Source: Clostridia bacterium (GTDB lineage: Bacteria > Bacillota > Clostridia > Lachnospirales > Lachnospiraceae). From it: DNA of 64,000 nt. A model generated the notes under the pieces. The model saw nothing but the letters and a program-made list of their open reading frames with translations, was not told where the DNA came from and searched no databases. The stretch spans positions 1 to 64,000 of the forward strand of contig SAAB01000009.1 in the NCBI GenBank assembly GCA_009929615.1, read 5' to 3'. This document shows, one piece after another, positions 1 through 64,000 of this stretch (positions are counted from its first letter, which is position 1; each line of letters begins with the position of its first letter). A program made the translations under genes and the position numbers.

Positions 1-123
1 ACATTATACCAAAAAAGGGAGGTCATTGCTCTTTTTATTGCAAACTCCCATAAAATCAAGGTTTAGAACAATAAAACAAGGTAGTTATTTGACACTACCT
101 AAAAAAACACGGAGGAATTTGAA

Positions 124-396
124 ATGAAAAAAATAATTACGTTTTTATTGGTGGCATCTGTTCTTGTATTTAGTACGACAGCAACTTATGCGGCATCTTC
201 AAGGGGAAGACATTGGGGAGGCACAAGTGATACAACAGTGGCCGAACACAGAGTGTGTAAAGGAGAGGGCGAATGCACCTATCCGGATTGTCCGAAGAAT
301 CAGACACAGGAATCCGAAGGAACGTTATGTCCAAATGGTGGAACACCTACACATCATAATGCAGGTACAGGGCATGGACACGGAAGAAAACATTAA
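124..396 (+). CDS. Secreted small His/Cys-rich peptide
   Basis: A 90-residue protein I do not recognise as a named family. Residues 1-23 form a Sec signal peptide (MKK, hydrophobic stretch, probable cleavage after TYA), so it is likely exported. The mature part has four cysteines (45, 51, 56, 69) and a tail rich in His and Gly (HGHGRKH), which looks metal-binding. The start has a GGAGG ribosome site 8-10 bases upstream. It lies 17 bp before an ECF sigma gene and an anti-sigma gene whose product also ends in HGHGHGH, so the three probably form one operon. The metal-sensing role is inference. Confidence 0.75.
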   Translation: MKKIITFLLVASVLVFSTTATYAASSRGRHWGGTSDTTVAEHRVCKGEGECTYPDCPKNQTQESEGTLCPNGGTPTHHNAGTGHGHGRKH

Positions 397-413
397 GGAA
401 AAAGGGAGCTGCT

Positions 414-896
414 ATGCGGAGTGAGCAGGAGGCAAACAGGGCCATAGAAGAGTACGCAGATACGGTTAAAAAGATTTGTATGCTGCATTTAAAGAGCCAT
501 TCTGACACAGAGGACATATTTCAAAATGTATTTTTAAAATATGTCCTCTATTCTGGTGCTTTTGAAGATCGAGAGCATGAAAAGGCATGGTTAATCAGAG
601 TGACGATAAATGCCTGTAAGGATTATTTGAAAAGTTTTTTTAGGAGCCGCACTGTTCCGATGGATGAAATTGCAGAACTTACGGCGGAAACACCGGAGGA
701 TTATAGTGAAGTATTGGAAGCAGTACTGGCATTACCTCCAAAATACAAAGATGCTGTATATTTATTTTATTATGAGCAGTACTCGGCTGTGGAGATTGCA
801 GGAATTCTTGGAAAAAAGGTAAATACGGTATATACCCTGCTTGCACGGGGGAAAGAGATGCTGAAGGAAAAGCTGGGAGGTGAGGACATTGGATAA
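414..896 (+). CDS. ECF-type RNA polymerase sigma factor
   Basis: A 160-residue sigma-70 family factor of ECF size. Region 2 lies at about residues 10-75 (including HSDTEDIFQNVFLKYV) and region 4 at about 105-155, with the helix-turn-helix AVEIAGILGKKVNTVYTLL that contacts the -35 element. There is no sigma region 1 or 3. It overlaps the downstream anti-sigma gene by a few bases, the normal arrangement for translationally coupled sigma/anti-sigma pairs. Its target promoters are unknown; autoregulation of this operon is likely but not shown. Confidence 0.9.
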   Translation: MRSEQEANRAIEEYADTVKKICMLHLKSHSDTEDIFQNVFLKYVLYSGAFEDREHEKAWLIRVTINACKDYLKSFFRSRTVPMDEIAELTAETPEDYSEVLEAVLALPPKYKDAVYLFYYEQYSAVEIAGILGKKVNTVYTLLARGKEMLKEKLGGEDIG

Positions 897-1629
897 TCGA
901 ATTCATGATGCTTTTGATAATGTACATGCGGAAGAAGATTTAAAAGAGAATACACGTAAGTATTTGTCTGAGCATGTTTACGGACAGCCAGTGAAGAAGA
1001 AACTTTTCCCGGCAAAATATGCCGTGTGCACAGCTCTGTGTCTGCTTGCCCTCATTTTCTTTGGCGGATATCAGTTCTATACAATACCGGTGGCAGCCAT
1101 CAGTATCGATGTTAATCCATCGATTGAACTTGAAGTGAACCGATTTGACAGGGTTATTTCGGTGACGGCTTATAATCCGGATGGAGAAATGATTATCAGC
1201 CAGATTCATCTAAAACATTTAAACTATGAGGAGGCGATAACCGCCATCCTCGAGAGTGGGGAAATGTCCGGCTATCTTGCGGCGGAGGCCCTTGTGGATA
1301 TTTCTGTAGCATCACAGGATGAAGGAAGAAGCAGTGAGATGCAGCAAAAAATCAGTGAATGTGCAGGACATAGTTATGGTAATGTCAACTGTCATACTCA
1401 GAATAGCGAAGATGTGAAGCATGCTCATGAAGTTGGACTATCCTTTGGCAAATACCGGGCTTTTCAGGAATTGCAGGAACTTGACCCGACTATTACGGCG
1501 GAGGATATCAAAGATATGTCGATGCATCAGATACGGGAAATGATTGATGCATGTGGGAACAGCCATTCCGAAGAAAATGTAACAGAAACAGAGAGTCATG
1601 GCCACGGTCATGGACATGGTGCAGAATAA
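889..1629 (+). CDS. RsgI-type transmembrane anti-sigma factor with His-rich tail
   Basis: A single-pass membrane protein: a helical cytoplasmic part of about 45 residues, one membrane segment, then the extracytoplasmic motif ISIDVNPSIELEVN. That motif marks the RsgI family, where the Asn-Pro bond is a known autoproteolysis site in studied members. The C-terminus is extracellular, with scattered His and a final SHGHGHGHGAE. The TTG at 889 is preferred because GGGAGG ends 8 bases before it; a GTG at 880 in the same frame is the alternative. It probably holds the upstream ECF sigma factor inactive until an outside signal arrives. The sensory part has no carbohydrate-binding domain like those of clostridial RsgI proteins. 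Confidence 0.82.
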   Translation: MDNRIHDAFDNVHAEEDLKENTRKYLSEHVYGQPVKKKLFPAKYAVCTALCLLALIFFGGYQFYTIPVAAISIDVNPSIELEVNRFDRVISVTAYNPDGEMIISQIHLKHLNYEEAITAILESGEMSGYLAAEALVDISVASQDEGRSSEMQQKISECAGHSYGNVNCHTQNSEDVKHAHEVGLSFGKYRAFQELQELDPTITAEDIKDMSMHQIREMIDACGNSHSEENVTETESHGHGHGHGAE

Positions 1630-1640
1630 AAGAATAAAAA

Positions 1641-1696
1641 AACTCCCGGATAATGTATGGTTCCATAGGAAGACCGATTATCCGGGAGTTCTTTTT
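1641..1696. terminator. Bidirectional rho-independent terminator
   Basis: Arms 1641-1654 and 1677-1690 are complementary over 14 bases around ACTCCCGGATAAT. T-runs lie on both sides (1692-1696 for the plus strand, the A-run 1636-1642 for the minus strand). It separates the convergent anti-sigma gene and the minus-strand membrane protein. Confidence 0.9.
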
Positions 1697-1697
1697 A

Positions 1698-2132
1698 TTA
1701 TTGTTCTAATTCATTTTTAACACTGGTTGCTGATACAACAAAGAGTACAGGAACAATCAGTCCGACAAGCGCCTGAATGATTTCTTTAGTCTCATGACCT
1801 GTCAATAAGGTGGAGATTGCACTGATGATACACAATACAAGTGAAATCCATCCAAGAACAAGAGCTGTTTTTAATTTGCCAAGATCGCCATTAGCACCTT
1901 TATAGCCCTTGATACCACAGACAAGACTGAAGATACCGGAGAAAAGTGCAACAATGGCAAGAACTAAAGCCATTCCGGTAAGAACCATGCCTGTAGACTG
2001 GCTAGCACCGACAGCATCCATGCTTGCAGCACCGAGGAGGCCTCCCCCTAAAAATAAAAGAATTGCTCCGATAATACCTAATATACCGGAGATGATTTGT
2101 AATACGGATGTTACTTTCAAAGCTGTTTTCAT
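1698..2132 (-). CDS. Four-helix membrane protein of unknown function
   Basis: A 144-residue protein with four hydrophobic segments (about residues 8-32, 47-75, 88-112 and 118-138), rich in Gly, Ala, Leu and Ile, with short loops and no enzymatic motif visible. It could belong to one of the small DUF4064-like or related membrane families, but I cannot assign it. It is monocistronic, ending at a shared bidirectional terminator. Its ribosome site reads GAAAGGAAAT just upstream of the ATG. Confidence 0.75.
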   Translation of the reverse strand: MKTALKVTSVLQIISGILGIIGAILLFLGGGLLGAASMDAVGASQSTGMVLTGMALVLAIVALFSGIFSLVCGIKGYKGANGDLGKLKTALVLGWISLVLCIISAISTLLTGHETKEIIQALVGLIVPVLFVVSATSVKNELEQ

Positions 2133-2303
2133 ACGAATATTTCCTTTCTGTTTTCATATAGTATAAACTCACTCATAATTATACATTTTGCCGGATAATT
2201 TGTAAAGTTCTTAAATGAAATCAATAATTGACATAACTGTCTTGATTATATATAATATAAGACTGATATATCTATTAAAAAATCAAAGGATAAGGTGAAT
2301 AGA

Positions 2304-2804
2304 ATGAGTTTAATGCAGCAGTGGGAAGATATGGTATCCGTATTTAACGATGATGCTCAGGCACAGCAGAAGTTTTGGACAGACTACTATCTTCAGGAAA
2401 AAGGCGTTTATGAAAGTTTATTAGAAGAACCGGTAGAAGTTGTTTCAGGTACAGTTCAGGAACTGGCTGATAAATATGAGATGGATGTTGTACTTTTTGG
2501 AGGATTTCTTGATGGAATCAATGAAAGCTTAAAAGAAGCTAATCCGGTAAACGAACTGGAAGCAGACAGTCAGGTTAAGATTGATATTGATTTAGAAAAA
2601 CTCTACTACAACATGGTTGCAGCAAAGGCTGAATGGCTTTACGAACTGCCACAGTGGGATAAGCTTCTCAGTGAAGAGAAACGTAAAGAGCTTTATAAGG
2701 CTCAGAAACGTTCTATGACCGTTGTTAAAGATAAAAAGATTGGCAGAAATGACCCATGTCCTTGTGGCAGTGGTAAGAAATATAAGTTCTGCTGCGGAAA
2801 ATAA
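2304..2804 (+). CDS. SEC-C metal-binding motif protein
   Basis: A protein of about 166 residues whose last 20 residues are a typical SEC-C zinc motif ([19 protein letters not shown]), the tail found in SecA and many bacterial proteins. The rest is acidic, helical and lacks a recognised catalytic motif; it resembles Firmicute SEC-C proteins of unknown role. The ATG at 2304 is preferred: AAGGTG lies 7 bases upstream. A GTG three codons earlier overlaps that ribosome site. It stands alone, with an AT-rich promoter region upstream. Confidence 0.82.
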
Positions 2805-2914
2805 TAGATTGAACATCTTAAAGAGAAGAATGGACACGAAAGTTGTTTGACTGGGTGGATATTCTTCTTTTTATTAATATGTGAAAGGTTCTACGAAAGA
2901 GGGGGAACATAAAG

Positions 2915-3817
2915 ATGGTTGTATCCACTGTGTTTGGAAAGATTATATCTATATTTATCATCATGCTTGTCGGAGTTCTCTGCTTTAAAGTAGGGATTAT
3001 AGATGATACAACAAAGACAAAACTTTCGAGATTGAGCACTCAGATTGTTAATCCGATATTAATATTTATGTCTTTTCAGATGGATTATGATGCTTCGCTT
3101 ATGAAAAAGATGGGCATATTATTTGTCCTTGCTGTTTTTAGCTATATTATTTCCATCGTGCTGGCACATTTTCTTCTTAAGGAAAAAGAAGGCTATGATT
3201 TAGGCATAGAGAAATATGGCGTAACCTATACAAACTGCGGATTTATTGGTCTGCCACTGGCATATGCCATGTTTGGAAATATAGGTGTCGTTTATGCGAC
3301 GATTTTTGCGGCGGTTTTTCATATGTTTGCCTGGACCCACGGTATTTTATTACTGGAGAATAAAGGCTTTCAGCCGAAGAAATTGATTAATCCCTGTTTG
3401 ATTGCTGTTGTTCTTGGTATTTTATGCTTTGTTTTCCAGATAAAAATACAAGAACATGTAGCTTTCGCTTTAAGTTCTATCGGTGATATGAATACGCCAT
3501 TGGCCATGCTTTTATCCGGTGCCATTATGGCACAGCTGAATTTCAAAGAAACAATAAAAAAGAAGCGTTTGTTTTTTGTCTGTTTTTTAAGACTGATACT
3601 GTCAGCAGGGATTTTCTGTTTTATCCTTCGATGGCTGCCAATTGATGAACAGATGCGAACAGTCGCTGCTGTTATTGCGGGCTGTCCATCGGGAGCGATG
3701 ACAATTACTATGGCAATTCTTTATAAGAAAGATGATCATTATGCAACAGAAATTTTTTCAATGACGACCCTGTTATCTATTCTAACGATTCCGTTATGTA
3801 TGTTGATTGCAGGATAA
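2915..3817 (+). CDS. AEC-family (auxin efflux carrier-like) permease
   Basis: A 300-residue protein with about ten membrane helices in two five-helix halves, the layout of the AEC family. Conserved points include the early NPILIF segment, the YTNCGFIGLPLAYAMFG stretch, and the GCPSGAMTITMAILY segment near the C-terminus. In bacteria such permeases carry small organic acids such as malate; the substrate here cannot be read from sequence. The start has GAGGGGGAACATAAAG upstream. A terminator shared with aroA follows at once. Confidence 0.88.
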   Translation: MVVSTVFGKIISIFIIMLVGVLCFKVGIIDDTTKTKLSRLSTQIVNPILIFMSFQMDYDASLMKKMGILFVLAVFSYIISIVLAHFLLKEKEGYDLGIEKYGVTYTNCGFIGLPLAYAMFGNIGVVYATIFAAVFHMFAWTHGILLLENKGFQPKKLINPCLIAVVLGILCFVFQIKIQEHVAFALSSIGDMNTPLAMLLSGAIMAQLNFKETIKKKRLFFVCFLRLILSAGIFCFILRWLPIDEQMRTVAAVIAGCPSGAMTITMAILYKKDDHYATEIFSMTTLLSILTIPLCMLIAG

Positions 3818-3820
3818 ATA

Positions 3821-3857
3821 AAAATGGGCTTCCCGGTTTGCAGGGGAAGCCCATTTT
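3821..3857. terminator. Bidirectional terminator between the AEC permease and aroA
   Basis: AAAATGGGCTTCCC (3821-3834) pairs with GGGAAGCCCATTTT (3844-3857). T-runs flank both sides, and the right arm abuts the aroA stop codon, so it ends both convergent transcripts. Confidence 0.9.
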
Positions 3858-5135
3858 TTAGCTCAATTTAAATAAATCTTCATAAAATGTCGGATATGAA
3901 ATATTCACGCAGTCACTTCCAATAATCTCTGTTTCTCCATCGCTGGCAAGAGCGGCAACGGCAAAGGACATGGCAATGCGGTGGTCCAGGTGACTCTGGA
4001 TGATACCGCCGTGAGGCATTTTTCCTCCGTTGATAATCATGCCGTCTTCCTGGGGAATGATATCTACACCCATTGTCTGGAGATTCTCAGACATAACAGC
4101 AATACGGTCGGATTCTTTGACCTTAAGTTCGGCAGCATCCCGGATGCTGGTCTGGCCTTCGGCGAAGGCTGCCATAATCGCAATGATTGGAAGCTCATCA
4201 ATTAATGTTGGAATAATATCGCCTTCAATAACGGTTCCATGAAGGGTAGAGTGGCGGACAACGATATCTGCTACAGGTTCATTACAGACTTCACGAACAT
4301 TTTCTAAAGTAATATTACCGCCCATAGCCTGGCATACTTTAATCATGCCGTCCCGGGTCGGATTGATACCTACATTTTCAATACAGATTTCAGAGCCGGG
4401 AACAATAAGACCGGCAGCCATAAAATAAGCGGCAGAGGAAATATCTCCAGGCACATCGATTCGCTGGGCTGTCAGCTGCTTTGCCGGCTGCAGTATAGCT
4501 GTTGTGCCCTCTGTACGGATGGAACAGCCACAGGCTTTTAGCATTAATTCTGTATGATTTCTTGAAAGAGTAGGTTCGGTGACACTGGTTTCTCCATCGG
4601 CATAAAGACCGGCAAAAAGAACAGCGGATTTTACCTGAGCAGAAGCTACTGGAGAATCATAGTGAATACCACAAAGTTTCTGACCGGCAATTTTTAATGG
4701 CGCACAGCCATTTCCACGAATGCTTTCAATGGAGGCTCCCATCATAGCCAGTGGTGTCATGATTCGTTTCATAGGCCGTGACTGAATAGAGGTATCACCA
4801 TTGATGACACAGTCGAAATTCTGGCCTGCCAGAATGCCTGACATAAGACGGGTTGTTGTTCCGCTGTTTCCCGTGTCAAGAACATTTTCCGGCTGTGATA
4901 ATCCATGAAGACCTTTGCCGTGAATACGGACAATATCACCATTGTTTTCAATAGGAATACCCATCTGTCTAAAGCATGCAATCGAAGAAAGGCAGTCGGC
5001 TCCCTGAAGAAAATGGTGGACTTCAGTGGTTCCTTCTGCAATAGAACCAAGCATAATGCTTCGGTGAGAGATGGATTTATCGCCAGGAACAGACACAGTG
5101 CCTTTTAATCCATTTGGGGTACGTGTTATCTTCAT
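3858..5135 (-). CDS. aroA: 3-phosphoshikimate 1-carboxyvinyltransferase (EPSP synthase)
   Basis: It joins phosphoenolpyruvate to shikimate-3-phosphate in the cytoplasmic shikimate pathway. The protein is about 425 residues, normal for the family. Motifs visible: the N-terminal DKSISHRSIMLGSIAEG substrate loop, LDTGNSGTTTRLMSG, the DELPIIAIMAAFAEG region and DHRIAMSFAVAAL near the end. The ATG at 5135 is chosen because GAAGGAGAT sits just upstream; a longer in-frame start at 5156 would place the ribosome site inside the gene. It is third in the T-box-controlled aromatic operon, close behind tyrA. Confidence 0.95.
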   Translation of the reverse strand: MKITRTPNGLKGTVSVPGDKSISHRSIMLGSIAEGTTEVHHFLQGADCLSSIACFRQMGIPIENNGDIVRIHGKGLHGLSQPENVLDTGNSGTTTRLMSGILAGQNFDCVINGDTSIQSRPMKRIMTPLAMMGASIESIRGNGCAPLKIAGQKLCGIHYDSPVASAQVKSAVLFAGLYADGETSVTEPTLSRNHTELMLKACGCSIRTEGTTAILQPAKQLTAQRIDVPGDISSAAYFMAAGLIVPGSEICIENVGINPTRDGMIKVCQAMGGNITLENVREVCNEPVADIVVRHSTLHGTVIEGDIIPTLIDELPIIAIMAAFAEGQTSIRDAAELKVKESDRIAVMSENLQTMGVDIIPQEDGMIINGGKMPHGGIIQSHLDHRIAMSFAVAALASDGETEIIGSDCVNISYPTFYEDLFKLS

Positions 5136-5156
5136 TATAAAATCTCCTTCGTTCAT

Positions 5157-6260
5157 TTATTGCCGTAAGTGAATCATGTAGTGGAACCGGTTTAAAAGTT
5201 CTACAGCCTTATTCGCCGAATCATCATCATAAAATTCAATGTGAAGAACACCTTCCTGAAATTCCCGGTTATGAACGATACCGATGTTCATAATACTGAT
5301 GCCATTGGTTGCAAGAATGGTTGCAATAGTGGCAATAGCTCCGGATTCATCCACCAAATCAACAAAGATTTCATAGGATGGTGTGAGCAGACTCTTGGCA
5401 CGGCTTTTTGGTATGTCATCCCTGTATTCTTTCGCAGAAGTAAAGGATGAGAGAAGCGCCGGAAGGTTATCGCTTTTAATAGCATCACCCATATCTTTCA
5501 TTCGAGTAACATAGAGGTTCAGCATATTAATAATCTGGTCTTTGTTTTCTGTACAAATCTGCTGCCACATTTCCGGTGAAGAGGAAGCAATTCGGGTAAT
5601 ATCCTTAAAGCCTCCGGCAGCGAGCATACGCATAAGACCATCTGGATTATCGGATTCTTTCACGAGATTGACTAAAGTATAGGCAATAATGTGCGGAAGA
5701 TGAGAGATGGCAGCTGTAATGCGGTCATGTTCACGATAATCGAGTTTTACAGGAATGGCATTGATGTCTTTGACAAGTTGAACCATTGTATTCATCATAA
5801 CATCTGTTGTACCTTCTCCCGGAGTTAATATGTAGTAAGCATTTTCCAGAAGATGAATCTTTGAATTGCTATATCCGTATTTTTCCGAGCCGGCCATCGG
5901 ATGGCCTCCGATAAAGTGATTGTTCATACCGAGTTCGGTAACAGCTTCATGGATAGTGGTTTTTACACTGCCCACATCGGTCAGAATACATTCTGGTTTG
6001 ATAATGTTTTTTAGTTCTTTAAGGCACCGGATATTCACACTGACCGGTGCGCATAGAAATATAATATCACATTCAGAAAAGCCTGGGCCTATAGTGTCCA
6101 TGGCCTGATTAATGGTGCCATCGGACATGGCTTCAATCAGGCTGGCTTTGCTGCGATTATAAGCAATAAAAGTAGAGTCGGGATGCTTGGCTTTCAGAGC
6201 CTTGGCAATAGAACCGCCAATTAGTCCCAGGCCAATAAAGCCAATCGTTGGTTTATTCAT
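5157..6260 (-). CDS. tyrA: Prephenate dehydrogenase with ACT domain
   Basis: It makes 4-hydroxyphenylpyruvate from prephenate in the tyrosine branch, using NAD(P). The N-terminal Rossmann motif GFIGLGLIGGSIAKAL, the GGHPMAGSEKYGY signature and a conserved HDR (REHDRITAAISHLPH) are clear. A C-terminal ACT domain from about residue 295 (VDESGAIATIATILATNGI) suggests allosteric control, usually by tyrosine in this family. The ATG at 6260 overlaps the TGA of the upstream DAHP synthase, so translation is coupled; a TTG one codon earlier is possible. Confidence 0.95.
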   Translation of the reverse strand: MNKPTIGFIGLGLIGGSIAKALKAKHPDSTFIAYNRSKASLIEAMSDGTINQAMDTIGPGFSECDIIFLCAPVSVNIRCLKELKNIIKPECILTDVGSVKTTIHEAVTELGMNNHFIGGHPMAGSEKYGYSNSKIHLLENAYYILTPGEGTTDVMMNTMVQLVKDINAIPVKLDYREHDRITAAISHLPHIIAYTLVNLVKESDNPDGLMRMLAAGGFKDITRIASSSPEMWQQICTENKDQIINMLNLYVTRMKDMGDAIKSDNLPALLSSFTSAKEYRDDIPKSRAKSLLTPSYEIFVDLVDESGAIATIATILATNGISIMNIGIVHNREFQEGVLHIEFYDDDSANKAVELLNRFHYMIHLRQ

Positions 6261-7273
6261 CAAAGGGTTCCTCCAAAAAATGAAATCATAGGTTTAAGTT
6301 CATTGCACAGAGTGTCAAAATGTTCAAGGGTCAGAGACTGAGGACCATCGGAAAGCGCTTTGGCAGGTTCTGGATGAACTTCAATCATTAGTCCGTCACA
6401 GCCGGAAGCAATAGCAGCACGGGCCATCGGTGTGACATATTCCCGAACGCCGGTACCATGACTAGGGTCTACGATAATCGGAAGGTGGGATTTTGATTTA
6501 ATGACAGGAACGGCACTTAAATCCAGAGTATTTCTTGTGGCTGTCTCAAAAGTACGAATACCACGTTCGCAGAGAACAACGTTTGGATTGCCCTCAGCCA
6601 TAATATATTCTGCTGCATTCAGCCATTCATCAATGGTTGCAGAAAGACCACGTTTTAATAAAATAGGAAGACCGCTTTTTCCGGCTTCTTTTAAAAGAGC
6701 AAAGTTTTGCATATTTCTTGCACCAATCTGAAGCATATCCACATAATCAACAGCTTTATGAATAGCCTCAAGGCTTGTAACTTCGCATACAGAAGCAAGA
6801 CCGGTAGCATCAGCAGCTGTTTTCATGTATTTTAAACCCGTTTCTTCAAGTCCCTGAAAAGCATAAGGGGAAGTTCTCGGTTTAAATGCACCGCCGCGTA
6901 AAAATGTTGCACCCGCTTTTTTTACGGCAATAGCTGTCTGAATCATCATTTCTTCATTTTCAATAGCACAAGGACCAGCCATAATAGCGATGTGACCACC
7001 GCCAATCTGTGCATTTTTAACTTTAACACAGGTTGGTTCCGGATGAAATTTTTTATTTGCAAGTTTATAGGTCTCTGTAATATCAACAATTTTTTCAACT
7101 TGAGGGAGCTGGCAGAGTGCAGAACGATTTAATACAGTTTTGTCTCCAACAACACCAATAATGGTTACTTCATGGCCTTTAGATAAATGGGCTTCAAGAC
7201 CTGCATTTTCAATGAGTTTGGTGATAGAAAGTATAGAACTCTCTTCAGCCTGTGGTTTCATAACAATAATCAT
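6260..7273 (-). CDS. aroF: 3-deoxy-7-phosphoheptulonate synthase (DAHP synthase, type I-beta)
   Basis: The first enzyme of the shikimate pathway, condensing PEP with erythrose-4-phosphate. At 337 residues it has the type I-beta layout: an N-terminal ferredoxin-like regulatory domain of about 70-90 residues (MIIVMKPQAEES...) and a TIM barrel with AGPCAIENEEMM, LRGGAFKPRTSPYAFQG and VDPSHGTG. The N-terminal domain is often the site of Tyr or Phe feedback in this subfamily. It is first in the operon, directly behind the tyrosine T-box. The symbol aroF is used as common annotation practice. Confidence 0.93.
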   Translation of the reverse strand: MIIVMKPQAEESSILSITKLIENAGLEAHLSKGHEVTIIGVVGDKTVLNRSALCQLPQVEKIVDITETYKLANKKFHPEPTCVKVKNAQIGGGHIAIMAGPCAIENEEMMIQTAIAVKKAGATFLRGGAFKPRTSPYAFQGLEETGLKYMKTAADATGLASVCEVTSLEAIHKAVDYVDMLQIGARNMQNFALLKEAGKSGLPILLKRGLSATIDEWLNAAEYIMAEGNPNVVLCERGIRTFETATRNTLDLSAVPVIKSKSHLPIIVDPSHGTGVREYVTPMARAAIASGCDGLMIEVHPEPAKALSDGPQSLTLEHFDTLCNELKPMISFFGGTL

Positions 7274-7326
7274 AATTCAATACCTCCAAATATGTGTTTT
7301 TGTATTGGGGGATAATTTTAAGCAAT

Positions 7327-7610
7327 AAAAAAAGCCTCCATCCCCGGTATAAAGGACGAAAGCATACTTCCGTGGTACCACCTTTATTCATCTGTACATC
7401 GCTGTACAAGATCTTATAGAGTACGTCATAGCTGATTATACTCCGGCAATATAACGGTTGCAACCGGCACGGCCTACTATCCTGAATAGGGTTCAGCTTG
7501 CAGCTCAGGGATGTATTCGGAATTCTGTTTTATGCACCTCTCATCAACCGGTAACTTTCTGTATAAAACCTGGAATCCTTACTGGTTCCCATCATAGCTT
7601 TTTTCGTTAG
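7327..7610 (-). promoter_or_regulatory. T-box riboswitch, tyrosine (UAC) specifier
   Basis: On the minus strand a leader of about 280 nt precedes aroF. It holds the T-box core AAAGGTGGTACCACGG (about 7370-7385) and, downstream, a terminator: GCTTTCGTCC (7363-7354) pairs with GGATGGAGGC (7343-7334), followed by seven T (7333-7327). The T-box core can pair in an alternative antiterminator that disrupts it. In stem I the likely specifier is TAC at 7515-7513 followed by A, which fits tRNA-Tyr. Uncharged tRNA-Tyr would thus switch on aroF-tyrA-aroA. The specifier choice is from motif position, not from folding software. Confidence 0.9.
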
Positions 7611-7615
7611 TCCTA

Positions 7616-7644
7616 ATGATAGCATCATCAAAGAAAAAAATCAA
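7616..7644 (-). promoter_or_regulatory. Promoter of the T-box/aromatic operon
   Basis: On the minus strand TTGATT (7644-7639) and TATCAT (7621-7616) are spaced by 17 bp, a good sigma-A match just upstream of the T-box leader and about 50 bp from attL. Confidence 0.7.
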
Positions 7645-7691
7645 GTATAATTTTTTTGCAAAGATTAAGAAAAATAAATAAATAATTGGCT

Positions 7692-7708
7692 AATTTTCAT
7701 AAAACTAT
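7692..7708. repeat. attL core
   Basis: AATTTTCATAAAACTAT, identical to 41573-41589. The match extends left to TTGGC with one mismatch (TTGGCt versus TTGGCa), so the probable core is 17-23 bp. Confidence 0.88.
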
Positions 7709-7775
7709 ATAGGTGCTTTTACAAGTGCCGTAAATAGGCGGTTTCTTAAGAAATATAAGGCTTTTTAGATGTCTC

Positions 7776-7814
7776 TGCCTACCGTTTGCCTACCAAAATT
7801 TGAGGGGGTAGGCA
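7776..7814. repeat. Left arm-type integrase sites
   Basis: TGCCTACC occurs at 7776-7783 and 7787-7794, exactly 11 bp apart, with an inverted copy GGTAGGCA at 7807-7814. The same direct pair with the same 11-bp period lies near the right end (41419-41437). Position and symmetry fit arm-type binding sites for the integrase N-terminal domain. Inference from pattern. Confidence 0.6.
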
Positions 7815-7821
7815 AGGTCGT

Positions 7822-9015
7822 CTACAAAAGTATATTACTGGCGGACTGCTTTAATTTTGCAGTGTTGAAAACATAGGTGTTTAAGGTTGTCGCTATATCC
7901 TTGTGACCCATGCGTTCCATAACCGTATTCGGATAGGCCCCGTTCTCTGCCAGATAGGTGCCGTGGGTATGTCTCAGGCTGTGTGAATGGAAGAGTGGGT
8001 TATTGAGTTTCTTATGAATAAGAGTTGCACAGTAACCGAAGTTCTTCGGAGTTAGCAGCTTACCCGCCTCACGTGCCGAGAGCGGCATTATTTCTGTGTA
8101 ATCCGAACTAACTTCTGCGGAGGTCTGAACGACCTCGTTATCAGGCTTTAAATAGGTCCGCACAAAATACTCTCCGAAGCGAAGCTGGTTCTCACGACGT
8201 TTAATAAGTTCCTGTTTAAAGATTGCAGCTATGGTTTTACCCATTTCTATTGTGCGGACAGAATTATACTTTGGTTCACGATAGTACCAGTGGCCGTTTT
8301 CTCTGACCAACTGGTGCTGTATAGTAACTAGATTCTTCTTAAAGTCTACATCATGCAATAGGTCAATACCATATGTCTCAGAAATTCTGGTGCCCAGATG
8401 ATATCCTGTCATTATCGGGATATAATAATGGGTGGATGGTCCGAAGTGGGTAATAATTTTTTCAAAATCATCCTCTGTAAGGATATACTCGCGATGCTTT
8501 TTCCTAAATTCGGATTCTGGCCTTTGCGGTACTTTTGCCCACTGGCAGGGATTTGTTTTAATGTATTGGCAAGGCATTACCGCATAGTTCAGCGCTCCAG
8601 ATAAACAGTTCTTTATATTTACAACAGTGGGCCGTGCTAGACCTGTTGCAAAGATTTTATTGATTTCCACCTGTACGCTTCCAGGTTCAAGAGAAAACAA
8701 TTTGTAGATTCCAAAATGTGGCTTCAAATGATTTTCAACGATAGATTTATAATTTAGTGCTGTCAGATAGTGAAGATTAGGCTCGACATAGTTCGCAACC
8801 CAGAAGTCGAGATAGTCAGCAACAGATGCTTCTGAGGCCTTAAAGGTTTTTCCTGTGTTGTCATATTCTGCTTTTGTCTGTGTGCCGGCAGCCAAAGCTT
8901 CTGCCTTTGTCCGAAAACCACCCTTGGATATAGGATTTCTCTTTCCGCCAATTCTGGCACCTTCAAAAGACCATTCCCAAGTTTTACCTCTTTTTCGTGT
9001 TCGTAATTCTCCCAT
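7822..9015 (-). CDS. int: Tyrosine-type phage integrase
   Basis: A 397-residue site-specific recombinase. It has an N-terminal AP2-like arm-binding domain (about residues 1-60, with the GGFRTKAEALAA stretch), a SAM-like core-binding domain (about 65-170) and a C-terminal catalytic domain. Active-site residues visible: Arg in GTRISE, His and Arg in HSLRHTHGT, His in MGHKDIATTLNTY, with the final Tyr as nucleophile. The start has AAGGAGGATGATATT upstream. It lies next to attL at the left end, the last gene of the minus-strand lysogeny block. Confidence 0.95.
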   Translation of the reverse strand: MGELRTRKRGKTWEWSFEGARIGGKRNPISKGGFRTKAEALAAGTQTKAEYDNTGKTFKASEASVADYLDFWVANYVEPNLHYLTALNYKSIVENHLKPHFGIYKLFSLEPGSVQVEINKIFATGLARPTVVNIKNCLSGALNYAVMPCQYIKTNPCQWAKVPQRPESEFRKKHREYILTEDDFEKIITHFGPSTHYYIPIMTGYHLGTRISETYGIDLLHDVDFKKNLVTIQHQLVRENGHWYYREPKYNSVRTIEMGKTIAAIFKQELIKRRENQLRFGEYFVRTYLKPDNEVVQTSAEVSSDYTEIMPLSAREAGKLLTPKNFGYCATLIHKKLNNPLFHSHSLRHTHGTYLAENGAYPNTVMERMGHKDIATTLNTYVFNTAKLKQSASNILL

Positions 9016-9074
9016 AATATCATCCTCCTTAAAAATGGGTATAAAAATAACAGCCAGCAGAAATTATATTTTGC

Positions 9075-9103
9075 TTGCGAGGCTGCTCCGAGAATGATAC
9101 AAT
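9075..9103 (+). promoter_or_regulatory. Candidate promoter of a small RNA
   Basis: TTGCGA (9075-9080), 17-bp spacer, TACAAT (9098-9103). No plus-strand gene follows before a strong terminator, which suggests a short non-coding transcript. Confidence 0.5.
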
Positions 9104-9109
9104 ATTAAG

Positions 9110-9178
9110 TGATTTGGTTGTATATCCTCGGATATATGCTTGCCGTCCCGGTGTTGGTAGCGCCGGGGCGGTTTTTTA
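9110..9178 (+). ncRNA. Candidate phage small RNA between int and the immA-like gene
   Basis: About 70 nt from the predicted start to a strong terminator. It contains a small hairpin around TATATCCTCGGATATA (9120-9135) and then the terminator stem at 9143-9171. It is antisense to the intergenic part of the repressor-immA-int transcript, so it could act on that transcript or on the CRISPR-like repeat next to it. No reading frame with a ribosome site is visible. Supported only by the promoter and terminator pattern. Confidence 0.4.
9143..9178 (+). terminator. Rho-independent terminator; strong hairpin on both strands
   Basis: CCGTCCCGG (9143-9151) pairs with CCGGGGCGG (9163-9171), followed by TTTTTTATT on the plus strand. 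On the minus strand the same hairpin has no T-run, so the repressor-immA transcript can probably read through toward int. Confidence 0.85.
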
Positions 9179-9184
9179 TTTATT

Positions 9185-9213
9185 GTTTCAATCCACGCCC
9201 CGTAAGGAGCGAC
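9185..9213 (-). repeat. Solitary type I-C-like CRISPR repeat
   Basis: Read on the minus strand, 29 bases begin GTCGCTCC, continue TTAC and GGGGCG, and end GTGGATTGAAAC. This is the pattern of type I-C CRISPR repeats: 5' GTCGC, a GC-rich hairpin, then the conserved GTGGATTGAAAC/T handle. The stem is CGCTCC/GGGGCG with a TTAC loop, about three bases shorter than the usual 32-nt repeat. No second copy, spacer array or cas gene exists in the window. It starts two bases after the stop codon of the immA-like gene and is followed by an A-rich stretch and the strong hairpin at 9171-9143. Confidence 0.75.
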
Positions 9214-9215
9214 TA

Positions 9216-9686
9216 TTAAAAAAGCATACCCACTTGTAAATTGGGTATAAATCTAATAACATAATGGTCCATTCTATTTGCGTACCCGTTCGGGTGCTGC
9301 GTTCTGAAGTAAGATAGGGCATCCTCTAAAAAGTCCTCTGATACTCCTAAAAATTCAGCAATTTCATAACGATTTCTGCATCCGGCTTTAAAAGCACAAA
9401 ACAGGTCTGACGGTGTAAGCATTGCTTTATATGCCCAGACACGGGCTTCATGCTCCTGCTTGCGATTGGTGGTTTTGTTCTGGTCGCTTATGTCTCCATA
9501 GCTTGTATAGTGGTGACCGAGTTCTTCGGCCAGTATGCAGGCTTTTTCTGCGTCAGTTTCCAGTGCGGGGTCTAGGGCAATATTCCCATCTATGTATAAT
9601 CCCGGCAAGCCATCAGCGAGCCTAAATTTATGTACTTTAACCTTATTATCAGATGCATTCTGCATCAATTTTTCATATTTATTCAA
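9216..9686 (-). CDS. ImmA/IrrE-family metallopeptidase (phage anti-repressor protease)
   Basis: A 156-residue protein of the COG2856 type, which in ICEBs1-like elements and phages cleaves the repressor during induction. The motif ACILAEELGHHYTSYGD is clear. The first His of the usual HExxH is replaced by Glu here (EELGH), as I recall from some phage members, with a second His next to the motif. Another conserved block is EHEARVWAYKAMLTPSDLF. It follows the repressor gene on the same strand with a short gap. Zinc binding and target are inferred from the family. Confidence 0.85.
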   Translation of the reverse strand: MNKYEKLMQNASDNKVKVHKFRLADGLPGLYIDGNIALDPALETDAEKACILAEELGHHYTSYGDISDQNKTTNRKQEHEARVWAYKAMLTPSDLFCAFKAGCRNRYEIAEFLGVSEDFLEDALSYFRTQHPNGYANRMDHYVIRFIPNLQVGMLF

Positions 9687-9753
9687 GTAAATCCCTCCAA
9701 TGTTGATACGCCCGTAAGGATAATAACATACTTGGAGTACTTAAAACCGGACT

Positions 9754-10071
9754 TTACTTTTCTGTCTTTATAAAAGCTGCAAATGCTTTTATTCTTTCAA
9801 GCTGTTCTTCTGTGTATTCCGTTCCGTCAAAGTGGGCGGCGATAGTAGTCGGCTGAGTAGCAGCATTCTCTTTCTCTATTTGTTCTAATCTGTCAGGCGT
9901 AATTTCCAGTGCTTCACAAATTAAGCATACATTCGAATAGCTCGTCTTTCCAATACCATTTTCAAGAATAGATTTAACGGTGGAATACGCTATCCCCGTG
10001 GCTTTTGCAATGTCTGAAACTTTCATTCCCTTTTCTTCCATTATCTGTCTAATAATTTTTGCACGTTCCAT
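9754..10071 (-). CDS. XRE-family CI-like repressor
   Basis: A 105-residue protein with an N-terminal helix-turn-helix (KVSDIAKATGIAYSTVKSILENG, residues about 17-40) and a short acidic C-terminal tail (about 75-105) ending in EQLERIKAFAAFIK, a layout common in repressors that partner ImmA proteases. It is transcribed away from the early genes; three palindromic operators fill the gap to them. It most likely maintains lysogeny by blocking the rightward promoter. Confidence 0.87.
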   Translation of the reverse strand: MERAKIIRQIMEEKGMKVSDIAKATGIAYSTVKSILENGIGKTSYSNVCLICEALEITPDRLEQIEKENAATQPTTIAAHFDGTEYTEEQLERIKAFAAFIKTEK

Positions 10072-10125
10072 ATAATCACCTCATAATTGAATATTATAAC
10101 CAAACGCAATAAATGTAAATAGAAA

Positions 10126-10216
10126 ATTGCGATATTTTGCAAAAAAGTGAAAAAATATATTGACAATTGCGATACACTGCAATATAGTATAGATATGAAT
10201 TGCGACACATCGCAAT
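10126..10216. promoter_or_regulatory. Repressor operators O1-O3
   Basis: Three 18-bp near-palindromes of the form ATTGCGA-N4-TCGCAAT: 10126-10143 (right arm TTGCAAA), 10166-10183 (TGCAAT arm) and 10199-10216 (perfect palindrome, loop CACA). Their starts are 40 and 33 bp apart. O2 fills the spacer of the rightward promoter and O3 lies just after its start point. Confidence 0.85.
10160..10188 (+). promoter_or_regulatory. Rightward early promoter (PR)
   Basis: A consensus TTGACA at 10160-10165 and TATAGT at 10183-10188 with a 17-bp spacer. The operator O2 sits in the spacer, so repressor binding would exclude RNA polymerase. Confidence 0.85.
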
Positions 10217-10236
10217 AGAGATTGAGGTGATTAACT

Positions 10237-10467
10237 TTGACAACAATGAACTGCAATAATTTAGAAGCTGAAATGAAAAGAATAGGGATATCTAAGCAAG
10301 ACTTAGCAGATTTTTTAGATATATCCTATAGAACTGTACACTCAAGAATAAATGGTGAATCTCAGTGGCTTTACAGAGAATGCGTTTCTCTTAGAGATGA
10401 ATTTTTCCCTGGCATGAGATTAGATTATTTATTCCCAAGAGAACAGACAAAAATAGGAGGTGAGTAG
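10237..10467 (+). CDS. Cro-like helix-turn-helix protein
   Basis: A 76-residue DNA-binding protein, the first gene after PR. Helix-turn-helix: ISKQDLADFLDISYRTVHSRINGE (about residues 18-41). Its position opposite the repressor suggests a Cro role. The TTG at 10237 is preferred because GAGGTGA lies 6 bases upstream; the ATG at 10246 would be 15 bases away. No excisionase motif is visible. Confidence 0.75.
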   Translation: MTTMNCNNLEAEMKRIGISKQDLADFLDISYRTVHSRINGESQWLYRECVSLRDEFFPGMRLDYLFPREQTKIGGE

Positions 10468-10689
10468 ATGGAGAATGAGAACTATGAACAGATTGTAGCT
10501 AATATCAAAATGCTAATAGAGGAAAAAGGCATGAAGCAAGGGGTTGTTGCTGAACGAGCAGGATTTACGGCTCAAGATTTCAGCAACATGCTAAATGAAA
10601 GACGGAAATTAATTCGGATTGAACATCTTCCGGCAATTGCCAACGCTATTGGTGTTGAGATTAAAGACTTGTTTTATCCACCAGAATAA
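10468..10689 (+). CDS. XRE-family transcriptional regulator
   Basis: A 73-residue HTH_3 protein: IKMLIEEKGMKQGVVAERAGFTAQDFSNMLNERR spans helices 1-4 of the domain (written in full at residues 10-43; key residues Gln, Val, Ala, Gly, Phe). The start codon directly follows the previous stop, with GGAGGTGA upstream, so the two are co-translated. A second early regulator of unknown target. Confidence 0.8.
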   Translation: MENENYEQIVANIKMLIEEKGMKQGVVAERAGFTAQDFSNMLNERRKLIRIEHLPAIANAIGVEIKDLFYPPE

Positions 10690-10705
10690 TAGGAGGTGTC
10701 TAGGT

Positions 10706-10900
10706 ATGGTAGAGCCATATAAACCATTATATTCCGTTAAAGAGGCTGCAAAGGTGCTACTGGTTAATCCGTCTACGGTTTATCAGTACATAAATGAAGG
10801 GAAATTGCTTTATGTGCCTCTTGGAAGTAAAAAGATTCGGGGAATTGACCTTGAAAAGTTTATTAACAGTTATCCAGAAGGGGAGGTGATGAAACTTTGA
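10706..10900 (+). CDS. MerR-like HTH protein, possible excisionase
   Basis: A 64-residue protein with the pattern of the HTH_17/excisionase family: YSVKEAAKVLLVNPSTVYQY followed by a GKLLYVPLGSKKIRG wing. The start at 10706 follows AGGAGGTG by 7-8 bases. Such proteins act as Xis or as early regulators. It could assist the integrase at the arm sites, but that gene lies at the other end of the lysogeny block. Confidence 0.75.
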   Translation: MVEPYKPLYSVKEAAKVLLVNPSTVYQYINEGKLLYVPLGSKKIRGIDLEKFINSYPEGEVMKL

Positions 10901-11145
10901 AACGCAAAATAATAGCCCTGTACAGCTACAGCATTACGATAGCCAGCGGGGCATCTGCAATAGCCTTGCCATGGATTACCACAGAGGTGCTACCATGCTG
11001 TTTATGGGTGCTGGCGGTGCTTACTGCCATGGCCGGGTTGTTGTGGCTATATAAAAATGCCCCTGTCGAGCGGGAACTCAGACAAGGGGCACAAAGGAAA
11101 TTATACAACTTTATTTTATCAGAGAAAGAGGAGGGCGTCAAATGA
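10897..11145 (+). CDS. Small two-helix membrane protein
   Basis: An 82-residue protein with two membrane segments (about residues 5-28 and 32-50, ITTEVLPCCLWVLAVLTAMA) and a charged C-terminus ending ILSEKEEGVK. The TTG start at 10897 has GGGAGGTG 8 bases upstream and overlaps the previous stop. Unknown function; phage early membrane proteins of this size are often exclusion or host-interaction factors. Its last codons are part of a 31-bp segment duplicated after the next gene. Confidence 0.65.
   Translation: MKRKIIALYSYSITIASGASAIALPWITTEVLPCCLWVLAVLTAMAGLLWLYKNAPVERELRQGAQRKLYNFILSEKEEGVK
11113..11143. repeat. Left copy of a 31-bp direct repeat around the NTGxx gene
   Basis: 31 bases (one mismatch, 24 of them in an exact run starting CAGAGAAAGAGG) recur at 12157-12187. 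The copy includes a ribosome site (GAGGAGGG) and the end of the membrane-protein frame (ILSEKEEGVK). Confidence 0.85.
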
Positions 11146-12116
11146 AAGAATTGAATGCCGTTAAAGGCTTTAAAGTTTTTAAACCCGATTGGACTTGTAG
11201 AGGTTTTCAGTATGAGGTAGGCATGACGTTTGAAGAAGATGTCACACCTGATTGTTGTGACAGAGGATTTCATTTTTGTAAGGAATTAAAGGATTGCTTC
11301 AATTATTACGATTTCAACCCTGACAACAAAGTTGCAAAGGTTGTTGCACTTGGTGAAATTGATGAAGAAAGTGACAATTCAAAATGTTGTACCAACAAGA
11401 TTCAGATTGTGGAAGAAATCACATGGGAAGAAGTTCTTAGCATGGTCAACCTTGGAAAGGCAAATAGTGGACTCTGCAACACCGGGAACAGGAACACAGG
11501 GGACAGGAACACCGGGAACAGGAACACAGGAAGTTTGAACACAGGAAATTTGAACACCGGGGGCTGGAACACAGGGGACTGGAACACAGGGAACTTCAAC
11601 ACAGGGAACAGGAACACCGGGGGCTGGAACACAGGGAACAGGAACACCGGGGGCTGGAATACAGGGCACTTTAACACAGGGGACTGGAACACAGGGAACT
11701 GCAACACAGGGAACTGCAACACAGGGAATAGAAACACAGGGGACTGGAATCTTTCTTCTTTCAATTCAGGTTGTTTCTGTACTGATGAACATGAAATCCT
11801 GATTTTTGATAAACCATCCGGGATGTCATACAGAGATTGGTTGAATTCAGATGCAAGATACATGTTGAATGATATTCCAAAGGATGCTGTTGAATGGATT
11901 TGGTCAGATAATATGACTGACGAAGAAAAGGCAGCAAACCCAACTTACAAAACAACTGGCGGTTATCTGAAAGTGATTGATGAATCAGAATGCGGTCAGA
12001 TTTGGTGGGATGGTCTTTCAGAAGCGAAGAAGGCAATCATCAAGGCAATACCAAACTTTGATGCAGACAAATTTGAAAAGTGCACTGGTATTAAGCTTGA
12101 AGGAAAGGATGAATAA
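11142..12116 (+). CDS. Pentapeptide-type (NTGxx) repeat protein
   Basis: A 324-residue protein. Residues 1-110 form a globular domain (GFKVFKPDWTCRGFQYEVG..., DRGFHFCKEL) like that found in other phage and clostridial repeat proteins. Residues 113-202 are 18 tandem five-residue units NTG-x-x (x = NR, DR, GW, DW, NF, NC), the pattern of Pentapeptide_2-like repeats, likely a stacked right-handed beta structure. Residues 210-324 form a Trp-rich domain (WIWSDNMTDEEKAANP, GYLKVIDESECGQIWWDG). Pentapeptide proteins of other classes mimic DNA and bind gyrase; whether this one does is unknown. It is flanked by a 31-bp duplication, suggesting a mobile cargo gene. Confidence 0.8.
   Translation: MKELNAVKGFKVFKPDWTCRGFQYEVGMTFEEDVTPDCCDRGFHFCKELKDCFNYYDFNPDNKVAKVVALGEIDEESDNSKCCTNKIQIVEEITWEEVLSMVNLGKANSGLCNTGNRNTGDRNTGNRNTGSLNTGNLNTGGWNTGDWNTGNFNTGNRNTGGWNTGNRNTGGWNTGHFNTGDWNTGNCNTGNCNTGNRNTGDWNLSSFNSGCFCTDEHEILIFDKPSGMSYRDWLNSDARYMLNDIPKDAVEWIWSDNMTDEEKAANPTYKTTGGYLKVIDESECGQIWWDGLSEAKKAIIKAIPNFDADKFEKCTGIKLEGKDE
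11478..11747. repeat. 15-bp minisatellite inside the NTGxx gene
   Basis: Eighteen tandem 15-bp units built on AACACAGGGxxxxGG, in frame. Units are near-identical at the DNA level, so copy number can change by slippage or recombination without breaking the frame. The antisense strand is also open here, which is a by-product of the repeat. Confidence 0.88.
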
Positions 12117-12120
12117 AACT

Positions 12121-12189
12121 ATGGCAGTAAAAGCAGTTTGTCACGACATATCAGGGATTTTAGCAGAGAAAGAGGAGGGCGTCAAATAA
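12121..12189 (+). pseudogene. Remnant frame ending in the duplicated C-terminus
   Basis: A 22-codon frame, MAVKAVCHDISGILAEKEEGVK, whose last ten residues repeat those of the two-helix membrane protein (ILSEKEEGVK). It lies just after the NTGxx gene and carries the second 31-bp repeat. It looks like the tail of a former copy of the membrane-protein gene left when the NTGxx gene was inserted. Confidence 0.45.
12157..12187. repeat. Right copy of the 31-bp direct repeat
   Basis: Matches 11113-11143 with one mismatch; supplies the ribosome site of the next gene, as the left copy does for the NTGxx gene. Confidence 0.85.
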
Positions 12190-12548
12190 TGACCATCAAT
12201 GTAACTTTTGAAAACATCGAAGAGATGACGAATTTTGTGGATTTTATGAGTAAAAAAGAGAGTGAGCTGGTAAAGGCAGCTAAAAAAACACCGGTTAAGA
12301 CAAAAGAAGAGCCTGTGAAAGAAGAACCACAGCCGGAGCAGGTAGAGGAAGAACCAGTAGAGGAAGAACCAGTAGGGGAAGCAAAGACCTACAGTCTGGT
12401 GGAAGTAAGAGCCGAACTGTCCCGGTTATCTAAAGCAGGAAAGCGTGCAGAGGTGCAGGAACTTATTAAAAGCTATGGCACCGAGAAGTTGTCGGATATT
12501 CCGGCAGAACATTATCCGGAGCTGATGCAGAGAGCAGGTGAGCTCTAA
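12189..12548 (+). CDS. Phage early protein with Glu/Pro-rich linker
   Basis: A 119-residue protein: an N-terminal stretch of about 30 residues (FENIEEMTNFVDFMSKKE), a disordered linker full of EEP repeats (about 40-65), and a helical C-terminal domain (YSLVEVRAELSRLSKAGKRA...) of the kind seen in several clostridial phage proteins before DUF2800. The start at 12189 follows the duplicated GAGGAGGG site. Function unknown; its place before the recombination genes suggests a helper role. Confidence 0.7.
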   Translation: MTINVTFENIEEMTNFVDFMSKKESELVKAAKKTPVKTKEEPVKEEPQPEQVEEEPVEEEPVGEAKTYSLVEVRAELSRLSKAGKRAEVQELIKSYGTEKLSDIPAEHYPELMQRAGEL

Positions 12549-13852
12549 TGCCAGACGTTCACGCAAAATTAAGTGCCAGTGGTGCAAAGCGGTGGATGAG
12601 CTGTCCACCGTCGGCCAATCTGGAAACCCAGTTTCCGGATAAAACCACAGAGTATGCCGAAGAAGGGACTTTTGCCCACAGCCTGGCGGAGTTGAGTCTC
12701 CGCTACAACAACAACGAGATTACTAAAAAGACTTTTTCCACCAGGCTAAATAAGCTTAAGGCGGATGAAAAGTACAGTGCAGAGATGCAGGAGTACATAG
12801 AAGGCTACACCGAGATGGTCTGGGAGCAGTTTAATATTGCCAAGGCAGACTGTCCGGATGCACTGGCTCTGTTTGAACAGAGGTTGGACTTTTCTGCTTA
12901 TGTTCCAGAAGGTTTTGGTACAGGGGATGTTGTTATTATCGCGGACGATCTGGTGCAGGTTATTGACCTTAAGTATGGTAAGGGCGTTGGGGTATCTGCA
13001 GAGGACAACCCACAGCTTAGACTTTACGGTCTGGGGGCTTACCTGGAACACTCTATGCTTTATGACATCAAACGTGTCCGTATGACCATTATCCAGCCAA
13101 GACTGGAAAACATATCTACCGAGGAATTAAGTGTGGCCGAACTGCTTGACTGGGCCGAGAATGAAGTGAAACCTAAAGCCGAAATGGCCATGAAGGGCGA
13201 GGGCGAGTTCTGCATCGGAGACCACTGCCGGTTTTGTAAGGCCTTTGCCACCTGTAGAGTCCAGAAGGATTATCAACTGCAGCTTGCAAAATATGAATTC
13301 GCAGATGGTGACCTCCTGGATGAATCTGAAATCGGAGATATCTTATCCCGGGTTGATGCCCTTGTTAAATGGGCTGACGCTATTAAGACCTATGCTTTTG
13401 ACCAGGCGCTAAATCACGGACAGCATTATTCCGGTTGGAAACTGGTAGAAGGGCGCAGTAACCGGAAATACAGTGAAGAGGAAGCAGTAGCCAGCCTGCT
13501 GATTGAAAAGGGCTACGAAGCGGAGAAGATATATAAACCGCAGGAACTTCTGGGTATTACCGCCATGGAGAAAGTTGTAGGCAAAAAGAAGTTTGGAGAA
13601 CTTTTAGTGGACCTTGTTATTAAACCAGAGGGTAAGCCTGTATTGGTACCGGAAGCGGATAACCGTCCAGAACTTAATACAGCTAAAAAGGCAGCAGATG
13701 ATTTTGCGGATGACTCTGACTGTATGGCAGAGATGCTGGACTACCAGAACAGCCGTGGCGGAGATAAGGGTAACCTTTTCTTCTGGCGGGCCAGACTTAA
13801 GGACAAATACCCAAGAGAAACCATTGACGAAGCATTTAATAATTTAATTTAA
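12548..13852 (+). CDS. DUF2800 protein, RecB/Cas4-like nuclease
   Basis: A 434-residue protein of the DUF2800 phage family. It has PD-(D/E)XK-type signs: the early EEGTFAHSLAE block, GTGDVVIIADD followed by VIDLKYGKG (acidic residues plus Lys), and QLRLYGLGA. A cysteine cluster CIGDHCRFCKAFATC resembles the iron-sulfur site of Cas4/AddB nucleases. Paired here with the DUF2815 ssDNA-binding protein and DNA polymerase, so it probably processes DNA ends in phage recombination or replication. The ATG overlaps the previous stop codon. Confidence 0.85.
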   Translation: MPDVHAKLSASGAKRWMSCPPSANLETQFPDKTTEYAEEGTFAHSLAELSLRYNNNEITKKTFSTRLNKLKADEKYSAEMQEYIEGYTEMVWEQFNIAKADCPDALALFEQRLDFSAYVPEGFGTGDVVIIADDLVQVIDLKYGKGVGVSAEDNPQLRLYGLGAYLEHSMLYDIKRVRMTIIQPRLENISTEELSVAELLDWAENEVKPKAEMAMKGEGEFCIGDHCRFCKAFATCRVQKDYQLQLAKYEFADGDLLDESEIGDILSRVDALVKWADAIKTYAFDQALNHGQHYSGWKLVEGRSNRKYSEEEAVASLLIEKGYEAEKIYKPQELLGITAMEKVVGKKKFGELLVDLVIKPEGKPVLVPEADNRPELNTAKKAADDFADDSDCMAEMLDYQNSRGGDKGNLFFWRARLKDKYPRETIDEAFNNLI

Positions 13853-13868
13853 AGAGGAGATAGAAATT

Positions 13869-14423
13869 ATGAGTACGACACAGCCAACAAAAGTTATCAC
13901 CGGAAAAGTAAGATTCAGTTATGTAAATATTTTTAAAAGCAGAAGTTTTCAGCTAGGACAGGAAGAGAAATTTTCCATTTGCCTGCTGATTCCCAAAAAG
14001 GATAAAAAGACAATCGCTGATATCAAAGCTGCCATCCAGGCAGCGGTTAATCAGGGTGTATCGGATAAATGGAATGGCAAAAAGCCAGCAAACCTTAAGC
14101 TGCCACTTCGTGACGGCGATGAAGAAAGAGCGGATGAAGCAGAAGAATATACGGATATGTTCTTTTTAAATGCGAACAGTAACCAGAAACCCGGCGTCAT
14201 CGATATGTATAAGAATGAAATTCTGGACCCTACAGAGGTTTATTCCGGATGCTGGGGCCGTGCATCTATTAACTTCTTCCCATTTAACAGCAACGGCAAC
14301 AAGGGTATTGCTGTAGGTCTTAACAACGTTCAGAAGCTTGGAGACGGTGAGCCCTTAGGCGGTGCAAGAGCATCTGCAGAAGATGACTTTGACGATGATT
14401 TTGATGATGAAATGTTAGGATGA
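13869..14423 (+). CDS. DUF2815 protein, putative ssDNA-binding protein
   Basis: A 184-residue protein matching DUF2815: KVRFSYVNIFKSRSF near the N-terminus, an OB-fold-like middle, and a very acidic C-terminus (DDFDDDFDDEMLG) like the tails of single-stranded DNA-binding proteins that recruit partners. It lies between the DUF2800 nuclease and DNA polymerase, a conserved clostridial phage trio. AAGAGGAGA precedes the start. Confidence 0.87.
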   Translation: MSTTQPTKVITGKVRFSYVNIFKSRSFQLGQEEKFSICLLIPKKDKKTIADIKAAIQAAVNQGVSDKWNGKKPANLKLPLRDGDEERADEAEEYTDMFFLNANSNQKPGVIDMYKNEILDPTEVYSGCWGRASINFFPFNSNGNKGIAVGLNNVQKLGDGEPLGGARASAEDDFDDDFDDEMLG

Positions 14424-14429
14424 TGACTT

Positions 14430-16436
14430 ATGCACATAATGAACGTGGATATTGAGACCTATTCGGATGTAGATATCAGAGAGGCTGGGGCTTATGCGTA
14501 TGCACAAAGCCCCACCTTTGAAATATTATTGATTGGCTACCGAATTGATGGCGGACCGGTAAGGGTGCTTGATTTGACGGATGAAAAGAACCTGGGAAAA
14601 CAGGGCAACCTTTTAAACGAACGTCAAAAACAGTTCAGTATGGACTGTGATGAATTTTTTAATGCTCTGATTTCCCCGGATTATATAAAGACGGCGTACA
14701 ATGCCAACTTTGAACGCACCTGTCTTTCATCTTTTTTAAAAGAACCTATGCCACCGGAACAGTGGCGGTGCAGCGCAGTTCGTGCAGCCACACTGGGACT
14801 GCCGGCAACCCTTGGCGCTGTGGGTGAGGCTTTAGGCCTTCCCGAGGATAAGCAGAAGGATAAGATAGGAAAAAGCTTAATCCAGTATTTCTGCAAGCCT
14901 TGCAAGCCCACAAAAACCAATGGTGAGCGGACGCGTAACCTGCCGGAAGACGCTCCCGAAAAATGGCAGCAGTTTGTGGAATACAACCGACAGGATGTGG
15001 TTACAGAGAGCGCTATATTAGATAAGCTATCCGTTTATCCAATTCCGAAAAATGAACAGAACCTGTGGGAACTGGACCAGAAGATGAACGATAACGGCGT
15101 CCGTTTGGATATGCCTTTTGTAGAAAAGATACTGGATTATGATGCCGTGTATCAGGAACGGTTAAAGGCAGAAGCCAGAGACATTACAGGACTTGATAAT
15201 CCAAACAGCTTGGCACAGCTAAAAGAATGGTATAGAGAGAAGTTTGATGTAGAAATTAAGAGCCTTACGAAGGACACCATCCCTGAGATTATTAAATCCT
15301 TGGACGGCCACCCGAATGCCGTCCGAATGCTTAAAATCAGGCAGGAACTTGGGAAAACGTCCACCAAGAAATATGCAGCCATGAAAAATGCCGTGTGTAA
15401 AGATAACCGGCTTCGGGGCATCCTGCAGTTTTATGGGGCCAACCGGACGGGACGATGGGCCGGGCGAATCGTGCAGGTACATAACCTGCCACAGAATAAG
15501 ATTCCAGACATTGACCTCGCCAGAGAGCTTGTGGCATCGGGTGACTTTAAAACCTTAGAGATGCTTTTTGAGGGAACGCCCTTTGTACTCTCCCAGCTGA
15601 TTTGTACAGCTTTTATTCCATCGGACGGGTGCAGGTTCTGTGTGGCAGACTTTTCCGCCATCGAGGCCAGAGTAATAGCCTGGCTGGCCGGTGAGCAGTG
15701 GCGGTTAGATGTTTTTAGGACCCACGGCAAAATCTACGAAGCCTCGGCTTCTCAGATGTTTCACGTGCCCTTAGAAAATATTAAAAAAGGCAGTAAGTTA
15801 AGACAGCAGGGGAAAGTCGCAGAACTGGCTCTTGGATATGGCGGTGCCTTTGGGGCAATTAAAGCCATGGATAAGGATGGCAGTATCCCGGATGATGAAA
15901 TCCCAATGCTTGTGGCTAACTGGCGGAAAGCCAGTCCTAATATATGCAAGTTCTGGCGAAGCGCAGAGATGGCGGCTAAAACAGCCATACAGGAACGGCG
16001 GACAGTTAAGCTTAAGAATGGCATTGCCTTTTCCTATATTAATCAGATTCTCTTTATTACGCTGTTGTCCGGACGAAAGTTAGCTTACTATGACGCAAAA
16101 CTTGAAGAAACCGGAAAAGGTGAATCTATCACCTACGCGGGAGTGGAACAGCAGACCAAACGCTGGGGACGGTTAGAGACCTGGGGTGGTAAGCTGGTCG
16201 AAAATATCGTCCAAGCAACTGCAAGAGACTGTCTGGCTGTGACGATGCAGAGAGTATCTAATGCAGGCTATGACATAGTCATGCACGTACATGATGAGAT
16301 TATATGTGATGTACCTAAGACAGATAAGGATGCCTTAAAAACAATAACAGATATTATGGCAGAGCCTGTGCCCTGGGGAGAAGGTCTTCCTCTTCGCGGG
16401 GACGGGTACGAAACGGCGTTTTATAAAAAAGATTAA
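14430..16436 (+). CDS. Phage family A DNA polymerase
   Basis: A 668-residue polymerase with 3'-5' exonuclease and polymerase domains. Exonuclease: VDIETYSDVD (ExoI) and YNRQDVVTES (ExoIII). Polymerase: motif A VADFSAIEARVIAWLAGE, motif B around KLRQQGKVAELALGYGG, motif C VMHVHDEIICDVP. All catalytic acids are present. It replicates the phage genome, probably with VapE as primase/helicase. A second in-frame ATG at 14439 is possible. Confidence 0.95.
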   Translation: MHIMNVDIETYSDVDIREAGAYAYAQSPTFEILLIGYRIDGGPVRVLDLTDEKNLGKQGNLLNERQKQFSMDCDEFFNALISPDYIKTAYNANFERTCLSSFLKEPMPPEQWRCSAVRAATLGLPATLGAVGEALGLPEDKQKDKIGKSLIQYFCKPCKPTKTNGERTRNLPEDAPEKWQQFVEYNRQDVVTESAILDKLSVYPIPKNEQNLWELDQKMNDNGVRLDMPFVEKILDYDAVYQERLKAEARDITGLDNPNSLAQLKEWYREKFDVEIKSLTKDTIPEIIKSLDGHPNAVRMLKIRQELGKTSTKKYAAMKNAVCKDNRLRGILQFYGANRTGRWAGRIVQVHNLPQNKIPDIDLARELVASGDFKTLEMLFEGTPFVLSQLICTAFIPSDGCRFCVADFSAIEARVIAWLAGEQWRLDVFRTHGKIYEASASQMFHVPLENIKKGSKLRQQGKVAELALGYGGAFGAIKAMDKDGSIPDDEIPMLVANWRKASPNICKFWRSAEMAAKTAIQERRTVKLKNGIAFSYINQILFITLLSGRKLAYYDAKLEETGKGESITYAGVEQQTKRWGRLETWGGKLVENIVQATARDCLAVTMQRVSNAGYDIVMHVHDEIICDVPKTDKDALKTITDIMAEPVPWGEGLPLRGDGYETAFYKKD

Positions 16437-16447
16437 AGAGGGAAGCT

Positions 16448-18937
16448 ATGAGTGCTTATAAGATTGAGGATTATAAATTAAATATTAAATACGATGGCCC
16501 CCTGCAGATAGCTACAGGTAAGAACCGGATGGAAAAGGTCTGGAAGAATAAGACGTTCACCTGGTCTGGGCTCTTAGCAAAGCTTAACAAACCTGTACAG
16601 ACCTCGGAGACCTGTGCAGAATACATTTCCATGCCTAAGGCAGAACAGGACCGGATTAAGGATGTTGGCGGGTTTGTCGGGGGAAGGCTTAAGAATGGCC
16701 GGAGAAAATCTGACAGTGTTGCATCCAGACAGATTATAACACTGGATGCAGACTTTGCACCCGTGGGGCTTACAGATACTTTATATCTGTATATAGAGGG
16801 TGCCTATGCGGTGTATTCGACACATAAGCACCAGCCGGAGAAACCAAGGCTTAGAATCCTTATTCCTCTGGACAGGGAGGTAACACCGGATGAATATGAG
16901 GCCATATCCAGAAAGATAGCAGAGAACATAGGTATTGATTTTTTCGATGATACCACCTACCAGCCCAGCCGTCTGATGTATTGGGGCTCGGTGGCCAGTG
17001 ATGGCCAGTATATATTTGAATATTCCGATGAGGAATGGATAAAGGCGGATGATATTCTGTCCCAGTATGCCGACTGGATGGATACAAGCTGCTGGCCAGA
17101 AAGCAGCCGGACAGTTAAAAACAGACAGCACACAGCCAAGAAACAGGGTGACCCTTGCGAGAAAAAGGGGCTTATTGGTGCATTCTGCCGGACCTATTCC
17201 ATTGAGTTGGCCATTGATACTTTTTTAAGTGACGTGTACCTTCCATGTGCAATGCCTGGAAGATATACCTATGCAGAGGGTTCCACAGCTGCAGGTCTTG
17301 TGCTCTATGATGATAAATTTGCTTACAGCAATCATGCGACAGACCCCGCCGGGGGGAAGCTGTGTAATGCCTTTGACCTGGTCCGTATTCATAAGTTTGG
17401 CCTCCAGGATGATGAAGTTCCGGAAGACACTGCACCTACAAAGCTTCCAAGTTATAAAGCCATGATGGATTTTATCCAGAAGGATGAAGACACCCGGATG
17501 ACAGTAGGACGTGAGCACCAGCAGGAGGCGCTGTCTGATTTTTCGGAAGATGCTGATAGATGGCTGGCAGCTCTGGAAGTTAAGGAAAATGGCGAGTATA
17601 AGAACAGTTTAAATAACGTGCTGGCCATTATGAAGTACGACCCACTGTTAAAGTCGATAGTCTTTAATCAGATGGCGGATAATCTGGAAATAAGAGGTGA
17701 GGTCCCCTGGCAGCATCGGGGGAAGTTCTGGCGTGATGCAGACGATGCACAGCTGGAAGCTTATTTATCCCAGTGCTACACCGAATTTTCTAAAGCACGT
17801 ATTTTATCCGCGATTACAAAAGCCGCTGATGACAGAGCTTATCACCCCGTAAGAGAGTATTTAGACGCTCTGCCGGATTGGGATAAGGTACCGAGAGTAG
17901 ACACCCTGCTTGTGGATTATCTGGGGGCGGAGGATAATGCCTACACCCGGCAGATAATCCGCAAGACTCTATGTGCTGCCATTGCCAGAGTCCAGAATCC
18001 CGGATGTAAATTTGATACCGTGCTGGTGCTGTGCGGTCCGCAGGGGATTGGAAAAAGTACCTTGATAGCAAAGCTTGGTCAGGACTGGTTTTCTGACAGC
18101 TTAAACCTTACAGACACCAAGGATAAGACGGCGGCGGAGAAGCTACAGGGGTACTGGATTATAGAAATCGGCGAGATGGCGGGTATTGGCAATGCTGGTG
18201 TAAAAACCTTAAGGAGCTTTATAACCACCCAGGATGATCGCTACAGGGCCTCCTACGGCCGACGTGTGAGCTCCCATCCGAGACAGTGTATCTTAATTGG
18301 TACCACAAACTCAGAGGATGGGTATTTAAACGATGTAGAGGGCGGCAGGCGGTTTTGGCCGGTGAATGTACCCTGTATTGGGAAGAAAAAAGTCTGGGAT
18401 ATAAGCAGAGAAGAGGTAGACCAGATATGGGCCGAAGTGAAGTGCCTGTATGAGTCCGGGGAATCTTTATTGCTGTCCGGTGATGTGGCCAGAGAAGCGA
18501 TTAAGCGGCAGAAGGCAGCCCTGATATCCGACCCCAGAGAGGAAAAGGTCCGTGAATATTTAGACACCCGGCTTCCGGAGGACTGGTACAAAAGAGACCT
18601 TGATAAGAGACGGGATTTTCTTTATGGCTCTGAACGGCCAATGCCAGAAGCTACAAGGATGCGTGAATTTGTATGCGCACAGGAGATATGGTGTGAGTGT
18701 TTTGGTAACAGTCTCACAAAGATGGAATCCAAGGATACCTATACCATAAAAAAGATAATGGCGCGTATGGAAGACTGGGAAGCATCCGGAGAACGACAGC
18801 GTTTAGGTGCTGAGTATGGAAGGCAGAGGGTGTATAAAAGAGCGGGACAACTATGGGACAACACCTGGGACAACCCAGATTTTTTGGGACAACCTCAAAG
18901 GACAACGGGGACAACTTGGGACAACCTCAAAAAATAG
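16448..18937 (+). CDS. VapE-family phage primase/helicase
   Basis: An 829-residue protein. The N-terminal third resembles a primase-polymerase domain (ITLDADFAPVG, PRLRILIPLDREVTPDEY). The C-terminal half is the VirE/VapE ATPase: Walker A LCGPQGIGKST (about residues 529-539), acidic Walker B region IIEIGEMAG, and the LIGTTNSEDGYLND sensor. It likely opens and primes the phage origin. The last 32 residues (WDNTWDN..., TTWDNLKK) are encoded by an array of GGGACAAC repeats, so this end of the gene may double as the origin. GAGGGAAGC precedes the start. Confidence 0.92.
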   Translation: MSAYKIEDYKLNIKYDGPLQIATGKNRMEKVWKNKTFTWSGLLAKLNKPVQTSETCAEYISMPKAEQDRIKDVGGFVGGRLKNGRRKSDSVASRQIITLDADFAPVGLTDTLYLYIEGAYAVYSTHKHQPEKPRLRILIPLDREVTPDEYEAISRKIAENIGIDFFDDTTYQPSRLMYWGSVASDGQYIFEYSDEEWIKADDILSQYADWMDTSCWPESSRTVKNRQHTAKKQGDPCEKKGLIGAFCRTYSIELAIDTFLSDVYLPCAMPGRYTYAEGSTAAGLVLYDDKFAYSNHATDPAGGKLCNAFDLVRIHKFGLQDDEVPEDTAPTKLPSYKAMMDFIQKDEDTRMTVGREHQQEALSDFSEDADRWLAALEVKENGEYKNSLNNVLAIMKYDPLLKSIVFNQMADNLEIRGEVPWQHRGKFWRDADDAQLEAYLSQCYTEFSKARILSAITKAADDRAYHPVREYLDALPDWDKVPRVDTLLVDYLGAEDNAYTRQIIRKTLCAAIARVQNPGCKFDTVLVLCGPQGIGKSTLIAKLGQDWFSDSLNLTDTKDKTAAEKLQGYWIIEIGEMAGIGNAGVKTLRSFITTQDDRYRASYGRRVSSHPRQCILIGTTNSEDGYLNDVEGGRRFWPVNVPCIGKKKVWDISREEVDQIWAEVKCLYESGESLLLSGDVAREAIKRQKAALISDPREEKVREYLDTRLPEDWYKRDLDKRRDFLYGSERPMPEATRMREFVCAQEIWCECFGNSLTKMESKDTYTIKKIMARMEDWEASGERQRLGAEYGRQRVYKRAGQLWDNTWDNPDFLGQPQRTTGTTWDNLKK

Positions 18938-19000
18938 GTTGTCACACAATAACTACAGTAAGTAAAAGGGTTTAGAGGTTGTTGTGACAACTGGGACAAC
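18844..19000. repeat. GGGACAAC iteron-like array, candidate replication origin
   Basis: GGGACAAC starts at 18844, 18855, 18867, 18886, 18908, 18918 and 18993, with GGACAAC at 18900. Inverted GGTTGTC copies occur at 18937 and near 19090, and a palindrome GTTGTGACAAC at 18981-18991. Several spacings are near one helical turn (10-13 bp). An AT-rich stretch follows (19010-19060). This fits iterons plus a DNA-unwinding element. Confidence 0.55.
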
Positions 19001-19117
19001 CTTTATCCCTTATAGCTTAAATTAATAAATATATAGGTATATATAGTAAAAACCACGTTATATGTACTCATACGCGTGTGAGGTGTCACGGTTGTCACAG
19101 ACCAATTTTAAAGAAGG

Positions 19118-19420
19118 ATGATTGATTTGTTAGAAAAAGATATTGAAGCATGGTTGAATAAAAAAATAAAAGAACTCGGAGGATTATCCTTCAAGTTCGT
19201 GTCTCCGGAAAATCCGGGAGTGCCAGATAGGATTTACATATTCCCAGAAGGACGCGTTTACTTTGTTGAATTAAAGACAGAGATAGGACGGATGTCCAAC
19301 ATCCAGAAGCGGCAGAGAGAACGGCTTGTGGAAAAAGGCTGCAGGTTTTACCTGGTTAAGGGGATGAACCAGGCCAGAGAGTTTGTGAAGGAGATACAGC
19401 ATGAAATTTGTGCCCCATGA
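19118..19420 (+). CDS. VRR-NUC domain nuclease
   Basis: A 100-residue stand-alone VRR-NUC protein. The nuclease core is visible: the NPGVPDRIYIFPEGRVYFVELKTE stretch with Asp, Glu and Lys of the PD-(D/E)XK fold (GVPDR..., VELK), then GRMSNIQKRQRERL. Such phage nucleases often act on branched DNA and sit before an SNF2 helicase, as here. The annotated ATG has AAGAAGG almost touching it; a TTG at 19127 has better spacing and may be the true start. Confidence 0.9.
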   Translation: MIDLLEKDIEAWLNKKIKELGGLSFKFVSPENPGVPDRIYIFPEGRVYFVELKTEIGRMSNIQKRQRERLVEKGCRFYLVKGMNQAREFVKEIQHEICAP

Positions 19421-20768
19421 GTACCAGAAATATGCTAAAGAAAAATTAATAGAACTACCAGAGACAGGGCTCTTTCTTGACATGGGACTCGGTAAAACGG
19501 TAACGACACTGACAGCCATAGATGAACTGCTTAACGACCTTTTTTTGGTGAACAGGGTCCTTGTAATAGCACCTAAGCGGGTGGCAGAGGATACCTGGAC
19601 AACAGAATCTGAGAAATGGGACCATCTAAAGCATTTAAAGATTTCCCGGGTTTTGGGAACACCAAAAGAGCGAATGGCAGCTTTAAACCAGACAGCAGAC
19701 ATCTATGTTATCAACCGTGAGAATGTGGTCTGGCTGGTGGATTTGTACCGCAAGGCCTGGCCCTTTGACATGGTTGTGGTGGATGAGCTATCTAGCTTTA
19801 AGTCGAACAAGGCTAAGCGGTTTAAAGCACTCCGACAGATAAGACCCTTGGTTAAACGGTTTGTGGGACTAACGGGCACACCATCACCCAACGGGTTACT
19901 GGATTTGTGGCCACAGCTGTATTTGATTGACAGAGGCCAGAGACTGGGTAAGACAATAACCGGATACCGGGACAGATACTTTTGTCCTGGAAGGTCTAAC
20001 GGCTATGTGGTTTATTCCTATGAGCCTAAGCCGGGAGCGGATGAAGCCATTCATGAAAAGATATCCGACATCTGCATATCCATGAAAGCCGAAGACTATC
20101 TGAGGATGCCTGAGCTAATCGTTAACGATATTGACGTCCAGCTGAATGATAAGGAGATGGCTACATATCATGAGCTTGAAAAAGAACATCTCATGGGGAT
20201 TGACGGCGAACAGGTTACAGCCCTTACAGCGGCCACAGTGTATAACAAGCTGCTGCAGATGGCCAATGGCAGTGTATATGGGGATGATGGTGTGGCGGTG
20301 GAAATCCACCGGCGAAAAATAGAAGCCCTGGAAGAGATCATTGACACAGCCCAGGGACAGCCGGTATTGGTTTTTTACAATTACCGCCATGACTATGACC
20401 GTCTGATGGAGTCTTTTAAATCTTATCAGCCCAGAACGCTTAGAAACCAGCAGGATATTATAGCTTGGAATGAGGGCAGGATTCCACTGCTTCTGGCACA
20501 GCCTGCCAGCATGGGCCATGGTCTTAACATACAGGCAGGAGGTCACATTATTGTCTGGTTCGGGCTTAATTGGAGTTTGGAGTTATACCAGCAGGCCAAT
20601 GCAAGATTATACAGACAGGGGCAGAAGCAGGGTGTTATCATCCACCGCCTGATATCCAAAGGCACCGTGGATGAGGACGTGATTAAACGTCTTGAGAGTA
20701 AAGACCAGACCCAGGAAGAACTGATGATGGCACTTAAAGCAAGAATTGAGAGGTATAAAAATGATTAA
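19401..20768 (+). CDS. SNF2-family DEAD-like helicase
   Basis: A 455-residue SF2 ATPase. Motif I LDMGLGKTVTTLTA (Walker A), motif II VVVDELSSFKS, motif III LTGTPSPN, and the C-terminal motifs GLNIQAGGHIIVWFGL and QQANARLYRQGQKQ (motif VI). It overlaps the VRR-NUC gene by 20 bp, so the two are probably co-translated and act together in phage DNA repair, recombination or replication-fork handling. Confidence 0.92.
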   Translation: MKFVPHEYQKYAKEKLIELPETGLFLDMGLGKTVTTLTAIDELLNDLFLVNRVLVIAPKRVAEDTWTTESEKWDHLKHLKISRVLGTPKERMAALNQTADIYVINRENVVWLVDLYRKAWPFDMVVVDELSSFKSNKAKRFKALRQIRPLVKRFVGLTGTPSPNGLLDLWPQLYLIDRGQRLGKTITGYRDRYFCPGRSNGYVVYSYEPKPGADEAIHEKISDICISMKAEDYLRMPELIVNDIDVQLNDKEMATYHELEKEHLMGIDGEQVTALTAATVYNKLLQMANGSVYGDDGVAVEIHRRKIEALEEIIDTAQGQPVLVFYNYRHDYDRLMESFKSYQPRTLRNQQDIIAWNEGRIPLLLAQPASMGHGLNIQAGGHIIVWFGLNWSLELYQQANARLYRQGQKQGVIIHRLISKGTVDEDVIKRLESKDQTQEELMMALKARIERYKND

Positions 20769-20928
20769 TGTCAGACGATTGATAGAGAACAGGATTCCGG
20801 CACCCTGCTGTGAAGCTTGCCACGAAAAAATAAAACCCGAAGAAGCACCCGAGGTGGAGTATGTGAAAACAAAACGTGGCACACAGCTGTTTATACATAA
20901 AAAGTGTGTGGAAAAAGTTTGGAGGTAG
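20761..20928 (+). CDS. Small Cys-cluster protein 1
   Basis: A 55-residue protein with CCEACHEKIKPEEAPE and a later HKKCVEK: a possible zinc site. It overlaps the helicase stop. The start ATG at 20761 is preferred over one five codons upstream because the reading is tightly coupled to GAGAGG just before it. Function unknown. Confidence 0.65.
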   Translation: MINVRRLIENRIPAPCCEACHEKIKPEEAPEVEYVKTKRGTQLFIHKKCVEKVWR

Positions 20929-20933
20929 AAAAT

Positions 20934-21011
20934 ATGTGCGAACAATGTAAACATAGACCTTACTGCCCGTGTAAAGGTAAGGACCACTGGTGTGGGAATT
21001 TTAGGAGGTAG
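20934..21011 (+). CDS. Tiny Cys-cluster protein 2 (25 residues)
   Basis: MCEQCKHRPYCPCKGKDHWC followed by five residues: six cysteines and two histidines in 25 residues. GGAGGTAG lies 7 bases upstream, and its last codons form the ribosome site of the next gene. Too small for standard gene finders. The spacing of cysteines suggests a zinc knuckle. Confidence 0.6.
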   Translation: MCEQCKHRPYCPCKGKDHWCGNFRR

Positions 21012-21017
21012 ATGCAG

Positions 21018-21233
21018 ATGCTTAATTTAACAGAAATAAACGGTGTACCGATTAATCCGACAATAACGGACAAGCTGGCATTAATGGCGTATAACGTGCT
21101 TAGGACTTATTGCAGGGAGCAGGGTCCTGAGACGTGTAGCAAGTGTGTGTTTTACAAAGGCAATAAAGACAGATGGCAGTGTCTGGTTTGTGATGGCGAG
21201 GCACCGGAAGATTGGAAGGATATGGAGTTATGA
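21018..21233 (+). CDS. Small Cys-cluster protein 3
   Basis: A 71-residue protein with CREQGPETCSKCVFYK and WQCLVCDGE, two CxxC pairs suited to zinc. The ATG at 21018 is chosen because AGGAGGTAG (21003-21011) is 7-9 bases away; the ATG at 21012 is too close. Its stop overlaps the next start. Function unknown. Confidence 0.65.
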   Translation: MLNLTEINGVPINPTITDKLALMAYNVLRTYCREQGPETCSKCVFYKGNKDRWQCLVCDGEAPEDWKDMEL

Positions 21234-21385
21234 AGAATGAATGTAAGAACTGCACAGACCAGTATAAAAAAGAGCATGGCTGTCCGATTGGGAAAAGTGA
21301 TACCTACGTTTTAGCCTGCCAGGTTGAGCATTCCCGGATAGCTTGGAGAGACGGGATAATGCGTAAATTTGAAAGGAGAGAGTAG
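21230..21385 (+). CDS. Small Cys-cluster protein 4 (51 residues)
   Basis: MKNECKNCTDQYKKEHGCPI plus a later CQVEH: a CxxC pair and two further cysteines. It starts with a 4-base overlap with the previous gene (ATGA) and ends with the ribosome site of the next gene in its last codons. Missed by length-limited searches but fits the tight operon. Confidence 0.65.
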   Translation: MKNECKNCTDQYKKEHGCPIGKSDTYVLACQVEHSRIAWRDGIMRKFERRE

Positions 21386-21628
21386 ATGATAACTAATGTT
21401 AAACTGGATGGAAAAGGAGCGGAAAAGCTTGCCAATGGCATTATCATACAGGTGGTTAAGGATTACCGTGAGGCATTAAAAACGCTTAAAAAGCATCCAC
21501 GTGACACGGATGCCAGGGGAGTTAAAAATGAGTGTGAGCGATTTTTTAGAAGCCAGTGGTACAGCCAGCTGACAAACGTTGATGGAGAATTTATAATCAG
21601 ACGGATAATGGAAGAGGTAAAAAAATGA
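21386..21628 (+). CDS. Phage protein of unknown function
   Basis: An 80-residue, mostly helical and charged protein (REALKTLKKHPRDTDARGVKNE). AAAGGAGAG lies upstream and the stop overlaps the next start. It resembles small phage proteins found before the DUF1492/ArpU-type late regulator; no motif is seen. Confidence 0.65.
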   Translation: MITNVKLDGKGAEKLANGIIIQVVKDYREALKTLKKHPRDTDARGVKNECERFFRSQWYSQLTNVDGEFIIRRIMEEVKK

Positions 21629-22050
21629 CGGCGAAGGAATATCTACAAGAAATCCGTAAATTGGATTTATACATAAACCAGAAACAGACAGAATACGACG
21701 CCCTGTACAAGCTTAGGGGTGGTGCCGGGGGTATTGATTATGCACAGGAACGTGTTCAGACTTGCCCAGACGGCCAAGGATTCACGAAAATATCGGATGG
21801 GTTGGTTGACCTGCAAAAAGAAATAAACGCCCAGATTGACCGATTTTACAATCTTCGGAATGAACGCATTGACCAGATACAGCAGATGGACAAGCCAGAG
21901 CATACGGATATCCTGTTTAGGCGGTATGTGCAATATGAGTCATTTGAGAGGATATCTTATGATATGGGTTACTCATACAAGTCTGCTTGCAACCTTCATG
22001 GTGCTGCTTTGACGGAATTTTTTTATAAATTTCTAAAAGATGTGGACTAA
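21625..22050 (+). CDS. DUF1492-like sigma-region-4-type phage regulator
   Basis: A 141-residue protein with an N-terminal helical part (TAKEYLQEIRKLDLYINQKQ), a central coiled coil, and a C-terminal HTH reminiscent of sigma region 4 (YVQYESFERISYDMGYSYKSACNLHGAAL). In clostridial phages such DUF1492/ArpU-like proteins are the last early gene and switch on late transcription. The following 360-bp gap would then hold the late promoter. Confidence 0.75.
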   Translation: MTAKEYLQEIRKLDLYINQKQTEYDALYKLRGGAGGIDYAQERVQTCPDGQGFTKISDGLVDLQKEINAQIDRFYNLRNERIDQIQQMDKPEHTDILFRRYVQYESFERISYDMGYSYKSACNLHGAALTEFFYKFLKDVD

Positions 22051-22311
22051 TGTGGAAAATTTTAAAAAAAAGTATGATATTATGATAGTGTGGTTTTTTG
22101 GTAAGAGTCCATAGGGACCTCCTTTCTGATAAAGTATTTTTTCTCCGGTCTGCCGGTGTGTCATAGCCCGGTAGACTACTCAAGTTGGCAGCGTATATCT
22201 TTAAACTGTCGGTCCCGGGGGTCCGGGACAGCAGCCCCCACACCTCTTTGCAATGTGTCAAATGGGGGCACATATGTTAACTAAATTTCTTTACATACAT
22301 TCTTCTAAAAG

Positions 22312-22338
22312 CACCCTATAGCAATATGGGGTGTTTTT
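22312..22338 (+). terminator. Terminator 1 before terS
   Basis: CACCCTATA (22312-22320) pairs with TATGGGGTG (22325-22333), followed by TTTTT. Confidence 0.75.
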
Positions 22339-22361
22339 GTAAATAACAATAACAAACACAG

Positions 22362-22385
22362 AGCACCCTCAGGGGTGCTTTTCTT
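22362..22385 (+). terminator. Terminator 2 before terS
   Basis: AGCACCC (22362-22368) pairs with GGGTGCT (22373-22379), followed by TTTTCTT. In tandem with terminator 1, it isolates early from late transcription. Confidence 0.75.
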
Positions 22386-22409
22386 ATACCCTTAAGGAGG
22401 TGAGCCCAG

Positions 22410-22907
22410 GTGACAGAAAAACAAAAGATATTTGCAGATGAGTATTTAATAGATCTCAACGCCACAAGGGCTTACCGGGTGGCTTATCCATCGGTCAAGA
22501 AGGATGCTGCTGCCGCCGTAAACGGTAGCAAGCTGCTAAGAAATACTAATGTTTCAGAATACATCAAAGAAATGCTTGAAAAGATGAATTCCGAACGCGT
22601 TGCCGATGTGCAGGAAGTGATGGAATATCTTACTTCGGTCATGCGGCGAGAAAAGAAAGAATGCGTTGTTGTTACGATATCCAGGGAGCGGTCAACCTAT
22701 GTCAAGGACGATAATGGAACGCCTCGAAAACAGACCATCAAGGAAGAGATTCCCCAGATTGTAGAAATTCCAGCCAAGCTGTCGGATGCCAATAAGGCTG
22801 CGGAGTTGCTAGGTAAGAGATTTAGCCTATTCTCTGGCGATAAAGATACAGACAAGCCAATCCAGATAACCTTTGTAAAAGCGAGTGATTCACATGATGA
22901 CGGATAA
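22410..22907 (+). CDS. terS: Terminase small subunit
   Basis: A 165-residue protein of the Terminase_2 family: [22 protein letters not shown] and [21 protein letters not shown] form the N-terminal HTH DNA-binding domain; [27 protein letters not shown] is the C-terminal oligomerisation and large-subunit contact region. It recognises the phage packaging site. The GTG start at 22410 has AAGGAGGTG 7 bases upstream. Confidence 0.93.
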
Positions 22908-24183
22908 TCAGATAGAATTTGCTCTAAATGACCATTTCTATGATTTTGTGGATGACTGGAAACACAAATTCTATTTTCTGGTTGGCGGATACGGAAGCTC
23001 CAAGAGTTACCATGTTGCGGTAAAGCTTATCGAGAAGCTTCTGGAAGAAAAGCGCAAGGCATTGGTTGTCAGGGAAGTGTTTGACACCATCCGGGACAGC
23101 TGCTTTGATTTGTTGGAAGAAGTGGCTAATGCCATGGGCGTTGAAGATTATCTACAGTTTACATCAAGTCCTATGCAGGTCCGGTTCAAGAATGGCAGTA
23201 AGATTATATTCAAGGGCATGGATAAGCCGGTAAAGCTTAAGTCCTTAAATGGTGTCTCTATTGTTTGGATAGAAGAGTGTTCCGAGGTAAAGTACATGGG
23301 CTTTAAGGAAATCCTTGGACGTTTGCGACATCCGACTATGAGCAATCACATCATCCTGTCCACCAACCCCGTAAGCAAGGGGAATTGGTGCTACAAGTAT
23401 TTCTTTCAGGATAAAAAGGAACACGTCTTTGTGCTGGATGATGAGCTCTTGTACAAAAATCGAGTGGTGGTTATTGGAAAAACCTACTACCATCACAGCA
23501 CTGTTGATGACAACTATTTTGTTCCAAAGGATTATATAGAGCAGTTGGACGATTTAAAGACACACGACCAGGATTTGTACCGGGTGGCCAGATTGGGGCG
23601 GTTTGGTGTTAACGGGCGGTTGGTACTGCCACAGTTTGTTGTTATGCCGGATGAGGATATTCGTGCTGCTATGAAAGCGGTTAAGCAGCCACTTGAGAAG
23701 AACGGTATGGACTTTGGCTTTGTGACTTCCTACAATGCTGTGGTACGGATGTTGATAGACCACGACAATAAGATTCTGTATCTGTACGATGAATATTACT
23801 CAAGGGATAAAACGGATCCGGAGATTGCCCAGGACATTGAGAAGTGGAAGGATGTACTAATCAAAGCGGATTGTGCAGAGCCTAAGGCCATTAAATACTA
23901 CAAGCAAAAAGGGTTCCGGATGAAGGCCTGCAAGAAGTTTCAGGGAAGCCGGGAAGTATACACCAAAAAAGTTAAGCGCTTCCGGTCAATCGTATGCTCG
24001 GATAAATGTAAGAATATAATAGATGAATTGCAAGACCTGACCTTTGCTGTAGATAAGGACGGGGAAATTATAGAGGATGAATTTAACATTGACCCTCATA
24101 CATTGTCGGCCATCTGGTATGGGCTGGATGATTATGAGGTGTCAGACTTGAAGGGCGGAGGTATGCGTACTCTCGGCTCTTAA
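22894..24183 (+). CDS. terL: Terminase large subunit
   Basis: A packaging ATPase/nuclease of about 429 residues. Walker A is of the deviant kind ([16 protein letters not shown]), Walker B is [12 protein letters not shown], and the motif III region [10 protein letters not shown] follows. The C-terminal RNase-H-like nuclease half includes [16 protein letters not shown] and IIKAD-like acidic residues ([14 protein letters not shown]). It overlaps terS by 14 bases. ATG at 22894 or 22897 is preferred over the GTG at 22885. Confidence 0.93.
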
Positions 24184-24207
24184 TTTATGTCCAAAGGAGG
24201 TTTGGCA

Positions 24208-25704
24208 GTGTGGATAAAGGATTTTATTTCAAAATTAAAGAAGGGGGTGAAAGCAGGAATGGCTGCAGTGAAAGTAAGTAATACCCTTACGGATAATAAG
24301 GTTGTTCAGCTTATTTCAGACTTTAATTCGTCCCCGGAACGGGAATGGATGCTTACCGGAGAGCGGTATTACCGAGTTGATAACGACATTAAAAACCGTA
24401 AAATCACAAGAAAGATGCGTAACGGCGCATTGGTAGAGGAAACCTATAAGGCCAATAACAAATTGGCTCATGCAAAATATAAGAACCATGTAGATGAAAA
24501 GATAGCCTACCTGCTTACTAAACCTGTCACATATAAATGCGATGCAGAGGACAGCGGCCGTATTTATGCTGACAAGCTTAAAGATATTCTTGGCAAGCAC
24601 TTTCAGTATCAGTTGTCCAGTCTGGGCTATGATGCGTCTAACAAAGGCATTTCATGGATACAGGTCTACATAGACGCTCAGGGACAGTTAAGGACAATGG
24701 TTATTCCATCTGAGCAGTGCATACCGTTATGGAAGGACCGCACTCATACCGAACTGGATACCATGATTCGGGTGTACCCTACAACTGTTTGGGAATATGA
24801 TACCAAAAAAACGGTAACTAACGTGGAGGTGTGGACAGAAGAGGGCGTCACATACTACCGCTTAGAGGGACAGCTTCTTGTAGCTGACTATGCCCGCAAC
24901 CAGGACAATGATAATGGCGGCCCGGTGGCTCATTACAAGGTTGAGGATGCCTGGTATTCATGGGGTAGAGTGCCTTTTATTCCTTTCAAAAATAACCGTG
25001 TAGAACTTCCAGATATCCGATTTGTCAAAACTCTGGTTGATGGCTACGACCTGAGCCGGAGTGAAGCGGCGAACTATGTCGAGGAAGTAAAGAACCTTAT
25101 TTTTATTCTAAAAGGATATGGCGGCACAGAGATAGAGGAACTTATGCGTTCCATCAATGAGGACCGTGCTATTGCGATAGATGACCCGGAGGATGGTGGG
25201 GTAGACACCATTACCCCTCAGATGGACATTACAGCCCTCAGAGAACACTATGAACAGCTTAAGCGAGACCTCAATGAGGATGGACAGGCTGTCAGCAAAG
25301 ACGTGGATAAATATGGCAATGCACCATCTGGTGTAGCCCTTAAGTTTATGTATGCCGGGCTGGACTTGAAATGCAACTTGATGGAAACCGAATTCAAGAT
25401 GGGGTTTGAAAATCTTTTATATTTTGTGGATATCTACCTGGACTTAACGGGGCAAGGTAATTTTGAACGTGTCGAGGTTGAATTAGTTTTTAACCGGGAT
25501 ATGGCGGTGAATGAAACAGAAATAATTCAAAATTGCTCAGCGTCCAAGGGAACCGTATCTGACAGAACTGTAGTGGCCCATCACCCTTATGTCTCAGATG
25601 TGGAAGAAGAACTGAAGTTGCTGAAAGAGCAGAGGGAAGCTGAAAGTCCACAGTGGGACGTGGTGCCTGATCTAAAGGACGGTGAAGAGGATGGCGAAGA
25701 GTAG
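24208..25704 (+). CDS. Portal protein (SPP1 gp6-like)
   Basis: About 498 residues, fitting the SPP1-type portal family: TGERYYRVDNDIKNRKI near the start, a central KNLIFILKGYGGTEIEEL block, and the stem/crown region SGVALKFMYAGLDLKC. It forms the dodecameric DNA gate at the head vertex. The GTG at 24208 is chosen because AAAGGAGG (24193-24200) lies 7 bases before it; the ATG at 24187 would put that site inside the gene. Confidence 0.92.
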   Translation: MWIKDFISKLKKGVKAGMAAVKVSNTLTDNKVVQLISDFNSSPEREWMLTGERYYRVDNDIKNRKITRKMRNGALVEETYKANNKLAHAKYKNHVDEKIAYLLTKPVTYKCDAEDSGRIYADKLKDILGKHFQYQLSSLGYDASNKGISWIQVYIDAQGQLRTMVIPSEQCIPLWKDRTHTELDTMIRVYPTTVWEYDTKKTVTNVEVWTEEGVTYYRLEGQLLVADYARNQDNDNGGPVAHYKVEDAWYSWGRVPFIPFKNNRVELPDIRFVKTLVDGYDLSRSEAANYVEEVKNLIFILKGYGGTEIEELMRSINEDRAIAIDDPEDGGVDTITPQMDITALREHYEQLKRDLNEDGQAVSKDVDKYGNAPSGVALKFMYAGLDLKCNLMETEFKMGFENLLYFVDIYLDLTGQGNFERVEVELVFNRDMAVNETEIIQNCSASKGTVSDRTVVAHHPYVSDVEEELKLLKEQREAESPQWDVVPDLKDGEEDGEE

Positions 25705-26482
25705 CCAGAAGTATTGGGAATACAGAATTGCCGGTAATACCTGGAAAACTTATAATTCCATCGAAGAAAAAAACCGTGATTTATTAGATTTTTATATAGA
25801 TGCCAGTAAGAATGTTAAAGAAGAACTCTATTCTATTGCTGAAAAATACAGCAAGGATGGGGTTCTTTCTCTTTCCGATATGCACAAGCAGAACCGTTTG
25901 ACGGAACTCAACAAAAAATATGAGGACATTGCTCTGGAACTCGGCAGGCAGGTGGAAGAAATGGCCACCGTGAATATGCAGGAGGGATTTAAGGAAGTCT
26001 ACGGAAACGTCTCCGCTGCCCTAGGTGATACAGATTTTTCCATGCCAAATAAAAAGCTGATGGACAAGTTGCTTGAAGAGCCCTGGCGGGGAGATTCTTT
26101 TTCTGGCAGGCTATGGAAGAATCAAAAGCGGCTGGCTTCAGGGCTTAATAACGTATTGCTTAATGGCTTGCAGCAGGGTAAGACAGCCACAGAGATAGCG
26201 GTCAATCTGCACAACTTGGTTGGAAACAGCTTCAACGACTGTCACAGGATTGTCCGGACAGAGAGTATGCACTATCTGAACGATGCCACACTGCAGAGAT
26301 ACAAGGATAGTGGCATCGATGAAGTACAGGTCTGGGCATCCCACGATGAAAGAACTTGCGATGTATGCGGTTCGGAGCATGAGAAGAAATACTCTATCAA
26401 CAGATGCCCAGTGGTGCCATTTCATCCAAACTGCAGGTGCACGATTATTCCCGTTATTGAGGTTGAAAAATTTGATAGATAA
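25691..26482 (+). CDS. Phage head morphogenesis protein (SPP1 gp7 family)
   Basis: About 263 residues of the minor head protein (Mu F / SPP1 gp7) family. The signature near the C-terminus is intact: RTESMHYLNDA, WASHDERTCDVCGSEH and PFHPNCRCTIIPV, a Cys/His cluster that may bind metal. It acts inside the procapsid and in DNA delivery. ATG at 25691 is preferred over GTG 25682 from ribosome-site spacing; it overlaps the portal gene end. Confidence 0.9.
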   Translation: MAKSSQKYWEYRIAGNTWKTYNSIEEKNRDLLDFYIDASKNVKEELYSIAEKYSKDGVLSLSDMHKQNRLTELNKKYEDIALELGRQVEEMATVNMQEGFKEVYGNVSAALGDTDFSMPNKKLMDKLLEEPWRGDSFSGRLWKNQKRLASGLNNVLLNGLQQGKTATEIAVNLHNLVGNSFNDCHRIVRTESMHYLNDATLQRYKDSGIDEVQVWASHDERTCDVCGSEHEKKYSINRCPVVPFHPNCRCTIIPVIEVEKFDR

Positions 26483-26514
26483 AATAGCGTAGTATTGATG
26501 CCAGGAGGTAAACC

Positions 26515-26778
26515 ATGAAAGTGGAATGTATCTGCGGATATCTGATGAATCCAGAGAGAATAAAGCTGCATGAACACCGGCAGCAGGATGGCTTGATAGA
26601 TGTTTATTACGCCTGTCCAAAATGCAAAGCCCAGCACCATGTATGCTATCATAATGCAGAGACCAAGAATCTACAGAAGCTTATCAAAAAGGCTGAAAGA
26701 GCCGGAGATGCAGATAAGCTTATGGATTACAAGGAAAAGTTCAAAACGTCTCTGGATTCCCTTAATAATCGCTTGTAG
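26515..26778 (+). CDS. Small zinc-ribbon-like phage protein
   Basis: An 87-residue protein with CICGYLMNP and YACPKCKAQHHVCYH, spaced like a zinc ribbon, then a basic helix (NLQKLIKKAERAGDADKLMD). GGAGGTAAACC precedes the start. Function unknown; part of the head gene cluster. Confidence 0.7.
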   Translation: MKVECICGYLMNPERIKLHEHRQQDGLIDVYYACPKCKAQHHVCYHNAETKNLQKLIKKAERAGDADKLMDYKEKFKTSLDSLNNRL

Positions 26779-26801
26779 GATATGAACGGAAATGGTAATA
26801 T
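26773..26801 (+). promoter_or_regulatory. Candidate promoter of the lipoprotein gene
   Basis: TTGTAG (26773-26778), 17-bp spacer, TAATAT (26796-26801), directly upstream of the lipoprotein gene. Confidence 0.5.
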
Positions 26802-26833
26802 AGAGTTATCATTAATGTATGGAGGGAAACGTT

Positions 26834-27403
26834 ATGAAAAAGCTAATAAGTGTACTGATTTTGGGGATGATGTGCCTTTGTCTGGTAGGGTGCAGCAGTG
26901 GAGCCAAGAAGGAAACAGAGCCAGTAACCACGGTTGCCGAGATAGAGACGGAAACAGAGACCGAAACAGAATCTGAAACCGATGAGGGTATCAAAGAGAT
27001 TGGAGTCGGAGAGCCAGTCACAGTAGAAACAGAATGGGGGAGCTATATACTTGCAATAACTGGTGTTAGTGAAACGGACTGGTGGGAAAGGGCTAACAAA
27101 AACACAGATAAAACTGTTATTTTGGTAGAATACTCGGTAGAAAATATTGATTTTTCTAATGAATATACCTCAGGTGTAGTTATAAGCACGGAAGCCTTTA
27201 AGATTTCTGATGATGAAAACTATCTTTTAAAGGATTTTTCGTCAGGATATGATGATAGAGTAAATTTCTTTGAAACAGTTGACCCTGGGTATAAGTCTGA
27301 ATCTGCTCTCCCGTACATACTGGATAGGGATACAGAATACATTGACGTTGTTATTACAAGGTCGTCTGGAGATATAGCGAAGGTGCGAGTAAACATCGAA
27401 TAG
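26834..27403 (+). CDS. Prophage-encoded lipoprotein, DUF4352-like
   Basis: About 189 residues. A lipoprotein signal with lipobox LVGC (residues about 17-20), then a Thr/Glu spacer (ETETETETESETDEG) and an Ig-like domain with the DUF4352 pattern (VTVETEWGSYILAITGVSET..., ILVEYSVENIDF). It would be anchored outside the cytoplasmic membrane. It sits between head genes but has a candidate promoter and two terminators of its own, typical of a moron expressed in the lysogen; surface lipoproteins of this kind can block superinfection. That role is inference. Confidence 0.8.
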   Translation: MKKLISVLILGMMCLCLVGCSSGAKKETEPVTTVAEIETETETETESETDEGIKEIGVGEPVTVETEWGSYILAITGVSETDWWERANKNTDKTVILVEYSVENIDFSNEYTSGVVISTEAFKISDDENYLLKDFSSGYDDRVNFFETVDPGYKSESALPYILDRDTEYIDVVITRSSGDIAKVRVNIE

Positions 27404-27416
27404 AGATTTAAACCGC

Positions 27417-27442
27417 TTACAATTATGTAGGCAGTTTTTTAA
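27417..27442 (+). terminator. Terminator after the lipoprotein gene
   Basis: GCTTACA (27417-27423) pairs with TGTAGGC (27428-27434), followed by six T. Confidence 0.75.
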
Positions 27443-27510
27443 TACCATAAATCTGATAGAAAGGATTGGTGGTCCTACATATCTCCCAGCTATGGGTTAA
27501 ATAGCACACA

Positions 27511-27540
27511 GGCACTTGGGTTATTCCAGGTGCCTTTTCT
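27511..27540 (+). terminator. Second terminator before the scaffold gene
   Basis: GGCACTTGG (27511-27519) pairs with CCAGGTGCC (27526-27534), followed by TTTTCTC. Confidence 0.75.
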
Positions 27541-27632
27541 CTACTCTTTTTTATGGGTTGAAGAGTATAAAGAACAACGGTGCAGCCCAGTACCGGGAGA
27601 GCCGGTATAAAAATCTATGGAGGTAAAAGGAA

Positions 27633-28229
27633 ATGGAATGGTTACAGAAAATTTTATCAAATGCGGTATATGGAGAAGATGGCAAGCTGGATGTTGAGGC
27701 TACAGTTAAGAAAGTTAACGAGGAAGCGCCTAAGCATATTGTTCCTAAAGAACAGTACAATTCCAAGGTTAAGGAATTGGATACGGCAAATGCCACGATT
27801 GGCGATTTAAAGAAAGCCAACGGGGACAATGAAGAACTCCAGAATACGATTAAGACCCATGAGGCTACGATTAAACAGCTTAAAGCCGACCATGAGACTG
27901 AGATGAATGGAATTCGTATTGATTCCGCTATCAGTAAAGCTCTGGCAGATAATAAAGCAAAACACGCAGACCTTTTGGCCGGAAAATTTGACAGGGAGAA
28001 GCTTCAGCTTACAGACGATGGCAAAGTCATTGGCATGGATGAGCAGCTTAAATCCATGAAGGAAACATACAAAGATATGTTTACCCAGACTATAAGTGGA
28101 CAGCCGCCGTTAAATCCGGACGGGAAGCCTTCCGGTGGAAATGCCACATTTGATGCACTTGTTAATAATGCAGACACGATGTCTGCAGAAGAAGTAGCTG
28201 CACAGTTCGCGGCTATGGAAAAACAGTAA
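27633..28229 (+). CDS. Phage scaffolding protein
   Basis: A 198-residue protein of the gp20-like scaffold family: helical, charged, with a long coiled coil (about residues 45-100: SKVKELDTANATIGDLKKAN) and a flexible C-terminus. It directs capsid assembly and then leaves. It lies directly before the capsid gene and has AGGTAAAAGG upstream. Confidence 0.88.
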   Translation: MEWLQKILSNAVYGEDGKLDVEATVKKVNEEAPKHIVPKEQYNSKVKELDTANATIGDLKKANGDNEELQNTIKTHEATIKQLKADHETEMNGIRIDSAISKALADNKAKHADLLAGKFDREKLQLTDDGKVIGMDEQLKSMKETYKDMFTQTISGQPPLNPDGKPSGGNATFDALVNNADTMSAEEVAAQFAAMEKQ

Positions 28230-28247
28230 AAGAGAGGATGATTATTA

Positions 28248-29126
28248 ATGTCAGTAGAAAATTTTAAACCTACATTATGGGAAGGTGCTTTAATTCACAA
28301 CTTCCACAGCGTGTCTATCGCTGACGTGCTGGCAACGAAGCCAGCCGAAATTAAAGGCAACAAGGTTATTTTTAACCGTATCGGTGCGGGTACTTTAAAG
28401 GACTATACAGGTACCGTTGATTGGGATTCCATTGATACCACGCCTGTCGAAATGACTTTTGACAAGAAAAAGTATTTTGCTTTTTCTCTTGATGACTGTG
28501 ACAAAGTCCAGTTAAAGAGCGATGTCATGGTAGCAACAACCAAAGAACATTCTGCAATTCTGGCAGAAACATACGACAGAGATTTTTTCGCGGCGCTTGG
28601 AACAGGTACTGTTATGAAGATTGGCACAACGGCTTCTAAGGTAAAGCTGACACCGCAGAATACCTATGACAAGATTGTCGATATGGGTACAATGCTTTCA
28701 CAGAAGAAAGTTCCAAAAACAGAACGTTATGTGACTGTAAGTGCTGCTATTCTTGGAATTCTGTCTAAGGATAAGAGATTTACCGCCAACCCGTCTGTGC
28801 TTGAAAATGGTATTGTTGAAGGTCAGAGAATCAACGGTATGCAGGTAATGTGCTCTGAGGAACTTCCGGCCAATGTTGTGTTAGCACATCACAAGTCCGC
28901 CATTGGTGCGGCGAAACAGCTTGATGAAATGGAAGCAATGCGTCTGCAGGGTGCTTTTGCAGATGGTATCCGCGGTTTATGTATGTACGGTGATAAGGTC
29001 CTTCGTACTGACGCCAGCGTGGCTCTTTACTACGAAGTAGGTACTGCTGCCGATGTTGACCCAATCAACGTTCGTGTTGCTAATACTGAAGCTGACCCGG
29101 TTCACACGAAACCAGCAACTGCATAG
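28248..29126 (+). CDS. Major capsid protein
   Basis: A 292-residue HK97-fold capsid protein: FKPTLWEGALIHNFHSVSI at the N-terminus, then the domain with LKDYTGTVDWDSIDTTPV, and the C-terminal AVAL/VALYYEVGTAADVDP region. Its place after the scaffold and before the connectors supports the call. GAGAGGATG precedes the start. A terminator-like hairpin just after its stop could raise its transcript share. Confidence 0.9.
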   Translation: MSVENFKPTLWEGALIHNFHSVSIADVLATKPAEIKGNKVIFNRIGAGTLKDYTGTVDWDSIDTTPVEMTFDKKKYFAFSLDDCDKVQLKSDVMVATTKEHSAILAETYDRDFFAALGTGTVMKIGTTASKVKLTPQNTYDKIVDMGTMLSQKKVPKTERYVTVSAAILGILSKDKRFTANPSVLENGIVEGQRINGMQVMCSEELPANVVLAHHKSAIGAAKQLDEMEAMRLQGAFADGIRGLCMYGDKVLRTDASVALYYEVGTAADVDPINVRVANTEADPVHTKPATA

Positions 29127-29146
29127 GGGAGGGCTACTCCCCTTTT
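29126..29146 (+). terminator. Attenuator-like hairpin after the capsid gene
   Basis: GGGGAG (29126-29131) pairs with CTCCCC (29137-29142), followed by TTTTAG. A weak terminator that would make capsid mRNA more abundant than downstream messages. Confidence 0.55.
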
Positions 29147-29159
29147 AGGGGGTTAAGAC

Positions 29160-29471
29160 ATGAAACAGGAAATTTTAATAGCATTGCTGAAACGTCCGGG
29201 ACTTTCGGGGCATGAAGAATTTCTCAGTACAATAATTGACGATAGCATTTCTGAAATGAAATCATTTCTAAATTATGATGATGAAGAAGAACTGCCCTCC
29301 GGATGTGCCCCTGCAGTAAAGGAATTAGCCTTGATACATTTTAACCTGGACGGAGCCGAGGGATTACAAAGCGAATCTCAAAGCTCTGGGGGCAGTACAA
29401 CCTATATGGATGCTCTGCCCGACCGGGTTAAGCGTATTGTGCGGAAATACCGCAGATTGCCGAGGTGTTGA
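29160..29471 (+). CDS. Head-tail connector protein (gp6-like)
   Basis: A 103-residue helical protein with the gp6/gp15-like adaptor pattern: EILIALLKRPGL, DDSISEMKSFLNYDDEE and CAPAVKELALIHFN, ending in a basic tail (DRVKRIVRKYRRLPRC). It probably forms the ring under the portal. GGGGGTTAAG precedes the start. Confidence 0.82.
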   Translation: MKQEILIALLKRPGLSGHEEFLSTIIDDSISEMKSFLNYDDEEELPSGCAPAVKELALIHFNLDGAEGLQSESQSSGGSTTYMDALPDRVKRIVRKYRRLPRC

Positions 29472-29472
29472 A

Positions 29473-29787
29473 ATGTCGGTTAATAGAGATATGCGTCCGT
29501 TTATGCTGCAGAAAAACGTCCCGACAAGAACGCCTTCCGGTGCAGAGAAGAACGTGTGGGAAGATATCCGGACCGTAGATGTAGCCGTATACAAGAAGAA
29601 TGATGTACGGGTTGTGGCATCTGCGAAATACATGGAATCTACACACACGGGACTGACTAGATATAAAGATATTGATGCAGATTCCTATCGACTGGTGAGG
29701 GACGGGGTCGTATATCAAATTACGGACTGTAACCCAGAAGGACGGCTTACGAATCTGCTTTTAAAGGTGGTGACGGGCGGTGCCTGA
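29473..29787 (+). CDS. Head closure protein (SPP1 gp16-like)
   Basis: A 104-residue beta-rich protein, start at 29473 just after the connector stop (GAGGTGTTGAAATG). Pattern SAEKNVWEDIRTVDVAVYKK and TRYKDIDADSYRLVRDGVVYQI fits head-closure/stopper proteins. The longer reading frame upstream is out of place with the connector gene. Confidence 0.78.
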   Translation: MSVNRDMRPFMLQKNVPTRTPSGAEKNVWEDIRTVDVAVYKKNDVRVVASAKYMESTHTGLTRYKDIDADSYRLVRDGVVYQITDCNPEGRLTNLLLKVVTGGA

Positions 29788-30187
29788 TAATGAGGCTTTT
29801 GTTAAAAGTATAGAAGATGCCACATTAAAAATGGTGATGGATGTATCCAGGAACATGAATAAGGCCTGCCTTGTTGTAGAAGCAGATGCCAGAAAGAAGT
29901 GTCCTAAGGATAACGGACTTCTGGCGGCTTCCATTACCAGTGAGTCCCAGGTTACAGCCAGTGAAATAGTTGGGAGAATCGGTAGCAACATGGAGTATGG
30001 TCCGTATGTTCACAATGGCACAGGAATTTATGCTAAAGATGGTAACGGCCGTAAAACACCTTGGTTGTGGAAAGGCATAGGAAAATATGCAGGATTCCAT
30101 CTGACCAAAGGACAACGGCCTCAGCCGTTTCTGGAGGACGCGAGAAATGCCAATGCTAGTAAAATCAGCGGTATTCTGGGAGGTTAG
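29780..30187 (+). CDS. HK97 gp10-like tail component
   Basis: A 135-residue protein of the HK97-gp10 family: VEADARKKCPKDNGLLAASI, then YGPYVHNGTGIYAKDG and GQRPQPFLEDARN, the family hallmark. It works at the head-tail joint or tail tube completion. The GTG start at 29780 has AAAGGTGG 8 bases upstream and overlaps the previous gene. Confidence 0.9.
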   Translation: MPDNEAFVKSIEDATLKMVMDVSRNMNKACLVVEADARKKCPKDNGLLAASITSESQVTASEIVGRIGSNMEYGPYVHNGTGIYAKDGNGRKTPWLWKGIGKYAGFHLTKGQRPQPFLEDARNANASKISGILGG

Positions 30188-30189
30188 AT

Positions 30190-30540
30190 ATGTTTATTAA
30201 AGATTATATTGAGAATAAAATCCCAGAACTTGTAGGGAGACTATACCCGGTTTTTACAACCGACATTGAACGCATGACAGTGGCCTATAAGTTTTCTCCT
30301 GTGGCGGGTGGGCACGTTAAGCAGTACCAGCTGGAGCTAAAGGTTATCTGGTCAGACTATGATGAGTGCCTTGAAATGGAGAATAAGCTGGTAGAGTTAT
30401 TGGACATGCAGGATGATGATGAGTATATAAGGGTTCCTGAAGCAAGTTTTCATAGTGTGCTTTCTGGGGGCGGATGTTTATTTAATGATGGGTGCCAGAT
30501 GTATGAAGACACCTTGTATTTTATTATTAATTGGAGGTAA
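30190..30540 (+). CDS. Putative tail terminator / tail completion protein
   Basis: A 116-residue protein between the gp10-like gene and the major tail protein, the usual place of the tail terminator. Features: IENKIPELVGRLYPVFTT, the acidic DYDECLEMENKLVELLDMQDDD, and SGGGCLFNDGCQMYEDTLYFII. GGAGGTTAG lies upstream. Name by position and size more than by motif. Confidence 0.7.
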   Translation: MFIKDYIENKIPELVGRLYPVFTTDIERMTVAYKFSPVAGGHVKQYQLELKVIWSDYDECLEMENKLVELLDMQDDDEYIRVPEASFHSVLSGGGCLFNDGCQMYEDTLYFIINWR

Positions 30541-30543
30541 AAG

Positions 30544-31104
30544 ATGAAAGATAAAGATGAGATTTTATTAGGTTCTGGTGAGCTTTTTTTGCTTATTTTT
30601 AACGGCACGGAACTGCCGGAAGATGCAACCATTGAAACCGAGGAAAACAATGTAGGTCATTGTTCCGGTGGATTTTCCATCAGTTACAAGCCCACAAAGT
30701 ATGATGTGCTCAATCAGTATGAGCGCATTGTTAAATCATTTATTACGAAGGAAGAAATTTCTGCCAAGACCGGTTTGCTTAGCTGGAACATGAAAAATAT
30801 TGAAATGCTTTCAACTGGCGAGTATTCCGAAGACGCGGCGAATAAAACACGTTCTCTTACATTTACAGGCGAGGGTAAATCTCTCAAGACGGTACTGCTG
30901 CGCTTTATCCATACAAAGGAAAACGGCAAGCATATCCGCTTTACCATGATTGGACAGGGTGGCTCCGGTTTTGCCATGGAATTTGCCAACAAAGAAGTTA
31001 CAGTAGATGCTGAGATTGCTGCCATTAAAAAACTGGATGGGTTCCTTGCCAAGTTTGAGGAAGAGCTTACAGATGAAGAGGCTACAGCATTAGTAGGAGC
31101 CTAG
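30544..31104 (+). CDS. Major tail protein
   Basis: A 186-residue beta-rich protein: KDKDEILLGSGELFLLIF, then the middle GLLSWNMKNIEMLSTGEYS and FTMIGQGGSGFAMEFANKEVT, the pattern of siphovirus tail tube proteins. It ends in an acidic tail with DEEATALVGA. It precedes the tail chaperone genes. GGAGGTAAAAG precedes the start. Confidence 0.85.
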   Translation: MKDKDEILLGSGELFLLIFNGTELPEDATIETEENNVGHCSGGFSISYKPTKYDVLNQYERIVKSFITKEEISAKTGLLSWNMKNIEMLSTGEYSEDAANKTRSLTFTGEGKSLKTVLLRFIHTKENGKHIRFTMIGQGGSGFAMEFANKEVTVDAEIAAIKKLDGFLAKFEEELTDEEATALVGA

Positions 31105-31115
31105 GGGGTATTTAA

Positions 31116-31415
31116 ATGCTTGATTTAGATAAGTATATGTTAAAGACATTAGAGGTTGCTATGCTTGGCTCTGTTGTGCATGTTAAACAGCCAAGTGTAC
31201 TGCTGTATGAGCAGATTACGGCTGCTGAAAAAGGGCTTAACTCAAAGAATCTGATGGATAAGAGGCTGGACGTAGTTAAGCTGATGTTGGATAACAACAT
31301 GGAGGGCAAAGTCTTTGAAAAAGAAAGTCTTAAGACTTTATCCAGATCAGCCATGGAATGTCTGATATCCGCAGTAAGCACATTGAGGGCAGAGGTCGAA
31401 AACGACCCAAACTGA
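31116..31415 (+). CDS. Tail assembly chaperone, short form (gpG-like)
   Basis: A 99-residue helical protein between major tail protein and tape measure, the position of the tail chaperone. Near its end a slippery heptamer in the right frame (C CCA AAC, 31406-31412) lies directly before the stop codon, so part of the ribosomes should shift -1 into the next frame to make a longer gpGT-type product. Together these chaperones coat the tape measure protein. Confidence 0.85.
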   Translation: MLDLDKYMLKTLEVAMLGSVVHVKQPSVLLYEQITAAEKGLNSKNLMDKRLDVVKLMLDNNMEGKVFEKESLKTLSRSAMECLISAVSTLRAEVENDPN

Positions 31416-31439
31416 TGATTCCCACTCTTCCGGAAGAGT
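31406..31439 (+). promoter_or_regulatory. Programmed -1 frameshift signal
   Basis: The heptamer C-CCA-AAC (31406-31412) is a canonical X-XXY-YYZ site in frame with the gpG gene; the stop TGA follows at once. Eleven bases further, a perfect hairpin ACTCTT-CCGG-AAGAGT (31424-31439) acts as a stimulator. Confidence 0.85.
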
Positions 31440-31726
31440 ACCGTGAAGCTTTTTATGAGCGGTATTTTGAAAGTGAGGGATGGGAAGGAGAATATAACCT
31501 TTCCACGGGCGAATTAAGGCGAATAAGCAGATATTCAGGGTTAAACTTTATGGAAATCCTGAATCTGCCTTATCCGCTTTTTTTATTGCTTAGAAAGGAT
31601 AGCTGGATAGACAGCTGGATGCAGAACCCGGGTGGAAGAGAGTATTTAAAGACACTTTGGAGGCTGCGTCAGACAGAAGCTGATGTAGCGAAGGTTCGGA
31701 AATATGAGAATGGGGGTGGTATCTGA
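31412..31726 (+). CDS. Tail assembly chaperone, frameshift extension (gpT-like)
   Basis: The -1 frame after the slippery site, about 104 residues (LMIPTLPEEYREAFYERYF..., YSGLNFMEILNLPYPLFLLL). It is expected as a fusion with the short chaperone (31116-31726 in total). An in-frame ATG at 31415 could allow separate initiation, but the phage norm is fusion by frameshift. Its stop overlaps the tape measure start. Confidence 0.82.
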   Translation: MMIPTLPEEYREAFYERYFESEGWEGEYNLSTGELRRISRYSGLNFMEILNLPYPLFLLLRKDSWIDSWMQNPGGREYLKTLWRLRQTEADVAKVRKYENGGGI

Positions 31727-34700
31727 TGGCAGGAGGAATACAGCTTGCTCCACTGCTTACGGAGATTAAGGTTAATACCGCTAATTTCAAATCCGACATG
31801 GATAAAGCTTCATCCATTGGTGTAAGCGGTGCAAAGCGAATTAGTGACCAGATGTCTGGTGTTACAAAAGTCGGGGAGAATCTTCAGAAGGTTGGAAAGA
31901 GCCTGACCACTTATGTTACTCTGCCCATTATAGCCGCCGGCGGCGCAGCCACAAAGATGGCTATGGACTTCGAGACCGACTTTGCAAAGGTAAGTACCCT
32001 TCTAGATGATTCCAGCACGGATTATGATGCGTATAAGTCGGATATCTTGGATAATTCCGGGCTGATGAAAACAGCAGTTGGAGATTATTCAGACGCAGTT
32101 TACCAGGCTATTTCTGCAAGTGTAGACCAAAAAGATGCTATAGAATTTACCAATGAGGCTATTAAACTGGCCAAGGGGGGATTTACGACAGGGGCGAATG
32201 CTGTAGATATCCTTACTACGGCTATTAATGGCTACAATATGTCTGCGGATGATACCACAAGGATTTCTGATTTGTTGATAACCACCCAGAACAAAGGTAA
32301 AACAACGGTTGATGAATTGGCGTCGTCCATGGGTAAAGTTATACCGGTAGCGGCTCAGGCTAATTTTGGCATCGAGGAGCTCAGTACGGCGTATGCAGTC
32401 CTTACCAAGAATGGTATTCAGACAGCAGAGGCGGGAACCCACATTAAAGCCATGCTGTCCGAAATTACAAAGAGCGGAAGCATTGCAGATACAACTCTTC
32501 GAGACCTGACAGGAAAAGGCTTTGCCGAACTTAAGAGTGAAGGGATGGCCACAACGGACATCTTAAAGCTCCTCTCGGATGCGGCCGAAGATAATGGTAT
32601 GACGCTGAAGGATATGTTCGGATCTGTTGAAGCGGGTTCCGGGGCATTGGTTCTTGCCAAGGAAGACGGAAGTGAGTATAACGAAATTCTCCGAGACATG
32701 GAGCATAGTGCGGGTGCTACTCAAAAAGCATTTGATAAGATGGATGCCACCCCAGCAGAAAGAATGTCTGGTGCTATTAATAATATTAAAAATTCTGCTA
32801 TCAAAATGGGGGATTCCCTAGTACCGATTGTGGAAAAGGTAGCTGATAAGATTTCTGACCTTGCGGACTGGTTTTCCAATCTTGATGAAGGGCAGAGGGA
32901 GAATGTTATTACCTGGGGGCTTTTAGCAGCGGGCATTGGTCCAGTGCTATCCATCGTTGGTGGTGGATTACAGACCTTCGTGACCCTTAAAAGCGCCATT
33001 GGTGGTGTAAGTGAAGCCATAGGTGCTGCAGGAAGTGCATCTGGGCTTTTGGGCGGATTTTCCGGGCTTACAGGCATCGCCGGACCGGTAGCTTTAGGTA
33101 TTGCCGGAATAGCTACAGCGGCTTACGGATACCACGAGTACGGCCAGTTAATGAATCGAAGCGTAACAGAATCTACTGAGGAGATGTCCTTAATGGAAAG
33201 AGCTCTTGCCTTCTTAACAGGTACAGAGGTTAATTCTCGGGCGGAACTGGAAGCCATGGGCCTTGTGCATAAGGACTTTGCGGAGAATATCAGTCCGGAA
33301 TTCCAGAAAGCCGTGGAGGATTCAACAACTGAACTTTACGATTTCCAGTTCTTCTTGAATTCTATTAACTTTGATGGTGTTTTGGATTCGGCGGAATCGG
33401 AAGAGTTTAATTATCGTGTGGATACCCTGTGTAATCGTGCGATTGAGACAATAAACTCCAAAAAAGAGGAAACAACGCAGAGCCTTTCTGAACTTTTTAT
33501 GGTTGACGATAATGCTATTGATGAGAGTGAACAGCTTTTAATAGATTACTTTAACCGAAACTACGACAACAGTGTTGCCGAAGTTAACCGCCGCAAAGAT
33601 GCGATATACGAAATAAAGCAGCGGGCCATAGATGAAGGCAGAGAACTTAACGCACAGGAACTGGCAGAAATCCAGGAACATATGCAGGTAGTATCTCAGT
33701 TACAGTTAGAGGCCCTTGGAAGCACACAGGAAGAAATCATGTTCGCAAAGAACGAGTTTGCGGCAAGAGTATCTACCATGGATGCCGAGAGTGCGAGCCA
33801 GCTTCTGCAGGAAAAAGCCTCTCAAAGGGACGAGGAAATCGTTCAAATACAGGCAGGTTATGATACAAAAATCCAGATGCTGGAAGCCAATCTTGAGCAG
33901 ATGACAGCCGAGGAGAGAGCTGCGGCTGAACAGGAAATTGCACAGCTTAAATCCGACAAGGAAACTAAAATACAGGAACAGAGGGATTTATACGATTCCT
34001 TCCTTCAGATTATTCGGGAGAATAACCCAGAACTTTTATCAGCTGTTGAGGAAGGCAGCGGTATGATTCTTACAGAGGAAGGTCAACGTAACCAGGAGCG
34101 AATAGCGAATCTCTCATCTACGTATGAAGGATTAGACCGGATTACAGAATCTGGATGCTATCAGGTGTATAACAAGGAAAAAGGTTACATGACCAACCTT
34201 GCGGTTATGATTGATGAGCAGACGGGAAACATCGTTGGTTATTGGGATGGTGCCACAGGAAAGACGGTTGCCCTGACTGACGAAACAGCGCAGGCCGTAG
34301 AAGCGATGAAGGACCGTCACAATGGAGCCTTTGATAGTATTGGATATTCGATTGACTACTATGCAGACAAAGAAGGACAGGTTAAGGTAGCTAGTGATGC
34401 CATGGCGGGAGATTTGGACAATGTTACAGACTCCGCAGGTGGTACAAGCGACCATATCACAGAACTTAACAACAACCCTGTCAATGTGCAGACGAACTCA
34501 GGGCAGGCCGTATCTGAGATAAACGATGTAAGTAGCGCCATTAATGGTATTGACAAAAATCCGGTTGTCACTTTTGCGGTAAATGCCGTGGGGGCCGCAG
34601 CTTCTCTTATATCACGTCTTTTTTACAATGGTCTTGACTATGTACCTTATGATGGATTTGCGGCAACGTTGCATAAAGGCGAACGTGTCCTGACAGCAGA

Positions 34701-34845
34701 AGAAAATAAGCAGTACAGTAGCGGTGGGGGCAATACCAAGATTGATTATGACCGAATGGAAAAAATCATGGTTAGGGCCGTGAGCCAGTTAAGCCTTAAA
34801 TACGATGAAAGAGAAGTTGCCAGAGTAGTTAGGGAGGTTGGATAA
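31726..34845 (+). CDS. Tape measure protein
   Basis: A 1039-residue protein. The N-terminal 350 residues carry the TP901-type tape measure core (GVSGAKRISDQMSGVTKVGENLQKVG shortened: key motif KVGKSLTTYVTLPI, MAMDFETDFAKVSTLLD). Hydrophobic segments at about 395-470 include GPVALGIAGIATAAYG. A long coiled coil follows (about 600-760). It sets tail length (roughly 150 nm by the usual 1.5 angstrom per residue, an estimate) and leaves through the tail for DNA injection. No lytic transglycosylase motif is seen. Confidence 0.93.
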   Translation: MAGGIQLAPLLTEIKVNTANFKSDMDKASSIGVSGAKRISDQMSGVTKVGENLQKVGKSLTTYVTLPIIAAGGAATKMAMDFETDFAKVSTLLDDSSTDYDAYKSDILDNSGLMKTAVGDYSDAVYQAISASVDQKDAIEFTNEAIKLAKGGFTTGANAVDILTTAINGYNMSADDTTRISDLLITTQNKGKTTVDELASSMGKVIPVAAQANFGIEELSTAYAVLTKNGIQTAEAGTHIKAMLSEITKSGSIADTTLRDLTGKGFAELKSEGMATTDILKLLSDAAEDNGMTLKDMFGSVEAGSGALVLAKEDGSEYNEILRDMEHSAGATQKAFDKMDATPAERMSGAINNIKNSAIKMGDSLVPIVEKVADKISDLADWFSNLDEGQRENVITWGLLAAGIGPVLSIVGGGLQTFVTLKSAIGGVSEAIGAAGSASGLLGGFSGLTGIAGPVALGIAGIATAAYGYHEYGQLMNRSVTESTEEMSLMERALAFLTGTEVNSRAELEAMGLVHKDFAENISPEFQKAVEDSTTELYDFQFFLNSINFDGVLDSAESEEFNYRVDTLCNRAIETINSKKEETTQSLSELFMVDDNAIDESEQLLIDYFNRNYDNSVAEVNRRKDAIYEIKQRAIDEGRELNAQELAEIQEHMQVVSQLQLEALGSTQEEIMFAKNEFAARVSTMDAESASQLLQEKASQRDEEIVQIQAGYDTKIQMLEANLEQMTAEERAAAEQEIAQLKSDKETKIQEQRDLYDSFLQIIRENNPELLSAVEEGSGMILTEEGQRNQERIANLSSTYEGLDRITESGCYQVYNKEKGYMTNLAVMIDEQTGNIVGYWDGATGKTVALTDETAQAVEAMKDRHNGAFDSIGYSIDYYADKEGQVKVASDAMAGDLDNVTDSAGGTSDHITELNNNPVNVQTNSGQAVSEINDVSSAINGIDKNPVVTFAVNAVGAAASLISRLFYNGLDYVPYDGFAATLHKGERVLTAEENKQYSSGGGNTKIDYDRMEKIMVRAVSQLSLKYDEREVARVVREVG

Positions 34846-35673
34846 ATGGAATTAAGATATATAAATTCTAGGGGAGTCGAATTGAATTTGACCCAGTGGC
34901 CTTATATGTACAACTCTGGTGATGTGTATGACTTTGTGTGGAGCTACGACATGACTACCGGCGTATCTAACCAGATTACCGAGTTTTATAAGGGTCCTTT
35001 AGAAAAACCTATAAAGATTGCAATTACTGCAGACACCCGAGAGGATTTTGTGAATGCAGTGAATCATCTGACGGAAACCATAGATGTTGATGTTATAAAT
35101 AGAGTACCAGGTAAGCTGTTTGTTGGTGAACAGTATTTGAAATGTTACATCAGGGGCATTAAAAAAGCTAAATTTAATGCAGGAATTGATTTTACATTCT
35201 GCGAACTCAACGTCGTTGTAGAGAATCCCAATTGGATAACCGAAACAACCAAGTCCTTTACCAGTGCCGGCGGTTCTGCCGGTACCGGACTGGACTATCC
35301 ACACGATTATCCGAGAGACTACTCTCCAAAAGTGCTGTCAGACAGTGTGGTTAATGACAATTACTCACCTGTAGATTTTAGGATGGTCATTTACGGGCCT
35401 GCGGTCAACCCTGAGGTGACGATTGGCAACAACACCTATAAGGTCTTTACAGAGCTTGTAGCAGGTGAGTATCTAGTTATAGATAGCCAGGAGCACATTG
35501 TTGCACAATTCGATAATCTGGGTGGTTCTACGACAAAATACAACAGCCGGGATAAGACCTGCGAAATCTATGAGCAGATTCCTTCAGGCGTGATTCCGGT
35601 GTTATGGTCTGGTGGATTTGGTTTCGATTTGACCACATATGCAAAAAGGAGTGAGCCTAAATGGATTTTATAA
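34846..35673 (+). CDS. Distal tail protein (Dit-like)
   Basis: A 275-residue beta-rich protein following the tape measure, the place of Dit, the hub between tail tube and baseplate. Features: MELRYINSRGVELNLTQWPY, the GPLEKPIKIAITADT region, and a C-terminal galectin-like half (VDFRMVIYGPAVNPEVTIGN). It overlaps the next gene by 13 bp. Confidence 0.85.
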   Translation: MELRYINSRGVELNLTQWPYMYNSGDVYDFVWSYDMTTGVSNQITEFYKGPLEKPIKIAITADTREDFVNAVNHLTETIDVDVINRVPGKLFVGEQYLKCYIRGIKKAKFNAGIDFTFCELNVVVENPNWITETTKSFTSAGGSAGTGLDYPHDYPRDYSPKVLSDSVVNDNYSPVDFRMVIYGPAVNPEVTIGNNTYKVFTELVAGEYLVIDSQEHIVAQFDNLGGSTTKYNSRDKTCEIYEQIPSGVIPVLWSGGFGFDLTTYAKRSEPKWIL

Positions 35674-37385
35674 TCGCGGACAGCAACGGAATTGAACAAG
35701 ACATCCTTAAAGAGCGTCAATACATTGATATGGACATTGGCGGGACCAATGACTTTGAAATCCACATAAGCAACAAGCTTTATAAGTCCCTGGGCGTTAG
35801 TGAGGGTTGGCGGATTGGTGTACCCGGCGAAGAGTATGGTGGAATTATCAATAAAATAAAGACAGAGACCACGGATAAGACGGTGGTCCTGTCTGGTCCT
35901 ACGTGGCGGGGCATGATAACTAAAAAAATCATAGAACCGCCGGCGGGTGAGGACTATCGAACAGTTAATGGAGATGCGAATACCATTATAAACAGTGTTA
36001 TTTGTGCAGAGTTTAATGGTATTTTTGTTTGTACAGGACTGTCTGGGATAGCTATTACAAACTACAAGTTTGACCGCTATGTGGATGATTTGGCGGGCAT
36101 AGAGAAGATGCTCCTGACAAAGAATGCAAGGCTTAATATTGCCTATGATTCCGGGAACCCGAACGAAGCAGGATTTGTGAGACTGAGTGCTGTACCCATC
36201 CATGATTATTCAGATGAATTGGAGTATTCCAAGGATGGCACACTGTCATTCCTTAGCTTCTCGTTTGAACGATTTACAGGCGGAATTAACCACCTTATCT
36301 GCTTAGGTAAGGGCAACCTTAAGGACAGACTGGTAATTCATCTGTACGTCCAAGAGGACGGTACAATCGGAAATAATAAGTTTTACACAGGCGAAGATGA
36401 ACGCACCAGTGTTTATGATTATTCGTCCTGTGAATCTGCGGAAGAACTGCAGGAAAAAGGCATTGAGCGGCTTAAGGAATTGATGTCCTATACCAATATG
36501 GACATGGACCTTTACAACCAATCTTTGTCCGGACTTAAAGGAATGCCCGAAGATGTGGCCATCGGCGATATCGTTGGAGGACGTGATAAGGACACCGGGA
36601 TTTATCTGTCCAAGCAGATTACCCAGAAGATAGTGGCTGTTAAAAGCGGTCGGGAATCCATTAATTATAAGGTTGGTGGCAACACCTTAAACCGAAGCAC
36701 AGCAACGGCCCCGGCAGAACCAACGGACGCATACCAGGAACAGATAGATACTATAAACACGAGTTTATCGACGCACAACGCTTTCAATGGCGGTACTTAT
36801 GGTACCTTAAAATTATTTTTGGAGGGATGCGCAGAAAAACAGGGCTATACGTTTTATGGCAAATTTAAAGATTCCACAGGTTGGACACCTACTGTCGGTT
36901 GGTGGATTTGTTTTGGAACTATGCAAGATTACGATGCCAGCGGAGGCGTTAATGCCAGATTGCTGCTTATGCAATACGCAAGTCATAAAATATACGTAGG
37001 GCAAATAGGTGGAGCCGTTGCTTCGCCTATGGTCATTTGGGATGAGTTGTGTGTCTCTGGTTCTACTGATAGAGCCGTTAATTCTTTAGGTACAACGAAT
37101 GGTATTACTTTTAGATATTATAAAAAGGGTAACGTAGTGACGGTAACAGCAGATGGAAACCTTACCAGCGATATAAATGGATGGAGTTATATTTATTCAC
37201 CTCAAGTTATACCAGTAGAGATAAGACCATTACTTGTTGTCAGTGCTACATGGAGTACTTTAAATAATCATTTTAAATTATTTGTCGGTGTTGATGGCAA
37301 AGTCGGTATTCAGAATTGCTATGATACGGCTAGGGGTATTAATTTGAATATACCTTTATCTGTATGCTATGGTGCTAATTGGTAA
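35661..37385 (+). CDS. Tail-associated protein (Tal / gp37-like)
   Basis: A 574-residue protein. The N-terminal 360 residues fit the gp37-like/prophage tail hub fold (MDFIIADSNGIEQDILKERQ, VDIGGTNDFEIHIS reading, then GLKGMPEDVAIGDIVGGRDK). The C-terminal ~210 residues (from about NTSLSTHNAFNGGT) are a different, AT-richer adhesin-like domain. Just after the stop lie fragments of two other genes, so this C-terminus was probably exchanged with another phage and may determine receptor binding. Confidence 0.83.
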   Translation: MDFIIADSNGIEQDILKERQYIDMDIGGTNDFEIHISNKLYKSLGVSEGWRIGVPGEEYGGIINKIKTETTDKTVVLSGPTWRGMITKKIIEPPAGEDYRTVNGDANTIINSVICAEFNGIFVCTGLSGIAITNYKFDRYVDDLAGIEKMLLTKNARLNIAYDSGNPNEAGFVRLSAVPIHDYSDELEYSKDGTLSFLSFSFERFTGGINHLICLGKGNLKDRLVIHLYVQEDGTIGNNKFYTGEDERTSVYDYSSCESAEELQEKGIERLKELMSYTNMDMDLYNQSLSGLKGMPEDVAIGDIVGGRDKDTGIYLSKQITQKIVAVKSGRESINYKVGGNTLNRSTATAPAEPTDAYQEQIDTINTSLSTHNAFNGGTYGTLKLFLEGCAEKQGYTFYGKFKDSTGWTPTVGWWICFGTMQDYDASGGVNARLLLMQYASHKIYVGQIGGAVASPMVIWDELCVSGSTDRAVNSLGTTNGITFRYYKKGNVVTVTADGNLTSDINGWSYIYSPQVIPVEIRPLLVVSATWSTLNNHFKLFVGVDGKVGIQNCYDTARGINLNIPLSVCYGANW

Positions 37386-37389
37386 TATC

Positions 37390-37526
37390 TCAATTACTTT
37401 TAAACTCTATAAACATCTGTTTTAATTCTTCAATTTCTGATTGTTGTTTTGTAATGGTATCTTTTAATTCATCAATTTCTTTCTGTTAAAGCAGCAACAG
37501 GTGAGGTTACCTTATATAATGTTTAA
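37390..37526. pseudogene. Recombination scar: two gene fragments
   Basis: On the minus strand 37485-37390 encodes the last 31 residues of a coiled-coil protein (QKEIDELKDTITKQQ, then IEELKQMFIEFKSN and stop) with no start. On the plus strand 37485-37526 encodes a fragment ending VKAATGEVTLYNV and stop. The two meet near 37485. They look like leftovers of the exchange that gave the upstream gene its present 3' end. Confidence 0.6.
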
Positions 37527-37553
37527 GCGGACAGCTTAAGGAGGAGAGAACGA

Positions 37554-38102
37554 ATGAAATTAATAACCGGCCATAGTGGCCAGAATCACATATCTGCAGA
37601 CGATGATGCCAGCAAACTTAAGGCACTCATCGGGAGCGGGGAATTTGTTTTAGATAAAGGCAGTAAATTTGCCTATCAAATTTCCAGTAACAACCTTATA
37701 ATCCTGTCTGGCGGAGATGCCATCTTTCAGGGACGGCACTGTCGGACAAAGACAGATGAGAGAGAAATCTGTGCTATCGAAAACGGCGCACAGGGACAGA
37801 TTAGGCACGACCTTATCTGCATTAAATACAGCCAGTTAAACGGCGTGGAATCCACGGATATCGTGGTTGTAAAGGGTACTCAGGGGCTAACAGGCATAGA
37901 CCCATCCTATGCGGTGGGTGACATCGAAAACGGAGATACAGAACACTTTATGCCACTCTACCGGGTGGTCTTAAATGGTTTAAATGTAGAGTCTGTCCAG
38001 AGCCTTTACAAGGTGTACCACAAAATCCCTAACTTTTCCTATGGTCCGGCAGACCCTTCCGGTGGTGAGGATGGGGACGTTTACTTCAAAATAATTGAGT
38101 AG
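37554..38102 (+). CDS. Phage baseplate/tail structural protein
   Basis: A 182-residue protein: MKLITGHSGQNHISADDDA, then IFQGRHCRTKTDEREICAIENG and IRHDLICIKYSQLNGVEST. This pattern is common in clostridial phage tail-tip proteins that follow Tal and precede fibres. AAGGAGGAGAG precedes the start. Exact role unknown. Confidence 0.75.
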   Translation: MKLITGHSGQNHISADDDASKLKALIGSGEFVLDKGSKFAYQISSNNLIILSGGDAIFQGRHCRTKTDEREICAIENGAQGQIRHDLICIKYSQLNGVESTDIVVVKGTQGLTGIDPSYAVGDIENGDTEHFMPLYRVVLNGLNVESVQSLYKVYHKIPNFSYGPADPSGGEDGDVYFKIIE

Positions 38103-38112
38103 GGGTGATTAA

Positions 38113-39639
38113 ATGGGAAATGAATATACCCGTACCGGCGAGATAGTCTATAACAACCGGATATACCATGAGGGCGATATCATTCGCCTTAGCGATGGTG
38201 CTATCTATTTGTCCGTAATGGACACCAGTCCTTCCACGTACACAGACACGTCTTGGAGGTACCAGATAACTGAGATTTGGGGGTCTGATGGACAAAAGCC
38301 GGTAATGATTAAATATCTGGATGGCTCCCCTTATCACCAGGGTGTATCCGGATGTATCCACCCGGCGCAAATATCGGAGGGCGGTACGCAATACCAGTCC
38401 ACCTATTATTTTAATGCTAATGGCGGAACCGGTGAACCCGGGCCCGTAGGCAAGACGTATGGACAGCCGGCGATTATCCCTACAGGGACGCCTACAAGAG
38501 ATGGTTACAACTTCGTCTGTTGGTACGAAACCGTAGATGGAACATACGTGGAGCTGTCCCCGGGGGAGACCTATTGGGGCCCAGACCACGACATTAATTT
38601 CTATGCGAAGTGGAACCAGAACCGATACACCATAAGCTTTAATGCTAATGGCGGAACCGGTGCACCTGCTGCACAGACGAAGCTTGGTGGCACCAATCTG
38701 ACACTGTCGTCCACGAAACCTACAAGGTCAGGTTACACCTTTGTTGGATGGACGGACAGCCCGAACGGACAGAAGAAATGGGATGCAGGTGGCATTTATA
38801 TGGCCAACGCATCGGCCACTTTATATGCTATCTGGCAGGTTAATAGCTACACCTTAACCATTAATCCTAATGGTGGCACATGGTCCGGCTCGACAGGCAA
38901 CCAGAGTTTTACGCAGAACTACGGCACAACAAAATCCATAGCCAATCCAACAAGACCGGGATATACCTTTGCCGGTTGGTCCAGAAACGGAAGCGGATCT
39001 GTATCCGGGACAACCTTTACCTTCGGGGCAGGAAACTGTACACTTACCGCAACTTGGAATATTAACAGCTATATGCTTACGGTTAATCCAAACGGTGGCG
39101 TCTGGAATGGCAGTGGTGTAAGCCAGAACTTTAGCCAGAATTATAACACCACCAAGGCAGTAGCTAATCCTTCAAGGACCGGATACACCTTTAAGGGGTG
39201 GACTTTATCCGGTGGCGGTTCTATGTCGGGTACAACCTACAGGTATGGTACGTCCAATGGTACGTTAACGGCTGTATGGCAGATTATAACTTATACAGTA
39301 ACCTTTAATGCCTCGGCCAATGGCGGCAGCCCAAACAGCACCAAAGGGGTTAATCATGGGGCCAAGATTGGCACTTTGCCAACTCCGGTGCGGCCATATT
39401 ATAAGTTTGTTGGCTGGTTTACGCAGGTCCATGGTGGTGCGCAGATATCTACAGGTACCGTCATAACGTCCAACGTAACCTACTATGCACAGTACAAGAT
39501 AGATGCCTCAGCTACGCTTAATATTGGCGGCAACAACAAGCCTGTTATCGCATACGTGAGAACGGGTGGTGTATGGAAAAAGGCACTGTCTATGGTCAAA
39601 ATTGACGGCCGCTGGCGGAACTCAACAGGGTCATCCTAA
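38113..39639 (+). CDS. Tail fibre/adhesin with InlB-type B-repeats
   Basis: A 508-residue protein. Residues about 1-60 hold a carbohydrate-binding-like segment (IVYNNRIYHEGDIIRLSDGAIY). From about residue 95 there are six tandem B-repeats of the Listeria-Bacteroides type: FNANGGTG ... PTRSGYTFVGW ... TLYAIWQ. The C-terminus ends in IAYVRTGGVWKKALSMVKIDG. Such repeats are common in surface adhesins; here they would extend from the phage tail, possibly to bind the host surface. Confidence 0.87.
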   Translation: MGNEYTRTGEIVYNNRIYHEGDIIRLSDGAIYLSVMDTSPSTYTDTSWRYQITEIWGSDGQKPVMIKYLDGSPYHQGVSGCIHPAQISEGGTQYQSTYYFNANGGTGEPGPVGKTYGQPAIIPTGTPTRDGYNFVCWYETVDGTYVELSPGETYWGPDHDINFYAKWNQNRYTISFNANGGTGAPAAQTKLGGTNLTLSSTKPTRSGYTFVGWTDSPNGQKKWDAGGIYMANASATLYAIWQVNSYTLTINPNGGTWSGSTGNQSFTQNYGTTKSIANPTRPGYTFAGWSRNGSGSVSGTTFTFGAGNCTLTATWNINSYMLTVNPNGGVWNGSGVSQNFSQNYNTTKAVANPSRTGYTFKGWTLSGGGSMSGTTYRYGTSNGTLTAVWQIITYTVTFNASANGGSPNSTKGVNHGAKIGTLPTPVRPYYKFVGWFTQVHGGAQISTGTVITSNVTYYAQYKIDASATLNIGGNNKPVIAYVRTGGVWKKALSMVKIDGRWRNSTGSS

Positions 39640-39657
39640 TTAGGGTGGTCCTTTTTT
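39628..39657 (+). terminator. Terminator after the fibre gene
   Basis: GGGTCATCC (39628-39636) pairs, with G-T pairs, with GGGTGGTCC (39643-39651), followed by six T; it overlaps the fibre stop codon and separates tail genes from lysis genes. Confidence 0.65.
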
Positions 39658-39686
39658 AATATAAAAAATCATGAGAGGAGACAGAC

Positions 39687-40055
39687 ATGTACGATGCTTT
39701 TAATTTTGTCACGGCCTTAATTATTGCCGCCGGGATACCAACTGCTTTAACTGGATTTTTGGTCAGACGATTTGAAAAAAGAATAAACCAACGCAGTGAA
39801 GCAGAACACGAGGAGCGCAAACACAGACGGAATGAAGTGGATGCGAGAGAGGCCCTTAGAGAGAAAAATGAGCTCTATTTAATCCAGGGGATGAGTGCTG
39901 CTATTGCTTTAGGCGAAGCTACCGCTAAAGCAGTGCAAAGGATACCAGATGCGCACTGCAACGGAGACATGCACGCGGCTCTTGCTTATGCCCAAAAGGT
40001 AAAGCATGAGCAGAAAGATTTTTTTGCTGAACAGGCACTTAAAAATGTAATTTAG
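39687..40055 (+). CDS. Phage membrane-anchored protein before holin
   Basis: A 122-residue protein with one N-terminal membrane helix (FNFVTALIIAAGIPTALTGFLV) and a long charged helix (RFEKRINQRSEAEHEERKHRR). Such proteins occur before the holin in many clostridial phages; a role in lysis is possible. GAGAGGAGACAG precedes the start. Confidence 0.7.
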   Translation: MYDAFNFVTALIIAAGIPTALTGFLVRRFEKRINQRSEAEHEERKHRRNEVDAREALREKNELYLIQGMSAAIALGEATAKAVQRIPDAHCNGDMHAALAYAQKVKHEQKDFFAEQALKNVI

Positions 40056-40065
40056 GAGGAAATTT

Positions 40066-40359
40066 ATGAACGAGATTATTAATTATGTAAAACCAGAACT
40101 TATCGTCCTGGCCGTTGTCCTTTATTTTATCGGCACGGGGCTTAAAAAGTCCGAAGCCGTACCAGACAAACATATACCACTGCTTTTGGGAGCTGTAGGA
40201 ATCGTTTTAGCGGCAATCTGGGTAATGGCAACGAGCCCCTTTGCTGGGCCACAGGATATTGCTATGGCAGTGTTTACAGCGATTGTACAGGGGGTATTGG
40301 TAGCGGGACTTAGTACATACGTTAACCAGATTATAAAGCAGAACGGAAAGGCGGAATAA
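40066..40359 (+). CDS. Phage holin
   Basis: A 97-residue protein with three hydrophobic segments (about 12-25, 38-56 and 67-88) and a charged C-terminus (IIKQNGKAE), the topology of class I-like holins. It opens the membrane to release the amidase that follows 2 bases later. AGGAGGAAATTT precedes the start. Confidence 0.85.
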   Translation: MNEIINYVKPELIVLAVVLYFIGTGLKKSEAVPDKHIPLLLGAVGIVLAAIWVMATSPFAGPQDIAMAVFTAIVQGVLVAGLSTYVNQIIKQNGKAE

Positions 40360-40361
40360 AT

Positions 40362-41270
40362 ATGAAAGTTTATTTAAACCCAGGACATGGGGACGATGAC
40401 CCAGGTGCCTGCGGATTTGGACGCAGAGAGGCAGACGATGTTTTAAAAGTGGCTTTAGATGTTGGACCTATCATGCGGGCTAACGGGTTAGAGGTGGCGT
40501 ACACACGTACAACCAACGGCGGCACGGATGCCCACATGGTTAATTATGTGCCACGGGTTAACCAGGAGGGTTGCGACTTTTTTGTATCTTTCCACCGGAA
40601 CGCTTCCGGGGTGGGGGCATCTGGCTATGAAACCTGTGTTTATGCCAACCAAGGTTATGCCAAGGAATTTGCAGACCGAATGAACTGCGGAATGGAGGCT
40701 TTAGGGTACACCAATCGTGGCACAAAAATTAGAACAGATTTATATGTGCTTAATAGCACGGATATGCCGGCGGCACTGATAGAACTCGGATTTATTGACA
40801 ACGAATACGATAATAAATTATTTGTTGACAGATACGATGATATGATTAATTTGATTGCTCGGAGTATTTTAGAGACATTAGACGTGCCCGCAGGCGTGGA
40901 TACACCTGTACCAGATGCAAGTCCAAAGCCCCTGGACAGCGGCCAGACATACAGTGGAGAATTTGACCCATCTGTGCAGCGGTTACAGCATGTGCTTAAC
41001 ACCGGATCAGGAGCAGGTCTCTTGGAGGATGGCATAGCCGGGCCAATAACGTATAGTGCTTTACAGCAATTTACAGTCAACGATGGTGACGATGGCGAGC
41101 TCATACGATGGGTACAGGATAGGCTAAATATCCTCGGATATGAGGCCGGTGACGAGGACGGGTATGCCGGACCAATCACCATGTGGGCTATCGCAAGATT
41201 TCAGGAACATTGCGGTCTAGGCGTTGGATACCTTGGCGGAACGGACTGGTACAGAATGATAGAATCGTAA
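40362..41270 (+). CDS. N-acetylmuramoyl-L-alanine amidase (endolysin)
   Basis: A 302-residue Amidase_3 enzyme. Zinc ligands: His in LNPGHGDDDPG, His in VSFHRNASG, and Glu in ALIELGFIDN. A Pro-rich linker (about 180-195) leads to two peptidoglycan-binding-like domains (SVQRLQHVLNTGSGAGLLEDG and LIRWVQDRLNILGYEAGDEDG). No signal peptide, so export needs the holin. It ends the lysis module. Confidence 0.93.
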   Translation: MKVYLNPGHGDDDPGACGFGRREADDVLKVALDVGPIMRANGLEVAYTRTTNGGTDAHMVNYVPRVNQEGCDFFVSFHRNASGVGASGYETCVYANQGYAKEFADRMNCGMEALGYTNRGTKIRTDLYVLNSTDMPAALIELGFIDNEYDNKLFVDRYDDMINLIARSILETLDVPAGVDTPVPDASPKPLDSGQTYSGEFDPSVQRLQHVLNTGSGAGLLEDGIAGPITYSALQQFTVNDGDDGELIRWVQDRLNILGYEAGDEDGYAGPITMWAIARFQEHCGLGVGYLGGTDWYRMIES

Positions 41271-41355
41271 CTTGTAAACGTGTTTCGTACAAAAAAATCT
41301 GTAAATAATATCCTAAAAATGTAACTTAAAAATAAATAATATTCAGTAATGACTC

Positions 41356-41390
41356 AAAAACCCCCGGTTAATCCCGGGGGCTATTTTTTT
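41356..41390. terminator. Terminator after the amidase gene
   Basis: CCCCCGG (41361-41367) pairs with CCGGGGG (41374-41380); seven T follow. An A-run on the left makes it usable from both sides. Confidence 0.88.
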
Positions 41391-41418
41391 GTCTACCAAC
41401 TTTTTTACAATTACGTCT

Positions 41419-41437
41419 TGCCTACCATTTGCCTACC
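41419..41437. repeat. Right arm-type integrase sites
   Basis: TGCCTACC at 41419-41426 and 41430-41437, 11 bp apart, in the same form as the left-end pair (7776-7794). The shared CTACC unit also appears in TCTACC at 41392. Confidence 0.6.
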
Positions 41438-41572
41438 TCGTATAGATTTTTATATGTTTTTTGAGATAATTTGAAAATCAGTTGTGTGATAATTCGTCAC
41501 CTAAAACCCAGTATTTACGCGGAAATACGTCATTTTATGATTTTCTGCGTGTCAGTAAATTTAATATTGGCA

Positions 41573-41589
41573 AATTTTCATAAAACTAT
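41573..41589. repeat. attR core
   Basis: AATTTTCATAAAACTAT, identical to attL. Its last base is the first base of the -35 element of the EF-G-like gene. Confidence 0.88.
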
Positions 41590-41617
41590 TGAAGAAATCG
41601 AGAATTTTTAGTAGAAT
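41589..41617 (+). promoter_or_regulatory. Promoter of the EF-G-like gene, touching attR
   Basis: TTGAAG (41589-41594), 17-bp spacer, TAGAAT (41612-41617). GGAGGAATAAG precedes the ATG at 41659. Confidence 0.7.
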
Positions 41618-41658
41618 ATAACCATGAGTAAATAGAAAGCGTATTGGAGGAATAAGAC

Positions 41659-43743
41659 ATGAAGGTTTACAAAACACAGGACATACGTAATGTTGCGATT
41701 TTAGGCCACGGTGGCTGCGGAAAGACATCTTTAGTTGAAGCTATGGCACATGTTACTGGAGTTACAACACGTCAGGGACGGATTGAAGACGGTAATACAA
41801 TCAGTGATTATGACAAAGAAGAAATCCGCCGTAAATTTTCTATAAACACTTCTGTTGTTCCGATTGAATGGAAGTTCTGGAAGATTAACCTCCTGGATAC
41901 ACCAGGGTATCTGGATTTCGTTGGAGAAGTTGATGAAGCTTTGGCAGCAGCAGATGGTGCGATTATCGTAATTAATGGTAAGGCCGGAGTAGAAGCAGGA
42001 ACAGAAAAAGCTTGGGAATATTGTGAGAAGTATGGTATTCCGAGAGTATTTTTCGTAACGAATATGGACGATGAACATGCAGATTATATGAAGGTTGTGG
42101 AGCAGCTTCGGGAGCTTTATGGCAAACGTATTGCACCATTCCATCTGCCGATTCGTGAAGATCATAAATTTACCGGTGTTGTTAATGTAGTTACTTTAAA
42201 GGGACGCCGTTTTACAGGTGATGGCAAGTGGGAAGAGAGAGAGGTTCCTGACGATGTTCAGGGCGATTTGGAACCTTGCCGCGAAGCTTTGATGGAAGCT
42301 GTTGCTGAAACAAGTGAAGAATATATGGAACGTTATTTTGACGGTGGAGAATTTACAGTTGATGAGATTATCGATGCGCTTCGCGTGAATGTTAATGAAG
42401 GCTCCGTTGTTCCGGTTCAGTGTGGTTCCGGTACATTAGAGTATGGCATTGAAGGACTTATTGAAACCTGCGTTGAGTTCTTACCTTCACCAATTCGTGA
42501 CCATATTAAGATTATAGGTAAAGACCCAAGAACAGATAAAGAGCATAATGTAGATTACGATTCACGTCGTCCATTTTCTGCATATGTATTTAAAACCATC
42601 GTGGATCCATTTATTGGCCGTTACTCACTGATTAAAGTTTGTTCCGGTGAATTAAAGTCCGATGCCGTTATTTACAATTATGATAAAGATACAGAAGAGA
42701 AGCTTTCCAGAATCTATATACTCAGGGGTAAAGAAGCTATAGAGATGCCGGAATTAAAGGCTGGTGATATTGGAGCTATTGCTAAACTTTCCAATACCTC
42801 AACAGGTGATACTTTATCTTTGAAAGCAGACCCACTGGTTATTGATAAGTTTGAAGTTGAAGCTCCATATACATATATGAGATATGAAGCTATTAACAAA
42901 GGCGATGAGGATAAAGTTTCTCAGGCTCTCCAGAAGATGATGGAAGAAGATTTGACCTTAAGAGTATTTAATGACAAGGAGAATCATCAGGCATTGCTCT
43001 ATGGTATGGGTGACCAGCATCTGGATGTTACAGTGAGCATGCTGGAAGCGAAGTACAAAGTTGGCATTAAACTTTCAAAACCAAGAGTACCTTATCGTGA
43101 AACGATTCGTAAAAAAGTCACAGTTCGAGAAAAATATAAAAAACAGTCCGGCGGACATGGTCAGTATGGCGATGTAGCTATGGAATTTGAACCATCCGGC
43201 GATTTAGAAACACCATATGTATTTGCAGAACGTGTTGTCGGTGGTGCGGTTCCGAAGAATTATTTCCCAGCTGTTGAAAAAGGCATCCAGGATTCTGTAG
43301 GCAGAGGTCCGATGGCCGGATATCCGGTTGTGGGTGTAAAAGCGACATTATTCGACGGTTCTTATCATCCGGTAGATTCTTCAGAGATGGCCTTTAAGAC
43401 AGCAGCACGTCAGGCATTTAAGAATGCTTTTGTTGAAGCAAACCCAGTCATTCTGGAACCTATTGTTTCATTGAGTGTTGTGGTACCTGATGGATACACA
43501 GGAGATATCATGGGCGATTTGAATAAGAAACGTGGCCGTGTACTTGGTATGAATCCTACAGATAAGGGAAAGACTGAGATTGTTGCAGATATTCCGTTAT
43601 CCGAAATCTATGGATATTCTACGAATCTCCGTTCCATGACAGGTGGACGAGGCAGTTATGCGTATTCCTTCAGCCGCTATGAGCAGGCTCCGGCAGATGT
43701 TCAGGAACGTGTTATAGCTGATAATGAAAAGGCAGAACAGTAA
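41659..43743 (+). CDS. Elongation factor G-like translational GTPase
   Basis: A 694-residue EF-G homologue. G1 GHGGCGKTSL, G3 LDTPGYLDF, G4 VTNMDDEHAD; domains II-V follow, with YGDVAMEFEPSG in domain IV and GDIMGDLNKKRGRVLGMNP at its end. Sequence around the P-loop (HGGCGKTSL) and absence of a ribosomal-protein gene neighbourhood suggest the second EF-G paralogue (FusA2-type) common in Clostridia, not the main str-operon copy. Role: translocation or ribosome recycling, or a regulatory variant. Confidence 0.9.
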   Translation: MKVYKTQDIRNVAILGHGGCGKTSLVEAMAHVTGVTTRQGRIEDGNTISDYDKEEIRRKFSINTSVVPIEWKFWKINLLDTPGYLDFVGEVDEALAAADGAIIVINGKAGVEAGTEKAWEYCEKYGIPRVFFVTNMDDEHADYMKVVEQLRELYGKRIAPFHLPIREDHKFTGVVNVVTLKGRRFTGDGKWEEREVPDDVQGDLEPCREALMEAVAETSEEYMERYFDGGEFTVDEIIDALRVNVNEGSVVPVQCGSGTLEYGIEGLIETCVEFLPSPIRDHIKIIGKDPRTDKEHNVDYDSRRPFSAYVFKTIVDPFIGRYSLIKVCSGELKSDAVIYNYDKDTEEKLSRIYILRGKEAIEMPELKAGDIGAIAKLSNTSTGDTLSLKADPLVIDKFEVEAPYTYMRYEAINKGDEDKVSQALQKMMEEDLTLRVFNDKENHQALLYGMGDQHLDVTVSMLEAKYKVGIKLSKPRVPYRETIRKKVTVREKYKKQSGGHGQYGDVAMEFEPSGDLETPYVFAERVVGGAVPKNYFPAVEKGIQDSVGRGPMAGYPVVGVKATLFDGSYHPVDSSEMAFKTAARQAFKNAFVEANPVILEPIVSLSVVVPDGYTGDIMGDLNKKRGRVLGMNPTDKGKTEIVADIPLSEIYGYSTNLRSMTGGRGSYAYSFSRYEQAPADVQERVIADNEKAEQ

Positions 43744-43771
43744 TACGAATTATAGAATCCACTCTTAAAAG

Positions 43772-43812
43772 GGCAGGCGGTCTGTGCACTGAGGGCAGAC
43801 TGCCTGCCTTAT
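43772..43812 (+). terminator. Terminator after the EF-G-like gene
   Basis: A 13-bp stem GGCAGGCGGTCTG (43772-43784) / CAGACTGCCTGCC (43796-43808) with one G-T pair, then TTATTATG; a weak T-run but a strong stem. Confidence 0.7.
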
Positions 43813-43869
43813 TATGTTGATTTTTCGCGGACTTTTCGCAAAATAATACACTGAAAGCAGGGGAATCTG

Positions 43870-43897
43870 TTGACTTTTAATTTGAATATGGTAGAAT
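43870..43897 (+). promoter_or_regulatory. leuS promoter and leader hairpin
   Basis: TTGACT (43870-43875), 16-bp spacer, TAGAAT (43892-43897). The leader then forms a stem AAGCC/GGCTT with an inner TTCGTC/GACGGA (43927-43959). No T-box sequence is present, unlike many Firmicute leuS leaders. Confidence 0.65.
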
Positions 43898-43981
43898 ATT
43901 TTTAGTTAAATTTTAGATAAAGAAAAAAGCCTGTTCGTCACTGGCAGACGGAGGGGCTTAATTAATTCTTGGAGGTTTTAG

Positions 43982-46396
43982 ATGATGGCAACAGCTTTTA
44001 ATCATAAGGAGATTGAGAAAAAATGGCGTCAGAACTGGGAAAAGAATCCCACAAACGTCAATGATGGCAAGAAACCAAAGTATTACTGCCTGGACATGTT
44101 CCCTTATCCATCGGGTAATGGATTGCATGTAGGACATTGGAGAGGATATGTTATTTCAGATGTATGGAGCCGCTATAAGATGCTCCAGGGATATTATCTG
44201 ATTCATCCGATGGGATGGGATGCTTTCGGACTTCCGGCGGAAAACTATGCAATTAAGATGGGTGTTCATCCTGCAAAATCCACAGCTGAAAATATTTCAA
44301 ATATTAAGCGTCAGATTAATGAAATTGCAGCTGTTTATGACTGGGATATGGAAGTGAATACCACAGACCCGAACTTTTACAAATGGACACAGTGGATTTT
44401 TGTTAAGATGTTTAAAGCAGGTCTTGCTTATGAAAAAGAGATGCCTATTAACTGGTGTCCTTCCTGTAAGACAGGTCTGGCGAATGAAGAAGTTGTTAAC
44501 GGTAACTGCGAACGCTGTGGTGCACCGGTAACGAAGAAGAATTTGAAACAGTGGATGCTTCGTATTACAAAATATGCGGACCGTCTTCTTGCAGATTTAG
44601 ATAAACTGGACTGGCCTGAAAAGGTTAAAAAGATGCAGACAGACTGGATTGGTAAATCTTTCGGTGCTGAAGTTGATTTCCCTATTGATGGACGTGACGA
44701 GAAGATTACTGTATATACAACCCGTCCGGACACACTTCATGGAGCAACCTTTATGGTACTTGCCCCAGAACATGCTTTAGCAGCATCTCTGGCAACACCA
44801 GAGACGAAAGAAGCTGTAGATAAGTATATCTTTGATGCATCAATGAGGTCGAATGTAGACCGCCTTCAGGATAAAGAAAAGACTGGTGTGTTTACAGGAA
44901 GTTATGCCATTAATCCTTTGAATGGTGTGAAGACACCAATCTGGATTTCTGATTATGTACTGGCTGATTATGGTACAGGTGCGATTATGTGTGTACCTGC
45001 TCATGATGATCGTGACTTTGAATTTGCAACCAAGTTTAATATTCCGATTGTTCAGGTTATTGCTAAAGATGGTAAAGAAATCGAGAATATGACAGAGGCA
45101 TATACAGAAGCTGCAGGAACCATGATTAATTCCGGCGAATGGAATGGCATGGAATCAGCTGTTCTTAAGAAAGAAGCTCCGGTAATTATTGAAGAAAAGG
45201 GCTTTGGCCGTAAGACTGTAAATTACAAGCTTCGTGACTGGGTATTCAGCCGTCAGAGATATTGGGGAGAACCTATTCCTATTGTTCATTGCCCAAAATG
45301 TGGCTGTGTTGCTGTACCGGAAGAAGAACTGCCATTATTGCTTCCTGAAGTTGAATCCTATCAGCCTACAGGAACAGGCGAGTCACCATTGGCAGGTATT
45401 GATGAATGGGTAAATACAACCTGTCCGGAATGTGGCGGTCCTGCGAAACGTGAGACGAATACAATGCCTCAGTGGGCTGGTTCTTCATGGTATTTCCTTC
45501 GTTATGTGGATTCACATAATGATAAAGAACTTGTGTCCAGAGAAAAAGCAGATAAATATTTACCAGTAGATATGTACATTGGTGGTGTAGAACATGCGGT
45601 ACTGCATTTGCTCTATTCCCGTTTCTATACAAAATTCCTTTGCGATATCGGCGTCATTGATTTTGATGAGCCATTCCATAAGCTCTTTAATCAGGGTATG
45701 ATTACCGGTAAGAATGGTATCAAGATGAGTAAATCCAAAGGAAATGTCATTTCACCGGATGATTTGGTTCGTGATTATGGCTGTGATTCTTTGAGAATGT
45801 ACGAACTCTTTGTCGGACCACCGGAATTGGATTCTGAATGGGATGACAGAGGTATTGATGGTGTCTATCGTTTCCTTAACCGTTTCTGGAACATGGTTAT
45901 GCAGAACAAAGATGCCAATGTGAAAGAGACAAAGGAATTAGTAAAACTTCGTCATAAGATGGTTTACGATATTACCAGTCGTTTGGAATCTTTCAGCTTG
46001 AATACAGTTATTTCCGGTTTCATGGAATATAATAATAAATTAATTGAGCTGACTAAAAAGGGCGGTGTAGATAAGGGAACTCTTGAAACAGCAGTTGTCC
46101 TTATGGCACCATTTGCAACACATGTAGCTGAAGAACTTTGGGAACAGCTTGGACATGATACTTCTGTATTTAAATCAACATGGCCTGAAGTAGATGAAGA
46201 GGCTATGAAGGATGATGAAGTTGAAATTCCTGTTCAGATTAATGGCAAGACAAAAGCTGTCATGAACATTTCGGCAGACGAATCCAAGGATAATGTGATT
46301 GCCATGGCAAAAGAACTTCTCGAAGACCGTATTACAGGAACAATCGTGAAAGAAATCTATGTTCCAGGCAAGATTGTAAATATTGTTCAGAAATAA
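43982..46396 (+). CDS. leuS: Leucyl-tRNA synthetase
   Basis: An 804-residue class I synthetase charging tRNA-Leu. HIGH-type motif PYPSGNGLHVGHWRGY, two zinc-type CxxC pairs (CPSCKTG, CERCGAP), the CP1 editing domain (TTRPDTLHGATFMV, GTGAIMCVPAHDDRD), the second zinc insertion, and KMSKSKGN. Length is normal for bacteria. TTGGAGGTTTTAG lies upstream of the start. Monocistronic. Confidence 0.97.
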   Translation: MMATAFNHKEIEKKWRQNWEKNPTNVNDGKKPKYYCLDMFPYPSGNGLHVGHWRGYVISDVWSRYKMLQGYYLIHPMGWDAFGLPAENYAIKMGVHPAKSTAENISNIKRQINEIAAVYDWDMEVNTTDPNFYKWTQWIFVKMFKAGLAYEKEMPINWCPSCKTGLANEEVVNGNCERCGAPVTKKNLKQWMLRITKYADRLLADLDKLDWPEKVKKMQTDWIGKSFGAEVDFPIDGRDEKITVYTTRPDTLHGATFMVLAPEHALAASLATPETKEAVDKYIFDASMRSNVDRLQDKEKTGVFTGSYAINPLNGVKTPIWISDYVLADYGTGAIMCVPAHDDRDFEFATKFNIPIVQVIAKDGKEIENMTEAYTEAAGTMINSGEWNGMESAVLKKEAPVIIEEKGFGRKTVNYKLRDWVFSRQRYWGEPIPIVHCPKCGCVAVPEEELPLLLPEVESYQPTGTGESPLAGIDEWVNTTCPECGGPAKRETNTMPQWAGSSWYFLRYVDSHNDKELVSREKADKYLPVDMYIGGVEHAVLHLLYSRFYTKFLCDIGVIDFDEPFHKLFNQGMITGKNGIKMSKSKGNVISPDDLVRDYGCDSLRMYELFVGPPELDSEWDDRGIDGVYRFLNRFWNMVMQNKDANVKETKELVKLRHKMVYDITSRLESFSLNTVISGFMEYNNKLIELTKKGGVDKGTLETAVVLMAPFATHVAEELWEQLGHDTSVFKSTWPEVDEEAMKDDEVEIPVQINGKTKAVMNISADESKDNVIAMAKELLEDRITGTIVKEIYVPGKIVNIVQK

Positions 46397-46407
46397 AAAT
46401 ACAAGTA

Positions 46408-46447
46408 AAAAAGCGGATATTCCTTGAGCGGGAATATCCGTTTTTTA
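46408..46447. terminator. Bidirectional terminator after leuS
   Basis: CGGATATTCC (46414-46423) pairs with GGAATATCCG (46431-46440), flanked by A-run and T-run; shared with the convergent flavin reductase gene. Confidence 0.9.
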
Positions 46448-46465
46448 TTTGATGTGTATATAGGT

Positions 46466-46969
46466 TTATTTTTCCTGAGCCGGTGCTGCTTTACCAAATC
46501 CGTTCCATGCGAAAAGAGCTTCTTTGCTGTCATCACCATATATTTTCTGAATATCACAGATATGAAGGAAATGGTCACCAACATCAACAACCTGTTTGAG
46601 GTCGGCTACAAATGCAAGCTTTGTGTCTGCCGGGATTTTAATAGTGCTGTCTGGGACATTTACCAATTCGATGCCATATGTTTCTGCTTTTGCAGTGCTG
46701 CTTCCGGTAGATGAGCCGCAGGACATAACTGCCTGGTCAAGGCTTTTTCCGGGAACAGAGATGATAACTTTGCCGGTTTCACGGGTACGTTCACCGGTAT
46801 GAGACTGTTTTCCGGTAGCAAAGCCAATCATTGGTGGATTAAATGAGAGATAAGATACAAAGCAGATAGGTGCCAGATTTGTGGTGCCATCTGCTTTTTC
46901 AGTGCAGATTAAAGTGAGTGGGTTTGGAGATGTAAATCCTGTTGCTTCAAAAATGTTAAGTTCTTTCAT
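46466..46969 (-). CDS. Flavin reductase-like FMN-binding protein
   Basis: A 167-residue protein of the flavin reductase/FMN-binding split-barrel family: FTSPNPLTLICTEKADGTTN, LSFNPPMIGFATGKQSHTGE and VISVPGKSLDQAVM are the FMN-contact blocks. It may reduce flavin or transfer electrons in stress responses. It is divergent from an HxlR-type regulator with shared operator palindromes, so redox or aldehyde control is likely. Confidence 0.87.
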   Translation of the reverse strand: MKELNIFEATGFTSPNPLTLICTEKADGTTNLAPICFVSYLSFNPPMIGFATGKQSHTGERTRETGKVIISVPGKSLDQAVMSCGSSTGSSTAKAETYGIELVNVPDSTIKIPADTKLAFVADLKQVVDVGDHFLHICDIQKIYGDDSKEALFAWNGFGKAAPAQEK

Positions 46970-47012
46970 AATAAAATTCCTTTCTTTATTTGACTTTTAG
47001 TGATATAAAAAT

Positions 47013-47064
47013 TATACTAAGTATAAAGTTAAAATCAAGTACGCAGATTATTTGTACTTAGTAC
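47013..47064. promoter_or_regulatory. Divergent operators for the HxlR-type regulator
   Basis: Two near-palindromes with the same core: TATACTAAGTATA (47013-47025) and GTACTTAGTAC (47054-47064), centres about 40 bp apart. The left one covers the -10 (TATAAT, minus strand 47016-47011; TTGATT at 47038-47033) of the flavin reductase. Confidence 0.65.
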
Positions 47065-47106
47065 GAAATAATATACTATTGGAAAAATAGTGAAAGGAAA
47101 TTAAGT

Positions 47107-47472
47107 ATGTCAGATAAAATGACCTATGGAGAGTTTGAAGAAAAGGTTGGAAGTATTATTCTTACGGAAAAGGGGAATTGTCCGGTGACACCCGTAATCA
47201 GCATGCTTCAGGGAAAATGGAAGCTACAGATTATTTATGAATTATGTATTAAGGATCCCGTGCGGTTTGGGGAACTTAAAAAGATGCTCAGAACCATTAC
47301 CAATACCATGCTGACAAATGCCTTGCGGGAATTAGAAGCAGACGGGTTAATCGACAGAGTACAGTATAATGAGATTCCGCCGCGGGTGGAATATTCGCTG
47401 ACAGAGAAGGGCAGAGATTTGCTGCCTGTATTCTATGCTATGTCCCAGTGGGGATTTAAGTATATTCCATAA
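47107..47472 (+). CDS. HxlR-family transcriptional regulator
   Basis: A 121-residue winged-helix protein. GNCPVTPVISMLQGKWKLQI contains the single Cys and the GKWK signature of the family; RFGELKKMLRTITNTMLTNALRELEADG is the recognition helix region, followed by the wing. HxlR-type proteins sense reactive aldehydes or redox through that Cys. It is divergent from the flavin reductase gene it probably controls. Confidence 0.9.
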   Translation: MSDKMTYGEFEEKVGSIILTEKGNCPVTPVISMLQGKWKLQIIYELCIKDPVRFGELKKMLRTITNTMLTNALRELEADGLIDRVQYNEIPPRVEYSLTEKGRDLLPVFYAMSQWGFKYIP

Positions 47473-47491
47473 AATGAGTGAGGAAAGAAAT

Positions 47492-47986
47492 ATGACAATT
47501 AGACATGCAGAATTAAAGGACCTGAAGGCGGTAACAGAAGTAGAAGCAGCGTGTTTTCCGGCGGCTGAGGCCGCAACTGAAAAAGACTTTGCAGAAAGAC
47601 TGGCTGTATATCCGGATTATTTCTGGTTAATGTATGATGAAAACAAACTTGTATCCTTCGTCAATGGCATGGTAACAGATGAAAAGGATTTGACGGATGA
47701 AATGTACAGCAGAGCAGCTATACACAATGACAAGGGCGGGTGGCAGATGATTTTCGGCGTTAATACAATACCGGAATATCGAAACAGAGGCTGTGCGGCT
47801 GAAGTTTTGCGGCAAGTCATATCGGATGCGGAAAAGCAGAAGCGAAAAGGGATTGTACTGACCTGCAAGAAGGAAAAGATTTCTTACTATGCTAAGTTTG
47901 GTTTTGTAAATGAGGGGATTTCGGATTCAGTTCACGGAAATGTCCAGTGGTACCAGATGCGTCTGACTTTTGGAAAGAAATCTTAA
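47492..47986 (+). CDS. GNAT-family N-acetyltransferase
   Basis: A 164-residue acetyltransferase. The AcCoA-binding loop is IPEYRNRGCAAEVLRQVI (V-x-x-x-x-R/Q-G-x-G/A form) and the C-terminal YYAKFGFVNEGIS matches the family. Substrate unknown. ATG at 47492 (MTIRHAELKDL) fits GAGGAAAG upstream; longer frames start in the HxlR gene. It starts 20 bases after the HxlR stop, so the two may be co-transcribed. Confidence 0.88.
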   Translation: MTIRHAELKDLKAVTEVEAACFPAAEAATEKDFAERLAVYPDYFWLMYDENKLVSFVNGMVTDEKDLTDEMYSRAAIHNDKGGWQMIFGVNTIPEYRNRGCAAEVLRQVISDAEKQKRKGIVLTCKKEKISYYAKFGFVNEGISDSVHGNVQWYQMRLTFGKKS

Positions 47987-48046
47987 GAAAAAAGAAAATG
48001 ACACCTTTTCATTGGAATGCTATACTGTTTATGGAGAGAGTTATCA

Positions 48047-48859
48047 ATGGTTATTAAAGAAATAGAACATTTTAATATAGAGCAGATATGTGATTCGGGA
48101 CAGTGCTTTCGCATGGAACGTAAGGATTCGGGTCTGGTTTCTGTTATTGCGGGAGAAAGATATCTGGAAGTCAGACAGGATGGAAAGACCTGTTCTTTTA
48201 AATGTACGGAAGAAGATTTTGAAAGTTTCTGGAAAGTCTATTTTGATTTAGAAGAAGATTATGGAACTTTTATTGAAAAGATTTCACCAAAGGATTCTTA
48301 TTTGATGCGAGCGGCAGAAATAGGTTCTGGTATTCGGATTCTTCATCAGGACTTGTGGGAGATGATTGTATCCTTTCTGATTTCCCAGCAGAATAATATT
48401 GTGCGTATCCGCCGCTGTATAAAGAATATTTGTGAAAAATATGGTGAGGAACAACAGGATGAGCAGGGAAATATTTTTTATTCCTTTCCAAAACCGGAGG
48501 CATTTGTTGGTTTGGAAGAGGATGATTTAAAGGTATGCAACCTTGGGTACCGGAGTAAATATGTTGTCCGGACGGCGAACGCCATTGTTTCAGGGGAAGT
48601 ATCTCTGGATGCTGTTAAGACAATGAGTTATCGGAAGGCCAGAGAGGAACTGTTAAAGCTTTTTGGCGTTGGAGAGAAAGTGGCAGATTGCATATGTCTT
48701 TTTGCACTTCATCATTTGGAAGCTTTTCCGGTGGATACTCATATTCAACAGGCATTAAAAAAACATTATAAGCGTGGTTTTCCAAAGACCCGGTATAAGG
48801 GCATTCAGGGAGTCATGCAGCAATACATTTTTTATTATGAGTTGTTTTATAAAGAATAG
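48047..48859 (+). CDS. 8-oxoguanine DNA glycosylase-like repair enzyme
   Basis: About 270 residues with the OGG1 layout: N-terminal OGG_N-like domain (IEQICDSGQCFRME) and an HhH-GPD domain, with QQNNIVRIRRCIKNIC, the HhH hairpin LFGVGEKVADCICLF with the catalytic Lys, and FPVDTHI with the catalytic Asp. It removes 8-oxoguanine and cuts the strand. The start at 48047 has GGAGAGAG 6 bases upstream. Confidence 0.9.
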   Translation: MVIKEIEHFNIEQICDSGQCFRMERKDSGLVSVIAGERYLEVRQDGKTCSFKCTEEDFESFWKVYFDLEEDYGTFIEKISPKDSYLMRAAEIGSGIRILHQDLWEMIVSFLISQQNNIVRIRRCIKNICEKYGEEQQDEQGNIFYSFPKPEAFVGLEEDDLKVCNLGYRSKYVVRTANAIVSGEVSLDAVKTMSYRKAREELLKLFGVGEKVADCICLFALHHLEAFPVDTHIQQALKKHYKRGFPKTRYKGIQGVMQQYIFYYELFYKE

Positions 48860-48870
48860 GAAGTTTGCGT

Positions 48871-49542
48871 ATGTATCGTATATTAATTGTAGAGGATGAT
48901 ATGGGTATTGCCCAGGCGATGAAGAATCAGATTGAAACCTGGGGATTGGAAGCCCGCTATGTGGAGAATTTTAGAGAAGTTTTGAAGGAATTTGCAGAGT
49001 ACGATCCCCAGCTTGTACTTTTGGATATTTCTCTGCCTTTCTATAATGGCTATCACTGGTGCACAGAGATTCGAAAGGTTTCAAAGGTACCGGTTGTTTT
49101 TGTTTCATCTGCGTCAGATAATATGAATATTGTTATGGCAATGAATATGGGTGGCGATGACTTTATTGCCAAGCCCTTTGATTTAAATGTTTTGACTGCT
49201 AAGATTCAGGCAATTCTCCGGCGAACTTATGACTTTGGAAATCAGGTGAGTATATTACAGCACAGAGATGCTTTGCTGAATACAGCAGATGCCAGTCTGA
49301 CTTATAAAGGTGAGCGGATTGAACTGACAAAGAATGATTATCGTATCTTAAGAACCCTTATGGAGAATAAAGGCAAAGTAGTCAGCAGGGATATGCTGAT
49401 GCAGAGACTTTGGGAAACCGACAGTTTCGTGGATGAAAATGCCTTGACGGTGAATATTGCCAGACTCCGTAAAAAACTGGAGAATGCCGGATTATCTGAA
49501 TTTATTGTGACGAAAAAAGGTATGGGCTATATTGTAGAATAA
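48871..49542 (+). CDS. BceR-like OmpR-family response regulator
   Basis: About 223 residues. Receiver domain: acidic EDD near the start, phosphoacceptor Asp in LVLLDISLPFYNG, Lys in AKPFDLNVL. C-terminal winged helix: LTKNDYRILRTLMENKGKV and ENALTVNIARLRKKL. It directs the ABC transporter genes downstream. The ATG at 48871 is preferred over the TTG at 48865 from ribosome-site spacing (AGGAAG). Confidence 0.92.
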   Translation: MYRILIVEDDMGIAQAMKNQIETWGLEARYVENFREVLKEFAEYDPQLVLLDISLPFYNGYHWCTEIRKVSKVPVVFVSSASDNMNIVMAMNMGGDDFIAKPFDLNVLTAKIQAILRRTYDFGNQVSILQHRDALLNTADASLTYKGERIELTKNDYRILRTLMENKGKVVSRDMLMQRLWETDSFVDENALTVNIARLRKKLENAGLSEFIVTKKGMGYIVE

Positions 49543-49549
49543 ATGGGGA

Positions 49550-50539
49550 ATGAAGATGTTACAGGAATATATAAAATATCATAAAAAGAGTGTGGGCTTA
49601 TTTTTTGCCTTCTCATTTATATTTATCATAGTTTTTGCGTTGTACAGACTTCCGGCAGCGGCTGTTCTCTATGGCATGGCTATTTGCCTTTTTGTAGGAG
49701 GGGTTGTTTGTGGCAGAGATTTAATATCCTTTCGGAAACGACATCAGGCACTTCAATACCTGGTCGAAGAGATCAAGGTGACATCCCGGCACCTGCCAAA
49801 AGTTGAAAACTTACTCGAGGCGGATTATCAGGAAGTTCTAAAGGCTCTTTACGATGAAAAGCAGCAAATAACCAATGACATGAATCACAAATATACGGAT
49901 TTAGTAGAATATTATACCCTTTGGGTGCATCAGATTAAAACGCCGATTTCTGCCATGCGTCTTCAGCTTCAGGGAGAAGACTCGGATAGGAGCAGAGAAC
50001 TCCTGGAAGAACTTCAACGGATTGAACAGTATGTAGAGATGGTGCTGACCTATCTGCGCCTGGATGCGGGGTCAACCGATTACGTATTGAGAGAGTATGA
50101 TTTGGATGATATTATAAAGCAGGCACTAAGAAAGCATGCTTCCCAGTTTATACGAAAAAAAATCAAGTTGGAATATACACCATTAAACTGTAAGGTTTTA
50201 AGTGATGAAAAGTGGCTTCTCTTTGTTATTGAGCAGCTTCTTTCAAATGCCTTGAAATATACCAGAAGCGGCAGTGTATCCATTACATTGGAAGCACCCA
50301 AAACCTTATGTATTCAAGATACCGGTATCGGTGTTGCACCGGAGGATTTGCCAAGAATTTTTGAAAAAGGATTTACCGGTTATAACGGACGAAATGATAA
50401 GAAAGCCAGTGGAATAGGTCTTTATCTCTGCCGGAGGATTTGTGATAATTTGGGGCATAAGATATATGCAGCCTCTGAAGTGGATGAAGGAACACTGATT
50501 CGGATTGACCTAAGTCGTGATGCTATGAAATTTGAATAG
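49550..50539 (+). CDS. BceS-like intramembrane-sensing histidine kinase
   Basis: A 329-residue kinase with only two membrane helices (about 15-35 and 40-55), almost no outside loop, as in BceS kinases that sense through their ABC transporter. H-box YTLWVHQIKTPISAMRLQ; N-box QLLSNALKYT; G-boxes QDTGIGVAPEDLPRIF and SGIGLYLCRR. It follows the response regulator by 7 bases. Confidence 0.92.
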   Translation: MKMLQEYIKYHKKSVGLFFAFSFIFIIVFALYRLPAAAVLYGMAICLFVGGVVCGRDLISFRKRHQALQYLVEEIKVTSRHLPKVENLLEADYQEVLKALYDEKQQITNDMNHKYTDLVEYYTLWVHQIKTPISAMRLQLQGEDSDRSRELLEELQRIEQYVEMVLTYLRLDAGSTDYVLREYDLDDIIKQALRKHASQFIRKKIKLEYTPLNCKVLSDEKWLLFVIEQLLSNALKYTRSGSVSITLEAPKTLCIQDTGIGVAPEDLPRIFEKGFTGYNGRNDKKASGIGLYLCRRICDNLGHKIYAASEVDEGTLIRIDLSRDAMKFE

Positions 50540-50553
50540 AAATATTTCAAAAC

Positions 50554-50622
50554 TGTAAGGTTGAGGAGGGGAATGTAAGCTAAAACGATGGCTGGACATT
50601 TCCCTTTTTGCTACACTATATT
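50554..50622 (+). promoter_or_regulatory. Promoter and response-regulator site for the ABC genes
   Basis: Direct repeats TGTAAG at 50554-50559 and 50574-50579 (20 bp apart, as for OmpR-type dimers), then TGGACA (50593-50598), 18-bp spacer, TATATT (50617-50622). A ribosome site AAAGGAGG follows. Confidence 0.5.
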
Positions 50623-50652
50623 CGTAAGATAAGAAAAAAGGAGGAAATCCAA

Positions 50653-51417
50653 ATGGCAATTTTGGAAGTCAATAATATTAGAAAAATTTATACAACACGT
50701 TTGGGTGCCAATAAAGTTCAGGCACTTTCGGATGTATCCTTTAGCGTGGAAAAAGGCGAATATGTAGCAATCATGGGTGAGTCTGGATCAGGAAAAACAA
50801 CGCTTTTAAATATTTTGGCAGCTTTGGATAAACCAACAGCGGGAACAATCTATCTGGATGGTAATGAACTTTCAAAAATAAAAGAGTCAAAAATTGCAGA
50901 GTTTCGCCGGGATAATCTGGGCTTCGTATTTCAGGATTTTAATTTACTGGATACATTTAATCTGAAAGACAATATAGTACTCCCACTGGTATTAGCCGGA
51001 AAACATTATAGTGAGATGAGAGAGCAATTAAAGCCAATCGTGGATAAATTGGGAATTGGTGGACTGATGGGAAAATACCCATATGAAGTTTCCGGTGGAC
51101 AGAAACAGAGAGCGGCAGTTGCGCGAGCATTGATTACAAATCCTAAATTAATTCTTGCTGATGAACCTACCGGAGCACTGGATTCAAAATCTACGGATGA
51201 ACTGTTGGGATTGTTTTCAAAAATCAATCAGGAAGGACAGACTATTCTGATGGTTACCCATTCGGTAAAGGCTGCAAGTTATGCAAATCGAATTTTATTT
51301 ATTAAAGATGGTGAAGTTTTCCATCAGATATACCGTGGAAACAGCACCAATGAACAATTATATCAGAAGATTTCTGATACATTGACAATATTGGCGACGG
51401 GTGGTGAGAGCAAATGA
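50653..51417 (+). CDS. BceA-like ABC transporter ATP-binding protein
   Basis: About 254 residues of the MacB/BceA type. Walker A GESGSGKTTL, Q-loop FVFQDFNLLD, signature VSGGQKQRAAVARAL, Walker B LILADEPTGALD, H-loop TH. It powers the BceB permease in resistance to, and sensing of, cell-wall-active peptides such as bacitracin. The start at 50653 follows AAGGAGGAAAT. Confidence 0.93.
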   Translation: MAILEVNNIRKIYTTRLGANKVQALSDVSFSVEKGEYVAIMGESGSGKTTLLNILAALDKPTAGTIYLDGNELSKIKESKIAEFRRDNLGFVFQDFNLLDTFNLKDNIVLPLVLAGKHYSEMREQLKPIVDKLGIGGLMGKYPYEVSGGQKQRAAVARALITNPKLILADEPTGALDSKSTDELLGLFSKINQEGQTILMVTHSVKAASYANRILFIKDGEVFHQIYRGNSTNEQLYQKISDTLTILATGGESK

Positions 51418-53429
51418 GGTTAGGATTTTATCCAAAACTGGCACTCACCGGTATTACGAAAAATAAGAAAACATATTTTCCGTATATTCTAACAAGTGTC
51501 GGTATGGTTATGATGCTTTATATTGTGTCCTTTCTGACCTATAGCGATTCTGTAAAGCTTATGCCGGGAGGGGATACGGTTCGAGGGTTTCTTGGTTTGG
51601 GATGTACGGTCATTGGTATATTTTCAACAATACTTTTGTTCTATACCAATTCCTTTTTAATCCGCCGACGTAAAAAAGAATTTGGCCTTTACAATATTCT
51701 AGGCATGGGTAAACGAAATCTGGCAAGAGTTCTTATATGGGAAACAGTTATCATCGCAGCAATCTCCATGGGAGCGGGTCTTGGCTGTGGTATTCTTTTT
51801 TCAAAGGCAGCAGAGCTTTTTATGGCAAATGTTTTAGATTCTACCGTTGGGTTTGCTTTTCAGATAACGGCTGATGCCATTATAATGACAGTTGGCTGGT
51901 TTTGTGTTATTTTTGTTCTTATTCTTTTGAATTCCCTTAGACAGATTCATCTGGCAAAGCCTATCGAATTAATGCGAAGTGAAGCCGTAGGTGAAAAACC
52001 GCCGAAAGCGAATTGGATTCTGACGATATTAGGTGTTGCATTATTGGCTGGTGCTTATTATCTGGCAGTGACCATTAAAGACCCGGTATCGGCAATGTTA
52101 TGGTTCTTTGCCGCAGTTATCATGGTTATCCTTGCAACGTATATGCTTTTTATTGCGGGTTCAGTTGCACTGTGCAGACTGCTGCAGAAGAATAAAGGGT
52201 ATTACTATAACACAAGTCATTTCATCTCGGTGTCATCTATGGTCTATCGAATGAAGCGAAATGGTGCAGGACTGGCTTCAATCTGTATTTTATCAACAAT
52301 GGTTTTGGTTATGATTTCATCCACATCAAGTCTTTTTGTGGGAAGAGAGGATACGCTGCGAGGCCGTTATCCGAGAAATATTGTGGTAGATACGCTGGCA
52401 GAGGACGGGACAGAGACTGAAAAAATGCATCAGATTGCATTAGATGTATTGGATGAACATGACGAGAATCCAACGGGGCTGCTTCACTACCGGTATCTGG
52501 ATATGGGTGGCTATATGGATGGAAACCAGATTTATCTGGACCCGGAGGCATATGAGAGCAGTATTGATTATTCACGGGTCAATCAATTATTTATTGTGCC
52601 TTTAGAGGACTATAATCAGGTCATGGGAACCTCGGAAACGTTGAGTGAAGGCGAGATTTTGTTATACTCGACGAAAGAAGATTTTGAATATGATACCATG
52701 ACGATTGAAAATTGTGGAACATTCAAAGTAAAGCCTGCAGACAAAGGTTTTGTTCGTAATGGCGTGGATACATCCCAGATAATGAATTCTTTATTTATTA
52801 TTGTACCGGATATGAAAACGGTTGAAAGGATGTATACGGAACAGGCAATGATTTATCAGGAAAATCAGTCCTATATTCATGATTATTTTGGTTTTGATTT
52901 GGAGTGCAGCGAAGAGAAGCAGGTGGAAATATATAAAGAAATTTATCATACAATCGAAGATTCAAACACAGAAGAAACAGATTTTAATGTGGAGTGCGTT
53001 GCTGCAGAACGTGCTGATTTCAATGGACTATATGGTGGATTCTTCTTCCTTGGAATTCTTTTAGGCCTTGTATTTATCTGTGGTGCCGTATTAATTATGT
53101 ATTATAAGCAGATTATTGAAGGATATGAGGACCAGTCCAGGTTTGAAATTCTTCAAAAGGTTGGTATGACCAAAAAAGAAATACGAAAGAGCATTAATTC
53201 ACAGATTCTGACCGTATTCTTTATGCCATTATTGACAGCAGGACTTCATACGGCATTTGCTTTTCCACTGGTATCAAAAATGATGATGCTCTTTGGGGTT
53301 TCAAATGACCGGCTGCTTTTAATGGTTACAGGTGGAAGCTTTCTGATTTTTGCAGGTTTTTATATTCTGGTCTACTTACTTACATCGAAGGCTTATTATG
53401 GAATTGTCAGTGGGAATACTGCAGAATAA
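51414..53429 (+). CDS. BceB-like ABC transporter permease
   Basis: A 671-residue FtsX-family permease with ten membrane helices: one, then three, then the large extracellular domain (about residues 310-540) between helices seven and eight, and three near the end. The large loop senses the peptide. It overlaps bceA by 4 bases (ATGA). With the kinase and regulator it makes a complete Bce-type detoxification module. Confidence 0.92.
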   Translation: MRLGFYPKLALTGITKNKKTYFPYILTSVGMVMMLYIVSFLTYSDSVKLMPGGDTVRGFLGLGCTVIGIFSTILLFYTNSFLIRRRKKEFGLYNILGMGKRNLARVLIWETVIIAAISMGAGLGCGILFSKAAELFMANVLDSTVGFAFQITADAIIMTVGWFCVIFVLILLNSLRQIHLAKPIELMRSEAVGEKPPKANWILTILGVALLAGAYYLAVTIKDPVSAMLWFFAAVIMVILATYMLFIAGSVALCRLLQKNKGYYYNTSHFISVSSMVYRMKRNGAGLASICILSTMVLVMISSTSSLFVGREDTLRGRYPRNIVVDTLAEDGTETEKMHQIALDVLDEHDENPTGLLHYRYLDMGGYMDGNQIYLDPEAYESSIDYSRVNQLFIVPLEDYNQVMGTSETLSEGEILLYSTKEDFEYDTMTIENCGTFKVKPADKGFVRNGVDTSQIMNSLFIIVPDMKTVERMYTEQAMIYQENQSYIHDYFGFDLECSEEKQVEIYKEIYHTIEDSNTEETDFNVECVAAERADFNGLYGGFFFLGILLGLVFICGAVLIMYYKQIIEGYEDQSRFEILQKVGMTKKEIRKSINSQILTVFFMPLLTAGLHTAFAFPLVSKMMMLFGVSNDRLLLMVTGGSFLIFAGFYILVYLLTSKAYYGIVSGNTAE

Positions 53430-53501
53430 TTGACATTCAGTAAATAAATGATTTATAATAAATTCATCTGAAAACAGTGTTTGTAAATGAGGAGGAATGT
53501 C

Positions 53502-54032
53502 ATGAATTTACACATGAAATCAAAGGTTTTTAGTCTCCATGGAAAGATGGATATTTTAGACGAAGAAGAAAATATCGTATATACCGTAGAAAGCAAGGCT
53601 ATTTCTATACACAATAAGACTTATCTTCAAGATAGTCAGGGGAATGAAATTGCTTATATCTATCGTAAACCGATTTCTCTTCATGAAACCCATTTCGTTG
53701 AGATGAATAATGGGGTGAATTTCGAACTGCGTACAGAGTGGTTTCATATTGTTAAAGATATTATTAATATCGAAGAACTGGGCTGGTCTCTTCGCGGTGA
53801 CTTTTTTCAGCATAATTATGAAATTCTGGATGAAAATGAACGTGTGATAGCGTCCACCCATATGAAATGGTTCTCAATTCATAAAGTCTATTATATTGAT
53901 ATCATGGATGATTCAAAGGTAGATACGATTGTTGCGTTAGATGTGGCTCTGGAACGTATTATGCAGGATAGAGCAGCGGCAAGTGCAAGCAGTACCGGCG
54001 GCAGTTCAGGCGGCGGTTCATCAGCAAATTAG
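53502..54032 (+). CDS. LURP-one-related (DUF567) protein
   Basis: About 176 residues with the LURP-one beta-barrel pattern: MKSKVFSLHGKMDILDEEEN, VYTVESKAISIHNKTYLQD, IYRKPISLHETHFVEM and WFSIHKVYYIDIMDD. Ends in a Gly/Ser tail (GGSSGGGSSAN). Tubby-like fold, possible phospholipid binding; role in bacteria unclear. ATG at 53502 follows GGAGGAATGTC. Confidence 0.87.
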   Translation: MNLHMKSKVFSLHGKMDILDEEENIVYTVESKAISIHNKTYLQDSQGNEIAYIYRKPISLHETHFVEMNNGVNFELRTEWFHIVKDIINIEELGWSLRGDFFQHNYEILDENERVIASTHMKWFSIHKVYYIDIMDDSKVDTIVALDVALERIMQDRAAASASSTGGSSGGGSSAN

Positions 54033-54039
54033 ATAAAAG

Positions 54040-54068
54040 CGGTATAGTCCTGGGGCTATACCGTTTTT
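54040..54068 (+). terminator. Terminator after the LURP-one gene
   Basis: CGGTATAG (54040-54047) pairs with CTATACCG (54056-54063), followed by TTTTTC. Confidence 0.85.
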
Positions 54069-54119
54069 CTGAATCATATCATCCATATTAAAGAGAGTCG
54101 TGAAGTGGAGGTGCAGTAT

Positions 54120-54226
54120 ATGACACTTTTAGAACATGAACAAAAGAAAAATCAATTAAGAAAATTGCTCTTGATTGTGGGATGTCCGAGAATGAAATAG
54201 AAGAAATTATAAAAGTGATAAAATGA
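54120..54226 (+). pseudogene. Frameshifted small gene
   Basis: The first frame (54120-54200, ribosome site GTGGAGG) starts MTLLEHEQKKNQLRKL and stops early. The +1 frame continues as ALDCGMSENEIEEIIKVIK to 54226, a natural helical continuation. A single base change in the AAGAAAATTG run would join them into a 35-residue protein. A sequencing error or a real pseudogene. Confidence 0.5.
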
Positions 54227-54230
54227 GTCC

Positions 54231-54262
54231 ATCAAGACCGTCCATTAATGGACGGTCTTGAT
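54231..54262. repeat. Perfect 32-bp palindrome
   Basis: ATCAAGACCGTCCATT (54231-54246) and its exact reverse complement (54247-54262), overlapping the 3' end of the pdaA-like gene. No T-run on either side, though it may still terminate both convergent transcripts. Confidence 0.8.
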
Positions 54263-55077
54263 GATGTCTCAGGTAAATCCTTTAAACTTTTAAAATGATA
54301 ACCCATTTCTTCCCATTTTGTCAGAAGTTCATCAAGAATCTGAGCGTTGGTGGAGGAAGTGCTGTGCAGCAGGACAATGGCACCGGGATGAATTCGTCCC
54401 AGCAGTTTTTCAAAAGCTTCTTCTTTGGATGGTTGTTTATCTTCATACCAGTCTACGTAAGCAAGGCTCCAGAAAAAAGTTTTGTAGCCTAATTCTTTGG
54501 CCATCTGCAGGTTTGATTCGCTGTATTTACCCTGGGGTGGACGATAGAATTTTTCCATAGGCTGGCCTGTGATTTTCTCATAGAGGGTTTCAACATCCTT
54601 TAGTTCCTTTGAAAAGGCATCAATAGTGGATATCTTTGACATATCCGGATGGGAATAAGTGTGATTTGCCACAATATGACCTTCCTCGGCCATCTGGATG
54701 ACAAGCTCAGGGTGGGTAGTGAGAAAGTTTCCGACAACAAAAAATGTAGCAGATACATCGTGTTTTTTCAAGGCTTCCAGAATGGTGGGCATGTTATTAT
54801 TTTCATAACCGGCATCAAATGTAAGGTAAATAACTTTTTCATCGGTCATTTCAGCGTAATAGGCATTGTAATTGGCGAGTTCTTCTGCAGAGACATTGGC
54901 AACCGGCGGTTGGCCTTCTTTAGGAAAACTCAATCCCCAGTTTCCATCTGCAGAGGCGGTAATGGCAGCCGGGGAGAAATAATTTGCGACGGAAGCACCA
55001 CAATGGCCGACCATATAGGCAGTGATAAAAAGAAGGCACATTTTCAGTGTGCTTATGTATCTGAATTTTTTTTTCAT
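54232..55077 (-). CDS. PdaA-like polysaccharide deacetylase
   Basis: A 281-residue protein with an N-terminal membrane anchor (about 11-31) and a NodB homology domain. Motif 1 is YLTFDAGYENNN, the PdaA variant; motif 2 NHTYSHPDM supplies two His ligands; RPPQGKYS is motif 3. It probably deacetylates muramic acid to form muramic-delta-lactam in the spore cortex, consistent with a spore-forming host. Ribosome site region on the minus strand: GAGCCTCTATG (weak). Confidence 0.88.
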   Translation of the reverse strand: MKKKFRYISTLKMCLLFITAYMVGHCGASVANYFSPAAITASADGNWGLSFPKEGQPPVANVSAEELANYNAYYAEMTDEKVIYLTFDAGYENNNMPTILEALKKHDVSATFFVVGNFLTTHPELVIQMAEEGHIVANHTYSHPDMSKISTIDAFSKELKDVETLYEKITGQPMEKFYRPPQGKYSESNLQMAKELGYKTFFWSLAYVDWYEDKQPSKEEAFEKLLGRIHPGAIVLLHSTSSTNAQILDELLTKWEEMGYHFKSLKDLPETSSRPSINGRS

Positions 55078-55223
55078 AGAGGCTCCAACTTTTGTTTTTA
55101 TAAATTTTATGAGTAAAATATTAAATTATTCATAGAGAATTTTCACTTTACATGAATTTGACAAAAAGGGTGTCGTGCCGTATCATAGAGACTATAAGGA
55201 TTTTATCAAAGGGGGGCACACAT

Positions 55224-55709
55224 ATGCAATTAGTTATTACAATGAGCCGACGGTACGGTACAGGTGCCAGTGTGGTCGCAAAGGAATTATCTGAAAGACT
55301 TAATATTCCGGTATACGACAAAGTCGATGTGGAAGAAGAGATTCGTAAGAATGCTTTCGATACAGAGGCAGAAGTTATCCGGGGGTTGGCATCAAAGCCC
55401 TGCATTATTCTTGGACGTTGTGCATCAGAGATTCTTAAAGAACAGTCCAATGTATTTAATATTTATGTGTGTGCAGATAAAGAAGACAGGATTCAGAGGA
55501 TTATGAAGTTAGAATCCCTTTCTTATGACGATGCATTAAAACGGATTACGGAAACAGATTCAGAACGGGAGAAGTATTACTATCAGCATACAGGGAGGAC
55601 CTGGGGCGATGTAAGCGATTATCATATTATTCTGGATACCAGTGAACTTGGTATTGAGAATTGTGCAGATATTCTGATTCGTTATTTTGAAAAAATGCAG
55701 TATATCTAA
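55224..55709 (+). CDS. Cytidylate kinase-like family protein
   Basis: About 161 residues. The P-loop region ITMSRRYGTGASVVAKELSE is a variant of the cytidylate kinase loop and the fold continues with ILGRCASEILK and VCADKEDRIQRIM. Such proteins occur in Lachnospiraceae with unproven substrate. The start at 55224 follows AAAGGGGGGC; a longer frame begins upstream without a ribosome site. Confidence 0.85.
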   Translation: MQLVITMSRRYGTGASVVAKELSERLNIPVYDKVDVEEEIRKNAFDTEAEVIRGLASKPCIILGRCASEILKEQSNVFNIYVCADKEDRIQRIMKLESLSYDDALKRITETDSEREKYYYQHTGRTWGDVSDYHIILDTSELGIENCADILIRYFEKMQYI

Positions 55710-55737
55710 TTTTATACATAACAGGATGGGTAAGATG

Positions 55738-55944
55738 ATGAAGATTGTTATTGGCGAGATTATGGAGAATGAAGTTCTGTGTGAAACAGATGAAGATTCG
55801 ATGAAGCTGCCACGCAGCCTTTTTCCAAGAGGTGTGCACAGTGGAGATATTGCTGACTATGAAGATGGTGTCGTAACCATGTGGGACGAGGAACGTCAGG
55901 TGGAAGAAGAACAGCTGGCGATGTTTTTCAAAATGATGTGTTAA
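55738..55944 (+). CDS. DUF3006-like small protein
   Basis: About 68 residues: MKIVIGEIMENEVLCETDED, LPRSLFPRGVHSGDIADYED. The pattern 'PRSLFPxGVxxGDI' fits DUF3006. Start options 55726, 55735 and 55738; the last fits the GGATGG site. It follows the kinase-like gene closely, likely co-transcribed. Confidence 0.72.
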   Translation: MKIVIGEIMENEVLCETDEDSMKLPRSLFPRGVHSGDIADYEDGVVTMWDEERQVEEEQLAMFFKMMC

Positions 55945-55955
55945 CATGAATATAA

Positions 55956-55987
55956 AGGGGCTTTCCTTCAGGAAAGCCTCTTTTTTA
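55956..55987. terminator. Terminator between DUF3006 and the next minus-strand gene
   Basis: AGGGGCTTTCC (55956-55966 region) pairs with GGAAAGCCTCT, followed by six T. Confidence 0.85.
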
Positions 55988-55994
55988 TATTGCT

Positions 55995-56447
55995 TTAGGG
56001 AGCTTCTTTTCTATTTTCTGTGGACTGGGCACGCATAAAGGTTTGGAGCATCTGGATTTGTTCCGGGGTGATATTCATATTCTTCATCCCGGTTAAATCA
56101 GCATTTTTAGTAAATTCGGCGTATTGATTATACATACGTACAGCACTCAGCATATTTAAAAACTGGTCAATCTGCTCGGATTCAGCAGGAGCGCAGTACT
56201 TTTTAATATCCTTTAAAATTTCTTCCATCCCCGGGCGGCTGCCACTGGGAATTGAACAGATTGAGAGCTGTTCGCTGTCAAAGAGTTCCATGGTTTGTTT
56301 CAACTCAAGAATTCGGGCAAGCATGGCCACCATTTTCCCGGAGGATGGGTCCATGTAAGAAACAGCAGCCTTGAGGACTTGGGAAGTGCCGCAGTAGGTT
56401 TCTTTGTCCAGTGCGGTCAGGGGCGGGGATTCAGATACTTTTGACAT
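55995..56447 (-). CDS. Hypothetical protein
   Basis: A 150-residue helical protein with no motif I recognise. It contains repeated Met, Gln and Glu (KMVAMLARILELKQTMELF, MNITPEQIQMLQTFMRAQ). No signal peptide or membrane helix. A GAGGTGAATT ribosome site lies upstream. The Gly/Asn/Cys-rich gene upstream on the same strand is separated by a perfect hairpin at 56473-56496, so they are probably transcribed apart. Confidence 0.7.
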   Translation of the reverse strand: MSKVSESPPLTALDKETYCGTSQVLKAAVSYMDPSSGKMVAMLARILELKQTMELFDSEQLSICSIPSGSRPGMEEILKDIKKYCAPAESEQIDQFLNMLSAVRMYNQYAEFTKNADLTGMKNMNITPEQIQMLQTFMRAQSTENRKEAP

Positions 56448-56472
56448 AATTCACCTCAAATTTAAAATAGGA

Positions 56473-56497
56473 GAAAGGGTGCCAGGGCACCCTTTCC
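56473..56497 (-). terminator. Hairpin after the Gly/Asn/Cys-rich gene
   Basis: GAAAGGGTGCC (56473-56483) and GGCACCCTTTC (56486-56496) form a perfect 11-bp stem; on the minus strand it is followed by TCCTATTTT. Confidence 0.7.
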
Positions 56498-56519
56498 TTG
56501 GTTAAAGAATAACGAAAGA

Positions 56520-56783
56520 TTAGCAGCAGCCGCATCCGTTGCCATTGCCGGTGAAGCAGGATAACAGCAGAATTAATAACAGCCAGTCACAGCTTGAACC
56601 ATTGGATGAAGTAAGTCCTGTACAGCCACATCCATTGCCATTGCCGTTTCCAAAGCAGCTAAGAATAAGAATAAGCCAGATTAAGGAACTGCTGTCCCCA
56701 CCGCCGAAAATGGTACCAATACCTGTGTTGCATCCACAGCCACAATCATTATTGCCACAGCCAGTAGCAGCTAAATCACTCAT
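56520..56783 (-). CDS. Gly/Asn/Cys-rich repeat protein with two hydrophobic segments
   Basis: An 87-residue protein: NNDCGCGCNTG, then SSLIWLILILSCFGNGNGNG and CGC, then SCDWLLLILLLSCFTGNGNG and CGCC. The last two blocks are an internal duplication, each a hydrophobic helix (about 14 residues) followed by GNGNGCGC. No known family. Possibly a membrane-inserted or spore-associated structural protein; metal or disulfide links are possible. GGAGGCAAAAAATG precedes the start. Confidence 0.7.
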   Translation of the reverse strand: MSDLAATGCGNNDCGCGCNTGIGTIFGGGDSSSLIWLILILSCFGNGNGNGCGCTGLTSSNGSSCDWLLLILLLSCFTGNGNGCGCC

Positions 56784-56900
56784 TTTTTGCCTCCAAATTA
56801 TATATGATGATTACTTTTGATTTATATTATGTTGTTGGGCTTGTCTGGTTTACCCTTTTCGTTTAAACTTTATTAAAAAGAGATAAAAGGGGCGTTTGTT

Positions 56901-57452
56901 ATGCAGATGGTTGAAATTGTTCATCATATATTAGAAGAAATATTAAAGCCGGGAGACAGGGCAGTGGATGGAACAGCAGGAAATGGCTGGGATACGCTGA
57001 AACTGTGCCAGTTGGTTGGCGAAACAGGCAGAGTATATGGTTTCGATGTACAGGAAAGTGCTGTTTTAAAAACTGAAGAACGGCTGAAAGCTGCCGGATG
57101 TCTGAAGCAGGCAGAGCTTTTTTGCTGTTCCCACAGTGAAATTGACACAAAGGTACATGAAAAAATTAAAGCTTTTACATTGAATTTGGGATACCTTCCC
57201 GGAGGAGATAAACAGGTAGTTACTAAAAAAGATTCCACGATTAAGGCATTGGAAAAACTTTCGGAGATGTTAATGCCTGGGGGCGTGGGAACAATTTTAA
57301 TTTATTATGGACATGAGGGTGGTATAGAAGAAAAAGAAGGTGTTGAAAAGTTTATGGCGGCCCTGCCGTCGGATTGGGGTCAGGTAAACCGGATGGAAAC
57401 CGTTAATCGTAAAAATTGTCCGCCTATTTTATATATTTTGGAGAAAAAATAA
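56901..57452 (+). CDS. Class I SAM-dependent methyltransferase (rRNA-type)
   Basis: A 183-residue methyltransferase of the YtqB/rRNA methylase type. SAM motif I is AVDGTAGNGWDTLKL, then VYGFDVQESAV (motif II) and NLGYLPGGDK (motif IV, N-L-G-Y-L-P-G-G-D-K), typical of this family. It probably modifies RNA or a tRNA anticodon U34 group. AAAAGGGGCG precedes the start. Confidence 0.9.
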   Translation: MQMVEIVHHILEEILKPGDRAVDGTAGNGWDTLKLCQLVGETGRVYGFDVQESAVLKTEERLKAAGCLKQAELFCCSHSEIDTKVHEKIKAFTLNLGYLPGGDKQVVTKKDSTIKALEKLSEMLMPGGVGTILIYYGHEGGIEEKEGVEKFMAALPSDWGQVNRMETVNRKNCPPILYILEKK

Positions 57453-57538
57453 AAATTTTGTTTTCTGTCAGGCTTCGACAAATTTCGCAGATTCTTCATG
57501 TTATAATCGGATATATCTTAAAATAAGGAGAATGACTT

Positions 57539-57772
57539 ATGAAGACAGATGAACACAAGATGACCCAATTAGGATATGCATTGCGGGAATATCGGGTAAG
57601 ACGAAACATGACTCAGCAGGAACTGGCGGAACAGCTTGGTGTGAGCACGAATACGATTCACCTATGGGAAACCAAGGTCTGTAAGCCCTCTATGGGTTCC
57701 TTGCTGTTACTTTCAGACCTGCTCGAAATTTCCCTTCTGGATATTATTTCCAAGTCTAAAAAGGATTATTGA
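57539..57772 (+). CDS. XRE-family regulator
   Basis: A 77-residue HTH_3 protein: MTQQELAEQLGVSTNTIHLWETKVCKPSMGSL. An extended -10 (TGTTATAAT, about 57501-57509) lies upstream and AAGGAGAATGAC precedes the start. Target unknown. Confidence 0.87.
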   Translation: MKTDEHKMTQLGYALREYRVRRNMTQQELAEQLGVSTNTIHLWETKVCKPSMGSLLLLSDLLEISLLDIISKSKKDY

Positions 57773-57856
57773 TTACATATGCTGGGTGGATATTTTTCAA
57801 AAATATGTTATACTAATAAGAAATATTGAATCTGCAGAAGAAAAAGGAGAAAGAAT

Positions 57857-58876
57857 ATGTCTATATTAGTTACCGGCGGAGCCGGATATATCGGAAGCCA
57901 TACATGTGTTGAGCTTTTGAAAGCAGGTTATGAAGTTGTTGTTGTGGATAATCTATGTAATTCCTGTAAGGAAGCTCTGGACAGGGTTCAGGAGATTGCC
58001 GGAAAAACTTTAAAGTTTTATGAGATAGATGTTCTGGACAGAGAAGGTCTGAATAAAGTCTTCGATGCCGAGAACATTGATTCTGTTATTCATTTTGCCG
58101 GTTTAAAAGCTGTTGGTGAATCCGTTGTTAAACCATTGGAGTATTATTATAATAATATCACAGGAACTCTCGTATTATGTGACGTTATGCGTAACCATGG
58201 TGTTAAAAGTATTGTTTTCAGTTCATCAGCTACTGTTTATGGAACGCCTGCATTTATTCCGATTACTGAGGAATGTCCAAAGGGAACCTGTACGAATCCT
58301 TATGGATGGACGAAATCCATGCTGGAGCAGATTTTGACAGATTTACACACAGCAGACCCGGAGTGGAAGGTTGTGTTACTCCGCTACTTTAATCCGATCG
58401 GTGCACATGAGAGTGGACGTATTGGCGAGAATCCAAAAGGAATTCCGAACAACCTTGTACCTTATATTACACAGGTTGCTGTTGGGAAACTTGAATCTTT
58501 AGGTGTCTTCGGTGATGACTATGATACTCCGGATGGTACGGGTGTAAGAGATTATATTCATGTTGTTGACCTGGCTATTGGTCATGTTAAAGCTATTGAG
58601 AAGATGGCTGCAGTTCATGACGGTGTTTTGATTTATAATCTGGGCACAGGTATTGGTTACAGTGTGCTGGATATTGTTAAAGGTTTTGAGAAGGCTGTTG
58701 GAAAAGAAATTCCGTATACCATTAAACCCAGAAGACTTGGTGATATTGCGACCTGTTATTCAGATGCTTCATTGGCTAAGAAAGAACTTGGCTGGGAAGC
58801 TGAACGGAATCTGGAACAGATGTGTGCCGATTCATGGAGATGGCAGAAGAATAACCCAGAAGGTTATATAGAGTAG
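57857..58876 (+). CDS. galE: UDP-glucose 4-epimerase
   Basis: A 339-residue extended SDR enzyme converting UDP-glucose and UDP-galactose. NAD motif [26 protein letters not shown] with the catalytic Ser/Thr, YGWTKSMLE with the Tyr-x-x-x-Lys pair, and [12 protein letters not shown]. Length is standard. An extended -10 TGTTATACT lies upstream; AAAAGGAGAAAG precedes the start. Terminator follows. Confidence 0.96.
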
Positions 58877-58897
58877 ATATAGTAGATACGAATGAAA

Positions 58898-58928
58898 AGA
58901 TTCTGTGATAAGCAGAATCTTTTTGTTT
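58898..58928 (+). terminator. Terminator after galE
   Basis: AGATTCTG (58898-58905) pairs with CAGAATCT (58913-58920), followed by TTTTTG. Confidence 0.85.
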
Positions 58929-59004
58929 TATCATATTGAATGTAAATCTTGAAAAGATTATAATAAAGATAAGATTATCTGAAAACTAACTTGCGGGGAA
59001 AATA

Positions 59005-62000
59005 ATGAGAGAATATTTGGAAAAGAAAATTCAGGGAGCATCTGTTCCGAAAAACACCTTCGAACAATATAGTAGTGAGGTATGGGAAGATAACTTTTCA
59101 TCATTGAAATTCTTGTGTTTTATTGGTATGGTGGTAAGTTATATCCTTGTTTTTTTATGCCTTCCTTTTATTAGAATCCTTGAAATGATATCTTTTTATC
59201 TGAGCATAGCCATTCTATTTACGATTGTGTATATCTTGCTTCTTACGGTCTTTACCATGCATAAGAAGCTTCTTTTGCCTATCTATTATATTTTCCTGAT
59301 TTTATTATTTTTGATAGGTATTATTACAGGCACCTATGGCGGACCTACGACAAATGCGACAACGATTTTAATTTTCATGCTGATTTTTCCATTATGTATT
59401 ATTGACAGGCCATGGCGGTTGAACTGTCTTCTTGGTGTTGTAACCGCTGTCTTTTGCGTAGCTGATATTTATGTGAAGTCGGGAGAAATTTTATCGCTGG
59501 ATATCGCAAATACGGTTGTTGTTTGTTTTTTGAGTATGTTTTTTGCTTCAATGAATGTCCGGAGAAAGCTGCATGGATTTGAACTTCGAAGACGTGAAAG
59601 AGAAGCTGCCAGCAAAAAGGATGCGTTCATTAATGCCATTCCGACAGGAATTGCTATTTACGAAATACGTCAGACGGAAGTGAAACAGGTATTTATGAAT
59701 GACAGCTATTTTGGACTTATGGGGGATAGCCGGGAGAGCCGGATGCGTCGGTCTAAGGGAGATTTCATGAATAATATTTACCCGGAAGATCAGGAGAAGG
59801 TTAAAGAATCTGTTCGTCATATTCTTGAGGGAGCATCACAAACAGCTGTGACCTGTCGGGCGATAAAGGGCGATGGCTCGCTTTTATGGGTTCGTTTTAC
59901 AGCTTCAGTAGCAGAACGATGTGAAGATTTCATTCTTGTTTATACAGCCTACGTAAGTATGGAGGAAGAAGTTCAGAGTAAAAATGCCTTAGAACAGAGT
60001 CAGACACTTTTAGAATCAGCTATTCAAAGTGCAGATATGACGGTTTTTGAATATGACTGTATCAGACGCCGGATTATTCAAAGAGAAAGTTCTATAGAAA
60101 AACATGGATTAAAAACGATTATAGAGGACGTTCCTGAGAGTCTTATAGTCTCCGGGTATTGCCATAAGGATTCCGCAGATTCCTATAGAGATATGTTTGA
60201 ACGTCTTCATCAGACCGGGACTACTGTTCAGGGTGAGTTCTATGTAAAGCAGAAGAACTCTTTAGGATATTGGTGGGAACATGTAATACTCACGCCTATA
60301 TTTGATGAAAAAGGGAATATGATTAAGGCCGTTGGGACCTCTATGGATGTAACAGAGCGTAAGGAAAAAGAGAAGCGGTATTATCAGCAGATTGGAATTA
60401 TGTCCAGCAGTGCGGAGAACAATCTGATTACTAAGATACAGTACAATCTGACCCGGAGAGAAATCGTCTATGCTTCGGCTATGCGGGATGATGCGATTCT
60501 GATACAGGAGAATGAAGGTTTTGAAACGGTGTTGGATAAGCTGGTTCCGGTGGTTGTAGGGGATAAAAGCCGAAAAAGAGTACTTGAGGCTTTAGACAGG
60601 GATAGGTTACTTCGGAATTTTGCTGCAGGAGCAGTGGAGGAAGAGATTGAATATAAACGACGTGTACCGGGGGCCGCAATCACTTTTGCAAAGATGAGAT
60701 GTTTGATGTCAGCCGATCCTCAGACAAATGATATCATGCTTTTTATTTATTGTTATGACAATACAGAGCGTATGATTGAAGAGAAGATTGTTGAGCAGCT
60801 TGGTTCCAGTGAATATGATGTGATTGGTATTATAGACGTAGCAACAGGGGATTATGTTGTTAAAAATATGAAAGAGATACATAGGAAGGATATTCCACCA
60901 GCAGGCAATGACTTTTATGGTATGTGTGAGAGGGTTATTCGTCATACAGTTGTACCGGAGAATCAAAAGGAGATGTTGGAGAATATACACCTGGAGAATA
61001 TTATTTACCAGCTGGCAGATAATGAGTCCTATGCATTTCCGTATTCTGTCTTGGGCAGAGAAAAAAAGATTTTGCGGAAGAAACTTCAGTTTCGATATTT
61101 AGACCAGAGTAAATCTTCGATTCTTTATACCTGTAGTGATATTACAGATATATATCAGCAGGAGCAGGAACAACTTCAAAAGATTCAGAGGGCACTTGTT
61201 GAGGCGAAACAGGCAACTCAGGCTAAAACAGATTTCCTGTCACGTATGAGCCATGATATACGAACACCATTAAATGCTATTCTGGGGTCCGCATCCCTTG
61301 CACAGGATGAAACGGACGATTCAGAGGCTGTTAGAAATTATCTGGAAACCATTGAATCTTCAGGTCGATTTTTACTGGGACTCATCAATGATATTTTGGA
61401 TATCAGCAAAATCGAGAGTGGTAAGATTGAACTCAGGCCGGAAGTGTGTCGGGTATCTGACTTTGCTCATAGTGTGGAAATGGCCATTCGACCTTTGATG
61501 GAGAAGAAACATATTGAGTTTATTTTTAAGATGAATTGTGGCTTTCATACCATATTTGTTGATAAGCTGCGTCATCAGCAGATTTTCTTTAATTTGCTTT
61601 CAAATGCAGCCAAGTATACACCGGAAGGCGGCAGGGTAGAGTATACGACGGAAGCAATACCGGCACCGGAAGGTATGGTGGGTGTACGAAATACAGTGAG
61701 GGATAATGGCATTGGTATGACGGAGGCTTATATGAGCCATCTGTTTGAACCTTTCACCAGAGATAATAACGCGGTTATAAACCAGACGGAAGGCAGTGGT
61801 CTGGGGCTTGCTATTGTGAAAAATATCGTAGATGCCATGGGTGGAAGGATTCATGTGAATAGTGAACTAGGCAAGGGCTTTGAGTTTATTGTGGACCTTT
61901 ATATGCCGCTGGTGGCAGCTGAGAAACAGCTCGATAGAAAACCGGTAAATCAGGATGAAAGGATTCTTAAGGGGAAACAGGTTCTGTTGGTTGAGGATAA

Positions 62001-62349
62001 TGTTATTAATACGCGGATTGCTTCAAAACTGCTGGAGAAAAAAGGATGTGTCGTGATATCAGCAGTTAATGGGCAGGAGGCTGTGGATGTTTTCAGGGAA
62101 GCAGAAGCAGGAGCAATTGATTTGATTTTAATGGATATTCGTATGCCAGTGATGAATGGTCTGGAGGCGGCCCGCAGTATTCGGGAACTCAAGAAGGCAG
62201 ATTCGGCGACGGTTCCGATTATTGCCATGACAGCGGATGCTTTTAGTGAGGATATTATTAAAACGGAGGAAGCAGGTATGAATGGGCATTTGCCGAAACC
62301 TGTTGAGCCGGACAAGCTGTATCAGATTTTGATTGAGAATCTGACGTAA
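59005..62349 (+). CDS. Hybrid sensor histidine kinase / response regulator with PAS domains
   Basis: A 1114-residue signalling protein. Residues about 30-185 form five or six membrane helices. Then come PAS/PAC domains (about 205-340, 340-470, and further divergent ones to 720), a HisKA domain with His at about residue 750 (SRMSHDIRTPLNAILGS), a HATPase with NAAKYTPEGG and DNGIGMTEAYMSHLFEPF, GSGLGLAIVKN, and a C-terminal receiver (from about 993) with Asp at about 1044 (LILMDIRMPVMNG). No ligand can be assigned. Monocistronic. Confidence 0.94.
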   Translation: MREYLEKKIQGASVPKNTFEQYSSEVWEDNFSSLKFLCFIGMVVSYILVFLCLPFIRILEMISFYLSIAILFTIVYILLLTVFTMHKKLLLPIYYIFLILLFLIGIITGTYGGPTTNATTILIFMLIFPLCIIDRPWRLNCLLGVVTAVFCVADIYVKSGEILSLDIANTVVVCFLSMFFASMNVRRKLHGFELRRREREAASKKDAFINAIPTGIAIYEIRQTEVKQVFMNDSYFGLMGDSRESRMRRSKGDFMNNIYPEDQEKVKESVRHILEGASQTAVTCRAIKGDGSLLWVRFTASVAERCEDFILVYTAYVSMEEEVQSKNALEQSQTLLESAIQSADMTVFEYDCIRRRIIQRESSIEKHGLKTIIEDVPESLIVSGYCHKDSADSYRDMFERLHQTGTTVQGEFYVKQKNSLGYWWEHVILTPIFDEKGNMIKAVGTSMDVTERKEKEKRYYQQIGIMSSSAENNLITKIQYNLTRREIVYASAMRDDAILIQENEGFETVLDKLVPVVVGDKSRKRVLEALDRDRLLRNFAAGAVEEEIEYKRRVPGAAITFAKMRCLMSADPQTNDIMLFIYCYDNTERMIEEKIVEQLGSSEYDVIGIIDVATGDYVVKNMKEIHRKDIPPAGNDFYGMCERVIRHTVVPENQKEMLENIHLENIIYQLADNESYAFPYSVLGREKKILRKKLQFRYLDQSKSSILYTCSDITDIYQQEQEQLQKIQRALVEAKQATQAKTDFLSRMSHDIRTPLNAILGSASLAQDETDDSEAVRNYLETIESSGRFLLGLINDILDISKIESGKIELRPEVCRVSDFAHSVEMAIRPLMEKKHIEFIFKMNCGFHTIFVDKLRHQQIFFNLLSNAAKYTPEGGRVEYTTEAIPAPEGMVGVRNTVRDNGIGMTEAYMSHLFEPFTRDNNAVINQTEGSGLGLAIVKNIVDAMGGRIHVNSELGKGFEFIVDLYMPLVAAEKQLDRKPVNQDERILKGKQVLLVEDNVINTRIASKLLEKKGCVVISAVNGQEAVDVFREAEAGAIDLILMDIRMPVMNGLEAARSIRELKKADSATVPIIAMTADAFSEDIIKTEEAGMNGHLPKPVEPDKLYQILIENLT

Positions 62350-62397
62350 AATTCATCGGCTACGGTGTTTGGAATTGTATTAACGGTTATTTATTTA

Positions 62398-62438
62398 AGG
62401 AGAGAGGCATAGTTAAACTATGATCTCTCTCCTTTTTA
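62398..62438. terminator. Bidirectional terminator
   Basis: AAGGAGAGAG..CATAGTTAAACTATG..CTCTCTCCTT: a long stem with a T-run after it, ending both the hybrid kinase gene and the convergent peptidase gene. Confidence 0.85.
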
Positions 62439-62455
62439 TGAGATAGGAAATTTCT

Positions 62456-63391
62456 TTATTTGCAGGATGAATCATCGGGGGCATGCAGTAGTTTTTCAAC
62501 ATGAATCAACCCGTAGCCCTGCTGATTGCGGGGCAGATGGAGGTCTGTTGCTGTCGCCTGGATATAATGTTTGACTTCTTCATTTGTTAAGTGAGGATAT
62601 TTGCTCAAAAAAAGAGCGGCGGCCCCAGATACAATGGGTGTCGCCATAGAGGTTCCACTGCGGGCGGTATAGGTGCCTTCACTGTTATAATAGGGAGGGC
62701 TGCAGGATATAATGTCTGAACCGGGAGCAACCACATCCGGTTTTTGAATCATGCGCCGTGTAGGACCTCTCCCTGAATAATTATGAATCCGGCTTCCACC
62801 CAGCAGTACTGTTTTGTGGTCATCAGAAGAGCCGACAGTGATGACTTTCCTGCTGATACCGGGAGAAGTGACAGACATGCTTTTAGGCCCATTATTCCCG
62901 GCGGCGACAACAACAACAATACCACTGTCCCAGGCCGCATTGACACTTTGAACAAGAACAGATTTTTCCTCGTCAACTTCAGTATTTTCAGAACCGACAG
63001 AAATATTCAGTATACGGATATTATAGAGCTGACGGTTATCAATGACCCAGCGGATGGCTTTTAAAATATGATTGATGGAGCCATTTCCTTTGGAATCCAG
63101 TATTTTTCCAACAATTAAGTGAGCCTCAGGGGCGATGCCCCGGTAGCGTCCTTCTGAAAGGGACCCGTTGCCGGCAATAATGCCGCATACATGGGTGCCA
63201 TGACCGTTATCATCATAATAACCGGGTTGTTTTTTAATAAAATCTTTGAAGGCAGTAATTCTATTTAAAGGAAAACGAAAATCTTTGTGGGGATAAATAC
63301 CGGTATCCAGGACGGCGACACCTATGGATTTTCCGGTATAGGGAAACAATGCCGGATTGTCCGCATGAATGACTTTTCTGGCCTGATACAT
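62456..63391 (-). CDS. S8 family (subtilisin-like) peptidase, cytoplasmic form
   Basis: A 311-residue serine peptidase. Catalytic triad: Asp in VAVLDTGIYPHKDF, His in DNGHGTHVCGIIAGN, Ser in ARSGTSMATPIVSGAA. The oxyanion Asn is in VVVVAAGNNGP. No signal peptide and no long propeptide, unlike secreted subtilisins; it resembles intracellular S8 peptidases. Substrate and role unknown. Its start has weak ribosome-site context (AAAAAACAGGCGATTC). Confidence 0.88.
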   Translation of the reverse strand: MYQARKVIHADNPALFPYTGKSIGVAVLDTGIYPHKDFRFPLNRITAFKDFIKKQPGYYDDNGHGTHVCGIIAGNGSLSEGRYRGIAPEAHLIVGKILDSKGNGSINHILKAIRWVIDNRQLYNIRILNISVGSENTEVDEEKSVLVQSVNAAWDSGIVVVVAAGNNGPKSMSVTSPGISRKVITVGSSDDHKTVLLGGSRIHNYSGRGPTRRMIQKPDVVAPGSDIISCSPPYYNSEGTYTARSGTSMATPIVSGAAALFLSKYPHLTNEEVKHYIQATATDLHLPRNQQGYGLIHVEKLLHAPDDSSCK

Positions 63392-63460
63392 AGAATCGCC
63401 TGTTTTTTAATATAATATATGTATTTTTATTAGAAAAATTGAATGTCTTCTAAAATATTC

Positions 63461-63489
63461 TTGCATAATCTAAAAAGTTATTATATGAT
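63461..63489 (+). promoter_or_regulatory. icd promoter
   Basis: TTGCAT (63461-63466), 17-bp spacer, TATGAT (63484-63489), 33 bp before the icd start. Confidence 0.7.
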
Positions 63490-63521
63490 GGGGTTTAGAG
63501 TTAATGTTAGGAGGAAGACCT

Positions 63522-64000
63522 ATGGAAAAGATAAAGATGACGACACCATTAGTTGAGATGGATGGCGATGAAATGACACGAATTCTCTGGAAGATGATTA
63601 AGGATGAACTCCTTGAGCCTTTCATTGAATTAAATACAGAGTACTATGACCTTGGTTTGGAATACAGAAACGAAACCGATGATAAGGTAACGGTTGATTC
63701 TGCTCTGGCTACGAAGAAATATGGTGTAGCTGTTAAGTGTGCAACGATTACTCCAAACGGTGCACGTATGGGTGAGTATAATTTAAAAGAGATGTGGAAG
63801 AGTCCGAATGGAACCATTCGTGCCATTCTTGATGGTACAGTTTTTCGTGCCCCGATTATTGTTAAAGGTATTGAACCGAACGTAAAGACATGGACAAAGC
63901 CGATTACACTGGCAAGACATGCTTATGGTGATGTTTATAAAGGAAGCGAGATGAAGATTCCTGGAGCTGGTAAAGTAGAACTTGTTTACACAGCTGCTGA
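63522..64000 (+). CDS. icd: NADP-dependent isocitrate dehydrogenase, partial (5' part)
   Basis: About 159 residues before the window ends; no stop is reached. It begins [20 protein letters not shown], then [17 protein letters not shown] and [20 protein letters not shown], with the substrate loop [20 protein letters not shown]. This is the eukaryote-like NADP-IDH subfamily, about 400 residues when complete, which makes 2-oxoglutarate and NADPH. GGAGGAAGACCT precedes the start. Confidence 0.93.

Follow-up and report, generated by a model that had tools for sequence, protein, structure and literature searches.

The lysogeny region and its solitary repeat

The window, by which we mean the whole stretch of 64,000 nucleotides that was analysed, contains a prophage whose lysogeny genes follow one another on a single strand in the order repressor, immA, repeat and integrase (Table 1). 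The promoter-like site upstream of the repressor gene is likely, on its sequence, to be where a transcript extending to the repeat begins, and a search of the minus strand for terminator-like sites between the repressor and the repeat found none. No acr gene was identified beside the repeat, where the Pfam-supported neighbours are the repressor, immA and the integrase; published RNA anti-CRISPRs (Racrs) are enriched near acr genes, but such proximity is not a requirement.

Table 1. Features of the lysogeny region, with positions in the window
Feature	Position	Strand	Evidence or description
Tyrosine integrase gene, downstream of the repeat	7822..9015	-	PF00589
Core of a conserved element found upstream of integrases	9088..9177	+	About 90 nt; inverted repeat, extended -10 (TGATACAAT), hairpin, intrinsic terminator with T-run
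Terminator stem-loop (the '9-bp hairpin' of the earlier note)	9142..9172	+	14 pairs when folded on the proper strand
Solitary type I-C-like CRISPR repeat	9185..9213	-	29 nt, 6-bp stem, UUAC loop, predicted 11-nt handle UGGAUUGAAAC
ImmA/IrrE-like metallopeptidase gene, directly upstream of the repeat	9216..9686	-	PF06114 Peptidase_M78, E 2.4e-7
Cro/C1-type repressor gene, first of the lysogeny unit	9754..10071	-	PF13443/PF01381
Promoter-like site upstream of the repressor gene	10091..10119	-	Consensus match only

Read on the minus strand from 9213 to 9185, the repeat is GTCGCTCCTTACGGGGCGTGGATTGAAAC, and only two bases (TA) separate it from the immA-like stop at 9216, as the earlier note had said. 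It combines the features expected of a type I-C repeat, namely a 5' GTCGC, a short stem and a 3' GTGGATTGAAAC/T, and is predicted to fold at -9.2 kcal/mol into a stem-loop followed by an 11-nt 3' tail. With a two-block weight matrix built from the array repeats of relatives, the repeat scores 37.3 and the runner-up, an unrelated site in the window, 16.1; the best scores in 40 first-order Markov sequences of 64 kb, searched on both strands, have a mean of 14.9, a standard deviation of 2.7 and a maximum of 24.4. Since the observed score lies so far above the simulated maximum, the repeat is not a product of chance. There is no second repeat and no spacer near it, and a single copy of the handle GTGGATTGAAAC exists in the window, as in the whole genome. 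The earlier description of a 29-base type I-C repeat on the minus strand, present in one copy without spacers or adjoining cas genes, is confirmed on each of these points. As a single, intergenic repeat on a mobile element with no adjoining cas genes, it is also what is understood by a solitary repeat unit (SRU). SRUFinder demands that a candidate match a known repeat with 90% identity, 90% coverage and a bit score of 41.1, and the 3-nt loop gap described below may put the unit beneath these thresholds when it is set against known repeats. Rfam returned only sub-threshold matches, among them one to CRISPR-DR9 on the repeat itself, at 17.3 bits against a cut-off of 45.

Relationship to array repeats

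The closest array repeat that we found, GTCGCTCCTTACACAGGAGCGTGGATTGAAAT, comes from a type I-C array in another genome of the same family (G386). It agrees with the prophage unit at 27 of 29 bases, or 28 when the variable last base is ignored, with a single 3-nt gap in the loop. The two share their first 12 nt and a stem of 6 bp, and their handles are identical except for the last base, which is T in the array repeat and C in the prophage unit. The loop has 7 nt in the array repeat but 4 nt in the prophage unit, where ACA is missing, and a U-A pair of the array stem has become U-G in the unit through a change of A to G, so that pairing is kept. The G386 repeat belongs to an array of many, whereas the prophage unit is single. 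The earlier remark that the stem is shorter than usual therefore stands only in relation to other I-C repeats (that of the host, for example, has a 7-bp stem) and fails against the closest repeat, which is equally short.

Solitary I-C repeats are common among the IMG/VR matches listed, and a dedicated pattern found four 29-nt units there, all of them solitary; this length is rare and accounts for 4 of 81 solitary repeats and 0 of 168 array copies among those matches, the array copies not being independent of one another. Searches for the exact 29-mer and for a near-exact 33-mer pattern gave no match in viral contigs. BLAST with the repeat returned just 17-base chance matches from phage records and, from plasmids, apparent I-C repeats (at many places per record) together with chance matches. 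Single copies of the 13-mer CGTGGATTGAAAY in other relatives were discarded as mostly chance, their flanks being without the repeat stem. Within G386 (C1:2313500-2318000; L242), one I-C repeat is preceded by a spacer whose end, TATGCTTTAATA, is similar to the bases just before the repeat in the window, TATGCTTTTTTAATA; the similarity may be fortuitous or may record a capture from an array.

A separate element on the plus strand

The earlier note had proposed that an A-rich stretch and a 9-bp hairpin downstream of the repeat (9177-9143) could shield a processed RNA. This part of its proposal must be withdrawn: neither feature is specific to the repeat, and the hairpin is imperfect on the minus strand and belongs to an element on the plus strand. 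In the terminator stem, plus-strand G-U pairs correspond to A-C mismatches on the minus strand, so that 14 pairs on the one face 3+5+1 on the other. The core of the element is part of a longer conserved stretch, about 160 bases in all (9016-9177). Of 397 genomes of the family, about 29 have the element upstream of an integrase gene (most of the loci L027-L053, L057 and L243); this gene encodes a tyrosine integrase in some of them and a serine recombinase in others. The repeat is absent from all examined loci that carry the element elsewhere. Variants of the extended -10 keep good -10 hexamers, and the inverted repeat that spans the -10 site, CCGAAGAT...ATCTTCGG, has four pairs changed on both sides. 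Conservation without the repeat, pairing on the plus strand and association with two kinds of integrase mark the element as separate from the repeat, which merely happens to lie between the immA stop and the element's terminator. The element is opposite in strand to int, and no Rfam family reaches its cut-off in the window; we infer that it is probably a small plus-strand RNA or an operator that governs integrase expression. The misread hairpin has thus brought to light an element, conserved but unannotated, that lies upstream of integrases of two unrelated kinds.

Distribution of the repeat among prophages

Conservation of the repeat after immA in related prophages, which the earlier note had proposed to look for, was not found. 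No I-C repeat was found in the 48 genome loci or the three viral loci with a related immA, in the best 80 tyrosine-integrase loci, or in the 29 family-genome loci that match this region of the window, and the one instance among 80 serine-recombinase loci is the seed locus itself. Its absence from related immA and integrase loci indicates that the unit is sporadic.

In two unrelated prophages, solitary I-C repeats occupy the same slot between repressor or immA and integrase. On one contig (G064 C231; L002/L023) small coiled-coil-like genes come after an ImmA-like gene and lead to the first repeat, at about 1120-1165; another two of these small genes separate it from the second, at about 1892-1936, beyond which lies a serine recombinase. 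Each repeat is succeeded by a (CAAA)n tail. The other case is a viral genome (L139, IMGVR_UViG_3300006145_000320), in which two I-C-like repeats, one of them degenerate, lie at 502-657 between an S24-type repressor and a serine recombinase. Tails resembling (CAAA)n are also seen in L073, L128 and L235-L239. It would be attractive to see in these cases a recurrent class of solitary I-C repeats between repressor or immA and integrase, which would supply a decoy throughout prophage silence, or else allow the Cas5d of the host to cut the lysogeny message and so link the control of integration to the presence of CRISPR, but we consider this quite unlikely.

A different arrangement is found in an IMG/VR prophage with an ImmA-like protein and a tyrosine integrase (L136, IMGVR_UViG_2775507043_000006), which abuts an I-C array at about 1460-1490, the last repeat being halved at the junction as if integration had taken place inside a CRISPR repeat. 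From the position of this prophage against a cut repeat, it follows that repeats may serve as integration sites.

Type I-C systems in the host lineage

The host assembly (G000) has a contig of 6543 bases (C11; L022) that carries I-C cas4-cas1-cas2 and two I-C repeats. The rest of the contig looks mosaic, with relaxase-like and ParM-like frames and with a single frame that joins an integrase to a VapE-like protein; the contig is either a remnant or chimeric. Profile searches, from which the cas content of the host was determined, found no cas5d, cas7 (csd2) or cas8c (csd1) in the assembly, and detected Csd1 (Cas8c) in 14 of 61 relatives, though in none of the four same-genus genomes searched. 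The contig and the relatives together show that the lineage meets type I-C systems, whose absence the earlier note had named among the things that would refute it, and type I-C is common in the family. Since effector genes were not found in the host assembly, there is perhaps nothing to inhibit in the present strain; this host may not run a type I-C system, and the unit may be idle there. Among published SRUs whose hosts have CRISPR-Cas, 83% have a matching subtype in the host, which is an association and not strictly defining. Neither the 315 I-C spacers of relatives nor the host's own spacer gave a full-length match to the prophage. The best partial matches, of 17-18 nt, were rejected as protospacers.

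A candidate RNA anti-CRISPR and its alternatives

Our preferred interpretation, to which we give a probability of roughly 0.6, is that the unit is a phage-borne solitary type I-C repeat acting as a Racr (RNA anti-CRISPR). What we observe of it is its similarity to I-C repeats, its predicted fold, its solitary state, its position and its orientation; transcription, binding and cutting by Cas5d, and inhibition are inferred. That a solitary I-C repeat in the repressor-immA unit is a Racr candidate was already the earlier note's reading, and it is backed by the sequence, structure and orientation of the repeat and by published precedent (PMC10651486). When Cas5d cuts I-C repeats, it leaves a 5' handle of 11 nt, and one Cas5d remains on the hairpin end, which has 21 nt (PMC5965380); RacrIF1 draws Cas proteins into a complex that is defective (PMC10651486). 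By this model, the repressor-immA transcript of a lysogen would carry the repeat in its 3' untranslated stretch, and where the host has an active type I-C system, Cas5d would attach to the hairpin and cleave at its 3' base. One Cas5d would stay on the hairpin, and the downstream product would be a decoy consisting of the 11-nt handle UGGAUUGAAAC and then AAUAAAUAAAAAACCGCCC..., the unstructured start of an A-rich pseudo-guide. Real crRNAs would have to compete with this decoy for Cas5d, Cas7 and Cas8c, and the resident prophage would be protected as a result, the lysogeny message providing a standing supply of the decoy, by analogy with published Racrs.

The missing loop bases could instead belong to a repeat in neutral decay, one that recombination at the 3' end of immA took singly out of a CRISPR array and that has no function. 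Such an origin would sit well with the occurrence of the unit in one prophage only among its relatives and with the lack of detected I-C effector genes in the host; it could also account for the short sequence preceding the repeat (TATGCTTT..AATA) that resembles the spacer end beside the closest G386 repeat, and which is either a capture scar or chance. We nevertheless think it unlikely that the unit is only a leftover: the stem is intact and the handle perfect despite the loop loss, and the position and orientation suit a transcribed Racr, with similar placement in two unrelated prophages.

Two further explanations give the repeat a different role. As Cas5d cuts such hairpins and leaves an 11-nt handle (PMC5965380), the Cas5d of a type I-C host might sever the integrase part of the polycistronic lysogeny message from its repressor/immA part, and the presence of CRISPR would in this way alter the expression of integrase or immA. 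The position of the repeat between these genes, on the same strand, in three unrelated prophages is what such a host-triggered RNA switch would lead us to expect, but this placement is rare at the integrase loci surveyed above, most of the solitary I-C repeats among the IMG/VR matches listed are located elsewhere, and the integrase may possess its own promoter; we judge the switch very unlikely. Alternatively, the repeat might work as DNA, either as a decoy or as a landing site for spacer integration by the Cas1-Cas2 of the host or for recombination with the host array. Viral integration has been suggested before for solitary repeats (mentioned in PMC10651486), the genome has I-C cas1-cas2 of its own, and the IMG/VR prophage described above abuts a cut repeat. 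Here, though, there is no leader or spacer beside the repeat, the prophage lies outside the host array, and the unit is internal, 1.4 kb from the 3' end of the integrase gene and away from the prophage border, all of which makes a role at the DNA level extremely improbable.

If the unit does function as an RNA anti-CRISPR, the decoy would be made through the dormancy message, at the time when a resident prophage most needs shelter from a self-targeting CRISPR system. RNA anti-CRISPRs would then be known from the lysogeny operon of Clostridia-type prophages as well, and there would be an easy way to test whether Racrs are of use to lysogens in addition to infecting phages.

Comparison with known systems

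The unit recalls the mini-arrays of viruses in being a repeat related to host repeats in a viral genome without cas genes, but mini-arrays carry a spacer and a second repeat, neither of which is present at 9213-9185. With RacrIF1, from a Thiocystis violascens prophage (PMC10651486), our candidate would share the principle of a solitary prophage repeat that serves as an RNA decoy for parts of Cascade. RacrIF1 differs in that it belongs to type I-F, involves Cas6f and has its own promoter, and its active product is the upstream piece without the 5' handle, whereas the cut predicted here would yield a downstream piece that bears the handle.

RacrIC1, from a Bifidobacterium pseudocatenulatum prophage (PMC10651486), is likewise a solitary I-C repeat in a prophage, just 3' of a protein gene on the same strand; it lies 11 nt downstream of acrIC5, is co-transcribed with it and inhibits type I-C. 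Its neighbour is thus an acr gene, where the unit described here has immA in a repressor operon, and inhibition has been demonstrated for RacrIC1, while our unit, of 29 nt and with a 4-nt loop, is known from its sequence and comes from a host in which effector genes were not found. The earlier claim of a new case accordingly holds in part: the Racr kind, including a co-transcribed I-C Racr, was already published, and what the prophage adds is a new candidate member in an unusual location.
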